Positions 1 through 64,000 are shown, counted from the stretch's first letter. The stretch is 64,000 nucleotides of DNA from Methylosarcina fibrata AML-C10 (GCF_000372865.1 NZ_KB889965.1:517902-581901), one strand, 5' to 3'. The notes: generated from the letters alone by a model not told the origin. A program made the numbers and translations.

Positions 1-207
1 GTCCAGCAAGGCTTCGAGGCGGTCGTAGGTTTTGACGTCCGTCTGTCCCGGTCCGTATTTGGCCAGCGTTTCTTCGGCGGCGCCGGGGCGCCGGCTGGCG
101 ATGGCCGTCAATTGGGCATTGTCCGCTTCGACAATGGCCGGCAACAGCCGTTCGTTGACCCGTGCGGCACCCAATATGCCCCAGCGTAATTGTGCTCTGT
201 CAGTCAT
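1..207 (-). CDS. Gfo/Idh/MocA-family oxidoreductase, N-terminal fragment (runs off the window)
   Basis: Reading leftwards from an ATG at 207, 69 codons stay open to the window edge. The translation starts MTDRAQLRWGILGAARVNER and continues through a beta-alpha-beta pattern (GILGAAR, then LTAIASRRP and KTYDRLEALLD) typical of the NAD(P)-binding Rossmann fold of Gfo/Idh/MocA dehydrogenases. Members oxidise or reduce sugars, inositols or related compounds with NAD(P). The substrate cannot be told from this fragment. It lies downstream of hps-phi on the same strand but is separated from it by a strong palindrome, so it is probably a separate transcription unit. Confidence 0.75.
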   Translation of the reverse strand, partial: MTDRAQLRWGILGAARVNERLLPAIVEADNAQLTAIASRRPGAAEETLAKYGPGQTDVKTYDRLEALLD

Positions 208-353
208 GTAGGCTCTTCCTATCGGGCCATCCGGTAATGGCCCTTGTGGTTCTAGTTCCAGGATGGATGTCAAAATTTGCGTCCGCTGCCCGTCAGGGCA
301 AGCGGGAAGAACGGCGGCTCGGAGTGCACCTGAAGATAATGCTCGTTGCCGAC

Positions 354-390
354 ATAAATCTGCCAGGTTTTAAAAACCTGGCAGATTTAT
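354..390. repeat. Perfect 37-bp palindrome, likely terminator of hps-phi and member of a dispersed repeat
   Basis: Two exact 18-base arms (ATAAATCTGCCAGGTTTT and its complement) flank one central base. The element sits 28 bases past the hps-phi stop codon, where a terminator is expected, and the A/T-rich arm ends would give a U-rich 3' flank on either strand. A related element with the same CCTGGCAG/CTGCCAGG core lies at 37217-37245, also just downstream of a minus-strand gene. That suggests a family of mobile or repeated hairpins reused as terminators. Confidence 0.7.
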
Positions 391-418
391 GGCAGGAAAA
401 CGAGTTCCAGCCATATCC

Positions 419-1606
419 TTATTCGAGATTGGCGTGACGCGTCCGCATTTCTTCTTCGGCAATGCCTTTTTCGTGAATCAGATGCGACACCAAAGCTTCC
501 AGGAAGGAAAGGGTGGACAGTTCAAAAATCGTCCCCATGGGCATGCCCACCACCTTGCCGTACTGATCCGGTTTACCCATCAGCAGGACGGCGTCGGCCA
601 TATCGCCGATCGTGGAGCCGCTTTTTGCGGTAATGAGAACAATTTTGGCACCTACTTCCCGGGCTTTTTTGGTAAAGGCGATCAATTGTTCGGTTTCGCC
701 GGAACCGGAAATGATGATCAGAAGATCGCCCTTTTTGATGCTCGGCGTGACGATCTCTCCGACCACGCTGACGTCGTAACCGCTGTGCATCAGCCGCATC
801 GCAAAGAAACGGCAGACCAGGCCCGAACGGCCCGCTCCGGAGACGAAGATTCGCTTGGCCTTGTCCAGCATCTTGGTCAATTGCTCGGGATAGTCGTCTT
901 CGGTTTCGCTTAGAATCGAATGGACTTTGCCCAGGATCATGTTCTGGTGCGGATTGCCGGCCTGGCCCTGGCCGTCGACCAGTTGCTTGATTCGGCGCGC
1001 CGCCTCGGCGGGGGAAGGGGCGCCGTAGATGGCGGCACCCACCACGATGATGTCGGCGCCCGACTGCACCACCTGATCGACCGTGGCCTCCTTGATGCCG
1101 CCGGCGACCGAGACTCTGACGTTGAGGCCCAGCCGTGCGATGTCCTGCAAATCGGCAAAAGGCGTTTGTCCGGCCGCCTGGGCATCGAGCCCGGTATGGA
1201 CGCCGACGATATGGGCGCCCAGTTCGGCTGCGGCTTTCGCGCACTCCAGTTTATCCGGCACGTTGATCAGATCGATCTGGGCTTCGGCGCCGTGCGCCTT
1301 GGCAGCCTTGATCACGCCGGCGATCGTGGCCAGTCCGGATACGCCCAGAACGGTGCAGATGTCGGCTCCCGCCGCATAGAAAGGCGCGGCCTCGTACTCG
1401 CCCGCATCCATCGTCTTGAGGTCGACCAGAATGAGTTTGTTCGGGAACTTGGCTCTGAGCGCCTTGACCAGCTCGATGCCGTTGAATTTGATGCAGGGCG
1501 TGCCGATTTCGAAAATGTCGACGTAGGGCGCGGTTTGCTCGGCCAGACTCATGGTTTGATCGAAATCCAGTGAATCCAGCGCTAATTGTATGAGTGGTCT
1601 TGCCAT
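419..1606 (-). CDS. hps-phi: Bifunctional 3-hexulose-6-phosphate synthase / 6-phospho-3-hexuloisomerase
   Basis: A 395-residue fusion of the first two enzymes of the ribulose monophosphate cycle. Residues 1 to about 208 are the (beta-alpha)8 HPS domain, which condenses formaldehyde with ribulose 5-phosphate. It opens MARPLIQLALDSLDFDQT and carries the DLKTMDAG phosphate/metal motif. After a linker near 210-225, the C-terminal half is a SIS-fold PHI domain (VSGAGRSGLVCRFFAMRL, IIISGSGET) that isomerises hexulose 6-phosphate to fructose 6-phosphate. The fusion channels formaldehyde into biomass and is known from methanotrophic gammaproteobacteria and some archaea. The start matches family N-termini although no Shine-Dalgarno lies before it. 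It appears to be a single-gene unit ended by the palindrome at 354-390. Confidence 0.95.
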   Translation of the reverse strand: MARPLIQLALDSLDFDQTMSLAEQTAPYVDIFEIGTPCIKFNGIELVKALRAKFPNKLILVDLKTMDAGEYEAAPFYAAGADICTVLGVSGLATIAGVIKAAKAHGAEAQIDLINVPDKLECAKAAAELGAHIVGVHTGLDAQAAGQTPFADLQDIARLGLNVRVSVAGGIKEATVDQVVQSGADIIVVGAAIYGAPSPAEAARRIKQLVDGQGQAGNPHQNMILGKVHSILSETEDDYPEQLTKMLDKAKRIFVSGAGRSGLVCRFFAMRLMHSGYDVSVVGEIVTPSIKKGDLLIIISGSGETEQLIAFTKKAREVGAKIVLITAKSGSTIGDMADAVLLMGKPDQYGKVVGMPMGTIFELSTLSFLEALVSHLIHEKGIAEEEMRTRHANLE

Positions 1607-1660
1607 AGGAGGTACCCCGAAATGTTATTGTTATCAGTGTTATTGTTATACAGAAAAACC
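1607..1660 (-). promoter_or_regulatory. hps-phi leader with direct repeats and no canonical Shine-Dalgarno
   Basis: On the plus strand TGTTATTGTTAT occurs twice, at 1623-1634 and 1638-1649, a 15-base periodicity upstream of hps-phi. The transcript leader directly before the ATG reads GGGGTACCTCCT, which resembles the anti-Shine-Dalgarno rather than a ribosome binding site. The direct repeats could be a regulator site or part of an A/T-rich promoter. No convincing -35/-10 pair was placed. Confidence 0.35.
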
Positions 1661-1831
1661 AATGGATAGAACTCTAAATCAGGTTCGAAAGGATGTCAAT
1701 TTCCCGCCGACGCTTTAGCGCGGCGGACGGCGGATTGGATCCTTTTTCCGGTGTGCATGCCGATAAAGAAAGCCCGGCTAGCGGACAAATCCGGACGGAT
1801 CCGATAGGAGGCTGTTGCCATGACGGAAGCT

Positions 1832-2431
1832 CTACCGGACCGATTCCAGAACGCCGGCCATTTGCCGGCTGAAATCGTTCATCAGTTCGCTGAGCGCCTT
1901 GACGGAAGCCGCAGGAGAACGATCGGACAAAGGGCGGCTCAGATTGACCAGACCGTGTTTCAGAATACGATGGTCGGTTTCCTTCATGACCGCCCAATTG
2001 GCCTCCAGGTTGGCCGCACGGCCGGGCGTGGCGTCGAAACGGACAATGTCCACCAGCAGCCGATAATCGACCCGGCCGTAAGCACTCCACGGATAAGCCT
2101 TGATCAGATCCCGCGACAGCAGAATCCCGAGGTTTTCGGTCAAGGTCTGGAGTATGTTGTCTCTTAACGGGGCCGCCCACTGATGCTGTTCGGAAATTTC
2201 TATCGAACCTTCCGGGTCTCGGATCACCAGTTGTTTGCGTTCCAGCAGGGCTGCCAGGGTGACGGGACCGACGCCGATGATCCGTTCGGGTTCCTGATTG
2301 ACGGATGCCGTTCCGGACGCGGTCAGGGGCTCCAGAATATAAAAGCGGGTCGGCGGGGTCGAGGCGCAGGCGGCGACGGCCAGACCGAGGGCATAAGGCA
2401 ACCAACGCCGGATTAGCGAATGAGCTTTCAT
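1832..2431 (-). CDS. pqiC: PqiC-like ABC-transport auxiliary lipoprotein
   Basis: A 199-residue protein with an N-terminal signal and lipobox (LAVAACAS, lipid-bearing Cys near residue 22), followed by TRFYILEPL. This opening is typical of the PqiC/YmbA (DUF330) family of outer-membrane lipoproteins. Its start overlaps the end of pqiB by four bases, so the two are translationally coupled. In E. coli PqiC sits in the outer membrane and docks with the PqiB tunnel that bridges the periplasm for lipid traffic. It is the last gene of the pqi operon here. Confidence 0.85.
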   Translation of the reverse strand: MKAHSLIRRWLPYALGLAVAACASTPPTRFYILEPLTASGTASVNQEPERIIGVGPVTLAALLERKQLVIRDPEGSIEISEQHQWAAPLRDNILQTLTENLGILLSRDLIKAYPWSAYGRVDYRLLVDIVRFDATPGRAANLEANWAVMKETDHRILKHGLVNLSRPLSDRSPAASVKALSELMNDFSRQMAGVLESVR

Positions 2432-4023
2432 TCCGTTCCTTCCTCTTTTTTTCCATGAAGCAGGGTTTCCGGGTGCTGCTCCAGATAATCGGTTAGCTCC
2501 TTGACCGAGCCGGCCGCGCGGGTCAACTCCTGCAGCAACCGGTCCAGTTCGTAATGCGTGGTCGAGCCGGGTGCCAGCGAATTCAACACCTGCTCCGTGG
2601 AAGTCATCGTCCGGTCGACCTGGCCCAGCGTTGCTTTGGCGCCGGCCATCAGACTGTCCGCCGCCCTGGCGGTTCCCTGGAGCGACGTCAACGTCTTATT
2701 GGCTTCCGCGGTCAGAGTTTCCAAAGGCAGTTTGGCCAGTTTGTCCATAATGATCTGGGCGGAATGGGTAAATTGATCGAGCGAACTGGCCGTGGTCGGA
2801 AACTCGGGGTAATCCATTTTATTGGCGGTCAGGACGATTTTACTGTCGGGATGGAAATCCAGGTCGACCAGCAACTGGCCGGTCAACAGGCTGCCGGTCT
2901 GAAGCTGCGCGCGAAGCCCTTTTTTGATCAACTGGGCAATGATGTCCTCGTGTTTGACGTTCGGCTGATCATTGATCTTTCTGATGCGGTCCGGCTCCAG
3001 CTCGACCACCACCGGGATGCGAATGTCCGCTGTTTTTTCGTCCAGTTCCAGATTGATGCTGGTGACCGCGCCGATCGGAATTCCCCGTAACTGCACCGGA
3101 GCGCCTTCGGTCAAGCCGCGGACCGAGCCGTTGAAATACATCACGTATTTGAGGGTGTTCCGATAAACGACCTGGGTGGATTGCTCGTAGTTTTCGTACA
3201 GCTTGAAGACGCTGTTTTCGGGCTGGATGTCCTTGATGCCGTCCTTGCCCGAGGCACGGAAGGCGATGCCTCCGCTCAGCAAGGAAATCAACGGTCCTGT
3301 TCTGACCTTGAAACCCTCGGCGCCGGCGGACAAATCCAGGCCGCTGTCGATCCAGAAACGGGTGTTTTTCCGTACGAACTGATCGTAAGGGGCGTTGATG
3401 AAAATAGTCAGCCGGATTGCATCGGAAGTTTCGGTGAACTCGTGACTGAGGACTTCGCCCACCGTGATGCCGTGAAAATTGATCGGCGTTCTAGGTTTCA
3501 GAGAGCCGAGGTCGCTGGTTTCCAGGATGAATTGTTTCCCGGGGGTGGCGGTTTTTAGCACCGGAGGCACCGTCAGGCCGGTAAAATGGCGCTCGTCGGG
3601 GCCGCTGCCCGGCTTGATTTCGATATAAGCCCCGGACAGGAGCGTGCCGAGCCCGGAGATGCCGCCCAGACTGACCTGGGGACGCACCACCCAAAAGCTG
3701 GTGTTCTTTTTCATGTAATCCTGGGCGCTGCGGTTCATGCGCGCGCTGACGCGGATGGTTTTCAAATCGTCGTTGATGGCGATGGCGGTGACTTTGCCGA
3801 TTTCGACGTCCAGGTAGCGGATTTTGGTCTTGTCCACTTCCAGTCCTTCCGCCGTCGGGAAATCGATCGTAATCAACGGTCCTTTTTCCGATACCGACTT
3901 GTAAATCAGCCAGGCGCTGACCAACAGGGCGCAGACGGGCAGCAGCCAGACCAGGGACAGCTCCGGCTTCCTGTTGAGTGTTGCCGTCCCGGCTTCGTAA
4001 GAGATTTCTTCCTCGTTCATCAT
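2428..4023 (-). CDS. pqiB: PqiB-like MCE-domain lipid transport protein
   Basis: About 531 residues from the ATG at 4023 (MMNEEEISYE; the next ATG, at 4020, is equally possible). The stop codon of the preceding pqiA gene overlaps this start, so an upstream extension of the frame is not credible. One N-terminal membrane helix (LSLVWLLPVCALLVSAWLIY) anchors it in the inner membrane. It is followed by three MCE/MlaD repeats (GPLITIDFPTAEGLEVDKTK, KTRTPINFHGITVGEV-like, VRGLTEGAPVQLRGIPIGAV) and a C-terminal helical region. PqiB homologues form stacked MCE rings making a periplasm-spanning channel for lipids, matching the flanking PqiA and PqiC partners. Confidence 0.9.
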   Translation of the reverse strand: MMNEEEISYEAGTATLNRKPELSLVWLLPVCALLVSAWLIYKSVSEKGPLITIDFPTAEGLEVDKTKIRYLDVEIGKVTAIAINDDLKTIRVSARMNRSAQDYMKKNTSFWVVRPQVSLGGISGLGTLLSGAYIEIKPGSGPDERHFTGLTVPPVLKTATPGKQFILETSDLGSLKPRTPINFHGITVGEVLSHEFTETSDAIRLTIFINAPYDQFVRKNTRFWIDSGLDLSAGAEGFKVRTGPLISLLSGGIAFRASGKDGIKDIQPENSVFKLYENYEQSTQVVYRNTLKYVMYFNGSVRGLTEGAPVQLRGIPIGAVTSINLELDEKTADIRIPVVVELEPDRIRKINDQPNVKHEDIIAQLIKKGLRAQLQTGSLLTGQLLVDLDFHPDSKIVLTANKMDYPEFPTTASSLDQFTHSAQIIMDKLAKLPLETLTAEANKTLTSLQGTARAADSLMAGAKATLGQVDRTMTSTEQVLNSLAPGSTTHYELDRLLQELTRAAGSVKELTDYLEQHPETLLHGKKEEGTE

Positions 4024-4643
4024 GGGCGTTGCTGATTGTCCCAGATCAGGCGCGGGTCGAAGTTTCTGGCCGCGAACATGGTGAGCACCACGACGGCGGC
4101 AAAGGCGGTGGCGGCGGGACCCGCGATAATCTGCGCCACTCCGCCCAGATCGACCAGCGAGACCAAAATGGAAATCATGAAAATATCGAGCATAGACCAG
4201 CGTCCGACAAAAGCGATGATGCGATACATGAGCGTCCATAGCCGGGCATTGACCTGCCATCGGTAACGGGCGCACAACACTAACAAGGTGATGCCGACCA
4301 GTTTCGACAGCGGCACCAGAATGCTGGCGATCAGCACCAGCAGGGCGATGGGAATCATGTCGCTGTCCATCAACGAAAGAATGCCGCCGAGGATCGTGTG
4401 CGGCGCCGCCGAGCCGAACTGGGTGACGCTCATGATCGGGAAAATATTGGCCGGGACATATAAGGCATAAGCGCTGAGCAGAAAAGCCGTGGTCCGGGCC
4501 AGGCTGTACCGTATGCGCGCATGCAGAGGGGCGCCGCAGACCGGGCAGGCCGGAGGGTGCGCCGTGCCGCCAGCGGACGGTATCTTACTTAAAAATCCGC
4601 AATCGTGGCAGCGGATCAGCCCCTGCGCCCATGCCGTTTTCAT
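4020..4643 (-). CDS. pqiA: PqiA-type membrane protein, second half (split PqiA)
   Basis: A 207-residue protein beginning with a zinc-ribbon-like segment (CHDCGFLSK... CPVCGAPL, residues about 13-42), then about four membrane helices with the PqiA signature YVPANIFPIM and a second helix pair including WSMLDIFMISILV. E. coli PqiA is one chain with two such units; here each unit is its own gene. It overlaps pqiB (ATGA) downstream and the first-half gene upstream, so the two halves are co-translated and probably assemble as a heterodimer next to PqiB. Confidence 0.85.
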   Translation of the reverse strand: MKTAWAQGLIRCHDCGFLSKIPSAGGTAHPPACPVCGAPLHARIRYSLARTTAFLLSAYALYVPANIFPIMSVTQFGSAAPHTILGGILSLMDSDMIPIALLVLIASILVPLSKLVGITLLVLCARYRWQVNARLWTLMYRIIAFVGRWSMLDIFMISILVSLVDLGGVAQIIAGPAATAFAAVVVLTMFAARNFDPRLIWDNQQRP

Positions 4644-5284
4644 CGACGGAGAGTGAAATCGCCGAGCAGCTCATCGATGCGCCGCCAGAACAATACTTTA
4701 TCGAGACTGCTCGCCAGCAGGCTGGTAACGATCAGCAAACCGATGAAGGCATACAGGCCGAAACCGAATCGCAATTCCGCCATGTCCGACAGTTTTACCA
4801 CGGCCACAATGATGCCCAGCATATAGACTTCAAGCATGGCCCATTCGTCCAGATGCTGGAGCGTACGCATCCACAGAGGTAGGCGCCGGTCGGGCCGGTC
4901 GAAAAAAAGATGAGCGCTGATCAGCAAGGACAAAGCGATGTTCAGCGCCGGAAACAGGATGCTCGACAACAGGACCAGCAAGGCCACTCCCCACATGTTT
5001 TCGGCCATCAGCGAAACAACGCCCGAAAACAGAACGCCGTCTCGGGTGTTGCCCAGCACCTGAATGCCCACCAGAGGCAGAAAATTGGCCGGAAAAAACA
5101 GCGCCAGGCCGGCGATCGACAAGGCAAGGGTGCGCTCGACGCTGTTTTTCCGGGGACGTTCCAGGAGCAAGCCGCAGCGAGGGCAGTGCGCTTTTTCGCC
5201 GATTTCGGGAAGCGCCGGGTAGAGCAGCGCATCGCATTCGGGGCAGGCTTCCAGGCGGATTCGACGCAACATCATTCGGATCAA
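4640..5284 (-). CDS. pqiA: PqiA-type membrane protein, first half (split PqiA)
   Basis: A 214-residue protein with two CxxC pairs (CPECDALLYPA, CPRCGLLLERP; residues about 14-37) followed by about four membrane helices carrying FFPANFLPLVGI and EWAMLEVYMLGIIVAVVKL, both PqiA family hallmarks. It is the first gene of the pqi operon (pqiA-N, pqiA-C, pqiB, pqiC) and overlaps the next gene by four bases. The paralogous halves share the same topology (zinc ribbon, helix pair, helix pair), consistent with an ancestral duplication left unfused or since split. Confidence 0.85.
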   Translation of the reverse strand: MIRMMLRRIRLEACPECDALLYPALPEIGEKAHCPRCGLLLERPRKNSVERTLALSIAGLALFFPANFLPLVGIQVLGNTRDGVLFSGVVSLMAENMWGVALLVLLSSILFPALNIALSLLISAHLFFDRPDRRLPLWMRTLQHLDEWAMLEVYMLGIIVAVVKLSDMAELRFGFGLYAFIGLLIVTSLLASSLDKVLFWRRIDELLGDFTLRR

Positions 5285-5349
5285 GACGGCAGACGACAGG
5301 AAATGGCGAGAACTTTTTCAGTCCGGCTCCTGCGTGGCTTCGCGTCATC

Positions 5350-5901
5350 CTACCATTGAGACTCGCCGGTTTCCGGATCGTACATTTCGTGGACGATTTT
5401 ATGGCGGTTGGCGATGAGTTCTTCAATCGTGGGCGAATTGCTCATCGCGCGCGAGATGGCGAGTTTCATCGCTTCGTAATTGGTGCGGTACAGGTCCTTG
5501 CGGTCGAGATCGGGATTGGTCGCGCACTCGGGAGCGATCCAGATCATCGCAATGATGCACAAATCGTTCGCCTCGGCGGCCGGAATCACACCCTCGATTA
5601 CGCTGTCGAGCACGGCATCGGCCACGGCCGATTGCACCGGTCCTCCCAACAGATTGACGTAAGCCGACGATTTGATGGTGACTTTGGGCACCATGATCGT
5701 CGCCGGCCGCACTTGTTGGTTGCAGGCCCGGATGGCGAACATGCGGGTGTGCCCTTCGGTCTGGCCCATCAGGTTGGCGAAAGCATGGCCGGCGGGTCCC
5801 TTGACGCTGCCGATCAGGATCTCCGGCATGGCGTCCGTCCCCTGGCCCTCGCTTGAAAATACCGTGGCTTCGCCGGTTTTAAACCATATTTTTTCTGACA
5901 T
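5350..5901 (-). CDS. Formaldehyde-activating enzyme (Fae) family protein, non-canonical paralogue
   Basis: A 183-residue protein with clear Fae family signatures: ILIGSVKGPAGHAFANLM, VTIKSSAYVNLLGGPVQSAV, VIPAAEANDLCIIAM and NYEAMKLAISRAM. True Fae condenses formaldehyde with tetrahydromethanopterin. It relies on a histidine in the segment AHIDLIIG (His17 in the Methylobacterium enzyme). The aligned segment here is AMPEILIG, with Met in place of His, and the N-terminus is longer than in canonical Fae. By family knowledge such paralogues (Fae2/Fae3-like) are not proven to make methylene-H4MPT, so a binding, sensing or scavenging role is as likely. It stands 65 bases upstream of the pqi operon. 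Confidence 0.85.
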   Translation of the reverse strand: MSEKIWFKTGEATVFSSEGQGTDAMPEILIGSVKGPAGHAFANLMGQTEGHTRMFAIRACNQQVRPATIMVPKVTIKSSAYVNLLGGPVQSAVADAVLDSVIEGVIPAAEANDLCIIAMIWIAPECATNPDLDRKDLYRTNYEAMKLAISRAMSNSPTIEELIANRHKIVHEMYDPETGESQW

Positions 5902-6116
5902 CGGAAGTCCCCTGTGTTTAAAGAAATCGAAAACGGGTCATTCTATGACTATTGGGCCACAGCGGCAATAGCCAACTTCAAATGGCCCGGACGTCCGTCC
6001 CGGCCGGCCATTGATAGAAACAATCGAACTGCCGGCTTATGGTAATATGGTCCGTTTTCGACTTCATTCGCGCCGCCGGCCCTTTTGCAATTTTAAGTTT
6101 AAGTAAGACATTTTCC

Positions 6117-7955
6117 ATGCTATCGAGATTATTGCCGTTATTGTCCACCACGCTGCTCTATCTGATTTATTATCTGATCAGCACGTTTAAATTCGACGTA
6201 CAAATCAAGACCTCGGCAATTCCTTACGATTTTCTGTTGCAACTGGCCGTTTCCTACACGCTGTACGCCTTGTCGAAAAGGCAATGGATTTTTCTGGTCA
6301 TTCAGGCCCTGTTGATGGGCCTTCTCTACGTCGGCAACGCCATTAAAATCTCCTTTTTCGGCGGCCCGATCATGCCGGACGACGCCTATGCCTTGCGTTC
6401 GCTGCTGCTGATCCTCGAAGGCTGGCGTTTTTTTGCCGCCGCCATCCCTCTGGCCGCCATTGCCAGCCTGTTGCTGTTCAATTTCACGATGCGCCACTGG
6501 AGTTCCTATCTGGCGAGTCTGTTCGCCATTTTGCTGGGCCTGACCATCGTTTATCAACCCTTGATGATCGTCGAACCGCTGGACAAATATCTGGGCAACT
6601 CGGTATGGGATCAGCGTTCGAACTATTTATGGCACGGCGCCACCCTATACAGCCTGCAGGAAGGGGCGCGCTATTTCGCCCTGGCCGACCGGCCGCCGGA
6701 CATGGATGAAGCGCACGAAGCGGCTCAGAATCTGCTGTCCGGGCTTCCGGAGCCCGTAGAGGAAGAGAAGCCGTTTACTCCGCGGAATATCCATCTGGTG
6801 CTGCTGGAATCCTTCTGGGATCCCAACGGTTTGAAAAAAGCCCGCTACTCCGGAAACCCGCTGGCGCCCGAGTTCCGCAAACTCTGGAAAAGCGCCGGCT
6901 ACTCCCATGCGCTGACGCCGGTGTTCGGCGGCTACACGGCCAATTCGGAATTCGAAGTGCTGTGCGGTTTTCCCGTGACCAAGGACAACGTCAAATTCGA
7001 ACGTCAGTTGCTCAATAAGGTGCCCTGTCTTCCCCACATTCTGGCCGATCAGGGCTATCGCACCGTGGCCTCGCATCCGAACGTGCCGGTGTTCTGGAAC
7101 CGGGTCAATGCTTACGAAAGAATGGGATTTCAAACCTACTGGTCGCTGGACGATTTCGTTCAGGACGACATGAACCGGGAATTCATGTCGGATGCGACGC
7201 TGTTTCGCCAGGTCCTGGAAAAGATATCGCCGACGCTGGCGGCCAAGCAGCCGATTCTGGACTACATCGTGACTTATTTCGGGCACTGGAACTATCCTTT
7301 GAGCGACAGCCGCCCCAATAAGATCAAGTCGGCCTCCCCGGTGGAGGAGGTGACCACTTACGCCAATACGGTGTATTACAAGTCGCGGGAAGTGATGGAT
7401 TTCATTAAAAAAATGCAGCAAACCGATCCCGACGGCATCATCGTTGTCTTCGGCGATCATCTGCCTTTTCTGGGGGAGAATTTTGCCGGCTACGTGGATT
7501 CCGGCGTTCTGGCGTCCAGTCGCAGCGAATTCACTCCGGAAATGTTCAAGTTTTACGTGAGCACGCCGATGATCGTCATCGACGGCAAACGCGGACCGGT
7601 CAAATTCGGCAGTTTGCCGCTTTATCAGGTGCCCGGTCTTCTGCTGAACCTGCTTCATTACAAGGAGCCGAGCATTCTGGATTATACCCGCCCGTTGCCC
7701 GGTCTGCGCGTGCGGCCTTTGCCGGGGCTGCATTTCGACCTGCTCGACGACGGAAAAATCGAGGTCTGCAAGGAGCCGCCTTATTCCGAAACCTGCCGGA
7801 AATCGGCACAGTGGCTTGCCGACGTCACCGTGGTCGGCAACGATTTGTTCATCGGCCGTCAGGTAACGCGCCCGAAGCCTTCCGAGCCGGCACTGCCGAT
7901 GGAAGAACCGGACCGCAACAAGGAAGAAGCGGAAAAGGTGACCGTTCCCGATTGA
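6117..7955 (+). CDS. LTA synthase family membrane phosphotransferase/sulfatase-fold protein
   Basis: About 612 residues from the ATG at 6117; an earlier in-frame ATG at 6039 adds 26 residues without a ribosome site. Four to five N-terminal membrane helices precede an extracytoplasmic alkaline-phosphatase-superfamily domain. The first metal motif is LVLLESFWDPNG, and the nucleophile region is GGYTANSEFEVLCG, where the Thr fits the LtaS catalytic Thr. A second metal motif, VVFGDHLPFLG, follows. In Gram-negatives this family includes OpgB-like phosphoglycerol transferases and phosphoethanolamine-type enzymes that decorate glycans. The exact donor and acceptor cannot be told. The gene stands alone, divergent from the Fae-like gene. 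Confidence 0.85.
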   Translation: MLSRLLPLLSTTLLYLIYYLISTFKFDVQIKTSAIPYDFLLQLAVSYTLYALSKRQWIFLVIQALLMGLLYVGNAIKISFFGGPIMPDDAYALRSLLLILEGWRFFAAAIPLAAIASLLLFNFTMRHWSSYLASLFAILLGLTIVYQPLMIVEPLDKYLGNSVWDQRSNYLWHGATLYSLQEGARYFALADRPPDMDEAHEAAQNLLSGLPEPVEEEKPFTPRNIHLVLLESFWDPNGLKKARYSGNPLAPEFRKLWKSAGYSHALTPVFGGYTANSEFEVLCGFPVTKDNVKFERQLLNKVPCLPHILADQGYRTVASHPNVPVFWNRVNAYERMGFQTYWSLDDFVQDDMNREFMSDATLFRQVLEKISPTLAAKQPILDYIVTYFGHWNYPLSDSRPNKIKSASPVEEVTTYANTVYYKSREVMDFIKKMQQTDPDGIIVVFGDHLPFLGENFAGYVDSGVLASSRSEFTPEMFKFYVSTPMIVIDGKRGPVKFGSLPLYQVPGLLLNLLHYKEPSILDYTRPLPGLRVRPLPGLHFDLLDDGKIEVCKEPPYSETCRKSAQWLADVTVVGNDLFIGRQVTRPKPSEPALPMEEPDRNKEEAEKVTVPD

Positions 7956-8215
7956 CTTCCGGCGTCCGCTGTCCAGGCGGGAGAAAGCCTTTCGCCGGCA
8001 GACCGGGATGTCTTCGCTGGAGCGTCATTCGTTGCTCCGCCGGTTCGATGCTTTTCCGGTATCGAAAATCGCCGGGACTTTTTCAGCAATCCTTGCCGAA
8101 CTCAATGCGATAGCAATTAAAAACAAAAATTCATTGATCTTTAGTTTGTTTAGGCGTCAGGTTTTAGGGATAATGGCCTGATTGTTTCATAGATTTATCC
8201 AGTGGTGGGACGGTT

Positions 8216-8440
8216 ATGGCGGAACTCATGAATAGCGGTGTCGAATTAATGCTGGTCGGGATGGGCGTCGTTTATCTTTTTTTAACGGCGCTGGTGATAG
8301 CGATCGGCTTGATGTCGTCCCTATTGCAGCGCTTCTTTCCCGAAGCGCCGCCCGCTCCCAAAAAAATATCGCTGGAACCCGACAACAGTACGATCGCAGC
8401 GATCAGCGCGGCGGTTCACCAGTATAGAAACAGAAACTAA
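8216..8440 (+). CDS. oadG: Oxaloacetate decarboxylase gamma subunit
   Basis: 74 residues with one membrane helix near the N-terminus (MLVGMGVVYLFLTALVIAIG) followed by a short charged, proline-containing tail (FFPEAPPAPKK), the usual OadG plan. OadG holds the alpha and beta subunits together and binds zinc near its C-terminus. It is the first gene of oadGAB, and the order matches other proteobacteria. Starts at 8216 and 8228 are both possible. Confidence 0.9.
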   Translation: MAELMNSGVELMLVGMGVVYLFLTALVIAIGLMSSLLQRFFPEAPPAPKKISLEPDNSTIAAISAAVHQYRNRN

Positions 8441-8561
8441 CGACCCGGATTAAAACAAGGATGATTTAACGTCTCTTCAAGTTTTAAATAACCGATATTG
8501 TGCCAATTGATTATTGACTCGAAATGAAAAAACTACACCGGTCTCTGGAGAAAATTTAAGT

Positions 8562-10361
8562 ATGGCAAAAGAGAAAACCAAGCCTTTAGCTATCACCGAA
8601 GTCGTATTGCGGGACGCGCATCAATCGATCCTGGCAACAAGGTTGCGGATCGAGGATATGCTGCCCGTTTGTGAGAAGCTCGATCAAATAGGTTACTGGT
8701 CTTTGGAGACATGGGGTGGAGCCACGTTCGATGCTTGCATCCGCTATCTCGGCGAGGATCCCTGGGAAAGATTGCGCCTGTTGAAAGCCGCCATGCCCAA
8801 AACCCGCCAGCAAATGCTGCTGCGCGGACAGAATTTGCTGGGTTACCGCCATTTTGCCGACGACGTGGTCGACAAGTTCATCGAACGCAGCGCCGTCAAC
8901 GGCGTCGACGTTTTTCGTGTTTTCGACGCGATGAACGACATGCGCAACATAGAGCACGCCATTAAAGCCGTGCTGCGTACCGACGCTCATGCGCAAGGCA
9001 CGATTTCCTACACGACCAGTCCCGTGCACACGATGGATTTGTGGGTAAGTCTCGGCAAACGGATCGAAGACATGGGCGCCCATTCCATCTGCATTAAGGA
9101 CATGGCCGGCCTGCTCAAGCCGTACGATGCCTATGAACTGGTCAGCCGCCTGAAAAAGAGCACGAATCTGCCGATCCACATGCAGTGCCACGCCACCACC
9201 GGTTTAAGCACTCCGAGCATCATCAAGGCCGCCGAAGCGGGCATCGACAACGTCGATACCGCCATCTCCTCGCTCAGCATGACTTACGGCCACAGCCCGA
9301 CCGAAACGATTGTCGCCAGTCTGGAAGGCACCGCGCGCGACACCGGCCTGGACTTGAACAAGCTGGAAGAGATCGCGGAATATTTCAGGGAAATCCGGAA
9401 AAAATACGCGCAGTTCGAAGGCAGTCTGAAAGGCGTGGACGGACGCATTCTGGTCTCCCAGGTTCCGGGCGGCATGCTGACCAACATGGAAAGCCAGCTC
9501 AAGGAACAGGGAGCAGCCGACCGGTTTGACGACGTGCTTCGGGAAATTCCGCGGGTACGCGAAGATTTGGGCTTTATTCCGCTGGTGACGCCCACGTCGC
9601 AAATCGTGGGCACTCAGGCCGTGATCAACGTGATGAACGGCGAACGCTACAAAACGATTACCAAAGAGACTGCGGGAGTGCTGAAAGGCGAATACGGCGC
9701 CACGCCCGCGCCGGTCAACAGGCAGTTGCAGGAACGGGTGCTGGCGGGAAGCCAGCCGATTACCTGCCGTCCGGCCGATCTGCTGGAGCCGGAAATGGAC
9801 AAACTGATCGCCGAAGTGACGGACAAAGCCAAAAAGGAAGGCGTCCAACTGGCTGCGAACGTGGAGGAAGACGCTCTGATCAACGGCATGTTCGCTCAGG
9901 TCGGCTGGAAATTTCTTTGCAACCGCGGCAACAAGGCCGCTTTTGAAGCGCCGCCGTGCGCGGAAGCCCCGGCTGCCGGCACGGCCGCCGGAACCCACGA
10001 AAATCGGCACGGCCGGCAGATGCCGGAAACCTATACCGTCAACGTCGACGGCAGAAATTTCAGCGTCACGGTCAGCCCGGGCAGCGGCGATTTATCGATT
10101 CAGCCGATGGCGGCGAGCGCCGTCCAGACCCCGCCGGCGAGCGGCAGCGGCCACGTCGTGGAGGCTCCGATGGCCGGTAATATCCTGAAAATTCTGGTGA
10201 GTCCGGGGGCTGCGGTGGCGGCGGGAGAAATCGTCGTGATCATGGAAGCCATGAAAATGGAAACGGAAGTGCGTTCCAAGTTTGCCGGCATTGTCGGCGC
10301 CGTCCACGTCAAGGAAGGTGCCGGCGTCGCAGGCGGCGATGTTTTGATTTCATTCCTGTAA
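8562..10361 (+). CDS. oadA: Oxaloacetate decarboxylase alpha subunit (carboxyltransferase + biotin carrier)
   Basis: 599 residues from the ATG at 8562 ([20 protein letters not shown]). Residues 1 to about 460 form the HMGL-type TIM barrel and conserved carboxylase domain, which moves CO2 from oxaloacetate to biotin ([22 protein letters not shown]). A Pro/Ala-rich linker near 470-525 leads to the C-terminal biotinyl domain with the EAMKMETE attachment site. With OadB and OadG it makes pyruvate from oxaloacetate and drives Na+ export. The domain order also fits pyruvate carboxylase subunit B, but the adjoining oadG and oadB decide for Oad. Confidence 0.93.
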
Positions 10362-10450
10362 AAACAAGCAAAAACGGAAGATGGATACTCTTTTATGCTT
10401 TGTACGGCCGTCCATTCAATCGCCTTGAGACTTCATTAATTAGTTAACCC

Positions 10451-11578
10451 ATGGAAAATCTGATTTCACTCTGGCAGAGCACCGGCATTTACAATTTCAC
10501 CGGCGGACAGGCCTTTATGATGCTGGTCGGTTTTGTTTTGCTGTATCTCGCCATCAAAAAAGGTTTCGAGCCTTTGTTATTGTTGCCGATCGGTTTCGGC
10601 GCCGTGCTGAGCAATATTCCCGTTGCTGGCATTGCCGAAGAGGGCGGGATTCTTTATTACCTTTACTTCGGCATCAAGACCGGCGTTTTTCCGCTGTTGA
10701 TTTTCATGGGCGTAGGCGCCATGACCGACTTCGGCCCCATGCTGGCGAATCCTAAAACGCTGCTGCTGGGCGCCGCCGCGCAGTTCGGCATCTTTGCCTC
10801 TCTGCTGGGCGCTCTGGCTCTCAATTTCATTCCCGGCCTGGACTTCAGCCTGAAAGACGCCGCCGCTATCGGCATCATCGGCGGCGCCGACGGCCCGACC
10901 GCGATTTACGTCGCATCCAAACTGGCCCCGGATCTGCTCGGCGCGATTGCCGTTGCGGCTTATTCCTACATGGCCCTGGTGCCTTTGATTCAGCCGCCGA
11001 TCATGCGGGCGTTGACCACCGAAGACGAACGAAGGATCGAAATGCAGCAATTGCGCTCGGTCAGCAAGGCGGAAAAAATCGTTTTTCCGCTGCTGCTGCT
11101 GTTGCTGTGCATACTGATGCTGCCTTCGGCCGCGCCTCTGGTCGGCATGTTCGCTCTCGGCAACCTGATGAACGTTTGCGGCGTCGTGGAGAGGTTAAGC
11201 CAGACGGCGCAAAACGAGCTGATCAATATCGTCACGATCTTTCTCGGCTTGTCGGTGGGTTCGAAACTCAGCGCCGAGGCTTTTTTGCAGGTCAAAACGC
11301 TCGGCATCCTGGCGCTGGGAGCGACCGCCTTCGCCATCGGCACCGCCGCCGGCGTCGTCATGGCGAAAATCATGAACCGGTTCAGCAGCACCCTGATCAA
11401 TCCGTTGATCGGCGCGGCCGGAGTCTCCGCGGTGCCGATGGCGGCGCGGGTTGCCAACAAGCTGGGTCTGGAAAGCAACCCGCATAATTTCCTGCTGATG
11501 CATGCGATGGGACCCAACGTGGCGGGCGTGATCGGCTCGGCCGTCGCCGCCGGGGTACTGTTGAGCCTGGTCAAATAG
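10451..11578 (+). CDS. oadB: Oxaloacetate decarboxylase beta subunit, Na+ pump
   Basis: A 375-residue polytopic inner-membrane protein with at least nine hydrophobic segments. It shows the OadB/MmdB/GcdB signatures [20 protein letters not shown] (carrying the Asp of the Na+ site) and [20 protein letters not shown]. It decarboxylates carboxybiotin on OadA and couples this to Na+ export. It closes the oadGAB operon and is followed by a hairpin terminator. Together with the Na+-symporter-family gene at 21.5 kb it suggests use of a sodium gradient. Confidence 0.93.
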
Positions 11579-11587
11579 CTCCTTCGG

Positions 11588-11620
11588 AGCGCCCGTTGTT
11601 TCGCGGCAAAGGGCGCTTTA
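11588..11620 (+). terminator. Candidate intrinsic terminator of oadGAB
   Basis: AGCGCCC (11588-11594) pairs with GGGCGCT (11611-11617) around a 16-base loop and is followed by a short T run. It lies 10 bases after the oadB stop. Confidence 0.6.
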
Positions 11621-11778
11621 TCCGGCGCTGTCGCTGCGGTTTTGCAGTTTTTTTTATTCCTATCTCATAGAAAGCTACCGTCCATAGCTATACGGTAACG
11701 TAATGGGGTCAAATCCCGAACTGTTCCCATGTAAGTTGTACGATTATGAAAAGCACCAGCGGCGGCTGCTTCCGGAAG

Positions 11779-12162
11779 TTATTCCTCCGGCGAATAAGGG
11801 TCGAGTAACAAGCCGTTGACCGGGGCAAAATGCTTGACGTTGCCGGTGCATAGCAATTCGTTATGGGCCAATGCGGTGGCCGCGATCAACGCATCGCCCA
11901 TTTCCATGCTGTGGCTGAGCGCGAATTGGCGGACCAGTTGGCGGGCACGGTAAGAAATGGCCGGGGTGAGTTCATGGATAGTGAATTGCAGTGCGGCGAG
12001 CATTTTTTCAAACACGGCCAACTCTTGTTTGTTTCTGCAAAAAGGCACGTATTCCATATAGGTCACGGCTGAAATTGCACGTTGCTGGGTGTTCATGATG
12101 AGTTCTTTGGCAGACAGCACGCCTCTGTCGGCATAGATGAGGATGTTGGTATCAAAGATCAT
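11779..12162 (-). CDS. vapC: PIN-domain ribonuclease toxin (VapC family)
   Basis: 127 residues from the ATG at 12162 (MIFDTNILIYADRG), with the first acidic residue Asp4 and the later PIN motif MGDALIAATALAHN. VapC toxins are Mg2+-dependent endoribonucleases that cut tRNA or rRNA and are held inactive by the cognate antitoxin. The longer frame that starts at 12219 overlaps the antitoxin and is unlikely. The 11-base overlap with the antitoxin gene points to translational coupling. Confidence 0.85.
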   Translation of the reverse strand: MIFDTNILIYADRGVLSAKELIMNTQQRAISAVTYMEYVPFCRNKQELAVFEKMLAALQFTIHELTPAISYRARQLVRQFALSHSMEMGDALIAATALAHNELLCTGNVKHFAPVNGLLLDPYSPEE

Positions 12163-12412
12163 CGAAAGCTCTCCGGCGGCCCTTGCGGACGGCGCGCAAT
12201 TCCGCTTCGACGGAAGCAATGCCGTTCGTGCGGTGCATACCGAAAAACTCCGCCATGGCCGCTTCCTGTTCTTCGGTATTGGTGGCTGGAGCGACAGGAT
12301 GGACCACGCCCAGTATTTGGCCGTGATAGGTGATTTCCACGATCTCGCCGCGCTTCAGCGCGTCGATGAGTGCTTTGTGCCGAGATTGGAGTTGGGAAGC
12401 CGTTAATTGCAT
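12152..12412 (-). CDS. vapB: Antitoxin of the PIN toxin, prevent-host-death (Phd/YefM)-like
   Basis: 86 residues. The N-terminal half (MQLTASQLQSRHKALIDALK, then GEIVEITYHGQILGVVHPV) has the Phd/YefM DNA-binding fold pattern, with a repressor-type beta strand containing a GQILG turn. The charged C-terminus (VEAELRAVRKGRRRAFDDL) would wrap the toxin. It is the promoter-proximal gene of the pair, so it probably autoregulates. The family call (VapB versus Phd) is uncertain; the toxin-antitoxin role rests on the overlap with the PIN gene. Confidence 0.75.
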   Translation of the reverse strand: MQLTASQLQSRHKALIDALKRGEIVEITYHGQILGVVHPVAPATNTEEQEAAMAEFFGMHRTNGIASVEAELRAVRKGRRRAFDDL

Positions 12413-12629
12413 GATTCGGATAAATACATATTTTAAAATAGCTATTTTATCGCAAAATCACAAAAGGTTAACCAAAAATGAGCAATTCCCGGCTCTGCCG
12501 GGGAGCCGGCAAAAGGCTGACGTTCAGTGGAGTCCGTCAGGAGACTCCCCATTTCTTGAGTTCGGCTATGCGTTTGGTTTATCCGGCTAAAAACGCCGGC
12601 AATTATGAAAAATCTTTAACCAAAGCCTA

Positions 12630-13913
12630 CTACGGGGAAGTTATCTCCTGATAGATCGGCATGGCGGCGATGCGGGCGTCGATCTGCTCCACTATTTGTT
12701 TGTAGGCCGGGCTGTCGATGCCGCCGAACAAGCGCTTGAATTCGGCCGCATCCATTTTTTCCGGAAGATCGCGCGGATCGGGCATGAAGTCGCTGTAATT
12801 TTTAATGCCCGCCATGGCTTTTTGAATCTTCCGTGCATTTTCGGGCGAGGAGGTCGCGATTTCTCCGAAGCGGGTTCCGGCCTTGTCGGCCGCCAGATCG
12901 ATAAAGCTGAAGCCGCTGCCGCCTTCGGCATCGCTCAATTCCTTTTGTTCTCCGACCACTTTAGCCACCTGGCCGTTGACCGATGCGGTCAGCGCCGCCG
13001 AGCCGATGAAATGTTGCGCCAGATCGATCCGTTTGTACATGAAGGCGGCGTATGGGCTTTTCTCGCTCGTCCTGGGCGCCGAATCGTTGATCATTCTGAC
13101 CGCCTCCTGTTTGTTGACGTAATCGTTCACGGTCAGAATGACCTGCCTGTTCTCTTCGACCGCATTGTCCGGGGACGAGCGCCGGTAAGCCAGTTCAAAC
13201 AGCGGTTGCAGCAGTTCCGCCAGTGACAGGCGCCATTCGGGATCGTGGCGGGCGACGATGTCGGCCAGTTTTCTTTGATAAACGTTCTGCGCCGGATTGT
13301 CGCTGCCGTGGCTTAGAAACCGGCGCGCCTGCTGTAGCGTTTCGGCGCTGGAATGGTAGGTGATGGCGATTTTATCCTCATCGATCCGGACCGCCTTGAT
13401 CGGTCGGGTGGCCAGAATGAAGTATTCGTTCATAGACGTGTTCTGAATCACGGCATCGATGACGAACGCAGCCAGTTTCGCCGGCAACAGCAATTTGCCG
13501 ACTTTGAATTTGGTGATGCCGGGCAGTTCGTCGGGGCTTTCATTGCCCAGCCTGAAACTGACGTTCAAATATTTGCCCAGACTATTTTCAGGCAGGGTGG
13601 TGGTGACCTTGAATCTCAATTTGCCGTTCTTCAATTGAATTTGGACGGCGCTTTTACTGAAACGGTTCAGCAGGTAATTACCGGCCAGATTCAGGTCGCT
13701 TTCGGTCAGTTCGATCGTACCGAGTTCATCGGGTTTGATTTTGGCGCCTTCGTGCAAAATTTTCCGCGCCCTGGCAATGTCGTCGTGAGTCAAAGCCCAG
13801 CCCAGGCCGATGACCTCGGGTTTGTCGCCGACGCCGAACAGAATCAGCAACAGGCACAAGAAAAATACGGCCATCAGGCCGAACAGGGGAATACGGATTA
13901 AAGTTTTCATCAA
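12630..13913 (-). CDS. Unknown membrane-anchored protein co-transcribed with ppx
   Basis: 427 residues. One N-terminal helix (LIRIPLFGLMAVFFLCLLLILFG, shortened here) anchors a large extracytoplasmic domain rich in beta-strand pattern (KLRFKVTTTLPENSLGKYLNV) and a helical C-terminal part ending AAMPIYQEITSP. I recognise no catalytic motif. It starts only four bases after the ppx stop codon, so the two share a transcript, hinting at a link with polyphosphate or (p)ppGpp signalling, but this is inference from position only. Confidence 0.75.
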   Translation of the reverse strand: MMKTLIRIPLFGLMAVFFLCLLLILFGVGDKPEVIGLGWALTHDDIARARKILHEGAKIKPDELGTIELTESDLNLAGNYLLNRFSKSAVQIQLKNGKLRFKVTTTLPENSLGKYLNVSFRLGNESPDELPGITKFKVGKLLLPAKLAAFVIDAVIQNTSMNEYFILATRPIKAVRIDEDKIAITYHSSAETLQQARRFLSHGSDNPAQNVYQRKLADIVARHDPEWRLSLAELLQPLFELAYRRSSPDNAVEENRQVILTVNDYVNKQEAVRMINDSAPRTSEKSPYAAFMYKRIDLAQHFIGSAALTASVNGQVAKVVGEQKELSDAEGGSGFSFIDLAADKAGTRFGEIATSSPENARKIQKAMAGIKNYSDFMPDPRDLPEKMDAAEFKRLFGGIDSPAYKQIVEQIDARIAAMPIYQEITSP

Positions 13914-13917
13914 GCGT

Positions 13918-15417
13918 TTAGGAGAATGCCAGCTTAAAGCCCGCGGATTTTATGTAGTCCGCTTCTTGTAACAGATCGGCGTGAGTAAGAGGCGATTGGT
14001 TCAACCAGTCGGGAGGAAATTTTAGATGAATTCGGGTTTTATCGATCGTCAACTGAAAATCGGGTAGTTCGTGTTCATGCCGATTGCGCCGCAACAAGAC
14101 CGCCAGGCGTAGGATAAGGGTCAGAAAAGGAGCCTGCTGGTCCCAAGGAGCGGGCAGAGAGGTGAAATTGGAACGCACAAACTTGCGCCGATGAGAGCGC
14201 ACGATGGTGGCCAGCACGATCTGATCCTGCCGGGAGAAACCGGCAAGATCGCCGTTTTCGATAATGTAGGCGCTGTGTTTGTGATACTGGCTGTGCGCCA
14301 CGTCGAAACCGATTTCATGCAAATCCGCCGCCCAGTTCAGGAATTGTATCAGCATTTCTTTTTCCGACAGCGAACCGTCTCTGTCCAGTTGCGCGATCAT
14401 GTAAGCGATGGTCTGCCGGATGCGCGCGGCGTGCTCTTTATCGGTATGATAACGCTCCGCCAGCGCCTTGACCGTCTCCGAACGAACGTCGTGATCGTAC
14501 AAGCGGCCGAGCAAATCCTGGATCAGCCCTTCGCGGAGGGCGCCTTCCGAAACGGTCATCTGCTCGATGCCGAGGCTTTTGAACGTGGCGTAGACGATGG
14601 CGACGCCGCCCGGAAACACCGGCAGCCGGTCGGGATTCACGTCGAGCGCTTTCAAATCGTTAACGTGATGGCAGCGGACGATATGGTCCACCAGTTGTTC
14701 CAGCGCGCTCCTCGTGATCCCGTTATTGCTCCATTTTTTGGCTTTCAGAACCTTGTCGATCGCGCGTAAGGTCCCGGAAGCGCCGATCGCTTCATCCCAC
14801 CGGTTCCGCTGAAATTTTTTCGCAAACGGTTCGAGCCGCTGCTCGGCAAAGAGGGTTGCCCCGGCAAAGGCGCTTTTCGAGATTTTTCCTCCTTTGAAGA
14901 ACGCATTGCTGACCGAAACGCAACCCATGTGCAGACTTTCTTTTTCAAGGGGCGTATTGCCCGTGCCCACGATGTATTCGGTGCTGCCGCCGCCGATGTC
15001 CATGACCAGCCGGACATTGCTCGTATGGCCCAGGCTGTAGGCCACGCCCAGATAAATCAGGCGGGCCTCCTCGATGCCCGAAATGATGTCGATCGGATGA
15101 TTCAACGCCTGTTCGGCCTTGGTCAGAAACTCCCCGGCGTTTTTCGCGGTACGCAAGGTATTGGTTCCCACCACGCGAACGCTCTCCGGCGGGAAATTAC
15201 GGATCCTTTGGCCGAATCTTTCCAGACATTCCAGGGCTCTCGTCTGGGTCTGGACGTCGAGGATGTTGCGTTTGTCCAATCCCGAAGCCAATCGGACCAT
15301 TTCTCTCAAGCGGTCCAGGATCTGTAATTTGCCGTCCGTCAAACTGCATACGATCATGTGAAAACTGTTGGATCCGAGGTCCAGGGCGGCAACATAGCGG
15401 GGAATTTTTTTGGGCAT
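13918..15417 (-). CDS. ppx: Exopolyphosphatase / guanosine pentaphosphatase (Ppx/GppA)
   Basis: 499 residues. Opening YVAALDLGSNSFHMIVCSL and the later VMDIGGGSTEYIVGTG are the two ASKHA phosphate-binding motifs of the Ppx/GppA family. Glu in IEEARLIYLGVAYSLG fits the catalytic base. The C-terminal half holds an HD-like helical region (AADLHEIGFDVAHSQYHKHS), the usual arrangement of long Ppx proteins. It hydrolyses terminal phosphate from polyphosphate and possibly pppGpp; sequence alone does not separate Ppx from GppA. First gene of a two-gene unit, divergent from the ABC exporter. Confidence 0.92.
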   Translation of the reverse strand: MPKKIPRYVAALDLGSNSFHMIVCSLTDGKLQILDRLREMVRLASGLDKRNILDVQTQTRALECLERFGQRIRNFPPESVRVVGTNTLRTAKNAGEFLTKAEQALNHPIDIISGIEEARLIYLGVAYSLGHTSNVRLVMDIGGGSTEYIVGTGNTPLEKESLHMGCVSVSNAFFKGGKISKSAFAGATLFAEQRLEPFAKKFQRNRWDEAIGASGTLRAIDKVLKAKKWSNNGITRSALEQLVDHIVRCHHVNDLKALDVNPDRLPVFPGGVAIVYATFKSLGIEQMTVSEGALREGLIQDLLGRLYDHDVRSETVKALAERYHTDKEHAARIRQTIAYMIAQLDRDGSLSEKEMLIQFLNWAADLHEIGFDVAHSQYHKHSAYIIENGDLAGFSRQDQIVLATIVRSHRRKFVRSNFTSLPAPWDQQAPFLTLILRLAVLLRRNRHEHELPDFQLTIDKTRIHLKFPPDWLNQSPLTHADLLQEADYIKSAGFKLAFS

Positions 15418-15552
15418 GCGTCAATCGGTTTTGTCTTCGGTCGGTTCGATTATCTGATAAAATTGTTACATTTTTTCGTATCGAATTGATCAGCAGTCGA
15501 TCACTAATCGGCTAATGTAACGTATTTACCCCTTTTCGTTAAGCAGTTTTAC

Positions 15553-16482
15553 ATGAATGCATTATCCATTCGCAATCTCAGAAAAACTTACAACAATGGC
15601 TTCGAAGCCCTGAAAGGCATCGATCTTGACGTCGAATCGGGCGATTTTTTTGCGCTGCTCGGACCGAACGGCGCCGGCAAATCCACAGCAATCGGCATCA
15701 TCAGCTCGCTGATCAACGCCACCGGCGGCAGCGTCCGCATTTTCGGACACGATTTGAAAAAAGAGCTTTTCCAGGCCAAAAGCTGCCTCGGGCTGGTCCC
15801 CCAGGAAGTCAATTTCAATCAGTTCGATACGGTCAAGAACATCCTGCTCAATCAGGCGGGTTATTACGGCACGCCTCGCAAACTGGCCCTGCAGCGGGCC
15901 GAATACTGCCTGAAGCAGATGGATCTGTGGGACAAGCGCAATACCGTGTCCCGCAGGCTGTCGGGCGGGATGAAACGGCGGGTGATGATTGCCCGGGCGA
16001 TGGTGCATGCGCCGAAACTGCTGATTCTGGACGAGCCTACGGCGGGCGTCGACATAGAAATCCGCAGATCGATGTGGAAACTGATGCGCGAAGTCAACCA
16101 GCAGGGAACCACCATCATTTTGACGACGCATTATCTGGAAGAAGCCGAAAGTCTTTGCCGGAACATTGCGATCATCGACCAGGGCGTCATCGTCGAGCAT
16201 TCTTCGATGGCCAACCTGCTGGCCCGGCTCAATATCGATCATTTCGTGTTGGATCTGGCGGAACCGCTCGCCGCCGCGCCCGACATTGCCGGCATCCATT
16301 CCGAACTGCTCTCGGAAAAGGTTCTCGAAGTCGCCGTACCGAAAAAAATCGGGCTGAACGAATTGTTCAACCAGCTCGGTTCACGCCACATCAAGGTGCT
16401 CAGCCTTAAAAACAAATCCAACCGGCTGGAGCAATTGTTTCTGGATTTGATCGACACGAAAACCTCGGGAGGCGGCCAATGA
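15553..16482 (+). CDS. yadG: ABC-2 type exporter, ATP-binding protein (YadG-like)
   Basis: 309 residues with Walker A (GPNGAGKSTA), Q-loop (VPQEVNFNQF), signature (LSGGMKRRVMIARAMVH), Walker B (LLILDEPTAGVD) and H-loop (TTHYLEEAE). The C-terminal about 80 residues are the accessory segment found in YadG-type ATPases. It overlaps the permease gene by four bases, giving a two-gene exporter. The transported substrate is unknown. Confidence 0.9.
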   Translation: MNALSIRNLRKTYNNGFEALKGIDLDVESGDFFALLGPNGAGKSTAIGIISSLINATGGSVRIFGHDLKKELFQAKSCLGLVPQEVNFNQFDTVKNILLNQAGYYGTPRKLALQRAEYCLKQMDLWDKRNTVSRRLSGGMKRRVMIARAMVHAPKLLILDEPTAGVDIEIRRSMWKLMREVNQQGTTIILTTHYLEEAESLCRNIAIIDQGVIVEHSSMANLLARLNIDHFVLDLAEPLAAAPDIAGIHSELLSEKVLEVAVPKKIGLNELFNQLGSRHIKVLSLKNKSNRLEQLFLDLIDTKTSGGGQ

Positions 16483-17243
16483 ATTTTTCCATTGCCTTAA
16501 GAACCATCGTCGTCAAAGAGGTTTACCGCTTTCTTCGCATCTGGCCGCAAACGTTGTTGCCGCCGGCCATTACCACGGCGCTCTATTTTTTAATTTTCGG
16601 CCGGTTGATCGGCAACAGGCTCGGCGAGATCAACGGCGCCAGTTACATCGATTACATCGTGCCCGGCGTCATTCTGATGTCGGTGATCAGCCATTCCTAC
16701 GCCAATGTCGTTTCTTCCTTTTACTCGACCAAATTTCAGCGCAACATCGAAGAAATGCTGGTCGCACCGGTGCCCAATTGGGTCATTCTCGGAGGCTACG
16801 TGGGCGGTGGCATCGTCCGGGGGCTCCTGGTAGGCGTCGTCGTGGCGTTGATTTCGCAATTGTTTGCCGATCTGCGGGTGAACGATGCGGCCGTTACTCT
16901 GGCGATCGCAGTGCTGACGGCGACTCTTTTCGCCCTGGCCGGCTTCATCAACGCTATTCTGGCCGAAAGTTTCGACGATATCTCGATCATTCCGAACTTC
17001 ATCCTGACGCCGCTGAGTTATCTGGGCGGAGTCTTTTATTCGGTGGACATGCTGGACGGGGTATGGCAGATTGTTTCCATGGGCAACCCGATTCTTTACA
17101 TGGTCAACGCCTTTCGCTACGGCTTGATCGGGGTGACCGACGTCCAGGTCGTCCTGGCCTTTGAAATTACCGTCGGCTTTATCGTGGTATTGACTCTGTT
17201 CAGCCTGTTTCTGCTGCACAAAGGAGTCGGGATTAAAAACTGA
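16479..17243 (+). CDS. yadH: ABC-2 type exporter, permease (YadH-like)
   Basis: 254 residues with six hydrophobic segments and the ABC-2 permease pattern: PPAITTALYFLIFGRLIG, then SFYSTKFQRNIEEMLVAPVP, and YLGGVFYSVDMLDGVW before the last helix. Translationally coupled to the ATPase. It probably forms a homodimeric channel with two ATPase copies. Confidence 0.9.
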   Translation: MNFSIALRTIVVKEVYRFLRIWPQTLLPPAITTALYFLIFGRLIGNRLGEINGASYIDYIVPGVILMSVISHSYANVVSSFYSTKFQRNIEEMLVAPVPNWVILGGYVGGGIVRGLLVGVVVALISQLFADLRVNDAAVTLAIAVLTATLFALAGFINAILAESFDDISIIPNFILTPLSYLGGVFYSVDMLDGVWQIVSMGNPILYMVNAFRYGLIGVTDVQVVLAFEITVGFIVVLTLFSLFLLHKGVGIKN

Positions 17244-17639
17244 TGCCGATGGCCATTTCGATCCGAAGTAAAAACGTATCGGAAACGCATCCCGTGCCGG
17301 CGGCAAAGGGAACCGGAACCTGCCTTGACTAAATCTGTCAGTTTGGGATAATGAATCCAGCGTTGGGTTATGCCCCATCCGCACTCTAACCGACAACATC
17401 CTATGAGTTTCGTGTGATTTCAGAGGGTTTTTTTAACCCTCAGCCAGCCATCACAGGATTTTAAACTGCCGAGATTTTTAACGAATCGGATCATTCATGG
17501 AATCTATTTCGAAGCGATTAAGGAAAAACCTCACGGTCGATAGAGCGCCCGTCCGCACGTTCAACGGTATTTCCATGGCAGGAATCGTCCTGCTTCATTA
17601 CCCGTTCACTTCCTGACTTCTTTCGCCGCCGACAGAGCC
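17244..17639. other. Non-coding stretch before the sdh operon with a 7-bp palindromic hairpin
   Basis: No credible gene was seen in about 400 bases. GAGGGTT (17423-17429) and AACCCTC (17435-17441) form a perfect hairpin with a loop of five T. It may end the exporter transcript, although no T run follows it. The rest probably holds the promoter of the sdh operon, which I could not place. Confidence 0.4.
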
Positions 17640-17807
17640 ATGCAGACAGAAAACGAAACAGAAAAGGCAACGAAGGACACGCGCACGCCGGACCGCGGCG
17701 AAAGCGCCTCCCGATCGGAGCAGGACCCTGTGGCTACAGAATCCGGCGGGCTCGATCCGACCCGTTACGGAGACTGGGAAAAAAACGGACGCTGCATCGA
17801 TTTTTGA
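17640..17807 (+). CDS. SdhAF4-like (DUF1674) succinate dehydrogenase assembly factor, 55 residues
   Basis: A short frame from ATG 17640 to TGA 17807. The first 36 residues are polar and disordered-looking (rich in Glu, Thr, Lys, Asp). The last 18 residues, LDPTRYGDWEKNGRCIDF, are the hallmark of the DUF1674/SDHAF4 family, whose mitochondrial member binds flavinylated SdhA and protects it before it joins SdhB. It lies 31 bases before sdhC, fitting an assembly role in the same operon. Because of its size it is easily missed by gene callers. Confidence 0.85.
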   Translation: MQTENETEKATKDTRTPDRGESASRSEQDPVATESGGLDPTRYGDWEKNGRCIDF

Positions 17808-17838
17808 TCAACACCCGACCAAGACACTATCCATAATT

Positions 17839-18219
17839 ATGGCTGCGAATAAGAACAGACCTCTATCCCCACACCTGCAAATCTATAAACTGCCGGTGAC
17901 GGGAGTCATATCGATTACCCACCGTTTTGCGGGAGTCCTGTTATCGGCCGGTTTGCTGTTTGTGGTTTATCTTTTGTCCATTCTGGTCGAAGGACCCGAA
18001 GCTTACGCGGCCATGCAGTCCATCATGAATCAGGGCATCATGAGATTCTTTTTCTGGAGTTTCATTCTCGCTCTCTTCATTCATGTTTGCCACGGCATCC
18101 GCCATCTGGTCTGGGACACCGGTAAAACTCTGGAGCGGGAAACTCTGACCCGCTACTCCATTCTGGAGCTGGCGGCATCGGTCGTCCTGACCTTGCTGAC
18201 CTTCGTTTTGATGCAATGA
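17839..18219 (+). CDS. sdhC: Succinate dehydrogenase cytochrome b556 subunit
   Basis: 126 residues with three membrane helices. RPLSPHLQIYKLPVTGVISITHRFAG is the SdhC signature (the SxxHR segment contributes to the quinone site), and the His in FIHVCHGIRHLVWD is the likely haem ligand. It anchors the complex and passes electrons to ubiquinone. Overlaps the next frame by four bases at its stop. Confidence 0.93.
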   Translation: MAANKNRPLSPHLQIYKLPVTGVISITHRFAGVLLSAGLLFVVYLLSILVEGPEAYAAMQSIMNQGIMRFFFWSFILALFIHVCHGIRHLVWDTGKTLERETLTRYSILELAASVVLTLLTFVLMQ

Positions 18220-18227
18220 GGAGCGTT

Positions 18228-18605
18228 ATGAATTACAGATCGCCTTTAGCCAATGCCCAGGGCCTCGGCTCGGCCAAATCGGGCACGTACCATTGGTGGA
18301 TGCAAAGAGTCACGGCCGCGGCCCTGGTCCCTTTGACCTACGTACTGATCCGGTTTCTGGATTTAAGCCTGAACGCTTCTTTCGAGGAAACCCTGGCGTG
18401 GGTGGCCACGCCGTTCCCCGGTATCTGTCTGATCGCCTGGATCGTTGCGGTATTCTATCATTCCGCGCTCGGCCTTCGGGTGGTTGTCGAGGATTACATC
18501 GCCGACGAAGGAATGAAAATTGCCGCCATCTGGATGTTGAATCTGGCGCTTCTGTTTCTGGCCATTACCGCATTAATTTCCGTGCTTCGCATCCTGATTG
18601 GGTAA
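18228..18605 (+). CDS. sdhD: Succinate dehydrogenase membrane anchor subunit
   Basis: 125 residues from ATG 18228. The ATG at 18216 would add four residues, but GAGGAG at 18218-18223 favours the later start. Three helices follow the motif SGTYHWWMQRVTAAALVPLTY, and FYHSALGLRVVVEDYI holds the His/Asp pair typical of SdhD. With SdhC it binds haem b and quinone. Confidence 0.9.
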   Translation: MNYRSPLANAQGLGSAKSGTYHWWMQRVTAAALVPLTYVLIRFLDLSLNASFEETLAWVATPFPGICLIAWIVAVFYHSALGLRVVVEDYIADEGMKIAAIWMLNLALLFLAITALISVLRILIG

Positions 18606-18608
18606 CTC

Positions 18609-20393
18609 ATGTCCGCAACGTATAAAATTATCGAACACGCTTACGATGTGATCGTCGTCGGCGCCGGCGGAGCAGGCCTCAGAGCGACGTTGGGTATGGC
18701 TGAAAAAGGCCTGAAAACGGCCTGCATCACCAAAGTCTTTCCCACCCGCAGCCACACCGTAGCGGCGCAAGGAGGCATCAGCGCAGCCCTGGGCAACATG
18801 GGCGAGGACGACTGGCGCTTTCATATGTACGACACCGTCAAGGGTTCGGACTGGCTCGGCGATCAGGACGCCATCGAGTACATGTGCCGCGAGGCGATGA
18901 ACGCGGTGATCGAGCTGGAACACTACGGCGTGCCTTTTTCCAGAACGCCGGAAGGCAAAATCTATCAGCGTGCCTTCGGCGGCATGACCACCCGTTACGG
19001 CAAGGGCAAGGCGCAGCGGACCTGCGCCGCCGCCGACAAGACCGGCCATGCGATCCTGCATACACTGTATCAGCAATCGCTCAGGCGCAACGCCGAATTT
19101 TTTATTGAATACGTCGCCCTGGATCTGATTATGGAAGACGGCCAGTGCCGAGGTATTCTCGCATGGTGTCTCGACGACGGCTCGCTGCATCTGTTTAAAG
19201 CTCACATGACCGTTTTGGCCACCGGCGGCTATGGGCGGACTTATTTTTCCTGCACTTCGGCCCATACCGTGACCGGCGACGGCAATGCGATGATTCTCAG
19301 AGCGGGTCTGCCGCTGCAGGACATGGAATTCATCCAGTTTCACCCGACCGGCATCTATGGTTCCGGCTGCCTGATTACCGAAGGCGTACGAGGGGAGGGA
19401 GGCTACCTTACCAATTCGGAAGGCGAACGCTTCATGGACCGATACGCGCCGTCGGCCCGGGACCTGGCTTCGAGAGACATCGTCAGCCGGGCGATGACCA
19501 TCGAAATCAACGAAGGGCGCGGCGTCGGCAAATCGAAGGATCACATCTACCTGCACATCGAACACCTGGATCCCGCGATTATTCACGAACGGTTGCCCGG
19601 CATTGCCGAAACCTCCCGGATTTTTGCCGGCGTCGACGTCACCAAAGAACCGATTCCGGTCCTGCCGACCGTTCATTACAATATGGGCGGGATTCCGACC
19701 AATTACAAAACGGAAGTGGTCACGCTCGCCGACGGCAATCCCGATAAAGTCGTGCCCGGCCTAATGGCCGTCGGCGAAGCGGCCTGCGTCTCGGTGCACG
19801 GTGCCAATCGACTGGGCTCCAACTCGCTGCTCGATCTCATCGTCTTCGGGCGGGCCGCCGCGCTCCGCTGCGCCGAACTGATCAACCCGGGATCGGCGCA
19901 CAAGCCTTTGCCGAAAAACGCCTGCGATGCGGCTTTGGCCCGTTTCGACAAAATCCGTCATGCCAAGGGCAGCCGCAGCACCGCCGATATTCGGTTGGAC
20001 ATGCAAAAAACCATGCAGACCAAAGCCGCGGTATTTCGAACCCAGTCGACTCTGGACCAGGGCATACGGGCCATCGCCGAGATTCGGGCTTCCTTCCAGG
20101 AGGTGCGGGTCAACGACCGTTCGCTGATCTGGAATACCGATCTGGTGGAAACGCTCGAACTGGACAATCTTCTCGCCCAGGCCCAGGTTGCGGTCACCGC
20201 CGCAGGCAACCGCAAGGAAAGCCGGGGCGGCCATGCGCGCGAAGACTACCCCGACCGCGACGATCTCAACTGGCTGAAGCATACCCTGACCTGGCTGCCC
20301 GACGATCAGGTCAGGATCGATTACCGGCCGGTCCATATGTACACGCTGACGGATGAAGTCGAGGTTTTTCCACCCAAAGAGAGGATTTATTGA
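18609..20393 (+). CDS. sdhA: Succinate dehydrogenase flavoprotein subunit
   Basis: 594 residues. [18 protein letters not shown] is the FAD dinucleotide-binding motif, [16 protein letters not shown] contains the His that carries covalent FAD, and [20 protein letters not shown] surrounds the dicarboxylate site and catalytic Arg. Normal length for the family. The sdhB start overlaps its stop. The covalent flavin is the step helped by SdhE and SdhAF4, both encoded in this operon. Confidence 0.95.
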
Positions 20394-21178
20394 TGGCCGA
20401 ATTCAGCTTGCCGAAAAATTCGAAGATCACCCAGGGAAAAACGTTTCCGGCCCCTGCCGGTACACGCCAGGTCCGCCGTTTCGAAATTTACCGATGGGAT
20501 CCCGACAGCGGCGAGAATCCGCGTATCGACGTTTTCGAACTCGATAAGGAACACTGCGGCACCATGGTGCTCGACGCCATCATCAAAATCAAGAACGAAA
20601 TCGACAGCACGCTGACCTTCAGGCGTTCCTGCCGCGAAGGCATTTGCGGTTCCTGCGCCATGAACATCGACGGCAGAAATACCCTGGCCTGTATCAAAGC
20701 CATCGACTCCTGCCCGGACACCGTCAAGATCTACCCGCTGCCGCACCTGCCGGTCATCAAGGATCTGATTCCGGATACGACGCACTTTTTCGCCCAGTAC
20801 GCGTCGATCAAACCGTGGATCGAAACCCAGACGCCGCCGCCCGCCGACAGCGAACGGCTGCAGAGCCGGGAGGACCGCGCCAGACTGGACGGTTTGTACG
20901 ATTGCATTCTCTGCGCCTGCTGCTCGACCAGTTGCCCCAGTTACTGGTGGAACAGCGAACGTTATCTGGGCCCTGCGGTACTTTTACAAGCCTATCGCTG
21001 GCTGGCGGACAGCCGGGATGAAAATACCGGCGCCCGCCTCGATCAACTGGAAGATCCGTTCAAGTTGTATCGTTGCCACACCATCATGAACTGTACCGAT
21101 ACCTGCCCCAAGAACCTGAATCCGGCCAAAGCCATTGCCGAAATCAAAAAGCTTCTGTTAAAAAGACAGGAAGGCTGA
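20393..21178 (+). CDS. sdhB: Succinate dehydrogenase iron-sulfur subunit
   Basis: 261 residues from the ATG at 20393. Three clusters can be read: [2Fe-2S] ligands in [16 protein letters not shown], [4Fe-4S] ligands in [15 protein letters not shown], and [3Fe-4S] with remaining Cys in [17 protein letters not shown]. It carries electrons from SdhA to the quinone site. The stop overlaps the sdhE start (TGATG). Confidence 0.95.
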
Positions 21179-21432
21179 TGAAGCCGCTGGAGCGGCTCAG
21201 ATGGCAGTGCCGGCGCGGCGCACTGGAGCTGGACCTGATCCTTGAGGCCTATCTCGATACGCACTACAGGCAGGCGGACGACGATGAAAAAAAGCGTTTC
21301 AACGATCTTCTCGAATGGGAAGACGATGAATTGCTGGCCGTGCTGCTCGGCGACAAGCCGCCGGATGCGGCCGGTTTTGACGTCCTCATCGCCAGGCTCA
21401 AACGGATGCGGACAGGCGATTCGCCGGCCTAA
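21178..21432 (+). CDS. sdhE: SdhE (SdhAF2-like) FAD assembly factor
   Basis: 84 residues, [20 protein letters not shown]. The RGxxE motif (RRGALE) and the small five-helix pattern mark the SdhE/YgfY (DUF339) family, which promotes covalent attachment of FAD to SdhA. The start shares a base with the sdhB stop, so earlier in-frame starts are rejected. In many gammaproteobacteria sdhE lies elsewhere; here it is the last gene of the sdh operon. Confidence 0.92.
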   Translation: MKPLERLRWQCRRGALELDLILEAYLDTHYRQADDDEKKRFNDLLEWEDDELLAVLLGDKPPDAAGFDVLIARLKRMRTGDSPA

Positions 21433-21526
21433 CAAAAGAATCGGCGCAGGATGCAGAGCCCGTTCAGTAAAGACATGGGTCGATCCGCCCGAATCCCGTA
21501 AAATTCAATTTGCATCCGGATAACTT

Positions 21527-23653
21527 ATGGCTCAGCAATCCACCCGTCATGCTCCCGAGGCCTGGAGTTCGAAACTGGGCGTCATTCTTGCCGTGGCCGG
21601 CTCCGCGGTCGGCCTGGGCAACTTTTTGCGCTTTCCGGGCCAGGTCGCGGCTAACGGCGGCGGGGCGTTCATGATTCCCTATTTCATCTCTTTCCTGGTG
21701 GTCGGCATTCCGATCTGCTGGGCGGAATGGGCCATGGGCCGTTACGGCGGACGTTTCGGATTCAATTCGGCTCCGGGGATTTTCTCGGTTCTCTGGCGCC
21801 ATCCCGTGGCCAAGTATTTCGGCGCGCTGGGGCTGCTGATTCCGGTCATCATCTACATGTATTACGTCTACATCGAGTCGTGGTGTCTGGCCTATACCTG
21901 GTACTATCTGACCGGCGATCTGGACCTGGGGCGGAATCCTGCGCTGTACAACGCTTTTTTCACTCATTACACCGGCATGCGCGAGCATGGCGCGGTGTTC
22001 AAGGACGGCAGCCAGGCGGCTTTCCGGTTTTTTCTGCTGGTCTTTCTGATCAACTTTTTATTTATATACCGCGGCTTATCCCGCGGCATCGAAAAATTTT
22101 GTAAAATCGCGATGCCGATGCTGATCCTGGCGGCCGTCGCCATAGCGCTGCGCGTGCTGACGCTGCCGGAGCAGCCCATGCCGCAGCCCTGGCAGGAAAG
22201 CCTGCCGCAGGCGCTGCCGGCATCCGAATGGCATCGATTGCAGGCGCTGGCGCTGAATCCGGAAACCGTTCCGGAGGGCTTTAAAGCCGAAGTGGAAAAG
22301 ACTATCGGCGAGCATTTGCGCCATCAATTGCACTTCGCCGGTTCGGAAAAATCCCATGCCATGGTCCTGCCGCCGTCGGGTTTTGCCAAATCACAGGCGG
22401 CCTATGCGCTGGACATGGCGGAACTGCGCGCCGCGGAGGCCCATCAACGTCTGCAAGCCTGGTTGAAATCCGAACGGACCCGAATTTCCGAAGAGGCGAA
22501 GTCGGAGCTGCGCAAGTTGGAACTTCAGGAACTCAAACTCGACGGAGAAGCCGATGACAATTCGCAGCTCCGTACCGCGATTGACCGATCCCGGCGCGGT
22601 TTGTTGCCCAAGCCGCCCGCGGCCGACGTGGACGGCATCGAGCAATCCTTTCGGGCGGTCAAGGGCGCTTCCGCATACGGCGATCCCGGGCATCTGCTGC
22701 TGCGGGAGGCGGCGCTCCAGTTGGCCGAGCAACCCCGGACCGTTGCCAACGGACTCGGCTACATGTGGAATCCGGACTTTGAAAAACTCAAGAATCCGTC
22801 GGTATGGCTGGCGGCCGCGGGGCAAATCTTCTTTTCGCTGTCGGTCGGTTTCGGCATCGTGCTGACCTATGCCAGCTATTTGCGCCGGGACGATGATGTT
22901 GTGCTGTCCGGCTTGACCGCCTCGGCTACCAACGAATTTTGCGAAGTCTGTCTGGGCGGTCTGATTGCGATCCCGGCCACGTTCATTTTTTTGGGCTCGG
23001 CGTTTACGATGGAAGCTTTGGCCGGCTCGTCCTTCGGACTGGGCTTCAATACCTTGCCCACCGTTTTCGGCAACATGCCCGGAGGGCGCTGGTTCGGAGC
23101 GCTGTGGTTCGCTTTGTTGTTTCTCGCGGCCATCACCAGTTCGCTCAGCATGCTCCAGCCGGCCATTGCGTTTCTGGAAGAAGGCTTCGCGCTGAAACGC
23201 CGGGTCAGCGTCGCCATGCTGGGATTATTGACCATGAGCGGTGCGCTGCCGGTGATTTATTTTTCCGGAAACGCCGTCGTGCTCAGCACGATGGACGATT
23301 GGATCGGCACGGTCGCCATCTACGTATTGGCCACGATCGAAGTTCTGGTGTTCGGCTGGATCATCGGCATCGACCGGGGAATGGAAGAAGCCCATCGGGG
23401 CGCCAATATGCGTATTCCCGGATTCTTCCGTTTCATCCTCAAGTACGTCACGCCTTCGTTTCTGCTGATCATATTGGGAAGTTGGCTGGTGGATGCCCTG
23501 CCGGCCAAACTGGCTGCGATTCACGAGCAGCCCGAAATATTACTGACCGTGGTCTATCTGACGATCGTTTTTGCATTTCTGGCCTTGATGGTGGCGATCG
23601 CCGGCGAAAATTGGCGGAACAACGGCAAAGGCGAGCGCGAGGTGGACTTATGA
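21527..23653 (+). CDS. Sodium:neurotransmitter-symporter (NSS) family transporter with a large insertion
   Basis: 708 residues, against about 450-500 for bacterial LeuT-type transporters. The N-terminal signature [21 protein letters not shown] marks TM1 with the unwound Na+/substrate site; about 12 helices are present. Between TM5 and TM6 (residues about 208-408) lies a roughly 200-residue hydrophilic stretch rich in charged helices ([20 protein letters not shown] and following). The family motif [20 protein letters not shown] resumes after it. The substrate is probably an amino acid. It overlaps a small-subunit gene by four bases. Confidence 0.9.
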
Positions 23654-23811
23654 CCACCGTCGGCTTGATTATGATGATTCTGAGCAACGGGCTCGTCCTG
23701 GTGTTGACGGCCTATTGTTTTTATCGGGTCTGCCGCGCACCGGACGCGGAAAAGCACGAACACGGCATGCTCGACATCGATACGCGCGATGCCGAGTCGT
23801 CAAACGAATGA
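23650..23811 (+). CDS. Small single-helix subunit of the NSS transporter (MetS-like)
   Basis: 53 residues with one membrane helix ([20 protein letters not shown]) and a polar tail ([20 protein letters not shown]). It overlaps the transporter stop (ATGA). Small subunits of this kind are known for MetP/MetS-type NSS systems, where they are needed for transport. No independent motif; the call rests on size, topology and coupling. Confidence 0.75.
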
Positions 23812-24212
23812 GCCGGGGACGCTTCGGAAGGGAATAAGAAAAACCTTGCCGATTTTGCTTTATCCGGTTAAAGATCCAAGACCGTCGATGCCGAACGCAT
23901 GAATCGGGTGCAGCCTCCGCCTCGCAGGTAATTTTTACATTCTGCCGGAGTCAATGCGGTTGCGCTACGGTCTGACCGTCAACAAGGAGCGCCCATAACT
24001 TGTCAAATTTTTTTCTTGACGTTGGCAACGGTAAGTTGCTTCTCCTGCAGATTGACGCCGGTGCGGCGATTGTCATTGTGATGGCTTAGGATGTTTACCC
24101 GGCCCAGGACTGGCGGTGCCGCAACCGCAACCATTACCAGAACGACGCAACTTCGAAACGTCAGATTGACGTCTCTCGTTTTACTCCCCTTTATACCGAG
24201 ATAACGTCAAAA
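23812..24212. other. Intergenic region between convergent transporter and peroxidase genes; no gene seen
   Basis: About 400 bases without a supported frame. No clear terminator, repeat or RNA gene was recognised. It contains scattered short inverted words such as GGCAACGGTAAGTTGCT but nothing decisive. Confidence 0.4.
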
Positions 24213-25934
24213 TTAGTTTCCCAATGCGTGATTAACGAAATCGGGCATGTCGAAAGCTTTCCCTTTGCCGATAGCCGGGTGCCATGCCGGTGCCTGCCGC
24301 AACAGCGAATGGCCGTCGTTCAACATTAAGCCGACAAAGGTTTCGACGACGATACGGCTGCCTACAGGCCCGAGTTGCACCGGCGTATCCTCTTCTCCGC
24401 CGTTCTGCCGCCAATCGTGCTGCGCCTCGGCGAGTACGTAGTACCATAATGGCGCTTTGCCGGAGAAACTCGGATCAATGGTATTTAAGGCATTCAGCTT
24501 ATCGTACTCATCGGCGTTAGTAGCCTTGCCGACTTTCAGCAGATCATCGGCAAGAGGCTCGAGCCCCATTGCCCGTGCAACGTCCTGGCCGGAAGGCAAC
24601 CCCATAGCCATGCCGCGCAAGAGATTACGTAGCGCCAAATTCGGTATCTCCTTCTTATCTAAAGGCTTGGGCTGAAGCTGCGCGATATCGGTCAACGGCG
24701 ATGCCGGCGTAGACATATCGATTTTGGAAAACTCCGCCAAAAAGGCCAGCGGATTCACCAACGAGGTATCGATTTTATATGCCGGTTGCGTGCGGTCTTT
24801 GCCGATACGGCTGTCTTTATCGCCGCTGAGATCAAAGAATAAGTTCCAATCAATGCCCCATTCCTTCGGAAATTCGTCAAACCCGTTGAGGCCACGCTGC
24901 TTGAGGCCGGCGAAGATGAACTGCCGGCCATCAATACCGCGTTCGCGTTCATTAGGACGAGTATCGTCGGGATGATTACCTCCGCTTAGTTTGGTATTCA
25001 AGCGGTAGATCGGGCGCACCATGGAATGCCCGAAACGGTAAGCGGCGACCGAGAATTCGACCGGCATGAAGGCTTCATTTTTAGGCTTGTAGAATAATAG
25101 CCTCGGCTTATCTTCGAAAATGGACCGGCCACTGGCCAAATGCGGCAGCACGCTTTCGATAATGTCTCGGCGGGCGACTTTGTAGAGAAAATCGTACAGT
25201 ACGACGTATTGATAATGCCAACGGACTTGCCGCTGAATTTCACTGAAACTGTAATGCTTGTTGTCGTCGGCTAACCGGTTGTGAAACTGTAAGAAAATTG
25301 AGTGCAACTGGCTGACGATCACGTTTTCATCGTTGCGCTTGTCGCCGATCAAAGCTCGGTTATGAACCGTGCCGTCAGGATCAACCCAACGATGACGCGG
25401 TAAATCATGCGCGATAACAGCGCCGTTCGGCCCTTCCAATAATTCGCGCCCAAGTTGAAACTTACGGCCGCGGCCGTCGTACATGTACGGTTGATCATCC
25501 GGACCTCTTCCGTAGAGGCAATCGAGGTCAAAACGCGGCGTACGAAAATCCACCAGTGCGTCGACATCGTTGCGTTTCTGCAGACTACTGGCCGGATCGA
25601 AAGTGAGATCGTGGTCGATGAATTGACCGAGATAGGTATAGCCTGAATCGATGCCACTGTTTTCTTCGTCGTCGTGCAAGCGGCTGGCTTGCCCCTCTTC
25701 ACTCGGCGCGAAGGGAAGGTTTGTTCCTTCCGCCAATTCTGGATCTGAAGCCATTCCTCCTTCGTCGTGTCCGTTGCCTGCAAGTTGTCGCAGCGCCTCT
25801 TCCGGCCATTCGGCTGCCGGCAAATTACGGAATATGCGCCCGAAGCGGCCTTCGGCTTGGGAAGAGCGGCGATCGAAATCGGCACCGCGAACTGCGCCGT
25901 GCGATGAGTTTTTCTTACCTGGTAATGTCTTCAT
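24213..25934 (-). CDS. Animal-type haem peroxidase (peroxidase-cyclooxygenase superfamily)
   Basis: 573 residues from the ATG at 25934 (MKTLPGKKNSSHGAVRG). GQFIDHDLTFDPASSLQ carries the distal His with the adjoining Asp of the family, and VAAYRFGHSMVRPIYRLN carries the proximal haem His in the FGHSxVR context. Members use H2O2 to oxidise halides or organic compounds. No signal peptide is evident, so a cytoplasmic or non-classically exported location is likely. By eye the gene is less GC-rich than its neighbours, a hint of acquisition. A longer frame to 26099 lacks a better start and is not preferred. Confidence 0.88.
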   Translation of the reverse strand: MKTLPGKKNSSHGAVRGADFDRRSSQAEGRFGRIFRNLPAAEWPEEALRQLAGNGHDEGGMASDPELAEGTNLPFAPSEEGQASRLHDDEENSGIDSGYTYLGQFIDHDLTFDPASSLQKRNDVDALVDFRTPRFDLDCLYGRGPDDQPYMYDGRGRKFQLGRELLEGPNGAVIAHDLPRHRWVDPDGTVHNRALIGDKRNDENVIVSQLHSIFLQFHNRLADDNKHYSFSEIQRQVRWHYQYVVLYDFLYKVARRDIIESVLPHLASGRSIFEDKPRLLFYKPKNEAFMPVEFSVAAYRFGHSMVRPIYRLNTKLSGGNHPDDTRPNERERGIDGRQFIFAGLKQRGLNGFDEFPKEWGIDWNLFFDLSGDKDSRIGKDRTQPAYKIDTSLVNPLAFLAEFSKIDMSTPASPLTDIAQLQPKPLDKKEIPNLALRNLLRGMAMGLPSGQDVARAMGLEPLADDLLKVGKATNADEYDKLNALNTIDPSFSGKAPLWYYVLAEAQHDWRQNGGEEDTPVQLGPVGSRIVVETFVGLMLNDGHSLLRQAPAWHPAIGKGKAFDMPDFVNHALGN

Positions 25935-26389
25935 AAAAGTCCCCTGTTCTAAGTTAAGAAATAATTCCGCCTGTATTCGCCGCCGGTAGATAAGGCGGAA
26001 TTTGGGCGGAAAACCCGATACAGCCATTTCGCGGCATGAGATGACGACTTGCTTCGATTCAAGGAATAACGAAAACCGCCATTCAGGCTCAGGGGCCAAC
26101 GGTCGTCAGGATGCGTTCACCGTTGGCATGAAATTCAAAGCCAGACTTTCCATTTTCAAATGAAAAAAACAGCGGCTCGGCTTAACCGAAGTTAAGCGGT
26201 AAATTCACTGAAAACTGCCTTATAAATCAGGGTTTAAGAATGGGAATGATTTCAGCTTATAGGCGTAAGATATGAATGTCAATAGGTGATAAATATTATG
26301 CAGACTAAAACTTGCCTATGAAGAGTCTGAAGGTATAATTGTCGGGCTTTAAATCCTCCCGCAAACTCATAATCTACAGGAAAAAAATC
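25935..26389. promoter_or_regulatory. Divergent regulatory region between peroxidase and the dab-like operon, with a palindrome
   Basis: About 455 bases between two divergent units. GCTTAAC (26180-26186) and GTTAAGC (26191-26197) form a perfect 7-bp inverted repeat with CGAA between, suited either to a regulator dimer or a short RNA hairpin. The 3' part (26220-26340) is A/T-rich and likely holds the operon promoter. Neither promoter was placed with confidence. Confidence 0.45.
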
Positions 26390-27868
26390 ATGGGGATTCT
26401 TAGCGTGTTGCTATGGACTCCGGCTGTTGGAGCTCTGCTCTTGGCTAGTATTCCCTATCAGAAGGTCTTCATTATCCGCAGCATCGCCCATCTGACGGCC
26501 GCTTTTGTTTTTCTGCTGAGCTGCTGGCTGCTGGCCGGCTTCGACCGGCAAAATTCTTCGTTGCAATTCATCGAATATTTTCCGCTCAATCCCGATCTCG
26601 GCAGCGCTTATGCGCTCGGCGTCGACGGTCTCTCGATGCCCATGCTGGTCCTGGCCACATTGCTGACCTCGATCGCTTTGCTGGCGTCGTTGTCCATTTC
26701 CTCGAGCGTTAAAGGCTATCATATCTGCGTTCTCCTGCTGGAATTCGGCATGTTGGGCGTTTTTCTGGCGCAGGACTGGGCTTTATTCTATATATTCTGG
26801 GAAGTCACTTTGATTCCCCTGTTTTTTTTGATCGGCCGATGGGGCGGCAAACGGCGCCATACGGCCAGTCTTAATTTCGTGCTGTATACGATGGGCGGTT
26901 CGATTTTCATGCTGATCAGTCTCCTGGCCATCAGCCGGTACGATCTCGAGCACAGCGGCTCTCTGATGTCTTCGATGAATCAGGTGGCCCAGGGCATGCC
27001 CCGCTATGAACAGGTGCTGGTGCTGTTGGGATTTCTTATCGGTTTCGGCGTCAAAATGCCGGTTTTCCCGTTACACGGCTGGCTGCCGCTGGCTCACGTG
27101 GAAGCGCCCAGTGCCATCAGTATCCTGCTCTCCGGCATATTGCTGAAAATGGGCGCCTACGGCCTGCTCAGAGCGATCGTGATGCTTCCGGAGGCGGCTG
27201 AAATTTTACAATGGCCGCTGGCGTTGCTGGCTCTGTTCAGCATGCTGTACGGCGGCTTGCTGGCCTGGCGGCAAAGCGATCTGAAAGCGATGGTCGCCTA
27301 TTCGTCCCTGAGCCACATGGGCGTCGTGCTGCTGGGAATGGCGGCCTTGAACGAATCGGGCATCACCGGCGCCGTGCTGCAGATGACCGCGCACGGCCTG
27401 GTGGCCGCTTCGCTGTTTCTGCTGGTCGGACTGCTTTACGAGCGCACGCTGACCCGCAATGTCCAGGACTACAGTTCACTGGTGCAGGTCATGCCCCGGT
27501 TTGCCCTGTTCACGACCCTGACCCTGCTGGCGGCGCTGGGGCTGCCGGGCACCGTCGGGTTTGTCGCCGAACTCCATGCGCTGATCGGCGGATTTCAAGA
27601 ATGGGGCGGGGTGATGGCTTTGTTCAGCCTGAGTGTTCTGATCGGCGCGGCTTATTGCATGCGGACCATCGGCCTGTTGTTCACCGGTCCGGTAAAGCCC
27701 CAGATGCGGCAGATTGAAGATCTGAGGCCGCTGGAACTGTTGCCTGCGGGAATGCTGGCCGGGGGGCTGGTCGTGTTCGGCGTGGCCCCGGCGCCGCTGA
27801 TTTATCTGTCTTCAGCCACCATTGCCCAGATCGATCATACGATCCAGCTTCGCCTGGTGCAGGAATAA
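26390..27868 (+). CDS. NuoM/MrpD-like proton-translocating subunit, first gene of the dab-like operon
   Basis: 492 residues from ATG 26390, preceded by CAGGA; a TTG at 26339 would only add a polar extension. Fourteen or so helices and all four key ionisable residues of NuoM are present: Glu138 (FWEVTLIP), Lys222 (GFGVKMPVFPLHGWLP), Lys253 (LLKMGAYG) and Glu394 (GFVAELHAL). It should therefore be able to move protons. No other complex I gene is near; instead it is two bases upstream of dabA and co-transcribed with three more antiporter-like genes. Confidence 0.9.
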   Translation: MGILSVLLWTPAVGALLLASIPYQKVFIIRSIAHLTAAFVFLLSCWLLAGFDRQNSSLQFIEYFPLNPDLGSAYALGVDGLSMPMLVLATLLTSIALLASLSISSSVKGYHICVLLLEFGMLGVFLAQDWALFYIFWEVTLIPLFFLIGRWGGKRRHTASLNFVLYTMGGSIFMLISLLAISRYDLEHSGSLMSSMNQVAQGMPRYEQVLVLLGFLIGFGVKMPVFPLHGWLPLAHVEAPSAISILLSGILLKMGAYGLLRAIVMLPEAAEILQWPLALLALFSMLYGGLLAWRQSDLKAMVAYSSLSHMGVVLLGMAALNESGITGAVLQMTAHGLVAASLFLLVGLLYERTLTRNVQDYSSLVQVMPRFALFTTLTLLAALGLPGTVGFVAELHALIGGFQEWGGVMALFSLSVLIGAAYCMRTIGLLFTGPVKPQMRQIEDLRPLELLPAGMLAGGLVVFGVAPAPLIYLSSATIAQIDHTIQLRLVQE

Positions 27869-27870
27869 GA

Positions 27871-30800
27871 ATGCGGCGATCGTTATCAGCAAACTCGAAC
27901 GAGATGGCCGCCCTACGCGACCTCGTCAAAGAGGCATTGCAGCATCTTGATCACGTTCTGCCGGGGCAGGGGCCGATTCTTGATTTCGTCCACCACAATA
28001 CGCTGCACGGCTATCAGCATCTGCCTTTCGAAGAGGCTCTGGCGGCCTGCGAAGCGCTGACGGGCGTGTCGGGTTATCTGCCCGAAGTAAAATTCCGGGA
28101 ATTTTACCGGAACGGACGCATTAGCGAAGAGGACTTGTCCGCCGCGCTGTCGCACGAGCTTCAAACGGCCGCCGAACAAGTCCTGCTCTATCTGCCCGGC
28201 CGCAATATCGTCCGGAAGGAAATTTACCGGATTGCGTTGTTGTACGATCTGCAGGCGATTACCGTCAGTCAGTTGCACTGGAACGCGCAGGAGCTGAACG
28301 CGCTGGATGCGCCGCAGGCGGATCTGCCCGAACCGATCAGGCAACAATACCGGAAGGGCGAAAGCGGCACGCCGCCTGCCGGCATCCGGCCGCTCTGGCG
28401 CAGCCTCCTGGAACAGCTCGAACTCGACGGAGATATGCCTCATCCCGAGAACATGCTCGATCTCTCGACCGAGCAGGCCGAGGCCTGGCTTAACCAGGTT
28501 CTTCAGGATACCGGGGAAAACTCGAAGGCTTCGATTCATCTGGCCACCCGCCAACATATTCTGTCCTCCCTGAACGAGCTGCTGGATCGGATCGGCGAAA
28601 GCATTTCCTTGCGCGGTTTTATTGCCGCCTTGAGCGGAAGGGATATTTTTGACTTCGTGCGGCCTCAACTGATCCGCATTTGCGCCGCTTCGCTGGACGA
28701 GGGCGTAGCCGCATGGCGCCGGCCCGTGCGCTACGAGTCCGGCCAGAAACCGAGCTGGCGGGAAGTTTTGCGCTACGACGCCAATCCATTTCTGCACGAA
28801 TTGCCGGAATGGCCGCAGATTTTGCAGCAATTGCCCGCCGATGCGGTGGATGCGATCGTGATTCATTTGTCTCAATTGGATATTCCGCAACAGAAATGGC
28901 GGGGCTATCTGCAGCGATTGGCGCTCGAATTGCCCGGCTGGTCGGGAATGATCAACTGGCGCCAGCAGCATCCCGAGTACCGCCCGGCTCACGGCTCCCC
29001 GCTGACTCTGGCCGACTATCTGGCGATTCGTCTGACGCTGGACCGGATCTGGCTGACTCAAGTATGCCGGGATCTCTGGAAGATCGAAGCCAGGCTCAGT
29101 TCGCTTGAAGCTTATTTTCGCAAGAATCTGTCGGAATTCAGTGTGCGCCGGCAATTGTTTCAGGGCGGATTGCCGGAGTATTTGACGCAACAGGCGCAGT
29201 CGCTGATCGAGCGCGCCGGCTCCGAGCGGCACGAGCGCAAGGACTGGCAGCAGCTTTCCGACCGGATTCGAACCTGGCAATTCAGTCCGATGGCCGACTC
29301 GGCCGCCGCCTGTTCGTTGAATAATCAGGCCTGGCGGCTTTTTCGCCTGTCCCAGCACCTGGGGCTGGGACAGGCGGATATCGACTCGCTGACTCGTGAC
29401 GATTGGTTGAATTTGTTGAAAGAACTGGACGGCTTTACGGCAGCCCGCCGCAGTAAAATCTGGCTGGAAGCGTATGAAAGAAATTACCGGGATCATCTGT
29501 TCCAGGCCATCCGCGCCAATCAAGGCCGGGGACGCTGGTCCAAACGCGAGCTGCGTCCGGAAGCGCAGATCGCGTTCTGCATGGACGAGCGGGAAGAAAG
29601 CTTTCGGCGTCATCTCGAAGAGCTCGCCCCCGCCGTCGAAACCCTGGGCGCGGCCGGTTTTTTCGGTATCGCCATGAACTATCGGGGCCTGGACGACGCG
29701 CACGATACGCCCTTGTGCCCGGTAGCGATCCGGCCGGCGCATCAGGTGCGCGAGAAAGTAAAACGCGGCGAAGAAAGCACGTTGAAAGCTCATCTGAGAG
29801 GGCATCGATTTTTTCGATGGTTTAATGGTTTGATGCACCGGAATCTGCGCCGGGAGCTCATCGTGGCCTATCCGAAGCTGCTTGTGCTCGCCCCTGTTGT
29901 CTTGATCGGACTCCTGGCGGACACGATCATGCCTCACTACTGGCACCGGCTGAACGGGTGGTGGCGGCGTTTCATCGAACCGCCGGTGCCCACCGAACTG
30001 CATTTCCAGGCCGACGCTGCCCTGTCGGGCTTTACCGACGGCGAACAGGCCGACCGGGTCGAAGGTTTGCTCAGAACGATGGGCCTTACCGATGGGTTTG
30101 CGCCGTTCGTCTGCCTGATCGCCCACGGCTCGACGAGCCTGAACAATCCCCATGAGGCCGCCCACGATTGCGGCGCCTGCGGCGGGCGCCGCGGCGGACC
30201 GAACGCCCGTGCGTTCGCGGCCATGGCCAATCGCCGAGAGGTGAGGGCGCTGCTCTCCCGACGCGGTCTTCTTCTGCCGGAAGACTGCTGGTTCATAGGC
30301 GCTCAACATGATACCTGCGACGATTCGATGATCTGGTACGATCTGGAAGCGATGCCGCCCGGCCTCGGCTCTTCCTTTAAAAAAATCCTGGACGCAGTAG
30401 GCAAAGCGCAGCAGCTTTCGGCTCATGAACGCTGCCGGCGCTTGCTGCCGGCCGAAGGCTCCCTGTCGCCGAAAGCGGCTTACGGGCATGTGCGGCAACG
30501 GGCGGCCGATACCAGCCAGGTTCGCCCCGAATACGGACATGCCACCAATGCCGCGGCTTTCATCGGACGCCGGTCGGCGACTCAGGGCTTGTTTCTGGAC
30601 CGGCGCGTGTTTCTGATTTCATACGACGCCGCGCAGGATCCCGAGGGCGCCATTCTTGAAACTATTTTGCTGACCGCAGGCCCGGTCGGCGCGGGAATCA
30701 ACCTGGAATATTATTTTTCCACCGTCGACAATGAACGCTTCGGCTGCGGCACCAAAGTGCCTCACAACGTCACCGGTCTGTTCGGGGTCATGGAAGGAGC

Positions 30801-31140
30801 GGCGAGCGACTTGCGCACGGGCCTACCGTGGCAGATGGTGGAGATTCACGAAGCGATGCGTTTGCAGGTGATCGTGGAGGCCCGGGTCTCGGTGCTCGAG
30901 GCTCTGTATCATCGCCAACCCATTTTGCGCGAACTGGTCGGTGGAAGCTGGGTCCATTTGAGCGTGGTCGATCCGGACACCGGCGATATTTGCGTGTTTA
31001 ATCCGGGGACCGGCTTCGTGTCGTGGCAGGCTTCATCGAAAAAGCCTCCGCGGTTCGCAAGTTCTCCGGATTATTACCGGCAGCAAACCGGGCCGTTGCC
31101 GCCGGCGTTGATCCTGCGACCGGATTCTTTAGGAGCCTGA
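27871..31140 (+). CDS. dabA: DabA-type (DUF2309/UPF0753) inorganic carbon accumulation protein
   Basis: 1089 residues, a soluble or peripheral protein. The beta-carbonic-anhydrase-like zinc site of DabA is intact: Cys570 and Asp572 in IAFCMDEREES, His752 in AHGSTSLNN, and Cys767 in AAHDCGACGGRRGG. The 15-residue His-Cys spacing is the same as in Halothiobacillus DabA (His524/Cys539). DabA with a NuoL-like DabB is thought to couple CO2 hydration to ion flow. This protein is longer than compact DabA proteins, with about 200 extra residues before the first zinc ligand. An internal ATG at 27904 is an alternative start. Confidence 0.9.
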   Translation: MRRSLSANSNEMAALRDLVKEALQHLDHVLPGQGPILDFVHHNTLHGYQHLPFEEALAACEALTGVSGYLPEVKFREFYRNGRISEEDLSAALSHELQTAAEQVLLYLPGRNIVRKEIYRIALLYDLQAITVSQLHWNAQELNALDAPQADLPEPIRQQYRKGESGTPPAGIRPLWRSLLEQLELDGDMPHPENMLDLSTEQAEAWLNQVLQDTGENSKASIHLATRQHILSSLNELLDRIGESISLRGFIAALSGRDIFDFVRPQLIRICAASLDEGVAAWRRPVRYESGQKPSWREVLRYDANPFLHELPEWPQILQQLPADAVDAIVIHLSQLDIPQQKWRGYLQRLALELPGWSGMINWRQQHPEYRPAHGSPLTLADYLAIRLTLDRIWLTQVCRDLWKIEARLSSLEAYFRKNLSEFSVRRQLFQGGLPEYLTQQAQSLIERAGSERHERKDWQQLSDRIRTWQFSPMADSAAACSLNNQAWRLFRLSQHLGLGQADIDSLTRDDWLNLLKELDGFTAARRSKIWLEAYERNYRDHLFQAIRANQGRGRWSKRELRPEAQIAFCMDEREESFRRHLEELAPAVETLGAAGFFGIAMNYRGLDDAHDTPLCPVAIRPAHQVREKVKRGEESTLKAHLRGHRFFRWFNGLMHRNLRRELIVAYPKLLVLAPVVLIGLLADTIMPHYWHRLNGWWRRFIEPPVPTELHFQADAALSGFTDGEQADRVEGLLRTMGLTDGFAPFVCLIAHGSTSLNNPHEAAHDCGACGGRRGGPNARAFAAMANRREVRALLSRRGLLLPEDCWFIGAQHDTCDDSMIWYDLEAMPPGLGSSFKKILDAVGKAQQLSAHERCRRLLPAEGSLSPKAAYGHVRQRAADTSQVRPEYGHATNAAAFIGRRSATQGLFLDRRVFLISYDAAQDPEGAILETILLTAGPVGAGINLEYYFSTVDNERFGCGTKVPHNVTGLFGVMEGAASDLRTGLPWQMVEIHEAMRLQVIVEARVSVLEALYHRQPILRELVGGSWVHLSVVDPDTGDICVFNPGTGFVSWQASSKKPPRFASSPDYYRQQTGPLPPALILRPDSLGA

Positions 31141-31198
31141 CATGCCCGACGCCGCGGCTTCCTTGTCTGCGTTTTTTTGATATCTGCCGGTTGATCTT

Positions 31199-32761
31199 AT
31201 GGATGCATTGGTTCTATTGATTCCTCTGTTGCCGTTTCTGGCGTCGATTGCCGTCGGCCTGGGCATTTTATCCGGAGTTCTCGACGGCGAAACGAAGGAA
31301 AGCTGGACGGCGGCCATCGTGCTTTGGGGCATGTCCATGTCGTGCCTTTTATCGATGACCTTGCTGGGCGCCGATTTCATCGGCGTCAACAAAGGGGCCG
31401 TGCATTTAGGGTTCTGGTTTGCCAGCGACCGTCTCAAAATTCCGGTGAATTTCATTACCACCGGTCTGAACGTCAGGATGGCGGCGTTGTTCTCGCTGCT
31501 GATTGCTATAGTGTGCCGTTTTTCGGTGAACTACATGCATCGGGAAACCGGATTTCACCGATTTTTTTTCACGCTCGGACTTTTCTGTTCGGCTATGCTG
31601 CTCTTGGTGTTGTCCGGAAATACGGTCGGCACCTTTGCCGGCTGGGAAATCGCCGGATTGTGTTCTTATTTCCTGATCGGCTACGCTTACGACCGTCCTG
31701 TGGCAACGCATAACGCCGCCCGCGTCTTCGTGACCAACCGCGTCGGCGACACCGCCTTCATCCTCGGCATCGGTCTTGGCTATATCTGGGCCGAGAGCGT
31801 GAACTGGCTCAAGCTGAACGCGCTGGCCGAGCAATTGACTTTCGGCGAGGCGACGGGCATCGCGCTTTGTTTTACCGTGGCGGCCCTGGTCAAGTCGGCG
31901 CAATTGCCGTTTTCTTCCTGGCTGGCGCGGGCAATGGAAGGGCCGACGCCGTCCAGTGCGGTTTTTTACGGGGCGGTCATGGTTCATGCCGGCGTTTTTC
32001 TGATCCTTCTAACGCATCCGATTATTGAAAAAACCGCTTTCGTGATGATTCTTCTGTCCGCCGCGGGCATACTCACCGCCTGTTACGGTTTTTATGCCGG
32101 TTTAACCCAAACCGACATCAAAAGTTCGCTGACCTTCGCCGTCACGGCTCAACTCGGCTTGATGTTTTTCGAATGCGGCATGGGCTGGTGGCAACTGGCC
32201 GAATGGCATCTTGGCACACACGCGGTGGTCCGCTGCGCTCAGTTTCTGACGGCGCCTTCGCTGTTGCACAATCTCAAGGGGGTTCCCGTTGCTCCTTTCC
32301 ACTCGCGTCTTTCCGAACAGCCCTGGGCGTATACGGCGTCTTTGCATCGTTTCTGGCTGGAGCCCATCATCGATTGGGCCCTGGTTAAACCGGTCGGCCG
32401 GTTGGGTCAGGATCTGGCTTATTTCGACGATTTCATCGTCGATAAAAGCCTCGGTTCCCCGGCATCGGCGATCAACGCCATTTCTTCCCTGGCTCTGATG
32501 GAAGAGCAGAATCTCGGAGCCAGACTGGATAACGATTCCGACGAATTTGCCCAGGGCAGCGGCTTTGCCGGCAAGCTGACCGCCTGGTTCGCTGCTCTCA
32601 GCCACTGGTTCGAGGAGCGTTTCGTCTTGCGCGGCATAGGCAAGGACACGCTTCATTACGGCCGTCGCCTGGGCTATGCGGCCAACCGGTTCGAACAGTT
32701 GATTCTAAGGCCCCGTTATCTGGTGCTGTTCGTGTTTATTACCTTTCTCGTAGCTTTTTGA
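31199..32761 (+). CDS. NuoL/DabB-like membrane subunit, shortened
   Basis: 520 residues. About ten helices match the first part of NuoL, with Glu150 (GWEIAGLCSYFLIG), Lys232 (ALVKSAQLPFSSWLARAMEG) and Lys308 (TQTDIKSSLTF). The later HAxxK helix reads HAVVRCAQFL, with Arg345 in place of the usual Lys. After it the chain skips to a hydrophilic segment resembling the NuoL C-terminal region (YFDDFIVD, then FEERFVLRGIGKDTLHYG) and one last helix. Thus the distal helices are missing, a shape also reported for DabB-type proteins. It is 58 bases after dabA. Confidence 0.85.
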   Translation: MDALVLLIPLLPFLASIAVGLGILSGVLDGETKESWTAAIVLWGMSMSCLLSMTLLGADFIGVNKGAVHLGFWFASDRLKIPVNFITTGLNVRMAALFSLLIAIVCRFSVNYMHRETGFHRFFFTLGLFCSAMLLLVLSGNTVGTFAGWEIAGLCSYFLIGYAYDRPVATHNAARVFVTNRVGDTAFILGIGLGYIWAESVNWLKLNALAEQLTFGEATGIALCFTVAALVKSAQLPFSSWLARAMEGPTPSSAVFYGAVMVHAGVFLILLTHPIIEKTAFVMILLSAAGILTACYGFYAGLTQTDIKSSLTFAVTAQLGLMFFECGMGWWQLAEWHLGTHAVVRCAQFLTAPSLLHNLKGVPVAPFHSRLSEQPWAYTASLHRFWLEPIIDWALVKPVGRLGQDLAYFDDFIVDKSLGSPASAINAISSLALMEEQNLGARLDNDSDEFAQGSGFAGKLTAWFAALSHWFEERFVLRGIGKDTLHYGRRLGYAANRFEQLILRPRYLVLFVFITFLVAF

Positions 32762-34341
32762 TGCCTTTGATGGATAATTATGTAAGCTTCTGGCACGAAT
32801 CGGCGGGGTTTCCGTTACTGACGGCGCTGACGCTGATACCGTTGCTCACCGTGATTGCCGTGCTGATCTCGTCCTCCGGCAGTCGGGCGCGGCTTTGGGC
32901 GTTCGCCGGAGCGCTGTTGAACGTCCTGCTGGCCCTGTATCTGCTGATAGTGTTCGATCCGGACGCCAATGGGATTCAATTGTTTGAACGCGTGGAATTT
33001 GCCGGGATGACTTACTGCGTGGGCGTGGACGGGGCCAATATCCTGTTCATTCCTCTTGCGGCGATTCTGGCCTTGATGGCTTTGGTGTACACCTTGATTA
33101 CCCGCCATGCGTCAGACCGTCTCTTCATCGCCTGCCTGCTCGGTTATGAAGGCATTATGATCGGCGCTTTCGCCGCGTTGAACATCATGCAATTCTGGTT
33201 GTGGAGCGTACTGGAATTGTTGCCGGTCAGCGTTCTGACGCTGCACGCCGGCACCGGGCAGAACAAGCGTTGGGTCCTCGACCGGTTTTTACAGTACTGG
33301 ATCAGCGGATTATTGATGACGTTGACCGGTTTTCTGCTGCTTGCCTTCGGTCTGATCGATTCCGAACATCCGTTGACGTTCGACTGGCTGACGCTGAAAC
33401 AGAACAATGCCTATCTGCACGACGAAATTCTGATCTTCATTCTCCTGTTCTACGGCTTTGCCATTCGCATGCCCTTGTTTCCGTTTCACGGCTGGCTTCC
33501 TTTGCTCGCGGAACAAGGCACGGTCGCCAGCGCCGCGATTTTCCTGGTGGGGCTGAAACTGGGCATCTATGCGGTGATCCGTTTCATTTTGCCGATCGTG
33601 CCGGGCGTCGCCGAAGTCTGGAGCGATTTTGTCCTGACTCTGGCGGTCATCAGTATTTTTTACGGAGCCTTGCTGGCCTTGATGCAAATCAATATCCGGC
33701 GTTTGCTGGCCTTTGCCGTCATCAGCCATACCGGCATGCTGGTCATCGGCTTGTTCTGTTTTAACGATTACGGTCTGGAGGGGAGCATTCTGCTGTCCGC
33801 GGCGTACGGTTTGGCGACCTCGGGCATGTTGTTCAGCGTCGGCCTCATCTACGAACGAACCCGCACGGCCTATCTTCCCCGGCTCGGGGGATTGTTCGAC
33901 ACGAACGCCACCATCGCTCTGCTGTTTCTGGTTTCCGTATTGAGCACCATGGTCATGCCGGGAACGCCGGGCTTCGACGCGGCGCATTTGCTTGTCGAGG
34001 GCACCATTGAAGAGCGCGGCTGGCTCCTCGCCGTGTTTATTCTGATGGGCAACGTGCTGGCGGCCGCTTTTCTGCTGTGGGCTTTTCAACGCATTTTTCT
34101 GGCCACGCCCAAACGTTCCGTTCAGCCTGTCAGTTCGCTCCGTCATCCGGTCAGAAAAGAGCGCATCATTGCGGTGACCGTCTGTTCCCTGCTGATCGGC
34201 ACGGGTTTTTACACGACACCGTGGCTGAAATTCATTGACCAGGAGGTGGCCGCCATGGGCGAAGGCTATCCCGTGCACGGCAGTTCGAAAGCCGTGGACG
34301 TGAAGCCGAGCGGCACGGACGAAGAAGAGGAACAGCCATGA
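32761..34341 (+). CDS. NuoM-like membrane subunit with altered proton-path residues
   Basis: 526 residues from ATG 32761, overlapping the previous stop. The fold is NuoM-like (PLFPFHGWLPLLAEQGTVAS) and Lys266 in TM8 is kept. The other three key positions differ: the TM5 Glu position is Val150, with Glu152 two residues on (WSVLELLP); TM7 Lys is Arg236 (AIRMPLFPFHGWLP); and TM12 Glu is Ala408 (GTPGFDAAHLL). The chain is intact and coupled to neighbours on both sides, so it is kept by selection, perhaps as a structural or regulatory subunit. Confidence 0.88.
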   Translation: MPLMDNYVSFWHESAGFPLLTALTLIPLLTVIAVLISSSGSRARLWAFAGALLNVLLALYLLIVFDPDANGIQLFERVEFAGMTYCVGVDGANILFIPLAAILALMALVYTLITRHASDRLFIACLLGYEGIMIGAFAALNIMQFWLWSVLELLPVSVLTLHAGTGQNKRWVLDRFLQYWISGLLMTLTGFLLLAFGLIDSEHPLTFDWLTLKQNNAYLHDEILIFILLFYGFAIRMPLFPFHGWLPLLAEQGTVASAAIFLVGLKLGIYAVIRFILPIVPGVAEVWSDFVLTLAVISIFYGALLALMQINIRRLLAFAVISHTGMLVIGLFCFNDYGLEGSILLSAAYGLATSGMLFSVGLIYERTRTAYLPRLGGLFDTNATIALLFLVSVLSTMVMPGTPGFDAAHLLVEGTIEERGWLLAVFILMGNVLAAAFLLWAFQRIFLATPKRSVQPVSSLRHPVRKERIIAVTVCSLLIGTGFYTTPWLKFIDQEVAAMGEGYPVHGSSKAVDVKPSGTDEEEEQP

Positions 34342-35894
34342 GTGCCACTTTCCCCTGGTTAAGCCTGATTATCGGGCTGCCTTTGGCAGGCGCGCTGCTT
34401 TGCGCATGCATACGCCATCTTGCCGCCGCTCAATGGTGCGCGGTATCGATTACCGTTCTGGAACTCGCGGCTACGTTGAAAGTGCTATCCCTCTTTCATG
34501 TCGAAGACGGCGATCAATTCCAGTTGGTGGAGAAACACGCCTATCTTCCGGGGCTGAACATCGACTATTTAATAGGCATCGACGGCATTTCCGTCCAGTT
34601 TCTACCGCTGTCCGCGCTGTTGACCATGGGCGCCGTCGTTGCCGGCTGGAATACGGCAAATCGGCTGCCGCACTTTCATTTAGCCTTGCTGCTGGCTTTG
34701 GAAGGCGTCACGATGGGCGTCTTCACCGCGCTGGATACGGTGTTGTTTTTTTCCTTCTGGGAACTGACGCTGCCTCTTATTTTCTTTTTGATCAGTTTAT
34801 GGGGCATAGGGCCGGAACGGCGGGGCGCGGCCATGAAATACACCATGTTCATGCTCTTCGGCAGTGTTCCGCTGCTGTTCGGGATCGTCATCCTGGCCGT
34901 CAATCATGCCACTGTAGTGGGCGGCCGCATCCCGCAGGATCTGGCTTTCAGTATGCCGGTATTGCTGGAAACGCCTTTGCAGGAGCATTGGCAGACCCTG
35001 GTGTTTGTCTTGTTGTTGACCGGTTTTGCGGTAAAAGCTCCGCTGGTTCCTCTGCACACCTGGCTGCCGACCGTGGCCATGGAAGGGCCGGCGCCTGTGA
35101 CCGCACTTCTGGTCGGCCTGAAACTCGGGGCTTACGGCATCATCCGGTTGGCCATGCCGCTGGCGCCTTTCGCCGCGGTTCAATACAGTTGGCTGCTGGG
35201 CATCCTGGGGGCGATCACCTTGATCTACGGCGCCTTGATTGCCCTGCAGCAAACCAATTTACGCCGCTTGCTCGCCTATGCCGGCATCAGCCATGTCGGG
35301 CTGATCATCATCGGCATCGCCTCGCTCAACATCCATGGGATACAAGGGACGCTGCTGCAACTTTTTAATTTCGTTTTGTCGGCCGCTTCTCTGATGCTGA
35401 TCGCCGGCTTTATTCAGCATCGCCTCGGCAGCACGGAAGCGATTCATTTGGGGGGGCTGGCCAAGGTTATGCCGCGCCTGACCGCTTTTTATTTCCTGTT
35501 CATGCTGGCCAGCATCGGAATACCCGGCACGAACGGTTTCCCGGCCGAGTTGTTACTGATCGTCGGAGCCTTGACCGCCCATCCCAGCCTGGGCATTACG
35601 GCTCTGGCCGGAGCTGTGTTGGGAAGCGCCTACACGTTGAACTATAGCCGGCGGGCATTTTTCGGCCCGGTCACTCATCCGGCGGTCGGCCAGATACAGG
35701 ACTTAAGACCACGCGAGCTGGCCGTTTTATCTATTCCGGCCGTGTTGGTCCTGATTTTCGGTTTTTTTCCGGACGGCCTGGTCAAAACCGGGGCTGCCGC
35801 AACGGAAGCCTGGCTTGACCGCTTACTGGAGCAACCGATTAAAGAAAGCCGCGAATCGGACAGGGGCTGCCATTGGCCGGCAGTTCACGGATAG
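34338..35894 (+). CDS. NuoM-like proton-translocating subunit, last gene of the dab-like operon
   Basis: 518 residues, overlapping the previous gene by four bases (ATGA). About fourteen helices; the four pumping residues are kept: Glu142 (FWELTLPLIF), Lys233 (GFAVKAPLVPLHTWLP), Lys262 (VGLKLGAYG) and Glu404 (GFPAELLLIVG). The C-terminus ends in a polar tail (ESRESDRGCHWPAVHG). Only 21 bases separate its stop from that of the convergent MarR gene, with no visible terminator between. Confidence 0.9.
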   Translation: MSATFPWLSLIIGLPLAGALLCACIRHLAAAQWCAVSITVLELAATLKVLSLFHVEDGDQFQLVEKHAYLPGLNIDYLIGIDGISVQFLPLSALLTMGAVVAGWNTANRLPHFHLALLLALEGVTMGVFTALDTVLFFSFWELTLPLIFFLISLWGIGPERRGAAMKYTMFMLFGSVPLLFGIVILAVNHATVVGGRIPQDLAFSMPVLLETPLQEHWQTLVFVLLLTGFAVKAPLVPLHTWLPTVAMEGPAPVTALLVGLKLGAYGIIRLAMPLAPFAAVQYSWLLGILGAITLIYGALIALQQTNLRRLLAYAGISHVGLIIIGIASLNIHGIQGTLLQLFNFVLSAASLMLIAGFIQHRLGSTEAIHLGGLAKVMPRLTAFYFLFMLASIGIPGTNGFPAELLLIVGALTAHPSLGITALAGAVLGSAYTLNYSRRAFFGPVTHPAVGQIQDLRPRELAVLSIPAVLVLIFGFFPDGLVKTGAAATEAWLDRLLEQPIKESRESDRGCHWPAVHG

Positions 35895-35915
35895 CCTTTG
35901 GGTTCCGGATTCAAT

Positions 35916-36476
35916 TCATGCCACGGAATGTTCCTGACAGATTTTTTCACTATCGTTCTGACTGAGCGGTTCTTTGGTCAAATCGCAGACGAACCCGCTT
36001 CCAGTCGGGGTAAAATGGCGGCAGCTTTTGCAAAGACCGAAGGACTGCGACTGATGCGCTTTTTGCAGAGCCAGTAACGCATTGGCGAAAATGATCTCGT
36101 TTTGATCGATGTGATAGTTTTTCAAGAGCAGCGTCGCTCGTTTGAACAGCTCCGTGGAGCGGGCTTTGGTCAGGATGGCGGCGCCCTCGGGCAGCAGGTG
36201 AAGATGGACCATGCGGCGATCGTTGCTGTCGGATTTCTTTTCGAGAAATCCTTTTTTTTCCAGCAGCAATAACGTTTGCGATACGGTTCCCCGGGTCATG
36301 CCCAGATAATTGGCGAGCGCCGCCGGCGTATCGCTGTAACGATTGCAGCGGGATAAATAGTCCAGCACTTGAAAATGAACCGGTTGCAGTCCCAGCTCGG
36401 TGCATTTTTTACGTTCTTCCGAACGAATCAGCGCGGCCATCCGTTCTATCAATTCAAATATCTCAAGTTTTTCCAT
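35916..36476 (-). CDS. MarR-family regulator with C-terminal cysteine cluster
   Basis: 186 residues. Residues about 1-140 are a MarR winged helix (ALANYLGMTRGTVSQTLLLL recognition region; SDSNDRRMVHLHLLPEG wing). An extra 35-residue tail carries CKSCRHF, then a Cys in GFVCDLTKEPLS and another in EKICQEH, giving a CxxCxH...C...C pattern fit to bind zinc or an iron-sulfur cluster. It faces the dab-like operon tail-to-tail and is divergent from the DUF2024 gene. A metal- or redox-sensing regulator is inferred; its targets are unknown. Confidence 0.88.
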   Translation of the reverse strand: MEKLEIFELIERMAALIRSEERKKCTELGLQPVHFQVLDYLSRCNRYSDTPAALANYLGMTRGTVSQTLLLLEKKGFLEKKSDSNDRRMVHLHLLPEGAAILTKARSTELFKRATLLLKNYHIDQNEIIFANALLALQKAHQSQSFGLCKSCRHFTPTGSGFVCDLTKEPLSQNDSEKICQEHSVA

Positions 36477-36502
36477 AATTTTCGACGATCCCGGTTAATT
36501 AA

Positions 36503-36515
36503 TTATTGACAATAA
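36503..36515. promoter_or_regulatory. Candidate MarR operator palindrome
   Basis: TTATTG-A-CAATAA is a perfect 6-1-6 inverted repeat 27 bases upstream of the MarR start codon. MarR regulators bind short palindromes overlapping their own promoter. A TTGACA at 36506-36511 lies inside it and could be a -35 box on the plus strand. Confidence 0.45.
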
Positions 36516-36679
36516 GAGATATTCTATCATACTCTAAATATGCATCGAATCGATACTATATTTACAATCATTCAAGAAATTTTTTCGATGTAATTTCCAA
36601 CGTCCGCTTTTGATTGAATGCGAAGATCGAAGCGCGGTTATTATACGATAATATCCTACTTTTAAGCTCCAATAGCATG

Positions 36680-36704
36680 CCGGTGCCTCGTCACCGGTTT
36701 TTTT
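36680..36704 (+). terminator. Intrinsic terminator hairpin in the leader of the DUF2024 gene
   Basis: CCGGTG (36680-36685) and CACCGG (36692-36697) enclose a six-base loop and are followed by seven T. The ribosome binding site of the DUF2024 gene (GAGGAAA) begins directly after the T run, so the terminator sits in the 5' leader. It could end a short upstream RNA or act as an attenuator. Confidence 0.65.
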
Positions 36705-36716
36705 GAGGAAAACCCA

Positions 36717-36983
36717 ATGCCGATTTCACATGTCTATGACACCTATGCGAAAACAACCAAAGGAACGATCATGCACTTCGATGTGGTACTCGATGAACAG
36801 GATCAGGAGAAAGCCATTCGATACGCCAGGGAATGGCTGCAATCGATAGGAGAAGGAGATGCGACCGTGACCAGCGAAAACTGTTATTTTTGTCACAGCG
36901 CCGAAGCGCCCGCGGAACTCAGAAAACAAATCGACAGCCAGGGTTATGCCATTTATAAAATGGAAGGCTGCCCCAGGGATTAA
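36717..36983 (+). CDS. DUF2024 family protein
   Basis: 88 residues with the DUF2024 pattern: HVYDTYAKTTKGTIMHFDVV, EKAIRYAREWLQSIGE, then ENCYFCHSAEAP and a GYAIYKMEGCP ending. The CxxCH resembles a haem-binding motif, but the protein has no signal peptide and the family is cytosolic, so haem binding is not inferred. Strong GAGGAAA site before the ATG. Function unknown. Confidence 0.85.
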   Translation: MPISHVYDTYAKTTKGTIMHFDVVLDEQDQEKAIRYAREWLQSIGEGDATVTSENCYFCHSAEAPAELRKQIDSQGYAIYKMEGCPRD

Positions 36984-37216
36984 TCCACTGCGAACAGCTC
37001 TGTCTTTTCAATTGGCCGGTTTCGGACTTTCCTTCAGGTAACGGCGGCTCATTGTCAAACAGGGTTTAGAGCATTATCTTGTCGTGTGAGACGAATGCAT
37101 TCGCTCTATCTCGTCCCGGCCATTCGGAGTCGCAACGCCGGCTTTGCCAATGGTGGAACTGACTGACAGAGCGTGCCTGGCCTTTCCGCTAAGCAATCCA
37201 ACTCTTGCGGAAGCAA

Positions 37217-37245
37217 ACCTGGCAGATTTTTGAAACCTGCCAGGT
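37217..37245. repeat. Hairpin repeat related to the palindrome at 354-390
   Basis: ACCTGGCAG (37217-37225) and CTGCCAGGT (37237-37245) pair around an 11-base loop. Core and A/T-rich middle match the 354-390 element. It lies downstream of the minus-strand Crp/Fnr gene in a 333-base stretch (36984-37316) that otherwise shows no gene. Confidence 0.55.
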
Positions 37246-37316
37246 CTGTTATGGTTCCGATCCTTGTCTGTTTTGAAAAGCCGTCCGCTTTGACTGTCGA
37301 CACCGGAGGTCCGAAT

Positions 37317-38057
37317 TCATGCTCTTTCCAATGCCAGCGGGTAGCGGGCGGGATTGAGCGGACAACGGCAAGGCAACAAGCGGTCGAACTCCTGTTTGAC
37401 CACGGTGTAACATTCGCACACCCGCTCTTCCAGACCCTCCCGGTGCTCGATCGTAATATGCCCGCGGCTGTAGCGGATCAAGCCGGCTTCCTGCAATTTT
37501 CCGGCCGCCTCGGTGATGCCTTCCCGGCGCACGCCGAGCATGTTGGCGATGAGTTCCTGAGTCATGACCACCTCATTGGACGGCAGCCGGTCCAGACTCA
37601 ACAGCAGGCAGCGGCACAACTGCTGATCGATCGAATGATGGCGATTGCACACCGCCGTCTGCGAGATTTGCGTCAGCAACGCCTGGATGTAATGCAGCAG
37701 CAATTGGTGCAGCACGCCGTCCCGATTGAATTCGTTCTTCAACAAACTGCCTTTCAAGCGGTAGCAGTCGCCCGCGCTGCGCACCACGGCGCGGTGGGGC
37801 ATGGTGCCGCCGCCGGTCAACAGAGCGACTCCGATCATCCCTTCGTTGCCGACCACCGCGATTTCGGCCGACGAGCCGTTCTCCAGCTCGTACAGCAGGG
37901 AGACGATGCTGGTCGTGGGAAAATAGGCGTAACACAAAGCATCGCCGGATTCGTACAGCACTTCGCCCGTCGGCATCGGCGCCGGTTCCAGGTGCGGCCG
38001 GATCCGGTCGAACACCTCGTCGGGCAAGGCGTTAATCAATAAGTTGTGTCTAGGCAT
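37317..38057 (-). CDS. Crp/Fnr-family transcriptional regulator
   Basis: 246 residues. The N-terminal half is a cyclic-nucleotide-binding-type beta roll (GEVLYESGDALCYAYFPTTS, AEIAVVGNEGMIGVALLTGG). The C-terminal half has a winged helix with MTQELIANMLGVRREGITEA as recognition region. The usual cAMP Arg/Ser pair and the Fnr cysteine set are not evident, so the signal is unknown. No operon partner; it lies alone between a repeat and a long intergenic region. Confidence 0.88.
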   Translation of the reverse strand: MPRHNLLINALPDEVFDRIRPHLEPAPMPTGEVLYESGDALCYAYFPTTSIVSLLYELENGSSAEIAVVGNEGMIGVALLTGGGTMPHRAVVRSAGDCYRLKGSLLKNEFNRDGVLHQLLLHYIQALLTQISQTAVCNRHHSIDQQLCRCLLLSLDRLPSNEVVMTQELIANMLGVRREGITEAAGKLQEAGLIRYSRGHITIEHREGLEERVCECYTVVKQEFDRLLPCRCPLNPARYPLALERA

Positions 38058-38566
38058 AAGGTTTGGCCTCTTCTAAAGAAGGAACAGCGTTATGTCCATC
38101 AGACAGTGTTCCGTTAACAACCGTTAAGAAGACTCATGGGTTCCTGACCAGCCGAACTGAGAGTTGGTTAATAGCACTTCACGCAATCGGCTCAACCAAA
38201 AGCACCGCCGAAACCCGTCGAATCTTTAATTTAACGTTAATTTGGTTAGTAAAAACAAGACCATAGTGAAATTTATAGAACGTGGCAAAATTGTTAAGTT
38301 CAAGTTTTGGATGAATAGCGGTAGTTACTTACCGCTAATCATGAATTAGGCGCTATCTTGCCCTAACTGAAGCAAATTAACGGCGTATGGTATTGAATTA
38401 CGCCGAAAATCGTCAAAAGTGCCGGTCAGGACCAAATAAAAAACCGATCGAAAGAAGGTCGCCGCGGCAAAACGGCTGAGCCTTCTGTCTGATACCGTAC
38501 AGACCACAAAGAGTCGGTCCGGTATATTGAATTTGTTTTTGAACGAAATTCAGGAGGAACGCAGTT
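38058..38566. other. 500-base non-coding region with two perfect hairpins
   Basis: No supported gene. TAGCGGTA (38316-38323) pairs with TACCGCTA (38330-38337), and CGGCGTA (38381-38387) pairs with TACGCCG (38399-38405). The second half is the leader of the interrupted small membrane-protein gene, whose ribosome site (CAGGAGGA) is at about 38551-38558. The hairpins could belong to a small RNA or a long 5' leader. Confidence 0.4.
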
Positions 38567-38692
38567 ATGGACCCTATTTCGATAATCATAGGCCTGATCG
38601 TGATCGGTATCGTGTTATGGCTGGTCAATACTTACATTCCTATGGATCCAAGAATCAAGCAGATCTTGAACATCGTTGTGATCATTGTAGTA

Positions 38693-39895
38693 GTCAGTCA
38701 ATTTAAATCAAAAGGATATATTGGGCTTGTAAGTCACTCTATAGTGGCATTGATGGTTACTGATTGAGGTCAAGCAATGCCAGCTCTTAAATACAAAGTC
38801 AATCTGACTGAAGACGAAAAGCGTGGCTTGGAAGCCATGATCAACAAAGGAAAAGCCGCGGCACGCCATCTGACACGCGCGCGAATTTTATTAAAAGCGG
38901 CAGCGGGTATTCAGGATAAAGACATTATCCAAGCTTTGGGTGTCTCGGAATCAATGGTGTTGACGACGCGCCAACGGTGTGTGGAAGAAGGCCCGGAAGC
39001 CGCCCTGAAAGAACGCCCCCGTCCAGGACGTGCCCCAAAACTGACGGAGAAGCAGGCCGCCCATATTATCGCCTTGGCTTGTAGTGAGGCGCCGACAGGG
39101 CATGATCACTGGACCTTGCGGTTGTTGGCGGACAAAGTGGTGGAATTAGCGTATGCCGACCGTTGCAGCTATGAAACCATCCGTCAGCTTTTAAAAAAAC
39201 ACTCTCAAACCCTGGCAGAAGCAAGAGTGGTGCATTCCCGAGGTGAGTGCTGAATTTGTCGCGGCGATGGAAGACGTGCTGGACCTTTATGAAGAACCCT
39301 ACGATCCGTTGCGCCCGGTTGTGTGTTTCGACGAAAGTCCGAAGCAACTCATTGCGGAAGTCCGCCAACCTCTCCCGCCTGAGCCCGGTCAACCGGCCCG
39401 CTATGACACCGGCTATGAACGGAAAGGCGTCTGCGATTTGATGATGATCTGCGAACCTAAACGCGGTTTTCGGCAGGTGGACATCACCGCGCGGCGGACC
39501 AAAATCGAATTCGCGCACAGCATGAAGCATATCGCTGAACTTTATCCGGACGCGGCGGTGATCCGGGTGGTGCTGGACAATCTGAATACCCATAAAATGG
39601 CGTCTTTGTATGAAGCCTTTCCAGCAGAGCAAGCCCGTGAATTGGCGCGACGGCTGGAGTTCCACTACACGCCCAAGCATGGCAGTTGGCTAAACATCGC
39701 TGAGATCGAACTGGCCGTCTTGTCGAACATGTGTTTATCACAGCGGATACCGGACACAGAGAGCCTCCGGCGTGAGGTCGAAGCCAATATCCTACCGCGC
39801 AACACCAAGGCGACGCCCGTCAATTGGCGATTTACGACGCAACAGGCACGACGTAAACTGGCTCGCCTGTATCCTTGTGTTTCTTCGTGACTGAC
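38693..39895 (+). mobile_element. IS630-family insertion sequence, 1203 bp, TA target duplication
   Basis: Terminal inverted repeats begin GTCAGTCA at 38693 and end TGACTGAC at 39895. The element is flanked by TA at 38691-38692 and 39896-39897, the target duplication of IS630/Tc1-type elements. Precise removal with one TA copy restores an intact host gene, which proves the borders. It carries one transposase gene broken by a frameshift. Confidence 0.92.
38777..39890 (+). pseudogene. IS630-family DDE transposase, frameshifted at a seven-A run
   Basis: The 5' frame (38777-39253) holds the HTH part (ALKYKVNLTEDEKRGLEAMI, ALGVSESMVLTTRQRCVEEG). The 3' frame (to 39890) holds the catalytic part with Asp in VVCFDESPKQ, Asp in VLDNLNTHK and Glu in NIAEIELAVL, a complete DDE triad. 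The frames join at the A7 tract 39193-39199. Deleting one A gives LLKNTLKPWQKQEWCIPE, the expected family sequence. Either a single-base insertion inactivated it or polymerase slippage on A7 makes some full-length protein. Confidence 0.85.
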
Positions 39896-39936
39896 TAGTA
39901 GTCATTCTGTGGGTATTCAGTGCTTTTGGGCTTTAA

Positions 39937-40235
39937 GCCGGCTGATTGCAGATCCGCTCTCAAGAAATACAAAACGACTGTGTCTTTGCTTGAACGGTTT
40001 AACCACAACATTCAGTTCAAACCCGCCTGCCGAACGGCATTTCACTGATTGATTGTTTTCATTCACAGGAACAGGTTCATTTCGCTCATTTGCAAGACTG
40101 AGCACGAGCTTTTCGCCAGTTTAGAGGGATTTAAGCCGATAAAGGAGAGATAAGGTTCCGGCGCCGGCTGCTGTCGATCTTTTATTTTCAGCAGCCTATA
40201 GCCGTTTTATCAACATTCACTTTGAGGAATTGACC
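39937..40235. other. Non-coding stretch before the BON lipoprotein gene with a stem-loop
   Basis: No gene seen. GGCTGCTG (40166-40173) pairs with CAGCAGCC (40189-40196) around a 15-base loop, 40 bases before the BON gene start, so it lies in the leader of that gene or marks the end of an upstream transcript. Confidence 0.4.
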
Positions 40236-40700
40236 ATGAAAATCTTGAATGCTTTACGAATAATTTCTGCCGATAAGGTGCTTGTGGCTTTATTGGTATC
40301 CGCTGTGACGGGACTGACCGCCTGCAAAGAAGAGGGACCTGCCGAAAAGGCGGGCAAAAAGGTGGATCAAGCCGTCGAAAAAACCAATGAAAATATCGAA
40401 AAACAATCGGAAGCCATACAGCAGAACGTGGAAAAGAGAGATGAAGCGATGGGGCGTAAATCCGAATCGCTCGGAGAATACGTGGACGACGCCACCATTA
40501 CTTCCAAAGTAAAAGCGGAAATGATGGCCGACCCCTTGATTGGCGAAAACGACATCGAGGTGGTTACCGATAAAGGCATCGTGAAACTGACCGGTACGGT
40601 GAAGTCTCAACAGACGGCCGACAGAGCCGTTGAAATAGCCAACGGCATCAAGGGAGTGCAATCGGTGGAAAGCCATCTGCTGGTGAAAGCCGCGCCGTAA
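40236..40700 (+). CDS. BON-domain lipoprotein (OsmY-like)
   Basis: 154 residues from ATG 40236 with GAGGA upstream. Signal peptide with lipobox (VTGLTAC), then a coiled-coil-like Glu/Lys/Gln stretch (residues about 35-75, VEKTNENIEKQSEAIQQNVE). One BON domain follows (DDATITSKVKAEMMADPLIG, VKLTGTVKSQQTADRAVEIA). Such proteins bind phospholipid or peptidoglycan and are commonly induced by osmotic or stationary-phase stress. Before the IS insertion it was the direct neighbour of the small Thivi_2564-like gene, so both may belong to an envelope-stress group. Confidence 0.87.
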   Translation: MKILNALRIISADKVLVALLVSAVTGLTACKEEGPAEKAGKKVDQAVEKTNENIEKQSEAIQQNVEKRDEAMGRKSESLGEYVDDATITSKVKAEMMADPLIGENDIEVVTDKGIVKLTGTVKSQQTADRAVEIANGIKGVQSVESHLLVKAAP

Positions 40701-40888
40701 ACCGGAAGACAGGCTTCCGGCGGCAGTTGGAGCGCCGATCGGGCGCCGTATCGACTGTTCGCCGGGAGCCGGCGAGATGCCCGAAACCGGCCATAAGATT
40801 CTCTCGATGGACGGGGATCGGGATCGAGTTTACAAACAATCCCGCTTTTTCCGGTAAATTCAGGGCTTGATAGCCGCCCCGGCCATTT

Positions 40889-41161
40889 TCATAAGGTCAA
40901 TTCATTTACCTTATTGAGTTCGGAAGACAGCAATCTTAATTTGTCGGGCCGAGCCATTTTTTTGATGGCGCATTCCCGTTTGCCGGCGGAGCTGCGGTTA
41001 TGCCCGGTTTCCAGATACACCAGACGTTGAGGCGGCCTTCCGCGGAAATATTTCGCTCCTCGCAATGTCGAGTGACGGCCGTAACGCCGGCGAATATCGG
41101 TAGTGATGCCGGTATAAAGGGTATTATCAGCGCAGAGAATGATATAAACGCTCCAGTTCAT
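40889..41161 (-). CDS. GIY-YIG nuclease domain protein (UPF0213/YhbQ-like)
   Basis: 90 residues. VYIILCADNTLYTGITTDI carries the GIY-YIG motif (here YII...YTG), followed by RRRYGRHSTLRGAKYFRGRP and KRECAIKKMARPDK. Stand-alone members of this size are nucleases of poorly known role, possibly in DNA repair. It lies seven bases downstream of the VIT-type transporter gene and may share its transcript. Confidence 0.85.
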   Translation of the reverse strand: MNWSVYIILCADNTLYTGITTDIRRRYGRHSTLRGAKYFRGRPPQRLVYLETGHNRSSAGKRECAIKKMARPDKLRLLSSELNKVNELTL

Positions 41162-41168
41162 GCAAGGA

Positions 41169-41867
41169 TCAAATTGCGGTGCCGAACCATGAACCGACCG
41201 CGCCGGTGAGGCCCATCGCCAGAGCGCCCCAAAAAGTGACGCGGAAGGCGCTCTTTACGATTCCGGAGCCACCGGTATAGGCCGCAACCGTTCCCAACAG
41301 GGTCAGGAAGAATAAAGAAGCCAGGACAACTGTCAAAACCAGATTCCGGGCAGGCATCAGCAGAATGATCGACAAGGGCAGCAAGCTCCCGGCCGCAAAG
41401 GTCGCGGCCGAGGTAACGGCCGCCTGAACCGGCCGGGCCGTGCCGGCGGCTGAAAAAATGCCCAGTTCGTCTCGGGCATGCGCGCCGAGAGCGTCGTGCT
41501 TCATCAACTGTACCGCGACCTGTTCGGCCAGAACGGGATCCAGTCCACGCAAAATGTAGATACGAGTCAACTCGTTCTGCTCGTAGTGCCTGTCTTCCGC
41601 CAGTTCCTTGCGTTCACGGGCCAAATCGGCCTGTTCGGTGTCCGCTTGCGAGCTGACGGAAACGTATTCGCCTGCCGCCATCGACAACGACCCGGCCACT
41701 AATCCGGCAATGCCGGCCAACAGAATCTCGTCCCGAGACGCCTGCGAGGCCGCGATGCCGACAATCAAACTGGCCGTGGAGATAATGCCGTCGTTGGCGC
41801 CCAATACGGCGGCCCGCAGCCAGCCGATGCGATGGGAACGATGTCTTTCCGAATGGAGTGTAGGCAT
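41169..41867 (-). CDS. VIT1/CCC1-family iron/manganese transporter
   Basis: 232 residues from the ATG at 41867 (MPTLHSERHRSHRIGWLRAA); an upstream frame to 41945 adds an unlikely leader. VLGANDGIISTASLIVGIAAS and LVAGSLSMAAGEYVSVSSQA are VIT family helices with the metal-path Asp and Glu residues. A cytosolic Glu-rich helix pair (LARERKELAEDRHYEQNELT) fits the metal-binding domain, and five helices in all are present. It exports or sequesters Fe2+/Mn2+ in exchange for protons. Confidence 0.88.
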   Translation of the reverse strand: MPTLHSERHRSHRIGWLRAAVLGANDGIISTASLIVGIAASQASRDEILLAGIAGLVAGSLSMAAGEYVSVSSQADTEQADLARERKELAEDRHYEQNELTRIYILRGLDPVLAEQVAVQLMKHDALGAHARDELGIFSAAGTARPVQAAVTSAATFAAGSLLPLSIILLMPARNLVLTVVLASLFFLTLLGTVAAYTGGSGIVKSAFRVTFWGALAMGLTGAVGSWFGTAI

Positions 41868-41943
41868 TTTTGCAAGCCGTGATAAAAATTTTTCCGGAAA
41901 AGCCGGGAATCGTGCGAGCACTGCCGCCGTTTTCAAGCCGTTC

Positions 41944-41972
41944 AAAATCGCCCGCAGAGAAAGAACGGGCGA
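41944..41972 (-). terminator. Intrinsic terminator downstream of the small secreted protein gene
   Basis: TCGCCCG (41948-41954) and CGGGCGA (41966-41972) form a 7-bp stem. On the minus strand it is followed by TTTT. The plus strand also has six T after the stem, so it may work in both directions. It lies 100 bases past the stop of the 42072-42473 gene. Confidence 0.6.
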
Positions 41973-42071
41973 CGTTTTTTCTTACTGTCCTCAAGGAACG
42001 GCAGCCTACCGGTCATACCGCTACCGTAAAAATGCCTTGTTCTACCTCCGGTTCGACGAGAGTTGCCGGAG

Positions 42072-42473
42072 TTATTTAACCTTGACCAGTTCCTTGCCGT
42101 TGCTGGAAAAGCGGCAAATGCCCGTGACAAAGTTGTCGCAGTCTTTGGACTGTTCGATTTTTGCGCCGGTCGGGCTCAGAGTTACCTTCAACTGACAGGA
42201 GGTCGCCTCGCTTCCCGAATGCTGTTTGAAGACCAATACATTGTCGCTCTCCATCCTGCCTTCGCCGGCCATTTCGCCGGAACAGGCTCGTGCGTCCGTC
42301 TCGTTGGCGTTGGGTTCAAAGTTGACGTCGGCGCTGGCAGTGATCTTGTCGTCGATTTTGGTGATTTTCAAATGCTGGACATGGTTGCCGTCGCGCAGCA
42401 CATAATGATCCGTGACCGCATAGGCTGCATGGGACGCCAGCAAAGTAGCCGCTAAGATCAAACTTTTCTTCAT
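42072..42473 (-). CDS. Secreted protein of unknown function
   Basis: 133 residues with a clear signal peptide (MKKSLILAATLLASHAAYA, cleavage after AYA) and an AGGAG ribosome site. The mature part has four Cys (in ARACSGEM, ATSCQLKV, SKDCDNF and TGICRFSS), likely two disulfides, and a beta-rich pattern. I do not recognise the family; a small periplasmic binding or inhibitor fold is possible. Single-gene unit with its own terminator. Confidence 0.75.
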   Translation of the reverse strand: MKKSLILAATLLASHAAYAVTDHYVLRDGNHVQHLKITKIDDKITASADVNFEPNANETDARACSGEMAGEGRMESDNVLVFKQHSGSEATSCQLKVTLSPTGAKIEQSKDCDNFVTGICRFSSNGKELVKVK

Positions 42474-42536
42474 GGATTCGCTCCTTTTGTGATGATTATT
42501 ATAAATTCAACGGGAAATGGGGCCTCTGTGCGAGAG

Positions 42537-42682
42537 CAATGCCGTTAAGTTAAAAAGAGGAATTCGTCATTCCGGCAAAGAATGCCGGAATCCAGATGCC
42601 AGGGATGGCAAGCTTTAATACATCCTTGTAGTCTGTATCTCGGCAATCCATGCCGAAATGACGGCTTAACTTAACGGCATTG
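42537..42682. repeat. 146-bp miniature inverted-repeat element (MITE-like)
   Basis: Perfect 17-bp terminal inverted repeats CAATGCCGTTAAGTTAA at 42537-42553 and complement at 42666-42682. Inside are a nested hairpin (ATTCCGGC/GCCGGAAT) and the outer pair CGTCATTCCGGC versus GCCGAAATGACG. No coding capacity. The size and structure fit a non-autonomous transposable element. The rest of the 42474-42832 gap shows nothing else. Confidence 0.75.
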
Positions 42683-42832
42683 TGTGCAAGGGTCGGCCTG
42701 CATGCGGTTTTTGAGACCGTCGCCGAAGAAGCCCATTCTGCCGAGCATCATTTTACCTCAGAGAAGGTTATCGTCCCAAGGAGATCGACATCAAATTCGT
42801 CGATAAAAGCTTTTCTCCGGAACGGCCGGGGA

Positions 42833-43336
42833 TTAGCGCTTAAGGGGGACGACGGAACCGTCTTCGATGGAGATTTCGAAAGCCCGCCCGAAGCCGGCCA
42901 CATAGCGTCCGCTTTCCGGCGACAACTCGAACAAATGAAAATCGGGCAACGAGCGCAAAAGGGCGACCGTTTGTCCGAATTGTTCCTGGAGCCGGTCCAG
43001 TTGTTGCGTATAACTTTGTTCGGTCCGAGAAATTTCACGCGCCCGGCACTGAAAGGTTGCGCGTTCGCGCGCAAATGGATTGCGGGATTGGGCTTCCGGT
43101 TCCATCACCATCACCGAAGCTTTCGGATTATTGCGTAAATGGGCGGTGTGGACGGCCAATTCGCTGACGAAAATATAAAACCGGCCCTTAGGGTCCCGGA
43201 TGAAGGGAGCGTAGCTGACGTCCGGACGGCCTTCTGGAGAAACCGTCGCGAGCAGCAGCGTTTGCCGGGAATCCAACAGCCGGCGCAAATCCTCAGACAG
43301 GACCGTGAAATCTTCATTTTCGCGGGTTTCATGCAT
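42833..43336 (-). CDS. Pyridoxamine 5'-phosphate oxidase-fold protein (HugZ-like)
   Basis: 167 residues with the split-barrel FMN-binding pattern: QTLLLATVSPEGRPDVSYAP, FYIFVSELAVHTAHLRNNPK, and the C-terminal HLFELSPESGRYVAGFGRAF that resembles the haem-utilisation HugZ/HutZ group. The C-terminal His-containing extension of true HugZ is short here, so haem breakdown is possible but unproven. It lies 57 bases downstream of the aldehyde dehydrogenase gene on the same strand. Confidence 0.8.
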   Translation of the reverse strand: MHETRENEDFTVLSEDLRRLLDSRQTLLLATVSPEGRPDVSYAPFIRDPKGRFYIFVSELAVHTAHLRNNPKASVMVMEPEAQSRNPFARERATFQCRAREISRTEQSYTQQLDRLQEQFGQTVALLRSLPDFHLFELSPESGRYVAGFGRAFEISIEDGSVVPLKR

Positions 43337-43393
43337 GATTTTGTTTTTTCTCCGGAGATTTCCCGAGCCTGTCGCGGGGCAGTACGGTTTAAT

Positions 43394-44824
43394 CTATAAA
43401 GAGCTCGAATGAAAAACGGCCATTTTTTCGATTTGCATGTCCCGAAAAGCATAGGGAATGCCGCCGGTGCCGTAGCCGGATTGCTTAAGCCCCGCAAACG
43501 GCATCCAGTCGACGCGAAAGGCGGTATGATCGTTGATCATCACCGCCGAGGCCGCCAGATGTTTGTAGGCGTACAGGGCGGTATCGAGCGAGCGGGTGGC
43601 GATCGCAGCCTGGAACGCATAGGGCAGGGCATTGGCCTGTTCTATGGCGTCGTCCAGGTCTTCGTAATCGTAAACGCAGATGACCGGGCCGAAAATTTCC
43701 AACTGGCTGACTTTGCTGGTTTTGGGCGGATTATACAACACCGTCGGCTGATACAGCGAGGAAGAAAGCCGTTTGCCGCCCGCTTTCAACAGGGCATTTT
43801 CAGTTACCGCTTCGTCGACCCAGGCTTCGATGCGGTCGACTTCGCGGCTTCGGATCAACGGCCCCACCTCGGTGGCGGCATCGGCCGGATCACCCACTTT
43901 CAATTGTTCCGCCAGCCGAGCCAGTTCGGCCGCTACCGTTTCGGCTACGGAGCGATGGGCAAAAATGCGCTGCACGGAAATGCAGACTTGTCCGGCATGA
44001 TAAAAACCGCCTTTGATCAATAATGGCAACATTTTCTCAAGGTCCGCATCCTCGGCGATAATGACCGGCGCCATACCGCCATGTTCCAGCGCCGTCCGGG
44101 TTCCGGGCGCCAGTTTCGAGCGCAGCCGCCAACCGGTCTCGGCGCTGCCGATAAAGCTGAAAAAAGCAACGCGCGGATCGGTCACCAACTGTTCGGCCAC
44201 GTGAAGGTCTTCCATCATGACGGGCTGGCACCATACCATCGGCAAACCCGACTGATGAAATATTTCGGCCAGGGCAAAAGCGGACAAGGGCGTCTCCCGG
44301 GCCGGCTTGACGACGACGGGGCAACCGGCAGCGATGGCCGGCCCGATCTGATGCACGATCAGATTAATCGGGTGATTGAACGCGCTGACGGCCGCTACGG
44401 GCCCGATAGGCTCCTTATGGGTAAACGCCAGCCGGTGCATGGAAGCGGGATTCAATTGCATCGGTATTTCCGTTCCCCATCCGGTGCGAATGCAGTCGAT
44501 GCAAATTTTAATGCCGTCGATGGCCCGGCCGAGTTCGACCCGGGTATCCGCATACGGCTTGCCGCCTTCGGCCACCGCCAGCGCGATCAGATCCTCGGAA
44601 CGCGCCATCATGGTTTGCGCCACCCGTTCCAGAATGGCGATCCGCACATAGGCAGGAAGCCAGTTTTTCCGGTCGCGGAAAACCGCATCCATATTGGCCA
44701 GGGCCTGTTCGGCGCCTTTTGGGTCGATCGTTTCCACCGAACCGACCAGTTTCCCGTCGTAAGGAGAGAAAACTTCGATCAAACCGGCCGGTTCGGCGTG
44801 GGGTACTTTGATTGAATAATGCAT
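43394..44824 (-). CDS. NAD(P)+-dependent aldehyde dehydrogenase family protein
   Basis: 476 residues from the ATG at 44824 (MHYSIKVPHAEP). Catalytic residues are in place: Asn in SAFNHPINLI, Glu in TALEHGGMAPVI and nucleophile Cys in HAGQVCISVQRI. SFIGSAETGWRL binds the cofactor. The pattern is closest to the lactaldehyde/phosphonoacetaldehyde-type branch, but the substrate is not clear. In a methanotroph, oxidation of an aldehyde by-product is plausible. It is divergent from the alcohol dehydrogenase gene, about 276 bases apart, suggesting a possible functional pair. Confidence 0.88.
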   Translation of the reverse strand: MHYSIKVPHAEPAGLIEVFSPYDGKLVGSVETIDPKGAEQALANMDAVFRDRKNWLPAYVRIAILERVAQTMMARSEDLIALAVAEGGKPYADTRVELGRAIDGIKICIDCIRTGWGTEIPMQLNPASMHRLAFTHKEPIGPVAAVSAFNHPINLIVHQIGPAIAAGCPVVVKPARETPLSAFALAEIFHQSGLPMVWCQPVMMEDLHVAEQLVTDPRVAFFSFIGSAETGWRLRSKLAPGTRTALEHGGMAPVIIAEDADLEKMLPLLIKGGFYHAGQVCISVQRIFAHRSVAETVAAELARLAEQLKVGDPADAATEVGPLIRSREVDRIEAWVDEAVTENALLKAGGKRLSSSLYQPTVLYNPPKTSKVSQLEIFGPVICVYDYEDLDDAIEQANALPYAFQAAIATRSLDTALYAYKHLAASAVMINDHTAFRVDWMPFAGLKQSGYGTGGIPYAFRDMQIEKMAVFHSSSL

Positions 44825-45100
44825 GATTGGGGCCTCAACAAGTCTCAAGGAGCGCAATTGTCAACCATCGGAGCTATTCGAGTAGACCATCAAATTATCC
44901 AGTAATTCATAAGAAAAAAGTAATGTACTGAATAAATACCGCTTATCCAGGCATTTCGGATAAAACCGGAGTGGGCCTTCTCTAAAAGTGAAGGATTCTT
45001 TCCGATCCGATGGGGAGCTGTTAAAATCCGAACCGGCTATCTCTCGAACTTTGCAGGCGGCGACGTCGATGTCCGATCATCCTTGAAAAGGCCGGATCCC

Positions 45101-46123
45101 ATGAAAGCGATGGTATTGAAAAAACTCTGCGATCTGAAAGTCGATCCGTGCCCTCTGGAGCTTGAGGAACTGCCGGTTCCCGTCCCGGGAAGCCGCGATC
45201 TTCTGCTGAAAGTTTCCACCTGCGGCGTATGTCACACCGAGCTCGACGAGATCGAGGGCCGAACGCCGCCCAGGCTGCCGGTCGTCCTCGGGCATCAGGT
45301 CGTGGGCCGGGTCGTCTCGGCGGGCAGCGACACCGGTTTATTCCGGACAGGCGATCGGGTCGGGGTGGCCTGGATCTTTTCCGCTTGCGGCGCCTGCAAG
45401 TTTTGCCTGGCCGGCAACGAAAACCTGTGCCCGATGTTTACGGCCACAGGCCGCGATGCCGACGGCGGCTACGCTCAATACATGGTGGTCCCCGAAGCGT
45501 TTGCGTACTCGATACCGGAGTATTTTTCCGATGCCGAAGCGGCGCCTTTGCTGTGTGCCGGAGCGATCGGCTACCGGTCGCTGCGCCTGACCGGCCTCAG
45601 GAACGGCCAGCGGCTCGGCTTGACCGGATTTGGCGCGTCCGGCCATCTGGTGTTGAAAATGGCCCGGTTCCGCTATCCCGATACCGCTATTTTCGTCTTT
45701 GCCCGCAGCGCCGAAGAAAGGGCGTTCGCGCTGGAACTCGGCGCCGTCTGGGCCGGAGACGGCAGCGAAGCGGCACCTGACAAACTGGACGCCATCATCG
45801 ACACCACCCCGGTCTGGGAGCCGGTCGTGCAAGCTCTGACCCAGCTTGAAGCCGGCGGAAGGCTGGTGATCAATGCGATCCGCAAGGAAGGAGACAAAAA
45901 GAGCTTGCTGGATCTGGATTATCCGGTGCATCTGTGGCTGGAAAAGGAAATCAAGAGCGTTGCCAACATCACCCGCCGCGACGTCGACGAATTTTTAAGC
46001 CTGGCCGAAGCGATGTGCTTGAAGCCGGAGGTTCAACTGTTCGGCCTGGAACAGGCGAACGAAGCGCTGCTTCAGTTGAAGACAGGGCGAATTCGCGGGG
46101 CCAAGGTGCTCGTCATCGATTAG
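45101..46123 (+). CDS. Zinc-binding alcohol dehydrogenase family protein
   Basis: 340 residues from ATG 45101. Catalytic zinc ligands: Cys in STCGVCHTELDE and His in VLGHQVVGRV (GHQ rather than the usual GHE). Structural zinc Cys quartet in CGACKFCLAGNENLC. Rossmann-fold motif in LGLTGFGASGHLVL. The early length and sequence fit the Adh family-2 group of medium-chain dehydrogenases. Substrate unknown. Its 3' end overlaps the convergent TolC-like gene by 11 bases. Confidence 0.9.
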   Translation: MKAMVLKKLCDLKVDPCPLELEELPVPVPGSRDLLLKVSTCGVCHTELDEIEGRTPPRLPVVLGHQVVGRVVSAGSDTGLFRTGDRVGVAWIFSACGACKFCLAGNENLCPMFTATGRDADGGYAQYMVVPEAFAYSIPEYFSDAEAAPLLCAGAIGYRSLRLTGLRNGQRLGLTGFGASGHLVLKMARFRYPDTAIFVFARSAEERAFALELGAVWAGDGSEAAPDKLDAIIDTTPVWEPVVQALTQLEAGGRLVINAIRKEGDKKSLLDLDYPVHLWLEKEIKSVANITRRDVDEFLSLAEAMCLKPEVQLFGLEQANEALLQLKTGRIRGAKVLVID

Positions 46124-47510
46124 AAACGCCCGCATCGATTTCAGGCTCATCGAGTTCATCGCCGGTTAAGGGAGTAGCCGTCAAAAATCGGCTGATCTGA
46201 TCCATGTCGGCCGCGGTCAGATTGCTCGACAGTTGCTTCAAACGGATGCTGTTGATCACGTAGTCGTAACGAGACCGGGAAAGATCGCGCCTGGCCCTGT
46301 ACAAGAACCTTTGCTCGGTCAGCACGTCCACCATCGTCCGGGTGCCCACCTGAAAACCCGCCTCGGCGGCGGTGAGCGCGGTTTCCGCCGATACCACCAC
46401 GGCCTTGAAGGCTGCCACTTGGCTCAGATTGGCCATGACTCCTCGAAAGGCATCCTTGACCTGTCGTTTGATCGACCGTTTCGTCGCGATCAGGTTTTCT
46501 TTGGCGGCTTCGTATTCGAATTGGGCCTGGCGTATTCTCGAATTGACCGCTCCGCCTTCGAACAAAGGCAGGTTCAATTGCACGCCGACGCTCTGGGTAT
46601 CGCCCCGAAAACCGAAACTGCTGTTGACGTCGGAGGCGTTGTAGGAGGCGATCACGTCCAGTTGCGGCAGATGGCCGTTGCGCTGCAGGTCGATCGACTT
46701 GCGCGCCGACTCCGCCTGGTTCAAAGCCGCGATGACATGGTAATTGTCGAGTTCGGCCCTGTGGCTCCATTCCGAAAGGATCGCAGGCTCCGGCTTTTTC
46801 AGCGGCAACCGGTCGCTCAAGGCATCGAGGGTTACCTCCTGTTCGCCGATGATTTCATATAAGGCTTCCCTGGCATTATCCACCTGGTTGATGGCTTCTA
46901 TCTCGCTGGCGCCGGCCTGATCGAAGCCGGCCTGGGCTTCATTGACGTCGGTAATGGCGGCAATGCCGACTTCGAACTGCTGCTTGACCTGATCCAGTTG
47001 CTTGGCGATGGCGTCTTTTTCCGCCCGGATAAAAGACAGATTGTCCTGCGCGGACAGAACATTAAAGTAAGCTTCCGTCGTTCTCGTCATCAAATTCTGA
47101 AGCTCTGCCTGATAGTTCGCTTCGGCCTCGGCTATCCGGTTTTCCGACTGGCTGAGTTGGATCCAGTAGTCCCAGTGAAACAGGGGCTGGGTGATGTTCA
47201 GGCTGAACGTATGGCTCCAGAAATCCTGATTGACCTGGAGGCCGCGGAAATCGAAAGCTCCCGCTCTTTTATTGTGCAGATAATCCTTGCTGCTGGTTCC
47301 GGTCGCGGTAATCACGGGAAAAAAGCGCGCGGTGCTTTGATTCTTCGATTCGCCGACGGCGGCCTGCCGGGCTTCGCTCTGCTTTAATGCAGGGTCGTTT
47401 TGCAAGGCCAGTTGATGGATTTCCGATAAATTCTGGGCTTTTATCGATGGGGTTCCGGCTAGAAAAATTACGAGAGCAGCAAGTTTCTTTAATCCAAAGT
47501 GCCTGATCAT
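46113..47510 (-). CDS. TolC-family outer membrane efflux protein
   Basis: 465 residues from the ATG at 47510. Signal peptide (MIRHFGLKKLAALVIFLAGT, cleaved near SIKA/QN), then the duplicated TolC coiled-coil/beta pattern (LQNDPALKQSEARQAAVGES; GVQLNLPLFEGGAVNSRIRQ; AGFQVGTRTMVDVLTEQRFL). It forms trimeric outer-membrane exit channels for type I secretion or efflux. No inner-membrane or adaptor partner is next to it, so it is probably shared by systems elsewhere. Confidence 0.92.
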   Translation of the reverse strand: MIRHFGLKKLAALVIFLAGTPSIKAQNLSEIHQLALQNDPALKQSEARQAAVGESKNQSTARFFPVITATGTSSKDYLHNKRAGAFDFRGLQVNQDFWSHTFSLNITQPLFHWDYWIQLSQSENRIAEAEANYQAELQNLMTRTTEAYFNVLSAQDNLSFIRAEKDAIAKQLDQVKQQFEVGIAAITDVNEAQAGFDQAGASEIEAINQVDNAREALYEIIGEQEVTLDALSDRLPLKKPEPAILSEWSHRAELDNYHVIAALNQAESARKSIDLQRNGHLPQLDVIASYNASDVNSSFGFRGDTQSVGVQLNLPLFEGGAVNSRIRQAQFEYEAAKENLIATKRSIKRQVKDAFRGVMANLSQVAAFKAVVVSAETALTAAEAGFQVGTRTMVDVLTEQRFLYRARRDLSRSRYDYVINSIRLKQLSSNLTAADMDQISRFLTATPLTGDELDEPEIDAGVSNR

Positions 47511-47623
47511 GGTCCAGGATGGCTGATGAGGAAGCCCATTGTCCGGTTTAATGGGCATTTAATGGGCTGATGCTATTATGTAAGGTTGTTTTTCAACTGT
47601 CTTTTCCGATATCACTATAACGC

Positions 47624-48865
47624 ATGAATCCGCTATTTAAAATTTTCTTTTTATTCGCAACAGCAGCTCAATTAAGCGGTTGCGCCAGCTTCGGCAAGGG
47701 CATGGTCGAGGCTTATCTCGAGAAACAGCAAACGGTCGACAGCCGCCTTTGCGAGGTCTGGGGCAAACCTTTCGACGGCATCGAACCGTATCTGGACAAT
47801 GCCAGAGGAAGAATGAAGGTACTGATGGTGCACGGCGTGGGCGACCATTTGCCGGGTTATTCCACCCAGTTTCTTGAAAAACTGGCGCAAAAGCTCGATT
47901 TGCCGGTCATGGCGGCCAGGCAAAAAAACATCAAACTGACCAGCCGGACGGAAACCGGAAAAAAACTCGGAAATTTGAGAATCAACCGTTTGTTAAGCAG
48001 GGATAGAAGAAAAGAGTTGCTCTTTTATGAACTGACCTGGTCGGAAATCACGGCGTACCAGAAAGAAGTGCTGGCCTACGACAATTCCGGCGAGTATTCC
48101 TTCCGCCGGGCAAAAATCAACGATCTAATGAAAAAATTCTCCAACGATACAGGTCCCGACCCGATCATTTATCTGGGCGAGAGCCGGGAGGATATTCTGG
48201 TATCGTTCGCTCAAGCATTTTGCTGGATGACCAAAAGCGACTGGAAAAGCCTGCCGGACGACGTCATGCAAGCCTGTTCCTTCAATGAAGATAGTGCGCC
48301 GGCCAACATTCGCAACGACCAGTACGCGGTGATTTCGCACAGTCTCGGCAGCCGCATCACCATCGACGGCATGCAACGCATTGCTTCGATCATTGACGAA
48401 CGGGACCCCGATTTCAGAAATGCCTTGAAAAACAAGGAAATTCCCATTTACATGATGTCCAATCAGTTGCCGATGCTGCAACTCGGCCGGAAGCTGCCCG
48501 AGATCAGCAATCAGAAAGCAGCCTATTGCCGGCCCGAAGGCGAAAAATTCAACGAACGCATCATCAGCAAAACGCCGATCATTGCTTTCAGCGATCCGAA
48601 CGATTTGCTGAGTTACGCGATTCCGCACGGTTTTGCCGAAAAATATCTGGACTCCCGTTTATGCATCGACGTGACCAACATCAACATCAACGTCGCCACC
48701 ATTTTTGACGCCTTCGGACTCGGCAAACTGGCCAATCCTCTGGATGCCCATATCGGCTACGATACCGACGATAGGATCATTGCGCTGATCGCCAAAGGCA
48801 TCGGCAATCACCACACCGATCAACTGGTTCTGGACCGCTGCAGGTGGGTTGAGACCATTGATTGA
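47624..48865 (+). CDS. Lipoprotein with alpha/beta-hydrolase-like core, unknown function
   Basis: 413 residues. Signal with lipobox (AAQLSGCAS, Cys near 20). KVLMVHGVGDHLPGYSTQFL resembles the oxyanion strand-loop of alpha/beta hydrolases. YAVISHSLGSRITIDGMQRI looks like a nucleophile elbow, with SHSLG in place of GxSxG. The late AHIGYDTDDR may supply Asp/His. A lipid- or ester-hydrolysing periplasmic lipoprotein is inferred; the family is not recognised further. Confidence 0.75.
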   Translation: MNPLFKIFFLFATAAQLSGCASFGKGMVEAYLEKQQTVDSRLCEVWGKPFDGIEPYLDNARGRMKVLMVHGVGDHLPGYSTQFLEKLAQKLDLPVMAARQKNIKLTSRTETGKKLGNLRINRLLSRDRRKELLFYELTWSEITAYQKEVLAYDNSGEYSFRRAKINDLMKKFSNDTGPDPIIYLGESREDILVSFAQAFCWMTKSDWKSLPDDVMQACSFNEDSAPANIRNDQYAVISHSLGSRITIDGMQRIASIIDERDPDFRNALKNKEIPIYMMSNQLPMLQLGRKLPEISNQKAAYCRPEGEKFNERIISKTPIIAFSDPNDLLSYAIPHGFAEKYLDSRLCIDVTNININVATIFDAFGLGKLANPLDAHIGYDTDDRIIALIAKGIGNHHTDQLVLDRCRWVETID

Positions 48866-48987
48866 GGAAAAGAATCAAACAGAAACTTTTAAATATTCTG
48901 AAACTATAATAATTAGACTCTGCTCAGTAAATATAACCTATTGAATAAAAATAATTATTAAGCGTTATTTGCTCTAATTAATGCACG

Positions 48988-49230
48988 TTGGTGCTGGGTA
49001 AACGGGACAAACCGGTCGACTTGGGTGCCAAACTCGGCGTCAGTCTAACCGGCGAGAGCTTGGCCCATGTCGATCACCTGCGTTGGGAGGCCTTCCATGA
49101 AGGGCTGGACTTGACGGCATCAGTGGAAGCTTACCGGGATCGCTACGGGTGCTCTCCGGAACAGGTGTTCGCCGATCCCGGCAAAAGCCTGACAACCCTT
49201 ATCGAATTGCGCTGGGAGATCAGACAATAA
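48988..49230 (+). pseudogene. Transposase fragment (IS5/IS1182-like remnant)
   Basis: About 80 codons, GKRDKPVDLGAKLGVSLTGE, then LRWEAFHEGLDLTASVEAYR and DRYGCSPEQVFADP. These match the middle (catalytic-domain) part of IS5/IS1182-type transposases, where ADxIYGTR normally follows. Here the sequence jumps to GKSLTTLIELRWEIRQ and a stop. Both ends of the transposase are missing and there is no proper start or ribosome site, so this is debris of an old insertion. Confidence 0.65.
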
Positions 49231-49298
49231 GGCCGATAATATTTTTATCCCCCTCAGTCCTTTCCGCGGCTATGGTCCGTGAAAATACTCAATAACCC

Positions 49299-49652
49299 TT
49301 ATGACCCAGCGACTGAGCCTACTAACCGAATGCCGACCAAATCGCGCGGCCTGATTTTAAGGCCCGATGCCGAGCAGTCGGCCGCGGAAGTTTCCGGTTT
49401 CAGACGCACGGTCACTTTCTGCTTAGTTCTCTGATTTTCACAAACGGCGCTTTGCAGGGTGAATCCGCTCGCCGTCGCTTTCACGGAGCGGCTGTTGAAC
49501 TGAACCGTACCCTGCAAACGGACGCCGACCTTGTCGTTCTCGCTGACGGACAGGCCGGCTTTGACGCAATCGGCCGACGTCGATCCGGGCTGGACGGAAA
49601 CGAGCACTTTCTGTCCCGTCGTCAGATTTTTTAGACTATTGAAGCCTTCATG
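49299..49652 (-). pseudogene. Truncated reading frame with two tandem repeats, no start codon
   Basis: Open from 49652 to the stop at 49299. Two related segments (LTTGQKVLVSVQPGSTSADC and RTKQKVTVRLKPETSAADC), each with one conserved Cys, suggest beta-sandwich repeats of an exported protein. No in-frame ATG; the nearby ATG at 49651 is in another frame and stops after six codons. A riboswitch-like element lies just upstream, so the original gene probably had a riboswitch leader and has lost its 5' coding part. Confidence 0.5.
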
Positions 49653-49711
49653 TTAGTCCGGCATATGAGGCATTTTTTCTGGGCAACATAACCCATTATG
49701 GACCTAATGCC

Positions 49712-49787
49712 GGTCACCATCGGCAGTCCGGCATTCCGCTTAGAATATCCGTGGCTTTCCGTCCTTGCCTTACGACGGTTTAGCTTC
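49712..49787 (-). promoter_or_regulatory. GEMM-I (cyclic-di-GMP-I)-like riboswitch candidate, distal copy
   Basis: On the minus strand: GCTAAACC, a short stem with a GUAA (GNRA) tetraloop, GGACGGAAAGCCACGG, then GCCGGACTGCCGATGG. These blocks occur in the order and spacing of GEMM-I aptamers (AAACC, GNRA loop, GGACGCAAAGCC, GCCGGGUUNCCGA). The joining segment reads GCUAAACC rather than GCAAACC, so the position matching the ligand-contacting G20 is uncertain and ligand identity is open. It precedes a truncated gene. Confidence 0.65.
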
Positions 49788-49871
49788 AATTAATTTGGGA
49801 TCCCGGGATTTTCTGTTCAATGCTTGGGAGCGACCCTTATGGACTTTACCAGACTGATCAGTTCTTTTCTG

Positions 49872-51203
49872 CTACCATCTGCGACGCACGAAGACATCAC
49901 TCGCGCCATTGTCATCCCCCGGGACCAAGTTGCTGGCATCGGAGCCAAACGCCACGAAGCGGCCGTCGGCGGAAATTGAAGATTGGTAACTGGAACCGTT
50001 GCTTTCAAATCCCGAACTATCTACCGACACACGTTGGGTCACCCCCTTATTGAGGTCGCGAATGAAGATATCAGGTGAATTGTTGGTATCCTCCTCCACA
50101 AAGTTACTGGCAAATGATTCAAACGCCACAAAATGACCATTGGCTGAGATGGAGGGATTGAGGCTACCGAAGGAGCCGTTGTCTTCAATTCCCGTGCTAT
50201 TCAATGAGACGCGTTGTGTTGCCCCCGTTTTTAGATCGTGGAGGAAGACGTCAAAAGTGTCGTTATTGTCTTCTTCGACCAGGTTGCCGGCTTCGGATGA
50301 AAATACCACGAAACGGCCATTAGCCGACATGGCAGCCGGGCCAATACTGCTGCCATTGCCTTCAACTCCCTGACTATCGATGGAAACGCGTTGAGTCACG
50401 CCGGTTTTAAGGTCGCGTACAAAGACGTCGGTTCTTCCATTATTGTCGTTTTCGACCAAATTGTTGGCATAAGATGCGAACGCAACGAAGCGACCATTGG
50501 CAGAAAGAGAAGGACCGTAGCTGTATTGATTGCTTTCATCCCCAAAACTGCTCAGGGACACCCTTCGTGTGGTACCGATTTTAAGGTCGCGAACAAAGAT
50601 GTCCGCTACTCCATTGTTATCGCCAGTGACCAAATTGCTGGCATAGGATACAAATGCCACGAAACGCCCATTGGAGGAAATTGCGGGCCAATAACTTTCG
50701 AGATTAGCCTCTCTTCCCGCGCTGTCTACGGACACTCGTTGAGTTACGCCAAGTTTCAAATCACGCACAAAAATATCCATCCAGTTATTGTCATCCCCAG
50801 GGACCAAGTTGCCGGCATCGGAAGCAAACGCCACGAAGCGGCCATCGGCGGATATGGCGGGTGACAGATAACTCCCATTATTACCTTCTATCCCTTTGCT
50901 GTTAACGGAAACTCGTTGTGTCAGGCCGGTTTTAAGATCGCGCACGAAAGTGTCTGTTACGCCGTTAGAATCTTCGGAAACCAGGTTACTGGCATCGGAA
51001 TTAAACACCACAAAACGGCCGTTGGCGGACATGACGGATCCAGTACTGCCGCCATTACCTTGTACTTCCGTACTGGATACCGACACTCGACTAGTACTGG
51101 GCGGAGCGGCTAAAGTTGTAGAGATGGGGGATAGTGCAATATTTAAAGCGCTCACAATAGCCAGAGCGGCCCATTGATTGAAAAACGGTAGTTGGGTTTT
51201 CAT
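49872..51203 (-). CDS. Secreted seven-repeat TolB-like beta-propeller protein
   Basis: 443 residues. Signal peptide ending near STTLAA, then seven repeats of about 56-60 residues, each with the core SADGRFVAFASDASNLV, a D/N-rich loop (GDDNGASDVFVRD) and TGVTQRVSVDS. Seven units would close one propeller. The D/N loops may bind calcium. The last repeat ends abruptly (DVFVRRRW), without the closing TG..RVSV strand. A riboswitch-like element in its leader suggests control by a cyclic dinucleotide, as for surface or biofilm proteins. Confidence 0.85.
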   Translation of the reverse strand: MKTQLPFFNQWAALAIVSALNIALSPISTTLAAPPSTSRVSVSSTEVQGNGGSTGSVMSANGRFVVFNSDASNLVSEDSNGVTDTFVRDLKTGLTQRVSVNSKGIEGNNGSYLSPAISADGRFVAFASDAGNLVPGDDNNWMDIFVRDLKLGVTQRVSVDSAGREANLESYWPAISSNGRFVAFVSYASNLVTGDNNGVADIFVRDLKIGTTRRVSLSSFGDESNQYSYGPSLSANGRFVAFASYANNLVENDNNGRTDVFVRDLKTGVTQRVSIDSQGVEGNGSSIGPAAMSANGRFVVFSSEAGNLVEEDNNDTFDVFLHDLKTGATQRVSLNSTGIEDNGSFGSLNPSISANGHFVAFESFASNFVEEDTNNSPDIFIRDLNKGVTQRVSVDSSGFESNGSSYQSSISADGRFVAFGSDASNLVPGDDNGASDVFVRRRW

Positions 51204-51242
51204 GGAGAATCACCTTCATTTTATCAGTGAGTGACCCTAACG

Positions 51243-51330
51243 CTGGCCATTATCGGCAGTCCGGCTTTCCCACAAGGATCCGCGACTTTCTGTCCCTACC
51301 TTGCGATAGGTTTGGCTTTGATGAATGATC
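51243..51330 (-). promoter_or_regulatory. GEMM-I (cyclic-di-GMP-I)-like riboswitch candidate in the beta-propeller leader
   Basis: On the minus strand: GCCAAACC, a perfect 6-bp stem CCTATC/GGTAGG closed by a GCAA tetraloop, GGGACAGAAAGTC, GCGGATCC, then GCCGGACTGCCGATAATGG. The same elements, with compensatory differences in the stems, occur in the copy at 49712-49787. It ends about 40 bases before the beta-propeller start. A GTCAC segment after the aptamer could pair with AAGGTGA, the ribosome site, giving a translational switch. Confidence 0.7.
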
Positions 51331-51608
51331 AGTCGCTTTTTACTCTGTTCTTATTAACATTTCAACTGAGTGTTTTAGTCATCTTTAAATCTTAGAGCTT
51401 GCGCCTGATAGAATGAAAATGAGACAAAACCGATTAAGTTGCTCAGCGCAAATGCACCTTGATCCGATGGCGAGGCTCCTCCGGTTGAAACCAACGTTCA
51501 ATCGCGAGACCTCAAACCGGAGCGCCAAGGAGCCCCGATTGAGCAAGATTTCACTGTAAGCATTGCCAATGCTTGATTTTGTAGCGTCGTTTCTTTGGAT
51601 TCATACTT
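51331..51608. other. Intergenic region; no gene recognised
   Basis: Holds the upstream part of the riboswitch-controlled transcript. It also has a CGAGGCTCCTCCGGTTGAAA...AACCGGAGCGCCAAGGAGCC imperfect inverted pair around 51472-51536, possibly an insertion-sequence end or a structured RNA. Nothing firm. Confidence 0.35.
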
Positions 51609-52040
51609 TTAATCCCAGCCGACGGTCTGATAACCTCGCTCTTGCAAACATCGGTTTACGAAATTCTCAAAGGCAGGACTGCGGTCCGGTTCGCTAAACA
51701 GCCAGTGCAATAGGCCGGTGGTCGCGCCGGCGGCCGCCCCGATCGCCGATCCGGAACCCGCCGCGCCCACCACCGCACCGCCCACGGCACCCGAAGCCGC
51801 ACCGACGGCAGCGCCTCCGGCGGTCTGAGCGGCCGCCTTTCCGGCGCCGCCGCTATCCGAATCGGCCCCGGCCGCTTCGGCCAGATCCATGCAAACGTCG
51901 ATGTCGCGTTGCGCAGTTTCAGCTCCGACCGCGTTGTAGTGCGCGTTGGGATAAAGAACCGGCCGGGTCGAGGCGCAGCCTTCCAGCATCAGGGCAAGGG
52001 CAAGAGACAAAATAGCAAGAGACAAAATAAACTTGGACAT
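51609..52040 (-). CDS. Glycine-zipper lipoprotein
   Basis: 143 residues from the ATG at 52040. Lipobox LMLEGCAS; then a Gly/Ala-rich segment (GGAAVGAASGAVGGAVVGAA and on to AIGAAAGATTG), two helices of the glycine-zipper kind seen in outer-membrane proteins. A C-terminal domain with Cys follows (FVNRCLQERGYQTVGWD). Earlier in-frame starts add a non-signal leader. Role unknown, probably envelope structure or stress. Confidence 0.82.
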   Translation of the reverse strand: MSKFILSLAILSLALALMLEGCASTRPVLYPNAHYNAVGAETAQRDIDVCMDLAEAAGADSDSGGAGKAAAQTAGGAAVGAASGAVGGAVVGAAGSGSAIGAAAGATTGLLHWLFSEPDRSPAFENFVNRCLQERGYQTVGWD

Positions 52041-52518
52041 GAGGCTCTCCCATTTCAGAGGACAAGGGTATGCCAATGCAGTCATGGAATCAGGCGGCAA
52101 GCAACCGGCTGTATTCTCGCCAGCATCGAATTTAACGATCGACTCAACGCCTTGAAGTCGTTATAGATTACTAAAATTGAGCAATTAATTGAATTTTCTT
52201 GCAGACTTTCCGTAATTTTCCATACCCGGTCGAATCAGCTTGGACTCTCATCAGTTTAAATCGATACAGTTATCCTGAAGGCCGGAATGCCTGTGAAAAT
52301 TAAAGTAAATCGCTAAATAGAATCGATCAAATAGAGGTCGGTTTCCTGAATTGATGGAAATTAGATAATGGGCTGGCAAACGGGTTCATTTTCAATGATT
52401 GTTGCTTTAGGGTGCAAAAGCTCAGGGTGCCATCGCCGATGGCGAGCTTGGGCATTTTCTATAGGTTGTGAATCGGCAAGTCCTGCACCGTTGATGCCGG
52501 GCGAGATTCAGCCCCGCA
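52041..52518. other. Intergenic region; no gene supported
   Basis: An open frame at 52368-52607 was not accepted because it overlaps the small membrane-protein gene antisense and has no ribosome site or family pattern. GCCATCGCC/GATGGCGAG near 52430-52446 is a short hairpin. Otherwise nothing recognisable. Confidence 0.35.
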
Positions 52519-52704
52519 TCATTTCATTAAATAATAAGCGCTCGCGGCAATCAGCAACTGCAAGAATGCCAGACCCCAAAAATAAAGCCCGAAAAGCACC
52601 GCTTTGACCTGCCGGGGCTGTTCGGACGAATAGCCTTTAACGATCATCCAGCCGCCGAGCGCCGACAGTGAAAGAATGATGACGCCGGCCAGGGCTATGT
52701 TCAT
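52519..52704 (-). CDS. Small two-helix membrane protein downstream of ftsK
   Basis: 61 residues from the ATG at 52704: MNIALAGVIILSLSALGGWM, a basic loop (SSEQPRQVKAV), then GLYFWGLAFLQLLIAASAYY. It starts two bases after the ftsK stop and so shares its transcript. Family not recognised; an association with the divisome is inference from position. Confidence 0.65.
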   Translation of the reverse strand: MNIALAGVIILSLSALGGWMIVKGYSSEQPRQVKAVLFGLYFWGLAFLQLLIAASAYYLMK

Positions 52705-52706
52705 CG

Positions 52707-55025
52707 TCAATCCTTGACCGGGGCCGGCGCCAGCACGACGCGTGAGCCGTTCGATTCGGCCGGGCTGACGACGCCGGCGGCTTCCATTTCCTCGATCATC
52801 GTGGCGGCCCGGTTGTAACCGATCTTGAAGCGCCGCTGCACGCTGGAAATCGAAGCCTTGCGCGTTTCAGTCACGAATTGTACGGCTTGATCGTACAGGG
52901 AGTCGGTTTCGGAGTCGCCGTAACTGCCGCCGCCATAACTGCCGCCGTCCCCGGTGTCGGAAACGTCCCGGGTAATTTCTTCGAGATAATTGGTCGGCGC
53001 GGTCTGTTTCAGGAACTCGACTACGCGATGCACTTCGTGGTCGTCGACAAAAGCGCCGTGCGCGCGGATGGGAATGCTGGTGCCCGACGGCAGGAACAGC
53101 ATGTCGCCGTTGCCCAGAAGAGCCTCGGCACCGCCCTGATCGAGAATCGTGCGGGAATCGATCCTTGAAGACACCTGAAAGGAAATCCGGGTGGGCACGT
53201 TGGCCTTGATCAGGCCGGTCAGAACGTCCACCGACGGACGCTGCGTGGCCAGAATCAAATGAATGCCGGCGGCACGGGCTTTCTGCGCCAGCCGGGCGAT
53301 CAGCTCTTCCACTTTTTTGCCGACGATCATCATCATGTCGGCCAGCTCGTCGATGATGATGACAATGCTGGGCAGCATCTGTAGATGAGGAATTTCTTCG
53401 CCTTCGGCAAGCGGATTGAGCGGTTGGAACATCGGATCGCGAATGGTTTCCCCTCGGGCTTCGGCGTCCAGAATCAATTGATTGAAGCCGGCCAGATTTC
53501 TGACGCCCATTTTCGACATCAGCTTGTAGCGCCGCTCCATTTCGGCGACGGCCCAGCGCAAGGCGTTGCTGGCCTCTTTCATGTCGGTGACGACGGGCGT
53601 CAACAAATGCGGGATGCCTTCGTACACCGACAGCTCCAGCATTTTGGGGTCGATCATGATCATCCGGACCTGTTCCGGAGTGGCTTTATAGAGCAGGCTG
53701 AGAATCATCGTATTGATGGCGACCGATTTGCCGGAACCGGTGGTGCCTGCGACCAGCGCATGCGGCATTTTGCCGAGATCGGCGATTAGCGGCGCGCCGG
53801 AGATGTCCTTGCCCATGGCCAGCGTCAGCAGAGACTTGGACTTACTGAAAGCGGCCGAGGCCAGGCACTCCCGCAAACTGACCATTTCCCGTTCGCGGTT
53901 GGGGATTTCCAGGCCGATGACCGATTTGCCGGGGATCACCTCAACGATGCGCACGCTGGTGACGGACAGGGCCCGAGCCAGGTCTTTCGACAGCGTGCTG
54001 ATGCGGCTGACTTTGACGCCGGCCGCAGGTTGCAGCTCAAAGCGGGTGATCACGGGACCCGGCAGAAAACCCACCACTTCGACGGTGACGTTAAAATCCT
54101 GCAGGATGTTTTCAACCAGCCGCGACATTTCTTCCAGATCGCTCTGGGTGTAACCTTTTACCCGCGTATCGCGATTATCCAGCAACTCCTGGGCGGGCAG
54201 GACGCCCATGCCGGCATCGAAGCTGACGGTTTGCGGTTTTTTGGCCGACGGTTTCGAAGTTTTTTCGGGTACGGCATTGGGTTTTTCCGGAATGACGGTC
54301 GGTTTTGCCGGAGCCTTAGGCATGCCGGCCGCTTTTTCCGGAGCATTAGCGGAGAAGGAAGGCGTGCTTTTGGAAAGAGAGGGTTGTGAAACCGGGCGGT
54401 TCTCTTGTCCTGAATGTTCGTGCCGCAAATGGGCGGCACTGTGAAATACGACTCGGCAGAGAAAGACGGTGTATTTTCCGATGAGGTCGAGCAGCGCCAG
54501 CCAGGAGAGCTTGGTCACCAGCGTGATGCCGGCCAGAAGACCCACGATTAAAAACAGCGTCGCTCCCGAATTGCCGAACATGATGACCAGCGCATTGCCG
54601 ATTTCCTGGCCGATGATGCCGCCGGTGCTGTTGGGCAGTTCGACTTTGATCCTGAGCAGATACAGATTGGCCAAGGCGGCACCTGAAACGATCGTCGTAA
54701 GGATGCCCAGCCACTGAAACACCAGGGTCATTTTCTGCAACGCTTGATTGCGCTGCCGGTAAATGCTGTATCCCTGCCAGAAAATGATCGCCGGGCACAA
54801 GTAAGCGATCAACCCCAGGAAGCTGAGGCTGAAATCGGCCAGCCAGGCGCCGAAAACGCCGCAGGCATTGCTGATGGTCTGCACTGTGCCGCTATGAGTC
54901 CAGCCTGCGTCTTCATTGCTGAAAGTCACCAGGGAAATCAAAAAAAACAATGCACAGGCTAAAAAAATCAAGACAGCGATTTCACGCAAACCACGAACCG
55001 TTTTTTCTTCCATCACAGCAGACAT
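52707..55025 (-). CDS. ftsK: FtsK/SpoIIIE DNA translocase
   Basis: 772 residues from the ATG at 55025 ([18 protein letters not shown]); a TTG at 55055 is less likely. Four or five N-terminal helices anchor it at the septum. A Pro/Lys-rich linker (residues about 215-280) leads to the motor: Walker [13 protein letters not shown], Walker [14 protein letters not shown]. The C-terminal gamma winged helix ([20 protein letters not shown]) reads KOPS sites. It pumps chromosome DNA to dif during division. The linker is shorter than in E. coli FtsK (1329 residues). Confidence 0.95.
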
Positions 55026-55186
55026 GTTGTTACTCAAATGAATTAATTCCGACAAAACATGATTATAGATTATCTATTGCGTATTTTACATGAATAATAA
55101 CTTCAGGAGTAACCGGCTTTTTAGGGAGATTTTCACCTGGAACGGCTTGATTTTGAAGTTTACGAAACCCATATTCCTCTTCATAA

Positions 55187-56182
<996 letters not shown>

Positions 56183-56250
56183 CAGGAAGATGGCCGGTCA
56201 AAGTCGATAAATTGAGAGGACCCGAAAGACGCCACTTGCCGCAGCGAAGT

Positions 56251-56946
56251 ATGCAACTGACCATCCTCGATCCGGATAACCCCGAGCAGGAATTTCCCGC
56301 TCTGGAGAAAGCGTTGCGCGAGCCCGACGGCTTGCTGGCGGTCGGCGGATGCTTGTCCGTCTCCCGCTTGCTCAATGCTTATCGGCACGGCATTTTTCCC
56401 TGGTACAATGCGGGCGAGCCCATTTTATGGTGGTCGCCCGATCCCCGGTTGGTATTATTCCCGGATCAAATCAAAGTTTCCCGAAGCCTTAGAAAAACCA
56501 TAAGAAGGCAAAAATTTTCGGTCAGTTACGATCAGGCGTTCGACGCAGTGATTGCCGGTTGCGCAGACATTCGAAAAGGCAGTCTGGGGACCTGGATTAC
56601 CCAGGACATCAGCCGTGCCTATAAGGATCTGTTCCGGCTCGGCATAGCTCATTCGGCGGAGGCATGGCACAAGGGCAAACTGGTGGGAGGGTTATACGGT
56701 ATTGCCCTGGGCCGGGTGTTTTTCGGTGAATCGATGTTTCATACCATGACGGATGCCTCCAAAGTGGCTTTCGTCACTCTGGTCGAACAACTCGAAGAAT
56801 GGGGATATCAACTGATCGATTGCCAGGTGCATACCGAGCATCTGGAAAGTCTGGGTGCCGTGGAAATCGACAGAAGAGATTTTGTCGAATTACTTGCCCG
56901 CTATTGTGAAGCCTCCGCCAAGACCGAGGCCTGGAGTAAGCAATGA
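56251..56946 (+). CDS. aat: Leucyl/phenylalanyl-tRNA-protein transferase
   Basis: 231 residues from ATG 56251. GLLAVGGCLSVSRLLNAYRH, GIFPWYNAGEPILWWSPDPR and VGGLYGIALGRVFFGESMFH are the family motifs. It adds Leu or Phe to proteins with N-terminal Lys or Arg, making N-degrons for ClpS/ClpAP. The next gene, bpt, overlaps by four bases. Confidence 0.96.
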   Translation: MQLTILDPDNPEQEFPALEKALREPDGLLAVGGCLSVSRLLNAYRHGIFPWYNAGEPILWWSPDPRLVLFPDQIKVSRSLRKTIRRQKFSVSYDQAFDAVIAGCADIRKGSLGTWITQDISRAYKDLFRLGIAHSAEAWHKGKLVGGLYGIALGRVFFGESMFHTMTDASKVAFVTLVEQLEEWGYQLIDCQVHTEHLESLGAVEIDRRDFVELLARYCEASAKTEAWSKQ

Positions 56947-57653
56947 CTTCCATCCCTTTGATTCTGACCCAGGCGCATCCCTGTAGTTATCTGGAGGGAA
57001 AACAGGCGCAATCGCTTTTCGTTCATCCGGCCTGCCGGTTAACGACGCCGATCTACGCCCAATTGCTGGAGCTGGGTTTTCGCCGGAGCGGTGACGAGGT
57101 TTATGCGCCGCGTTGTGCGAAATGTTCGGCCTGCCTTCCGGCAAGAGTGGCGGTGGAAGAATTCAAGCCCGACAGAAGCCAGAAACGCTGTCTGAAAAAG
57201 AACGGCAATACGCGCGTCGTGCTGAAACCGGCCATTTTTGAAAAAGCCCATTATGAAATGTATCTGCGCTACCAGCATTTCAAGCACGAAGGAGGCGCGA
57301 TGGCGGATGCCGGTCCGGCCGATTATCTTGATTTTCTCGGAAGTTCCTGGTGCGACACTCAGTTTGCCGAATTTTCGATCGGTGACGAACTGTCGGCGCT
57401 GGCGGTCATCGACCGGTTCGACCAGTCCTGGTCGGCGGTTTATACCTTTTACGAGCCCAAGTTTTCCGAATACAGTCCCGGTATGTACGCGGTTTTATGG
57501 CAAATCGAGCAAGTTCTCCGGCTTCAGAAAAAATTTCTGTATCTCGGCTTCTGGATAAAAAATTGCCGGAAAATGTCTTATAAAAGTATTTATCAACCCT
57601 TGCAATTGTACGTAGGGCAGGAATGGGTCGATTTTGCATCGGCTGAGAATTAA
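56943..57653 (+). CDS. bpt: Aspartate/glutamate leucyltransferase (Bpt)
   Basis: 236 residues. N-terminal Cys cluster (APRCAKCSACLPARVAVEEF) and C-terminal GNAT-like fold (TFYEPKFSEYSPGMYAVLWQ, YLGFWIKNCRKMSYKSIYQP) mark the Bpt/Ate1 family. It adds Leu to N-terminal Asp/Glu, feeding ClpS. Coupled to aat; with clpS and clpA on the other strand 0.4-3 kb away, the whole N-degron pathway is in one locus. Confidence 0.95.
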   Translation: MTSIPLILTQAHPCSYLEGKQAQSLFVHPACRLTTPIYAQLLELGFRRSGDEVYAPRCAKCSACLPARVAVEEFKPDRSQKRCLKKNGNTRVVLKPAIFEKAHYEMYLRYQHFKHEGGAMADAGPADYLDFLGSSWCDTQFAEFSIGDELSALAVIDRFDQSWSAVYTFYEPKFSEYSPGMYAVLWQIEQVLRLQKKFLYLGFWIKNCRKMSYKSIYQPLQLYVGQEWVDFASAEN

Positions 57654-57734
57654 TTCCAGGGCTCGCGTGGGGCTACTGTTGTTAAATCCGGTGTTATGAT
57701 ATTATTTAGCGTTTTAACAACCAGGACCAACTTT

Positions 57735-57953
57735 ATGGCTAAAGAAGATCAGATCGAAATGGAAGGCAAGGTTATCGATACCCTTCCCAATACCATGTTC
57801 CGGGTACAACTCGAAAATGGTCACATTGTCACCGCGCACATTTCCGGAAAGATGCGCAAGCATTATATCCGCATATTGACGGGGGATACCGTCAAGGTGG
57901 AATTGACTCCCTACGATTTAACCAAAGGCCGGATTACTTTCCGCATGCGTTAA
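57735..57953 (+). CDS. infA: Translation initiation factor IF-1
   Basis: 72 residues, [20 protein letters not shown], an OB-fold protein with the conserved [20 protein letters not shown]. Binds the A site of the 30S subunit at initiation. The start at 57735 gives the normal length. An AT-rich upstream stretch with TTGTTA at 57679 and TATTAT at 57700 could be its promoter, with weak spacing. Confidence 0.97.
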
Positions 57954-57979
57954 TTCCATAGAATGGAAAAAACGCATGC
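57943..57979. terminator. Two-part hairpin spanning the infA stop codon, between infA and clpA
   Basis: GCATGCGTT (57943-57951) pairs with AACGCATGC (57971-57979); inside, TTCCAT pairs with ATGGAA around an AGA loop, with AA/AA facing between. That is 15 bp in all. It includes the last codons and stop of infA and lies 17 bases before the end of convergent clpA, so it could stop both transcripts, though no long T run follows. Confidence 0.5.
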
Positions 57980-57995
57980 TTCCGGTTCCGCTGTC

Positions 57996-60257
57996 TTACG
58001 ACACTGTCAACTCTTTGCTTTCGATAGAAAAAGCAAGGTCGTTATTTTCCACGTATATCCGCACATGGCCACCGTTCGCCAATTTGCCGAACAATAGGTC
58101 ATTCGCCAGCGGCTTCTTAATTTTTTCCTGAATCAGACGGGCCATCGGCCGGGCGCCCATTTTCGGATCGCAGCCGTGTTCGGCCAGCCACAAACGGGCA
58201 TCGGCATCCAGGTTCAGAGTCACCTTTTTTTCGGTAAGCAACGCTTCCAGCTCGAAGATAAATTTATCGACGACGTGCCCGACAATGGAGATGTCCAGCG
58301 GTTTGAACTGAATGATGGCATCCAGGCGGTTACGAAATTCCGGCGAGAAGCCTTTCTCGATCACTTTCAAGCTGTCGGTGGCATGATCCTGTTGCATGAA
58401 CCCGATCGAAGCCCGGCTGCCTTCCTCAGAACCGGCATTGGTCGTCATCACGATAATGATGTTGCGGAAGTCGGCTTTCCGTCCGTTGTTGTCGGTCAGC
58501 GTGCCGTGATCCATCACTTGCAGCAGCAGATTGAAGACGTCCGGATGGGCTTTTTCCAGTTCGTCCAGAAGCAGCACCGCATGCGGATGTTTGGTGACCT
58601 GTTCGGTCAGCAAGCCGCCCTGGTCGAAGCCGACGTAGCCCGGAGGCGCGCCGATCAGCCTGGAAACGGTGTGCCGTTCCATGTATTCGGACATGTCGAA
58701 ACGGATCAGCTCCACGCCGAGGATTTTCGCCAACTGGCGGGTCACTTCGGTTTTTCCGACGCCGGTCGGGCCGGCAAATAAAAACGCACCGATGGTTTTT
58801 TGCGTTTCGCGAAGCCCCGCGCGCGACAATTTGATCGCCGAAGCCAGTGCCGAAATGGCTTCATCCTGACCGAAGACCAGCATCTTGAGATTCTTTTCCA
58901 GATTGGCCAGTTTGTCTATTTCATTGATGGAAACCGACTTGGCCGGAACCCGGGCGATTTTCGATACGATGTCTTCGATTTCGGCGGCGTCAATGACCTG
59001 CTTGCGCTCGGTCTTGGACACCATGCGCTGTTTCGCGCCGGCTTCGTCGATGACGTCGATGGCTTTGTCGGGCAAATGCCGGTCGGGAATGAATCGGTGT
59101 GACAGTTCCGCCGCAAGACGCAAGGCTTCGCCCGAATATTTAACGTCGTGGTGTTCTTCGAAGCGCGATTTTAATCCTTTCAGGATCAGTATGGTGTCTT
59201 CGACGGACGGTTCGACGACGTCCACTTTCTGGAAACGGCGAGCCAGGGCGTGATCCTTTTCGAAGACCCCGCGGTATTCCTGGTAAGTGGTGGAACCGAT
59301 GCAGCGCATCTGGCCGGAAGCCAGCAGCGGCTTGATCAAATTGGAAGCGTCCATTACCCCGCCCGAAGCGGAGCCGGCGCCGATGATCGTGTGAATTTCA
59401 TCGATGAACAGTATCGAGTCGGGCTCTCTTTTCAACTGATTCACCAGAGCTTTGAGCCTTTTTTCAAAATCGCCGCGGTATTTGGTTCCCGCCACCAGCG
59501 CGCCCAAGTCCAGCGCATAAATGGTGCTTTTCATCAGCACTTCCGGTACGTTTTCTTCGACAATTCGTTTTGCCAGGCCTTCGGCGATGGCCGTTTTTCC
59601 GACGCCGGCTTCTCCGACCAGGAGTGGATTGTTTTTGCGGCGGCGGCAGAGTATCTGAATGGTGCGTTCGATTTCCAGTTCGCGTCCGATCAGAGGGTCG
59701 ATCCTTCCTCTTAACGCTTCTTCATTCAGGTTGGTCGTATATTTATCGAGAGGGCTGCCGGAGGCTTCCGCATCGGGATTGCCCGGATCGGGATTGCGAT
59801 CATCCGACGATGGGTTTTCCTGATCGACTTTCGAAATGCCGTGCGCAAGATAGTTAACCACGTCCAGCCTGGAAATGTCCTGTTTGTTCAACAGGTAGAC
59901 CGCATGGGAATCCTGTTCGCTGAACAGGGCAACGAACAGATTGGCGCCGGAAACTTCTTTTTTATCGGAAGCCTGGACGTGAAATACCGCCCGCTGCAGT
60001 ACCCGTTGAAACCCGAGAGTCGGTTGGGTTTCGCGTTGCACGCCCGGAGGAATCAGCGAGATGGTTTCGTCGATGAATTGAGTCAATTGGCCCCGTAGCA
60101 GCTTGATGTTGCAGCCGCACGCTTTCATGATCGCTTCGGCAGACTCATTGTCGAGCAATGCCAGGAGCAAATGCTCCACCGTAATGAATTCATGCCGTTT
60201 ATCATGGGCATTTTTAAAGGCATTGTTTAAAGTAACTTCGAGTTCTTTACTTAACAT
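57996..60257 (-). CDS. clpA: ATP-dependent Clp protease ATP-binding subunit ClpA
   Basis: 753 residues. N-terminal Clp repeats ([20 protein letters not shown]) bind ClpS. AAA-1 has Walker [14 protein letters not shown] and Walker [15 protein letters not shown]-2 has [13 protein letters not shown] and [12 protein letters not shown]. The IGF/IGL loop region for ClpP ([16 protein letters not shown]) is present. Unfolds N-degron substrates for ClpP. It follows clpS by 12 bases, the usual clpSA operon. Confidence 0.97.
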
Positions 60258-60269
60258 AAGCTCACCAAT

Positions 60270-60593
60270 TCATGCTTCTTCCATTGTACACAGCAACGGA
60301 TGCTGATGCGCGCGGGAATAATCATTGACCAAATAGACCTTTGTTTCCGCCACGTCTTTGGAATATGTTCCACATACTCCCACACCCTGGGTGTGAATTT
60401 GCAGCATGACCTGTGTGGCTTTATCTTGGGGCATGGCAAAAAAATTCATCAGTATCTCAATCACAAAATCCATCGGCGTAAAATCGTCATTCAATAGAAT
60501 AACCTTGTATAATGGCGGTTTTTTCAGTTTCGGCTTGGCTTCCTGAAGGGTCAGGCCATTCATGTTGTCTTGAAACGGATCGTAATCGGACAT
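60270..60593 (-). CDS. clpS: ClpS adaptor for N-degron recognition
   Basis: 107 residues from the ATG at 60593. KVILLNDDFTPMDFVIEILM carries the Asp/Asn pocket residues that bind bulky N-terminal residues, and GTYSKDVAETKVYLVNDYSR the ClpA-contacting part. Delivers Leu/Phe/Trp/Tyr-starting proteins to ClpA. First gene of clpSA. Confidence 0.97.
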   Translation of the reverse strand: MSDYDPFQDNMNGLTLQEAKPKLKKPPLYKVILLNDDFTPMDFVIEILMNFFAMPQDKATQVMLQIHTQGVGVCGTYSKDVAETKVYLVNDYSRAHQHPLLCTMEEA

Positions 60594-60908
60594 AAGGCAT
60601 CGCAAAAAAACTTTATGTGCGTAACATAATACCAATAACAGCGGATTTCAAGCCTGTGCATGGATCCTTTCCGAACTCGAAGGTTTCTTTGCACGATAAC
60701 AGTGTAATAGTAGTCAATTTTTGCAGTTTCAAGCTTCCTTTGAGGAAAAGTCGAGGATCGGTTGGTGTATCGAAACAGCCGGCCGGCCATTCAACACGAA
60801 GGGTTATCGCACGATTTGACCTTGTGGGCGTAAAGAGTTCAATTCTTTCTTATCATCATACTTAAATCGAGTAAAATAGTCGCATTTTTTATATTGGGTC
60901 GGGTTGCG
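60594..60908. promoter_or_regulatory. Divergent promoter region of clpS and nudJ; no gene seen
   Basis: About 315 bases. TAAAAT at 60872-60877 could be the -10 box of nudJ-mnmA, without a good -35. Nothing else was recognised. Confidence 0.35.
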
Positions 60909-61370
60909 ATGGTTTGGAAGCCTCACGTCACTGTCGCCGCGGTGATTGAAAGGAACGGCCGGTTTCTTCTGGTCGAAGAAGAAACCGATTTGGGCATTCG
61001 CTTCAATCAGCCGGCCGGCCATCTGGAAGAAGGGGAAACCCTGGCCGAGGCGGTCCGGCGCGAAGTTTACGAGGAAACCGGCTGGCGTTTTGAGCCGGAA
61101 TCGGTCGTTGCGGTTCAACTCTGGCGGAGAAATCCCGGAGCGCCGAGTTTTCTTAGAGTCTGTTTTTCCGGCCGTTGCACAGGCCACGATCCGGACCGGA
61201 AGCTGGACGACGGCATCCTGGCAACCCACTGGCTGAGCCGCGACGAGATCGCCGCGGCGCATCCCCGCTTGCGCAGTCCCTTGGTGCTGATCAGCGTCGA
61301 CGAGTATCTGCAGGGGCATCGTTATCCTTTATCCTTATTAAAATCATTTCTCGATCTGGACCATGAGTAA
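60909..61370 (+). CDS. nudJ: NUDIX hydrolase (NudJ-like phosphatase)
   Basis: 153 residues from ATG 60909. Complete Nudix box: [20 protein letters not shown] followed by TGW (GX5EX7REUXEEXGU). The NudJ group hydrolyses HMP-PP and nucleotide phosphates. Overlaps mnmA by eight bases; nudJ-mnmA-purB order is as in E. coli apart from hflD, which is missing here. Confidence 0.9.
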
Positions 61371-62454
61371 CAACATCATCGTCGGCATGTCCGGCGGCGT
61401 CGATTCTTCGGTGACGGCTCTCCTATTGCTGGAGCAGGGCCATCAGGTGACCGGCTTGTTCATGAAAAACTGGGAAGAAGACGACGGCACCGAGTATTGC
61501 ACGGCAATGCAGGATCTGGCCGACGCCCAACAGGTATGCGATCGGTTGGGCATCGAGCTGAAAACCGTCAATTTCGCCGCCGAATACTGGGACGAAGTGT
61601 TCGAAGTATTCTTGTCCGAATTCGCCAAAGGCCGCACGCCGAACCCGGACATTCTGTGTAACAAGCATGTCAAATTCAAGGCCTTTCTGAATTACGCCAT
61701 CGAAGATCTCGGCGCCGAATACATCGCGACCGGTCATTACGCACGCGTCGGCGAACGGAACGGCGAATATTTTCTGCTCAAAGGCCTCGATCCGGGCAAG
61801 GAACAAAGCTATTTTCTCTACACGCTGAAGCAAAAACAACTGGCACGCACGCTGTTTCCGATCGGCCATCTGCACAAGACCGAAATCCGGGCGATGGCGG
61901 AAAAGGCCGGCTTCGCGAACAGCCGTAAAAAAGACAGCACCGGCATCTGCTTCATCGGCGAGCGCAAGTTCAAGGAATTTCTCCAGCGTTATCTGCCGAC
62001 TCAGCCCGGCGACATCCGTACTCCGGAAGGCCATTTGATCGGCCGCCACCACGGCCTGATGTATTACACGCTCGGCCAGCGCCAGGGCCTCGGCATCGGC
62101 GGAATCAAGGACACGCCGGACGAACCGTGGTACGTGCTCGACAAGGATCTCGAGCACAACGTGCTGATCGTCGGCCAGGGCCACGATCATCCGTTGATGC
62201 TGCACAATACGCTCGAAGCCGGCCGACTGGACTGGTGCAGCGGCCGGCCGCTGACCGAAACGATCCGTTGCGCCGCCAAAACCCGCTACCGGCAGGCCGA
62301 TCAGGGTTGTACGGTGACTCCTTTGCCGGACGGACGCTGCAAGGCCGTCTTCGACGAACCGCAACGAGCGATCACGCCGGGACAATCGGTCGTGTTTTAT
62401 GAGGGCGAGGTTTGCCTGGGCGGTGGCATTATCGAAACCAAACGGAATGAATAA
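61363..62454 (+). CDS. mnmA: tRNA-specific 2-thiouridylase
   Basis: 363 residues. PP-loop [20 protein letters not shown] binds ATP; catalytic Cys in [11 protein letters not shown] and the partner Cys in [12 protein letters not shown] make the persulfide. Puts sulfur on U34 of Lys, Glu and Gln tRNAs. Normal length. Confidence 0.97.
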
Positions 62455-63933
<1,479 letters not shown>

Positions 63934-64000
63934 AAGGTCATTCCGAATTTGCGATTCGGTTCACAGAAATTTGGCTGTGATCTGCCATGCTTATAGTGCA

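Follow-up and report, generated by a model that had tools for sequence, protein, structure and literature searches.

A conserved five-gene operon of Methylosarcina fibrata joins DabA to four antiporter-like subunits and may encode an enlarged DAB system

Vectorial hydration of CO2 takes place at antiporter-like membrane subunits in cyanobacterial NDH-1MS, where the subunits concerned are NdhF3 and NdhD3; this machinery is redox driven, includes a full NDH-1 module and uses a CO2-hydrating subunit unrelated to DabA. The DAB2 system of Halothiobacillus neapolitanus, composed of DabA2 and DabB2, is considered to hydrate CO2 in one direction by coupling to protons flowing inward, and the zinc site of DabA2 is known from structure (PDB 9rd0, PMC13144422). 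In that structure an Asp holds the zinc-bound water and is not itself a zinc ligand; Leu658 stands where ordinary beta-carbonic anhydrases have their transition-state residue, and Glu444 of the membrane ‘finger’ is essential (PMC13144422). Larger gene groupings are also on record: the portion of a 2017 COGNAT paper devoted to ‘clade C’ describes ybcC (COG3002) operons with NuoL, NuoM and SulP, and suggests that how many ions are moved depends on how many membrane genes are present (PMC5700660). The initial annotation of the locus studied here, which took DAB systems to pair DabA with a single NuoL-type DabB, therefore overstated the case.

We analyzed a 64,000-nucleotide stretch of the Methylosarcina fibrata AML-C10 genome (GCF_000372865.1 NZ_KB889965.1:517902-581901), hereafter the window, in which five ORFs on the + strand fill positions 26390-35894 (Table 1). 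These encode a NuoM-like protein (M1), DabA, a short NuoL-like protein (Ls), an altered NuoM-like protein (Ma) and a second NuoM-like protein (M2). Successive genes are separated by gaps of 2 and 58 bases and then overlap by 4 and 4 bases, the Ls/Ma overlap being 1 base with ATG 32761, the second codon, as the start of Ma; the close packing on one strand that had been annotated was thus confirmed. Pfam searches placed PF00361 on M1, Ls, Ma and M2, and PF10070 (DabA) on the second ORF at an E value of 1.5e-246, above the cut-off. M1 and M2 scored far over the cut-off of the NCBIfam NuoM subfamily and Ma barely over it, while Ls fell under the NuoL cut-off. An alternative M1 start is possible at the in-frame TTG 26339; ATG 26390 has the better leader. 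Promoter-like sites were no more frequent than chance (2 found, 3.9 expected), so that position alone favors the one listed in Table 1. In the window the block lies between an animal-haem-peroxidase-like gene (24213-26099, − strand) and a MarR-type regulator (35916-36476, − strand).

Table 1 Features of the five-gene block, in window coordinates.
Feature	Position	Strand	Remarks
Promoter-like site TTGCCT-16-TATAAT	26312..26339	+	about 50 bases 5′ of first ATG
M1, NuoM-like, 492 aa	26390..27868	+	PF00361, NuoM residues, own clade
DabA, 1089 aa, long form, zinc-binding, predicted beta-carbonic-anhydrase fold	27871..31140	+	
C570-x-D572-x-R574, first zinc Cys and Asp-Arg dyad	29578..29592	+	correspond to DabA2 C351, D353, R355
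DabA residues 635-686, predicted helical hairpin	29773..29928	+	matches DabA2 membrane ‘finger’
H752 and C767, zinc His and second zinc Cys	30124..30171	+	correspond to DabA2 H524, C539
Ls, DabB ortholog, NuoL-like, 520 aa	31199..32761	+	without TM12 part of PF00361; long C-terminal tail
Ma, altered NuoM-like, 527 aa from TTG 32758 (526 aa from ATG 32761)	32758..34341	+	
M2, NuoM-like, 518 aa	34338..35894	+	TM5 Glu, TM7 Lys, TM8 Lys, TM12 Glu present

Homologous antiporter-like subunits within one operon also characterize the complex I membrane arm and Mrp antiporters, and we considered both identities. Complex I was rejected, in agreement with the initial annotation: no NuoB-I, quinone or NADH module is found among the five genes, the tested neighbors are unrelated, and the host’s own complex I antiporter-like genes sit elsewhere in the genome, at 3.488-3.493 Mb. 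An Mrp antiporter was likewise set aside, the five genes filling the block and leaving no room for MrpB, C, E, F and G ORFs. The NDH-1 module of NDH-1MS is absent as well.

Across public genomes, the order M1-DabA-Ls-Ma-M2 recurred in 30 of 31 Rhodocyclaceae/Gammaproteobacteria loci, the exception, L050, being a short contig in which genes one to four are seen, and in 21 of 24 loci from the window’s own order. It was also present in several other gammaproteobacterial families and in 9 of the 17 loci of a class-wide group, which was assembled from a class-wide Ma search plus deliberately fetched split loci. With L205, which is on the same contig as L040, taken as its duplicate, this gave 59 further contiguous copies of the block in the same order, an arrangement far beyond chance in which dabA and the membrane genes are co-conserved. 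The window’s flanking genes, the haem-peroxidase-like and MarR-type genes included, are not common to the other loci, save for scattered matches elsewhere in the window; because flanks differ between loci, the block is taken to travel as a unit. A plasmid search returned distant DabAs only.

Genomes in which the block is broken up are informative on its cohesion. All five genes were found, dispersed, in four of them: in two (G022 and G026) M1-DabA lies on one contig and Ls-Ma-M2 on another, and in the other two (G128 and G258) DabA adjoins an Ls-Ma fusion, with M1 and M2 elsewhere. This fusion is one 1045-aa protein in both genomes (L202 and L203, respectively) and provides good evidence for contact between Ls and Ma. 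Elsewhere, M1-Ls-Ma-M2 is separate from DabA (G134), as is Ma-M2 (G388). The parts are therefore kept where the block is broken, which is good evidence that the five genes form one functional unit.

A smaller relative of the block, a three-gene DabA-L-M operon, occurs in Planctomycetes, Verrucomicrobia, Acidobacteria and Myxococcota. Like the block, it combines a long DabA with a DabB-type L and an M protein showing the same TM5 Glu loss and TM7 Lys-to-Arg change as Ma; unlike the block, it has no M1 or M2 and its L has a shorter C-terminal tail. The clade C operons (PMC5700660) likewise resemble the block in having dabA upstream of a nuoL homologue, an added NuoM and a nearby SulP. They differ in that the soluble protein’s function was unknown in 2017, and the clade C portion of that paper describes neither the M1-DabA-Ls-Ma-M2 unit nor the altered Ma.

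We examined how far the added subunits M1 and M2 retain the residues of a proton channel. M1 has all of the NuoM proton-path residues (E138, K222, H229, K253, H309, H335 and E394), and nearly all M1 copies keep the checked channel residues. The same residues are kept in nearly all M2 copies, except that Phe occupies the NuoM His348 position. M1 and M2 thus apparently supply two complete NuoM-type proton paths, and the corresponding claim of the initial annotation holds for M1 in full and for M2 apart from this Phe. A tree built from 73 antiporter-like proteins resolved each of M1, M2, Ma and Ls as a single clade with support of at least 99; the M1 clade (100/100) was placed beside the host’s own complex I NuoM (93/85).

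The position of M1 in this tree bears on a reading in which DabA and Ls, perhaps with Ma, hydrate CO2 while M1 and M2 constitute a separate, co-expressed proton/cation channel or antiporter that removes the hydration proton or holds cytoplasmic pH. Such a division would also suit the operons of Planctomycetes and Verrucomicrobia, whose restriction to DabA-L-M marks M1 and M2 as additions, and the split genomes, some of which have M1 and M2 separated from the core. However, M1 nearly always lies directly upstream of dabA (2 bases away in the window), it stays with DabA in G022 and G026 while M2 stays with Ls-Ma, and both accompany the core in every broken-up genome where they were sought. The block also contains no MrpB/C/E/F/G-like small subunits. 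On balance we regard a separate M1/M2 device as unlikely, while deserving serious consideration.

Turning to the soluble subunit, the only PDB relative of the window DabA was DabA2 (E = 3.6e-80), with which it shares the zinc site, the Asp-Arg dyad and, by prediction, a membrane hairpin and a beta-carbonic-anhydrase fold. C570, D572, R574, H752 and C767 were invariant in 30 aligned DabAs and conserved in at least 52 of 53 sequences of the five-gene set. Four residues had been annotated as zinc ligands; Cys570, His752 and Cys767 stand as such, whereas Asp572 would, by the DAB2 structure, hold the zinc-bound water. In an AlphaFold model of DabA (mean pLDDT 78), residues 635-686 form a helical hairpin. 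VIA-align gave beta-carbonic anhydrases as all 18 of the best structural matches to this model, with CsoSCA first at Z = 10.5 over 319 residues, while a Foldseek search against the PDB gave no E value below 1e-3, the best match again being CsoSCA at 1.6e-3. DAB2 entries were not among the listed rows of either search, and their absence there says nothing about likeness. DabA is accordingly predicted from the model to have a beta-carbonic-anhydrase-like fold.

The window protein also departs from DabA2 in several respects. It is longer (1089 against 870 aa), and the position of DabA2 Leu658 is occupied by His890, a His in 52 of 53 five-gene DabAs. The essential finger residue Glu444 aligns with Leu671, so that coupling through the finger cannot be identical to that of DAB2. 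Most relatives have Ala or a hydrophobic residue here and some have Asp, the residues seen being Ala, Leu, Val, Ser and Asp, and 12 of 15 short-form DabAs of the window’s order have Gln, which indicates that Glu444 is not general to the wider family. We tried two simple rules and abandoned both. A rule that multi-subunit DABs do without the finger acid fails on the window relatives with Asp, and a rule that a long DabA denotes a multi-subunit system fails on another gammaproteobacterial family of long DabAs, for which 19 of the 20 loci retrieved show a single NuoL-like partner. Short-form systems can coexist with the block: in G027 (L125, 1379-15960) the five-gene block is divergent from, and back to back with, a short-form DAB of two genes, and several other relatives have both in their genomes.

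Conservation of the zinc site is relevant to two further readings. In the first, the block would be a bicarbonate or Na+/bicarbonate transporter on the MpsAB model and not a CO2-hydrating enzyme; the homologous MpsAB of Staphylococcus aureus has been proposed to be a Na+/HCO3- symporter, as cited in the DAB2 paper (PMC13144422), and SulP-type anion transporters are frequent neighbors of the block. Against this stand the invariance of the zinc site and Asp-Arg dyad and a predicted fold like that of beta-carbonic anhydrases. DAB2, moreover, takes CO2 and needs no sodium (PMC13144422), and with a separate SulP next to the block there would be no need for another bicarbonate importer. We rate a transporter as improbable. 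In the second, the block would be decaying or repurposed, its antiporter array no longer using DabA catalysis. One genome of the same family, G024, does have a 708-aa long DabA frame from which the zinc site is gone and in which the hairpin region is kept (L144; long DabA L225; Ls-Ma-M2 L218), and it retains M1, Ls, Ma and M2, a combination that fits early decay or an array role without hydration. As the window and almost every other relative retain the zinc residues, and as each of the five genes is conserved with its reading frame open, we give decay or repurposing very little weight for the block at large.

Ls and Ma each have a distinctive composition. PF00361 covers only profile positions 2-226 of 294 on Ls, so the description ‘short NuoL-like’ was right, and in the 73-protein tree Ls groups with the DabB proteins of two-gene DABs, making it by sequence a DabB ortholog. 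It keeps E150, R181, D184, K232, K308, H337 and H341 of the cytoplasmic half channel along with the DabB-type residues Y257, H263, E247 and R345, common to most two-gene DabBs. Like DabB2, it is NuoL-like and lacks the normal TM12 region; it differs at Glu150, which corresponds to NuoL Glu144 and to Ile151 of DabB2. The tail beyond R345 has a median of 157 residues, as compared to 105 in the three-gene operons. An AlphaFold2 model of Ls (mean pLDDT 82, with low confidence in the C-terminal part) matches NuoL along some 400 residues, within a span of NuoL 1-562, which points to Ls being a NuoL without part of its C-terminal bundle; on this model it may retain the start of the lateral helix. As for Ma, all 45 of 45 sequences are without the TM5 Glu and the TM12 Glu, the latter position being Ala in 41, and all 45 have Arg in place of the TM7 Lys; the TM8 Lys is kept. 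The alterations that gave it the label ‘altered NuoM-like’ therefore hold across the family. Loss of the TM5 Glu with Arg in TM7 also marks the third gene of the planctomycete operons (Arg in 32 of 35), to which Ma is sister with support of 90/72, not strong.

Taken together, we favor the reading that the block is a DAB of five subunits, acting as a vectorial carbonic anhydrase powered by protonmotive force, and assign it a probability of roughly 0.55. Here DabA would be a zinc enzyme that hydrates CO2 to bicarbonate in the cytoplasm, with its membrane hairpin docked on Ls, its DabB. Ls would be coupled side by side to Ma, which keeps the fold and has lost the channel residues and so is probably a spacer or force-transmitting link. 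DabA, Ls and Ma would make up the core, as in the three-gene operons, with M1 and M2 as two added proton channels. Protons moving inward via M1, M2 and perhaps Ls would open and drive the DabA site, at a cost of more protons per CO2 than in two-subunit DABs, and this greater expenditure would allow a higher bicarbonate level to be sustained. We infer formation of a complex by the five subunits; the direction of coupling, the stoichiometry and the physiological role are proposed in the same spirit. PMF-driven hydration by DAB2 provides the precedent, making an enlarged DAB the simplest extension; DAB2 has two subunits with one membrane protein, as compared to four PF00361 proteins in the block. 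An enlarged DAB had also been suggested in the initial annotation and is well supported by the co-conservation, the intact zinc site, the orthology of Ls to DabB and the two apparently complete NuoM-type channels. Counting against it are the replacement of Glu444 by Leu671, the zinc-less DabA of G024 and the presence of other carbonic-anhydrase genes in the genome. The structural models used here are of single chains, with mean pLDDT of 78-82.

Energy could in principle flow the other way, with CO2 hydration, favored by the CO2 from methane oxidation, driving ion export through the array as an energy-conserving pump. Near neutral pH, hydrating CO2 releases no more than a few kJ/mol, insufficient for the export of a single proton against a normal protonmotive force. 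The related suggestion of the initial annotation, a separate proton-translocating machine with DabA as its soluble arm, suffers from weak energetics and found no support of its own. More channels would mean more ions exported, and an ion-export pump was proposed for multi-subunit ybcC operons in the clade C portion of the 2017 COGNAT paper (PMC5700660); DAB2 activity, however, requires a protonmotive force and does not make one (PMC13144422). We consider such a pump highly improbable.

Returning to an enlarged DAB, the genes found beside the block in other organisms support a role in CO2/bicarbonate supply. For 24 of the 31 named Beta/Gamma loci, SulP-like genes occur in the flanking sequence retrieved, as they do for many planctomycete and methanotroph-order loci, and several blocks of the window’s order adjoin beta-carbonic-anhydrase genes or SulP-carbonic-anhydrase fusions (examples checked by Pfam). 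No SulP or beta-carbonic-anhydrase neighbor was seen beside the block in the window. The M. fibrata genome contains pmoA, as expected of the annotated methanotroph, a single copy of DabA, nine PF00361 matches and three PF00484 (carbonic anhydrase) matches; neither a RuBisCO large subunit nor an alpha-carbonic anhydrase was found in it. Bicarbonate from the block may feed the bicarbonate-using carboxylases of a RuBisCO-less methanotroph. The annotated role in anaplerosis is plausible in the lack of RuBisCO, yet was overstated, since the three PF00484 matches mean that the block is not the host’s only route to bicarbonate. We also dropped the idea of the DAB as sole carbonic anhydrase more generally, PF00484 being present in 60 of 61 genomes searched, the host’s included.

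Other groupings of DabA or SulP with antiporter-like genes came to light alongside the block. In G044 (L129, 7802-16278) a distant DabA, 27% identical and with an intact zinc site, is followed directly by a full-length NuoL-like gene and two NuoM-like genes in which the checked NuoM residues are complete, suggesting that DabA may have joined complex-I-like modules more than once. In G085 (L278), SulP and DabA lie about 2.4 kb upstream of MrpD-like and NuoL-like genes, possibly another DabA-antiporter grouping. The host genome itself has two more NuoL/Mrp-like genes (G000:C1:859918-864432; L007 and L008) with a SulP-like frame just upstream, and their relatives in G024 adjoin a two-gene DAB (L154). 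Directly after one planctomycete three-gene DAB lies a SulP transporter fused to a PII-like domain (L099, 15941-17941).

Although multi-subunit dabA operons have been known since 2017, we found no account of the M1-DabA-Ls-Ma-M2 form, which is apparently undescribed; neither the five-gene DAB form nor a disabled Ma was described in the part of the literature that was searchable. A term search within the searchable text of a 2024 carbonic-anhydrase study of Methylococcus capsulatus returned no mention of DAB (PMC11423575).

More tentatively, and at somewhat less than even odds, the block may be a counterpart of the complex I membrane arm that works without redox chemistry, with DabA hydration mechanically coupled to a row of antiporter-like subunits, within a DAB series that has one, two or four membrane subunits and differing proton-to-CO2 ratios. 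Driving chemistry that involves no electron transfer would bear on long-range coupling in complex I. The same zinc enzyme accompanied by one, two or four antiporter-like subunits would allow proton/CO2 coupling in DABs to be compared directly, in a conserved family that has two added subunits with apparently full proton paths and one subunit consistently disabled. For the organisms themselves, the block may represent an overlooked carbon-supply system in methanotrophs and Rhodocyclaceae.
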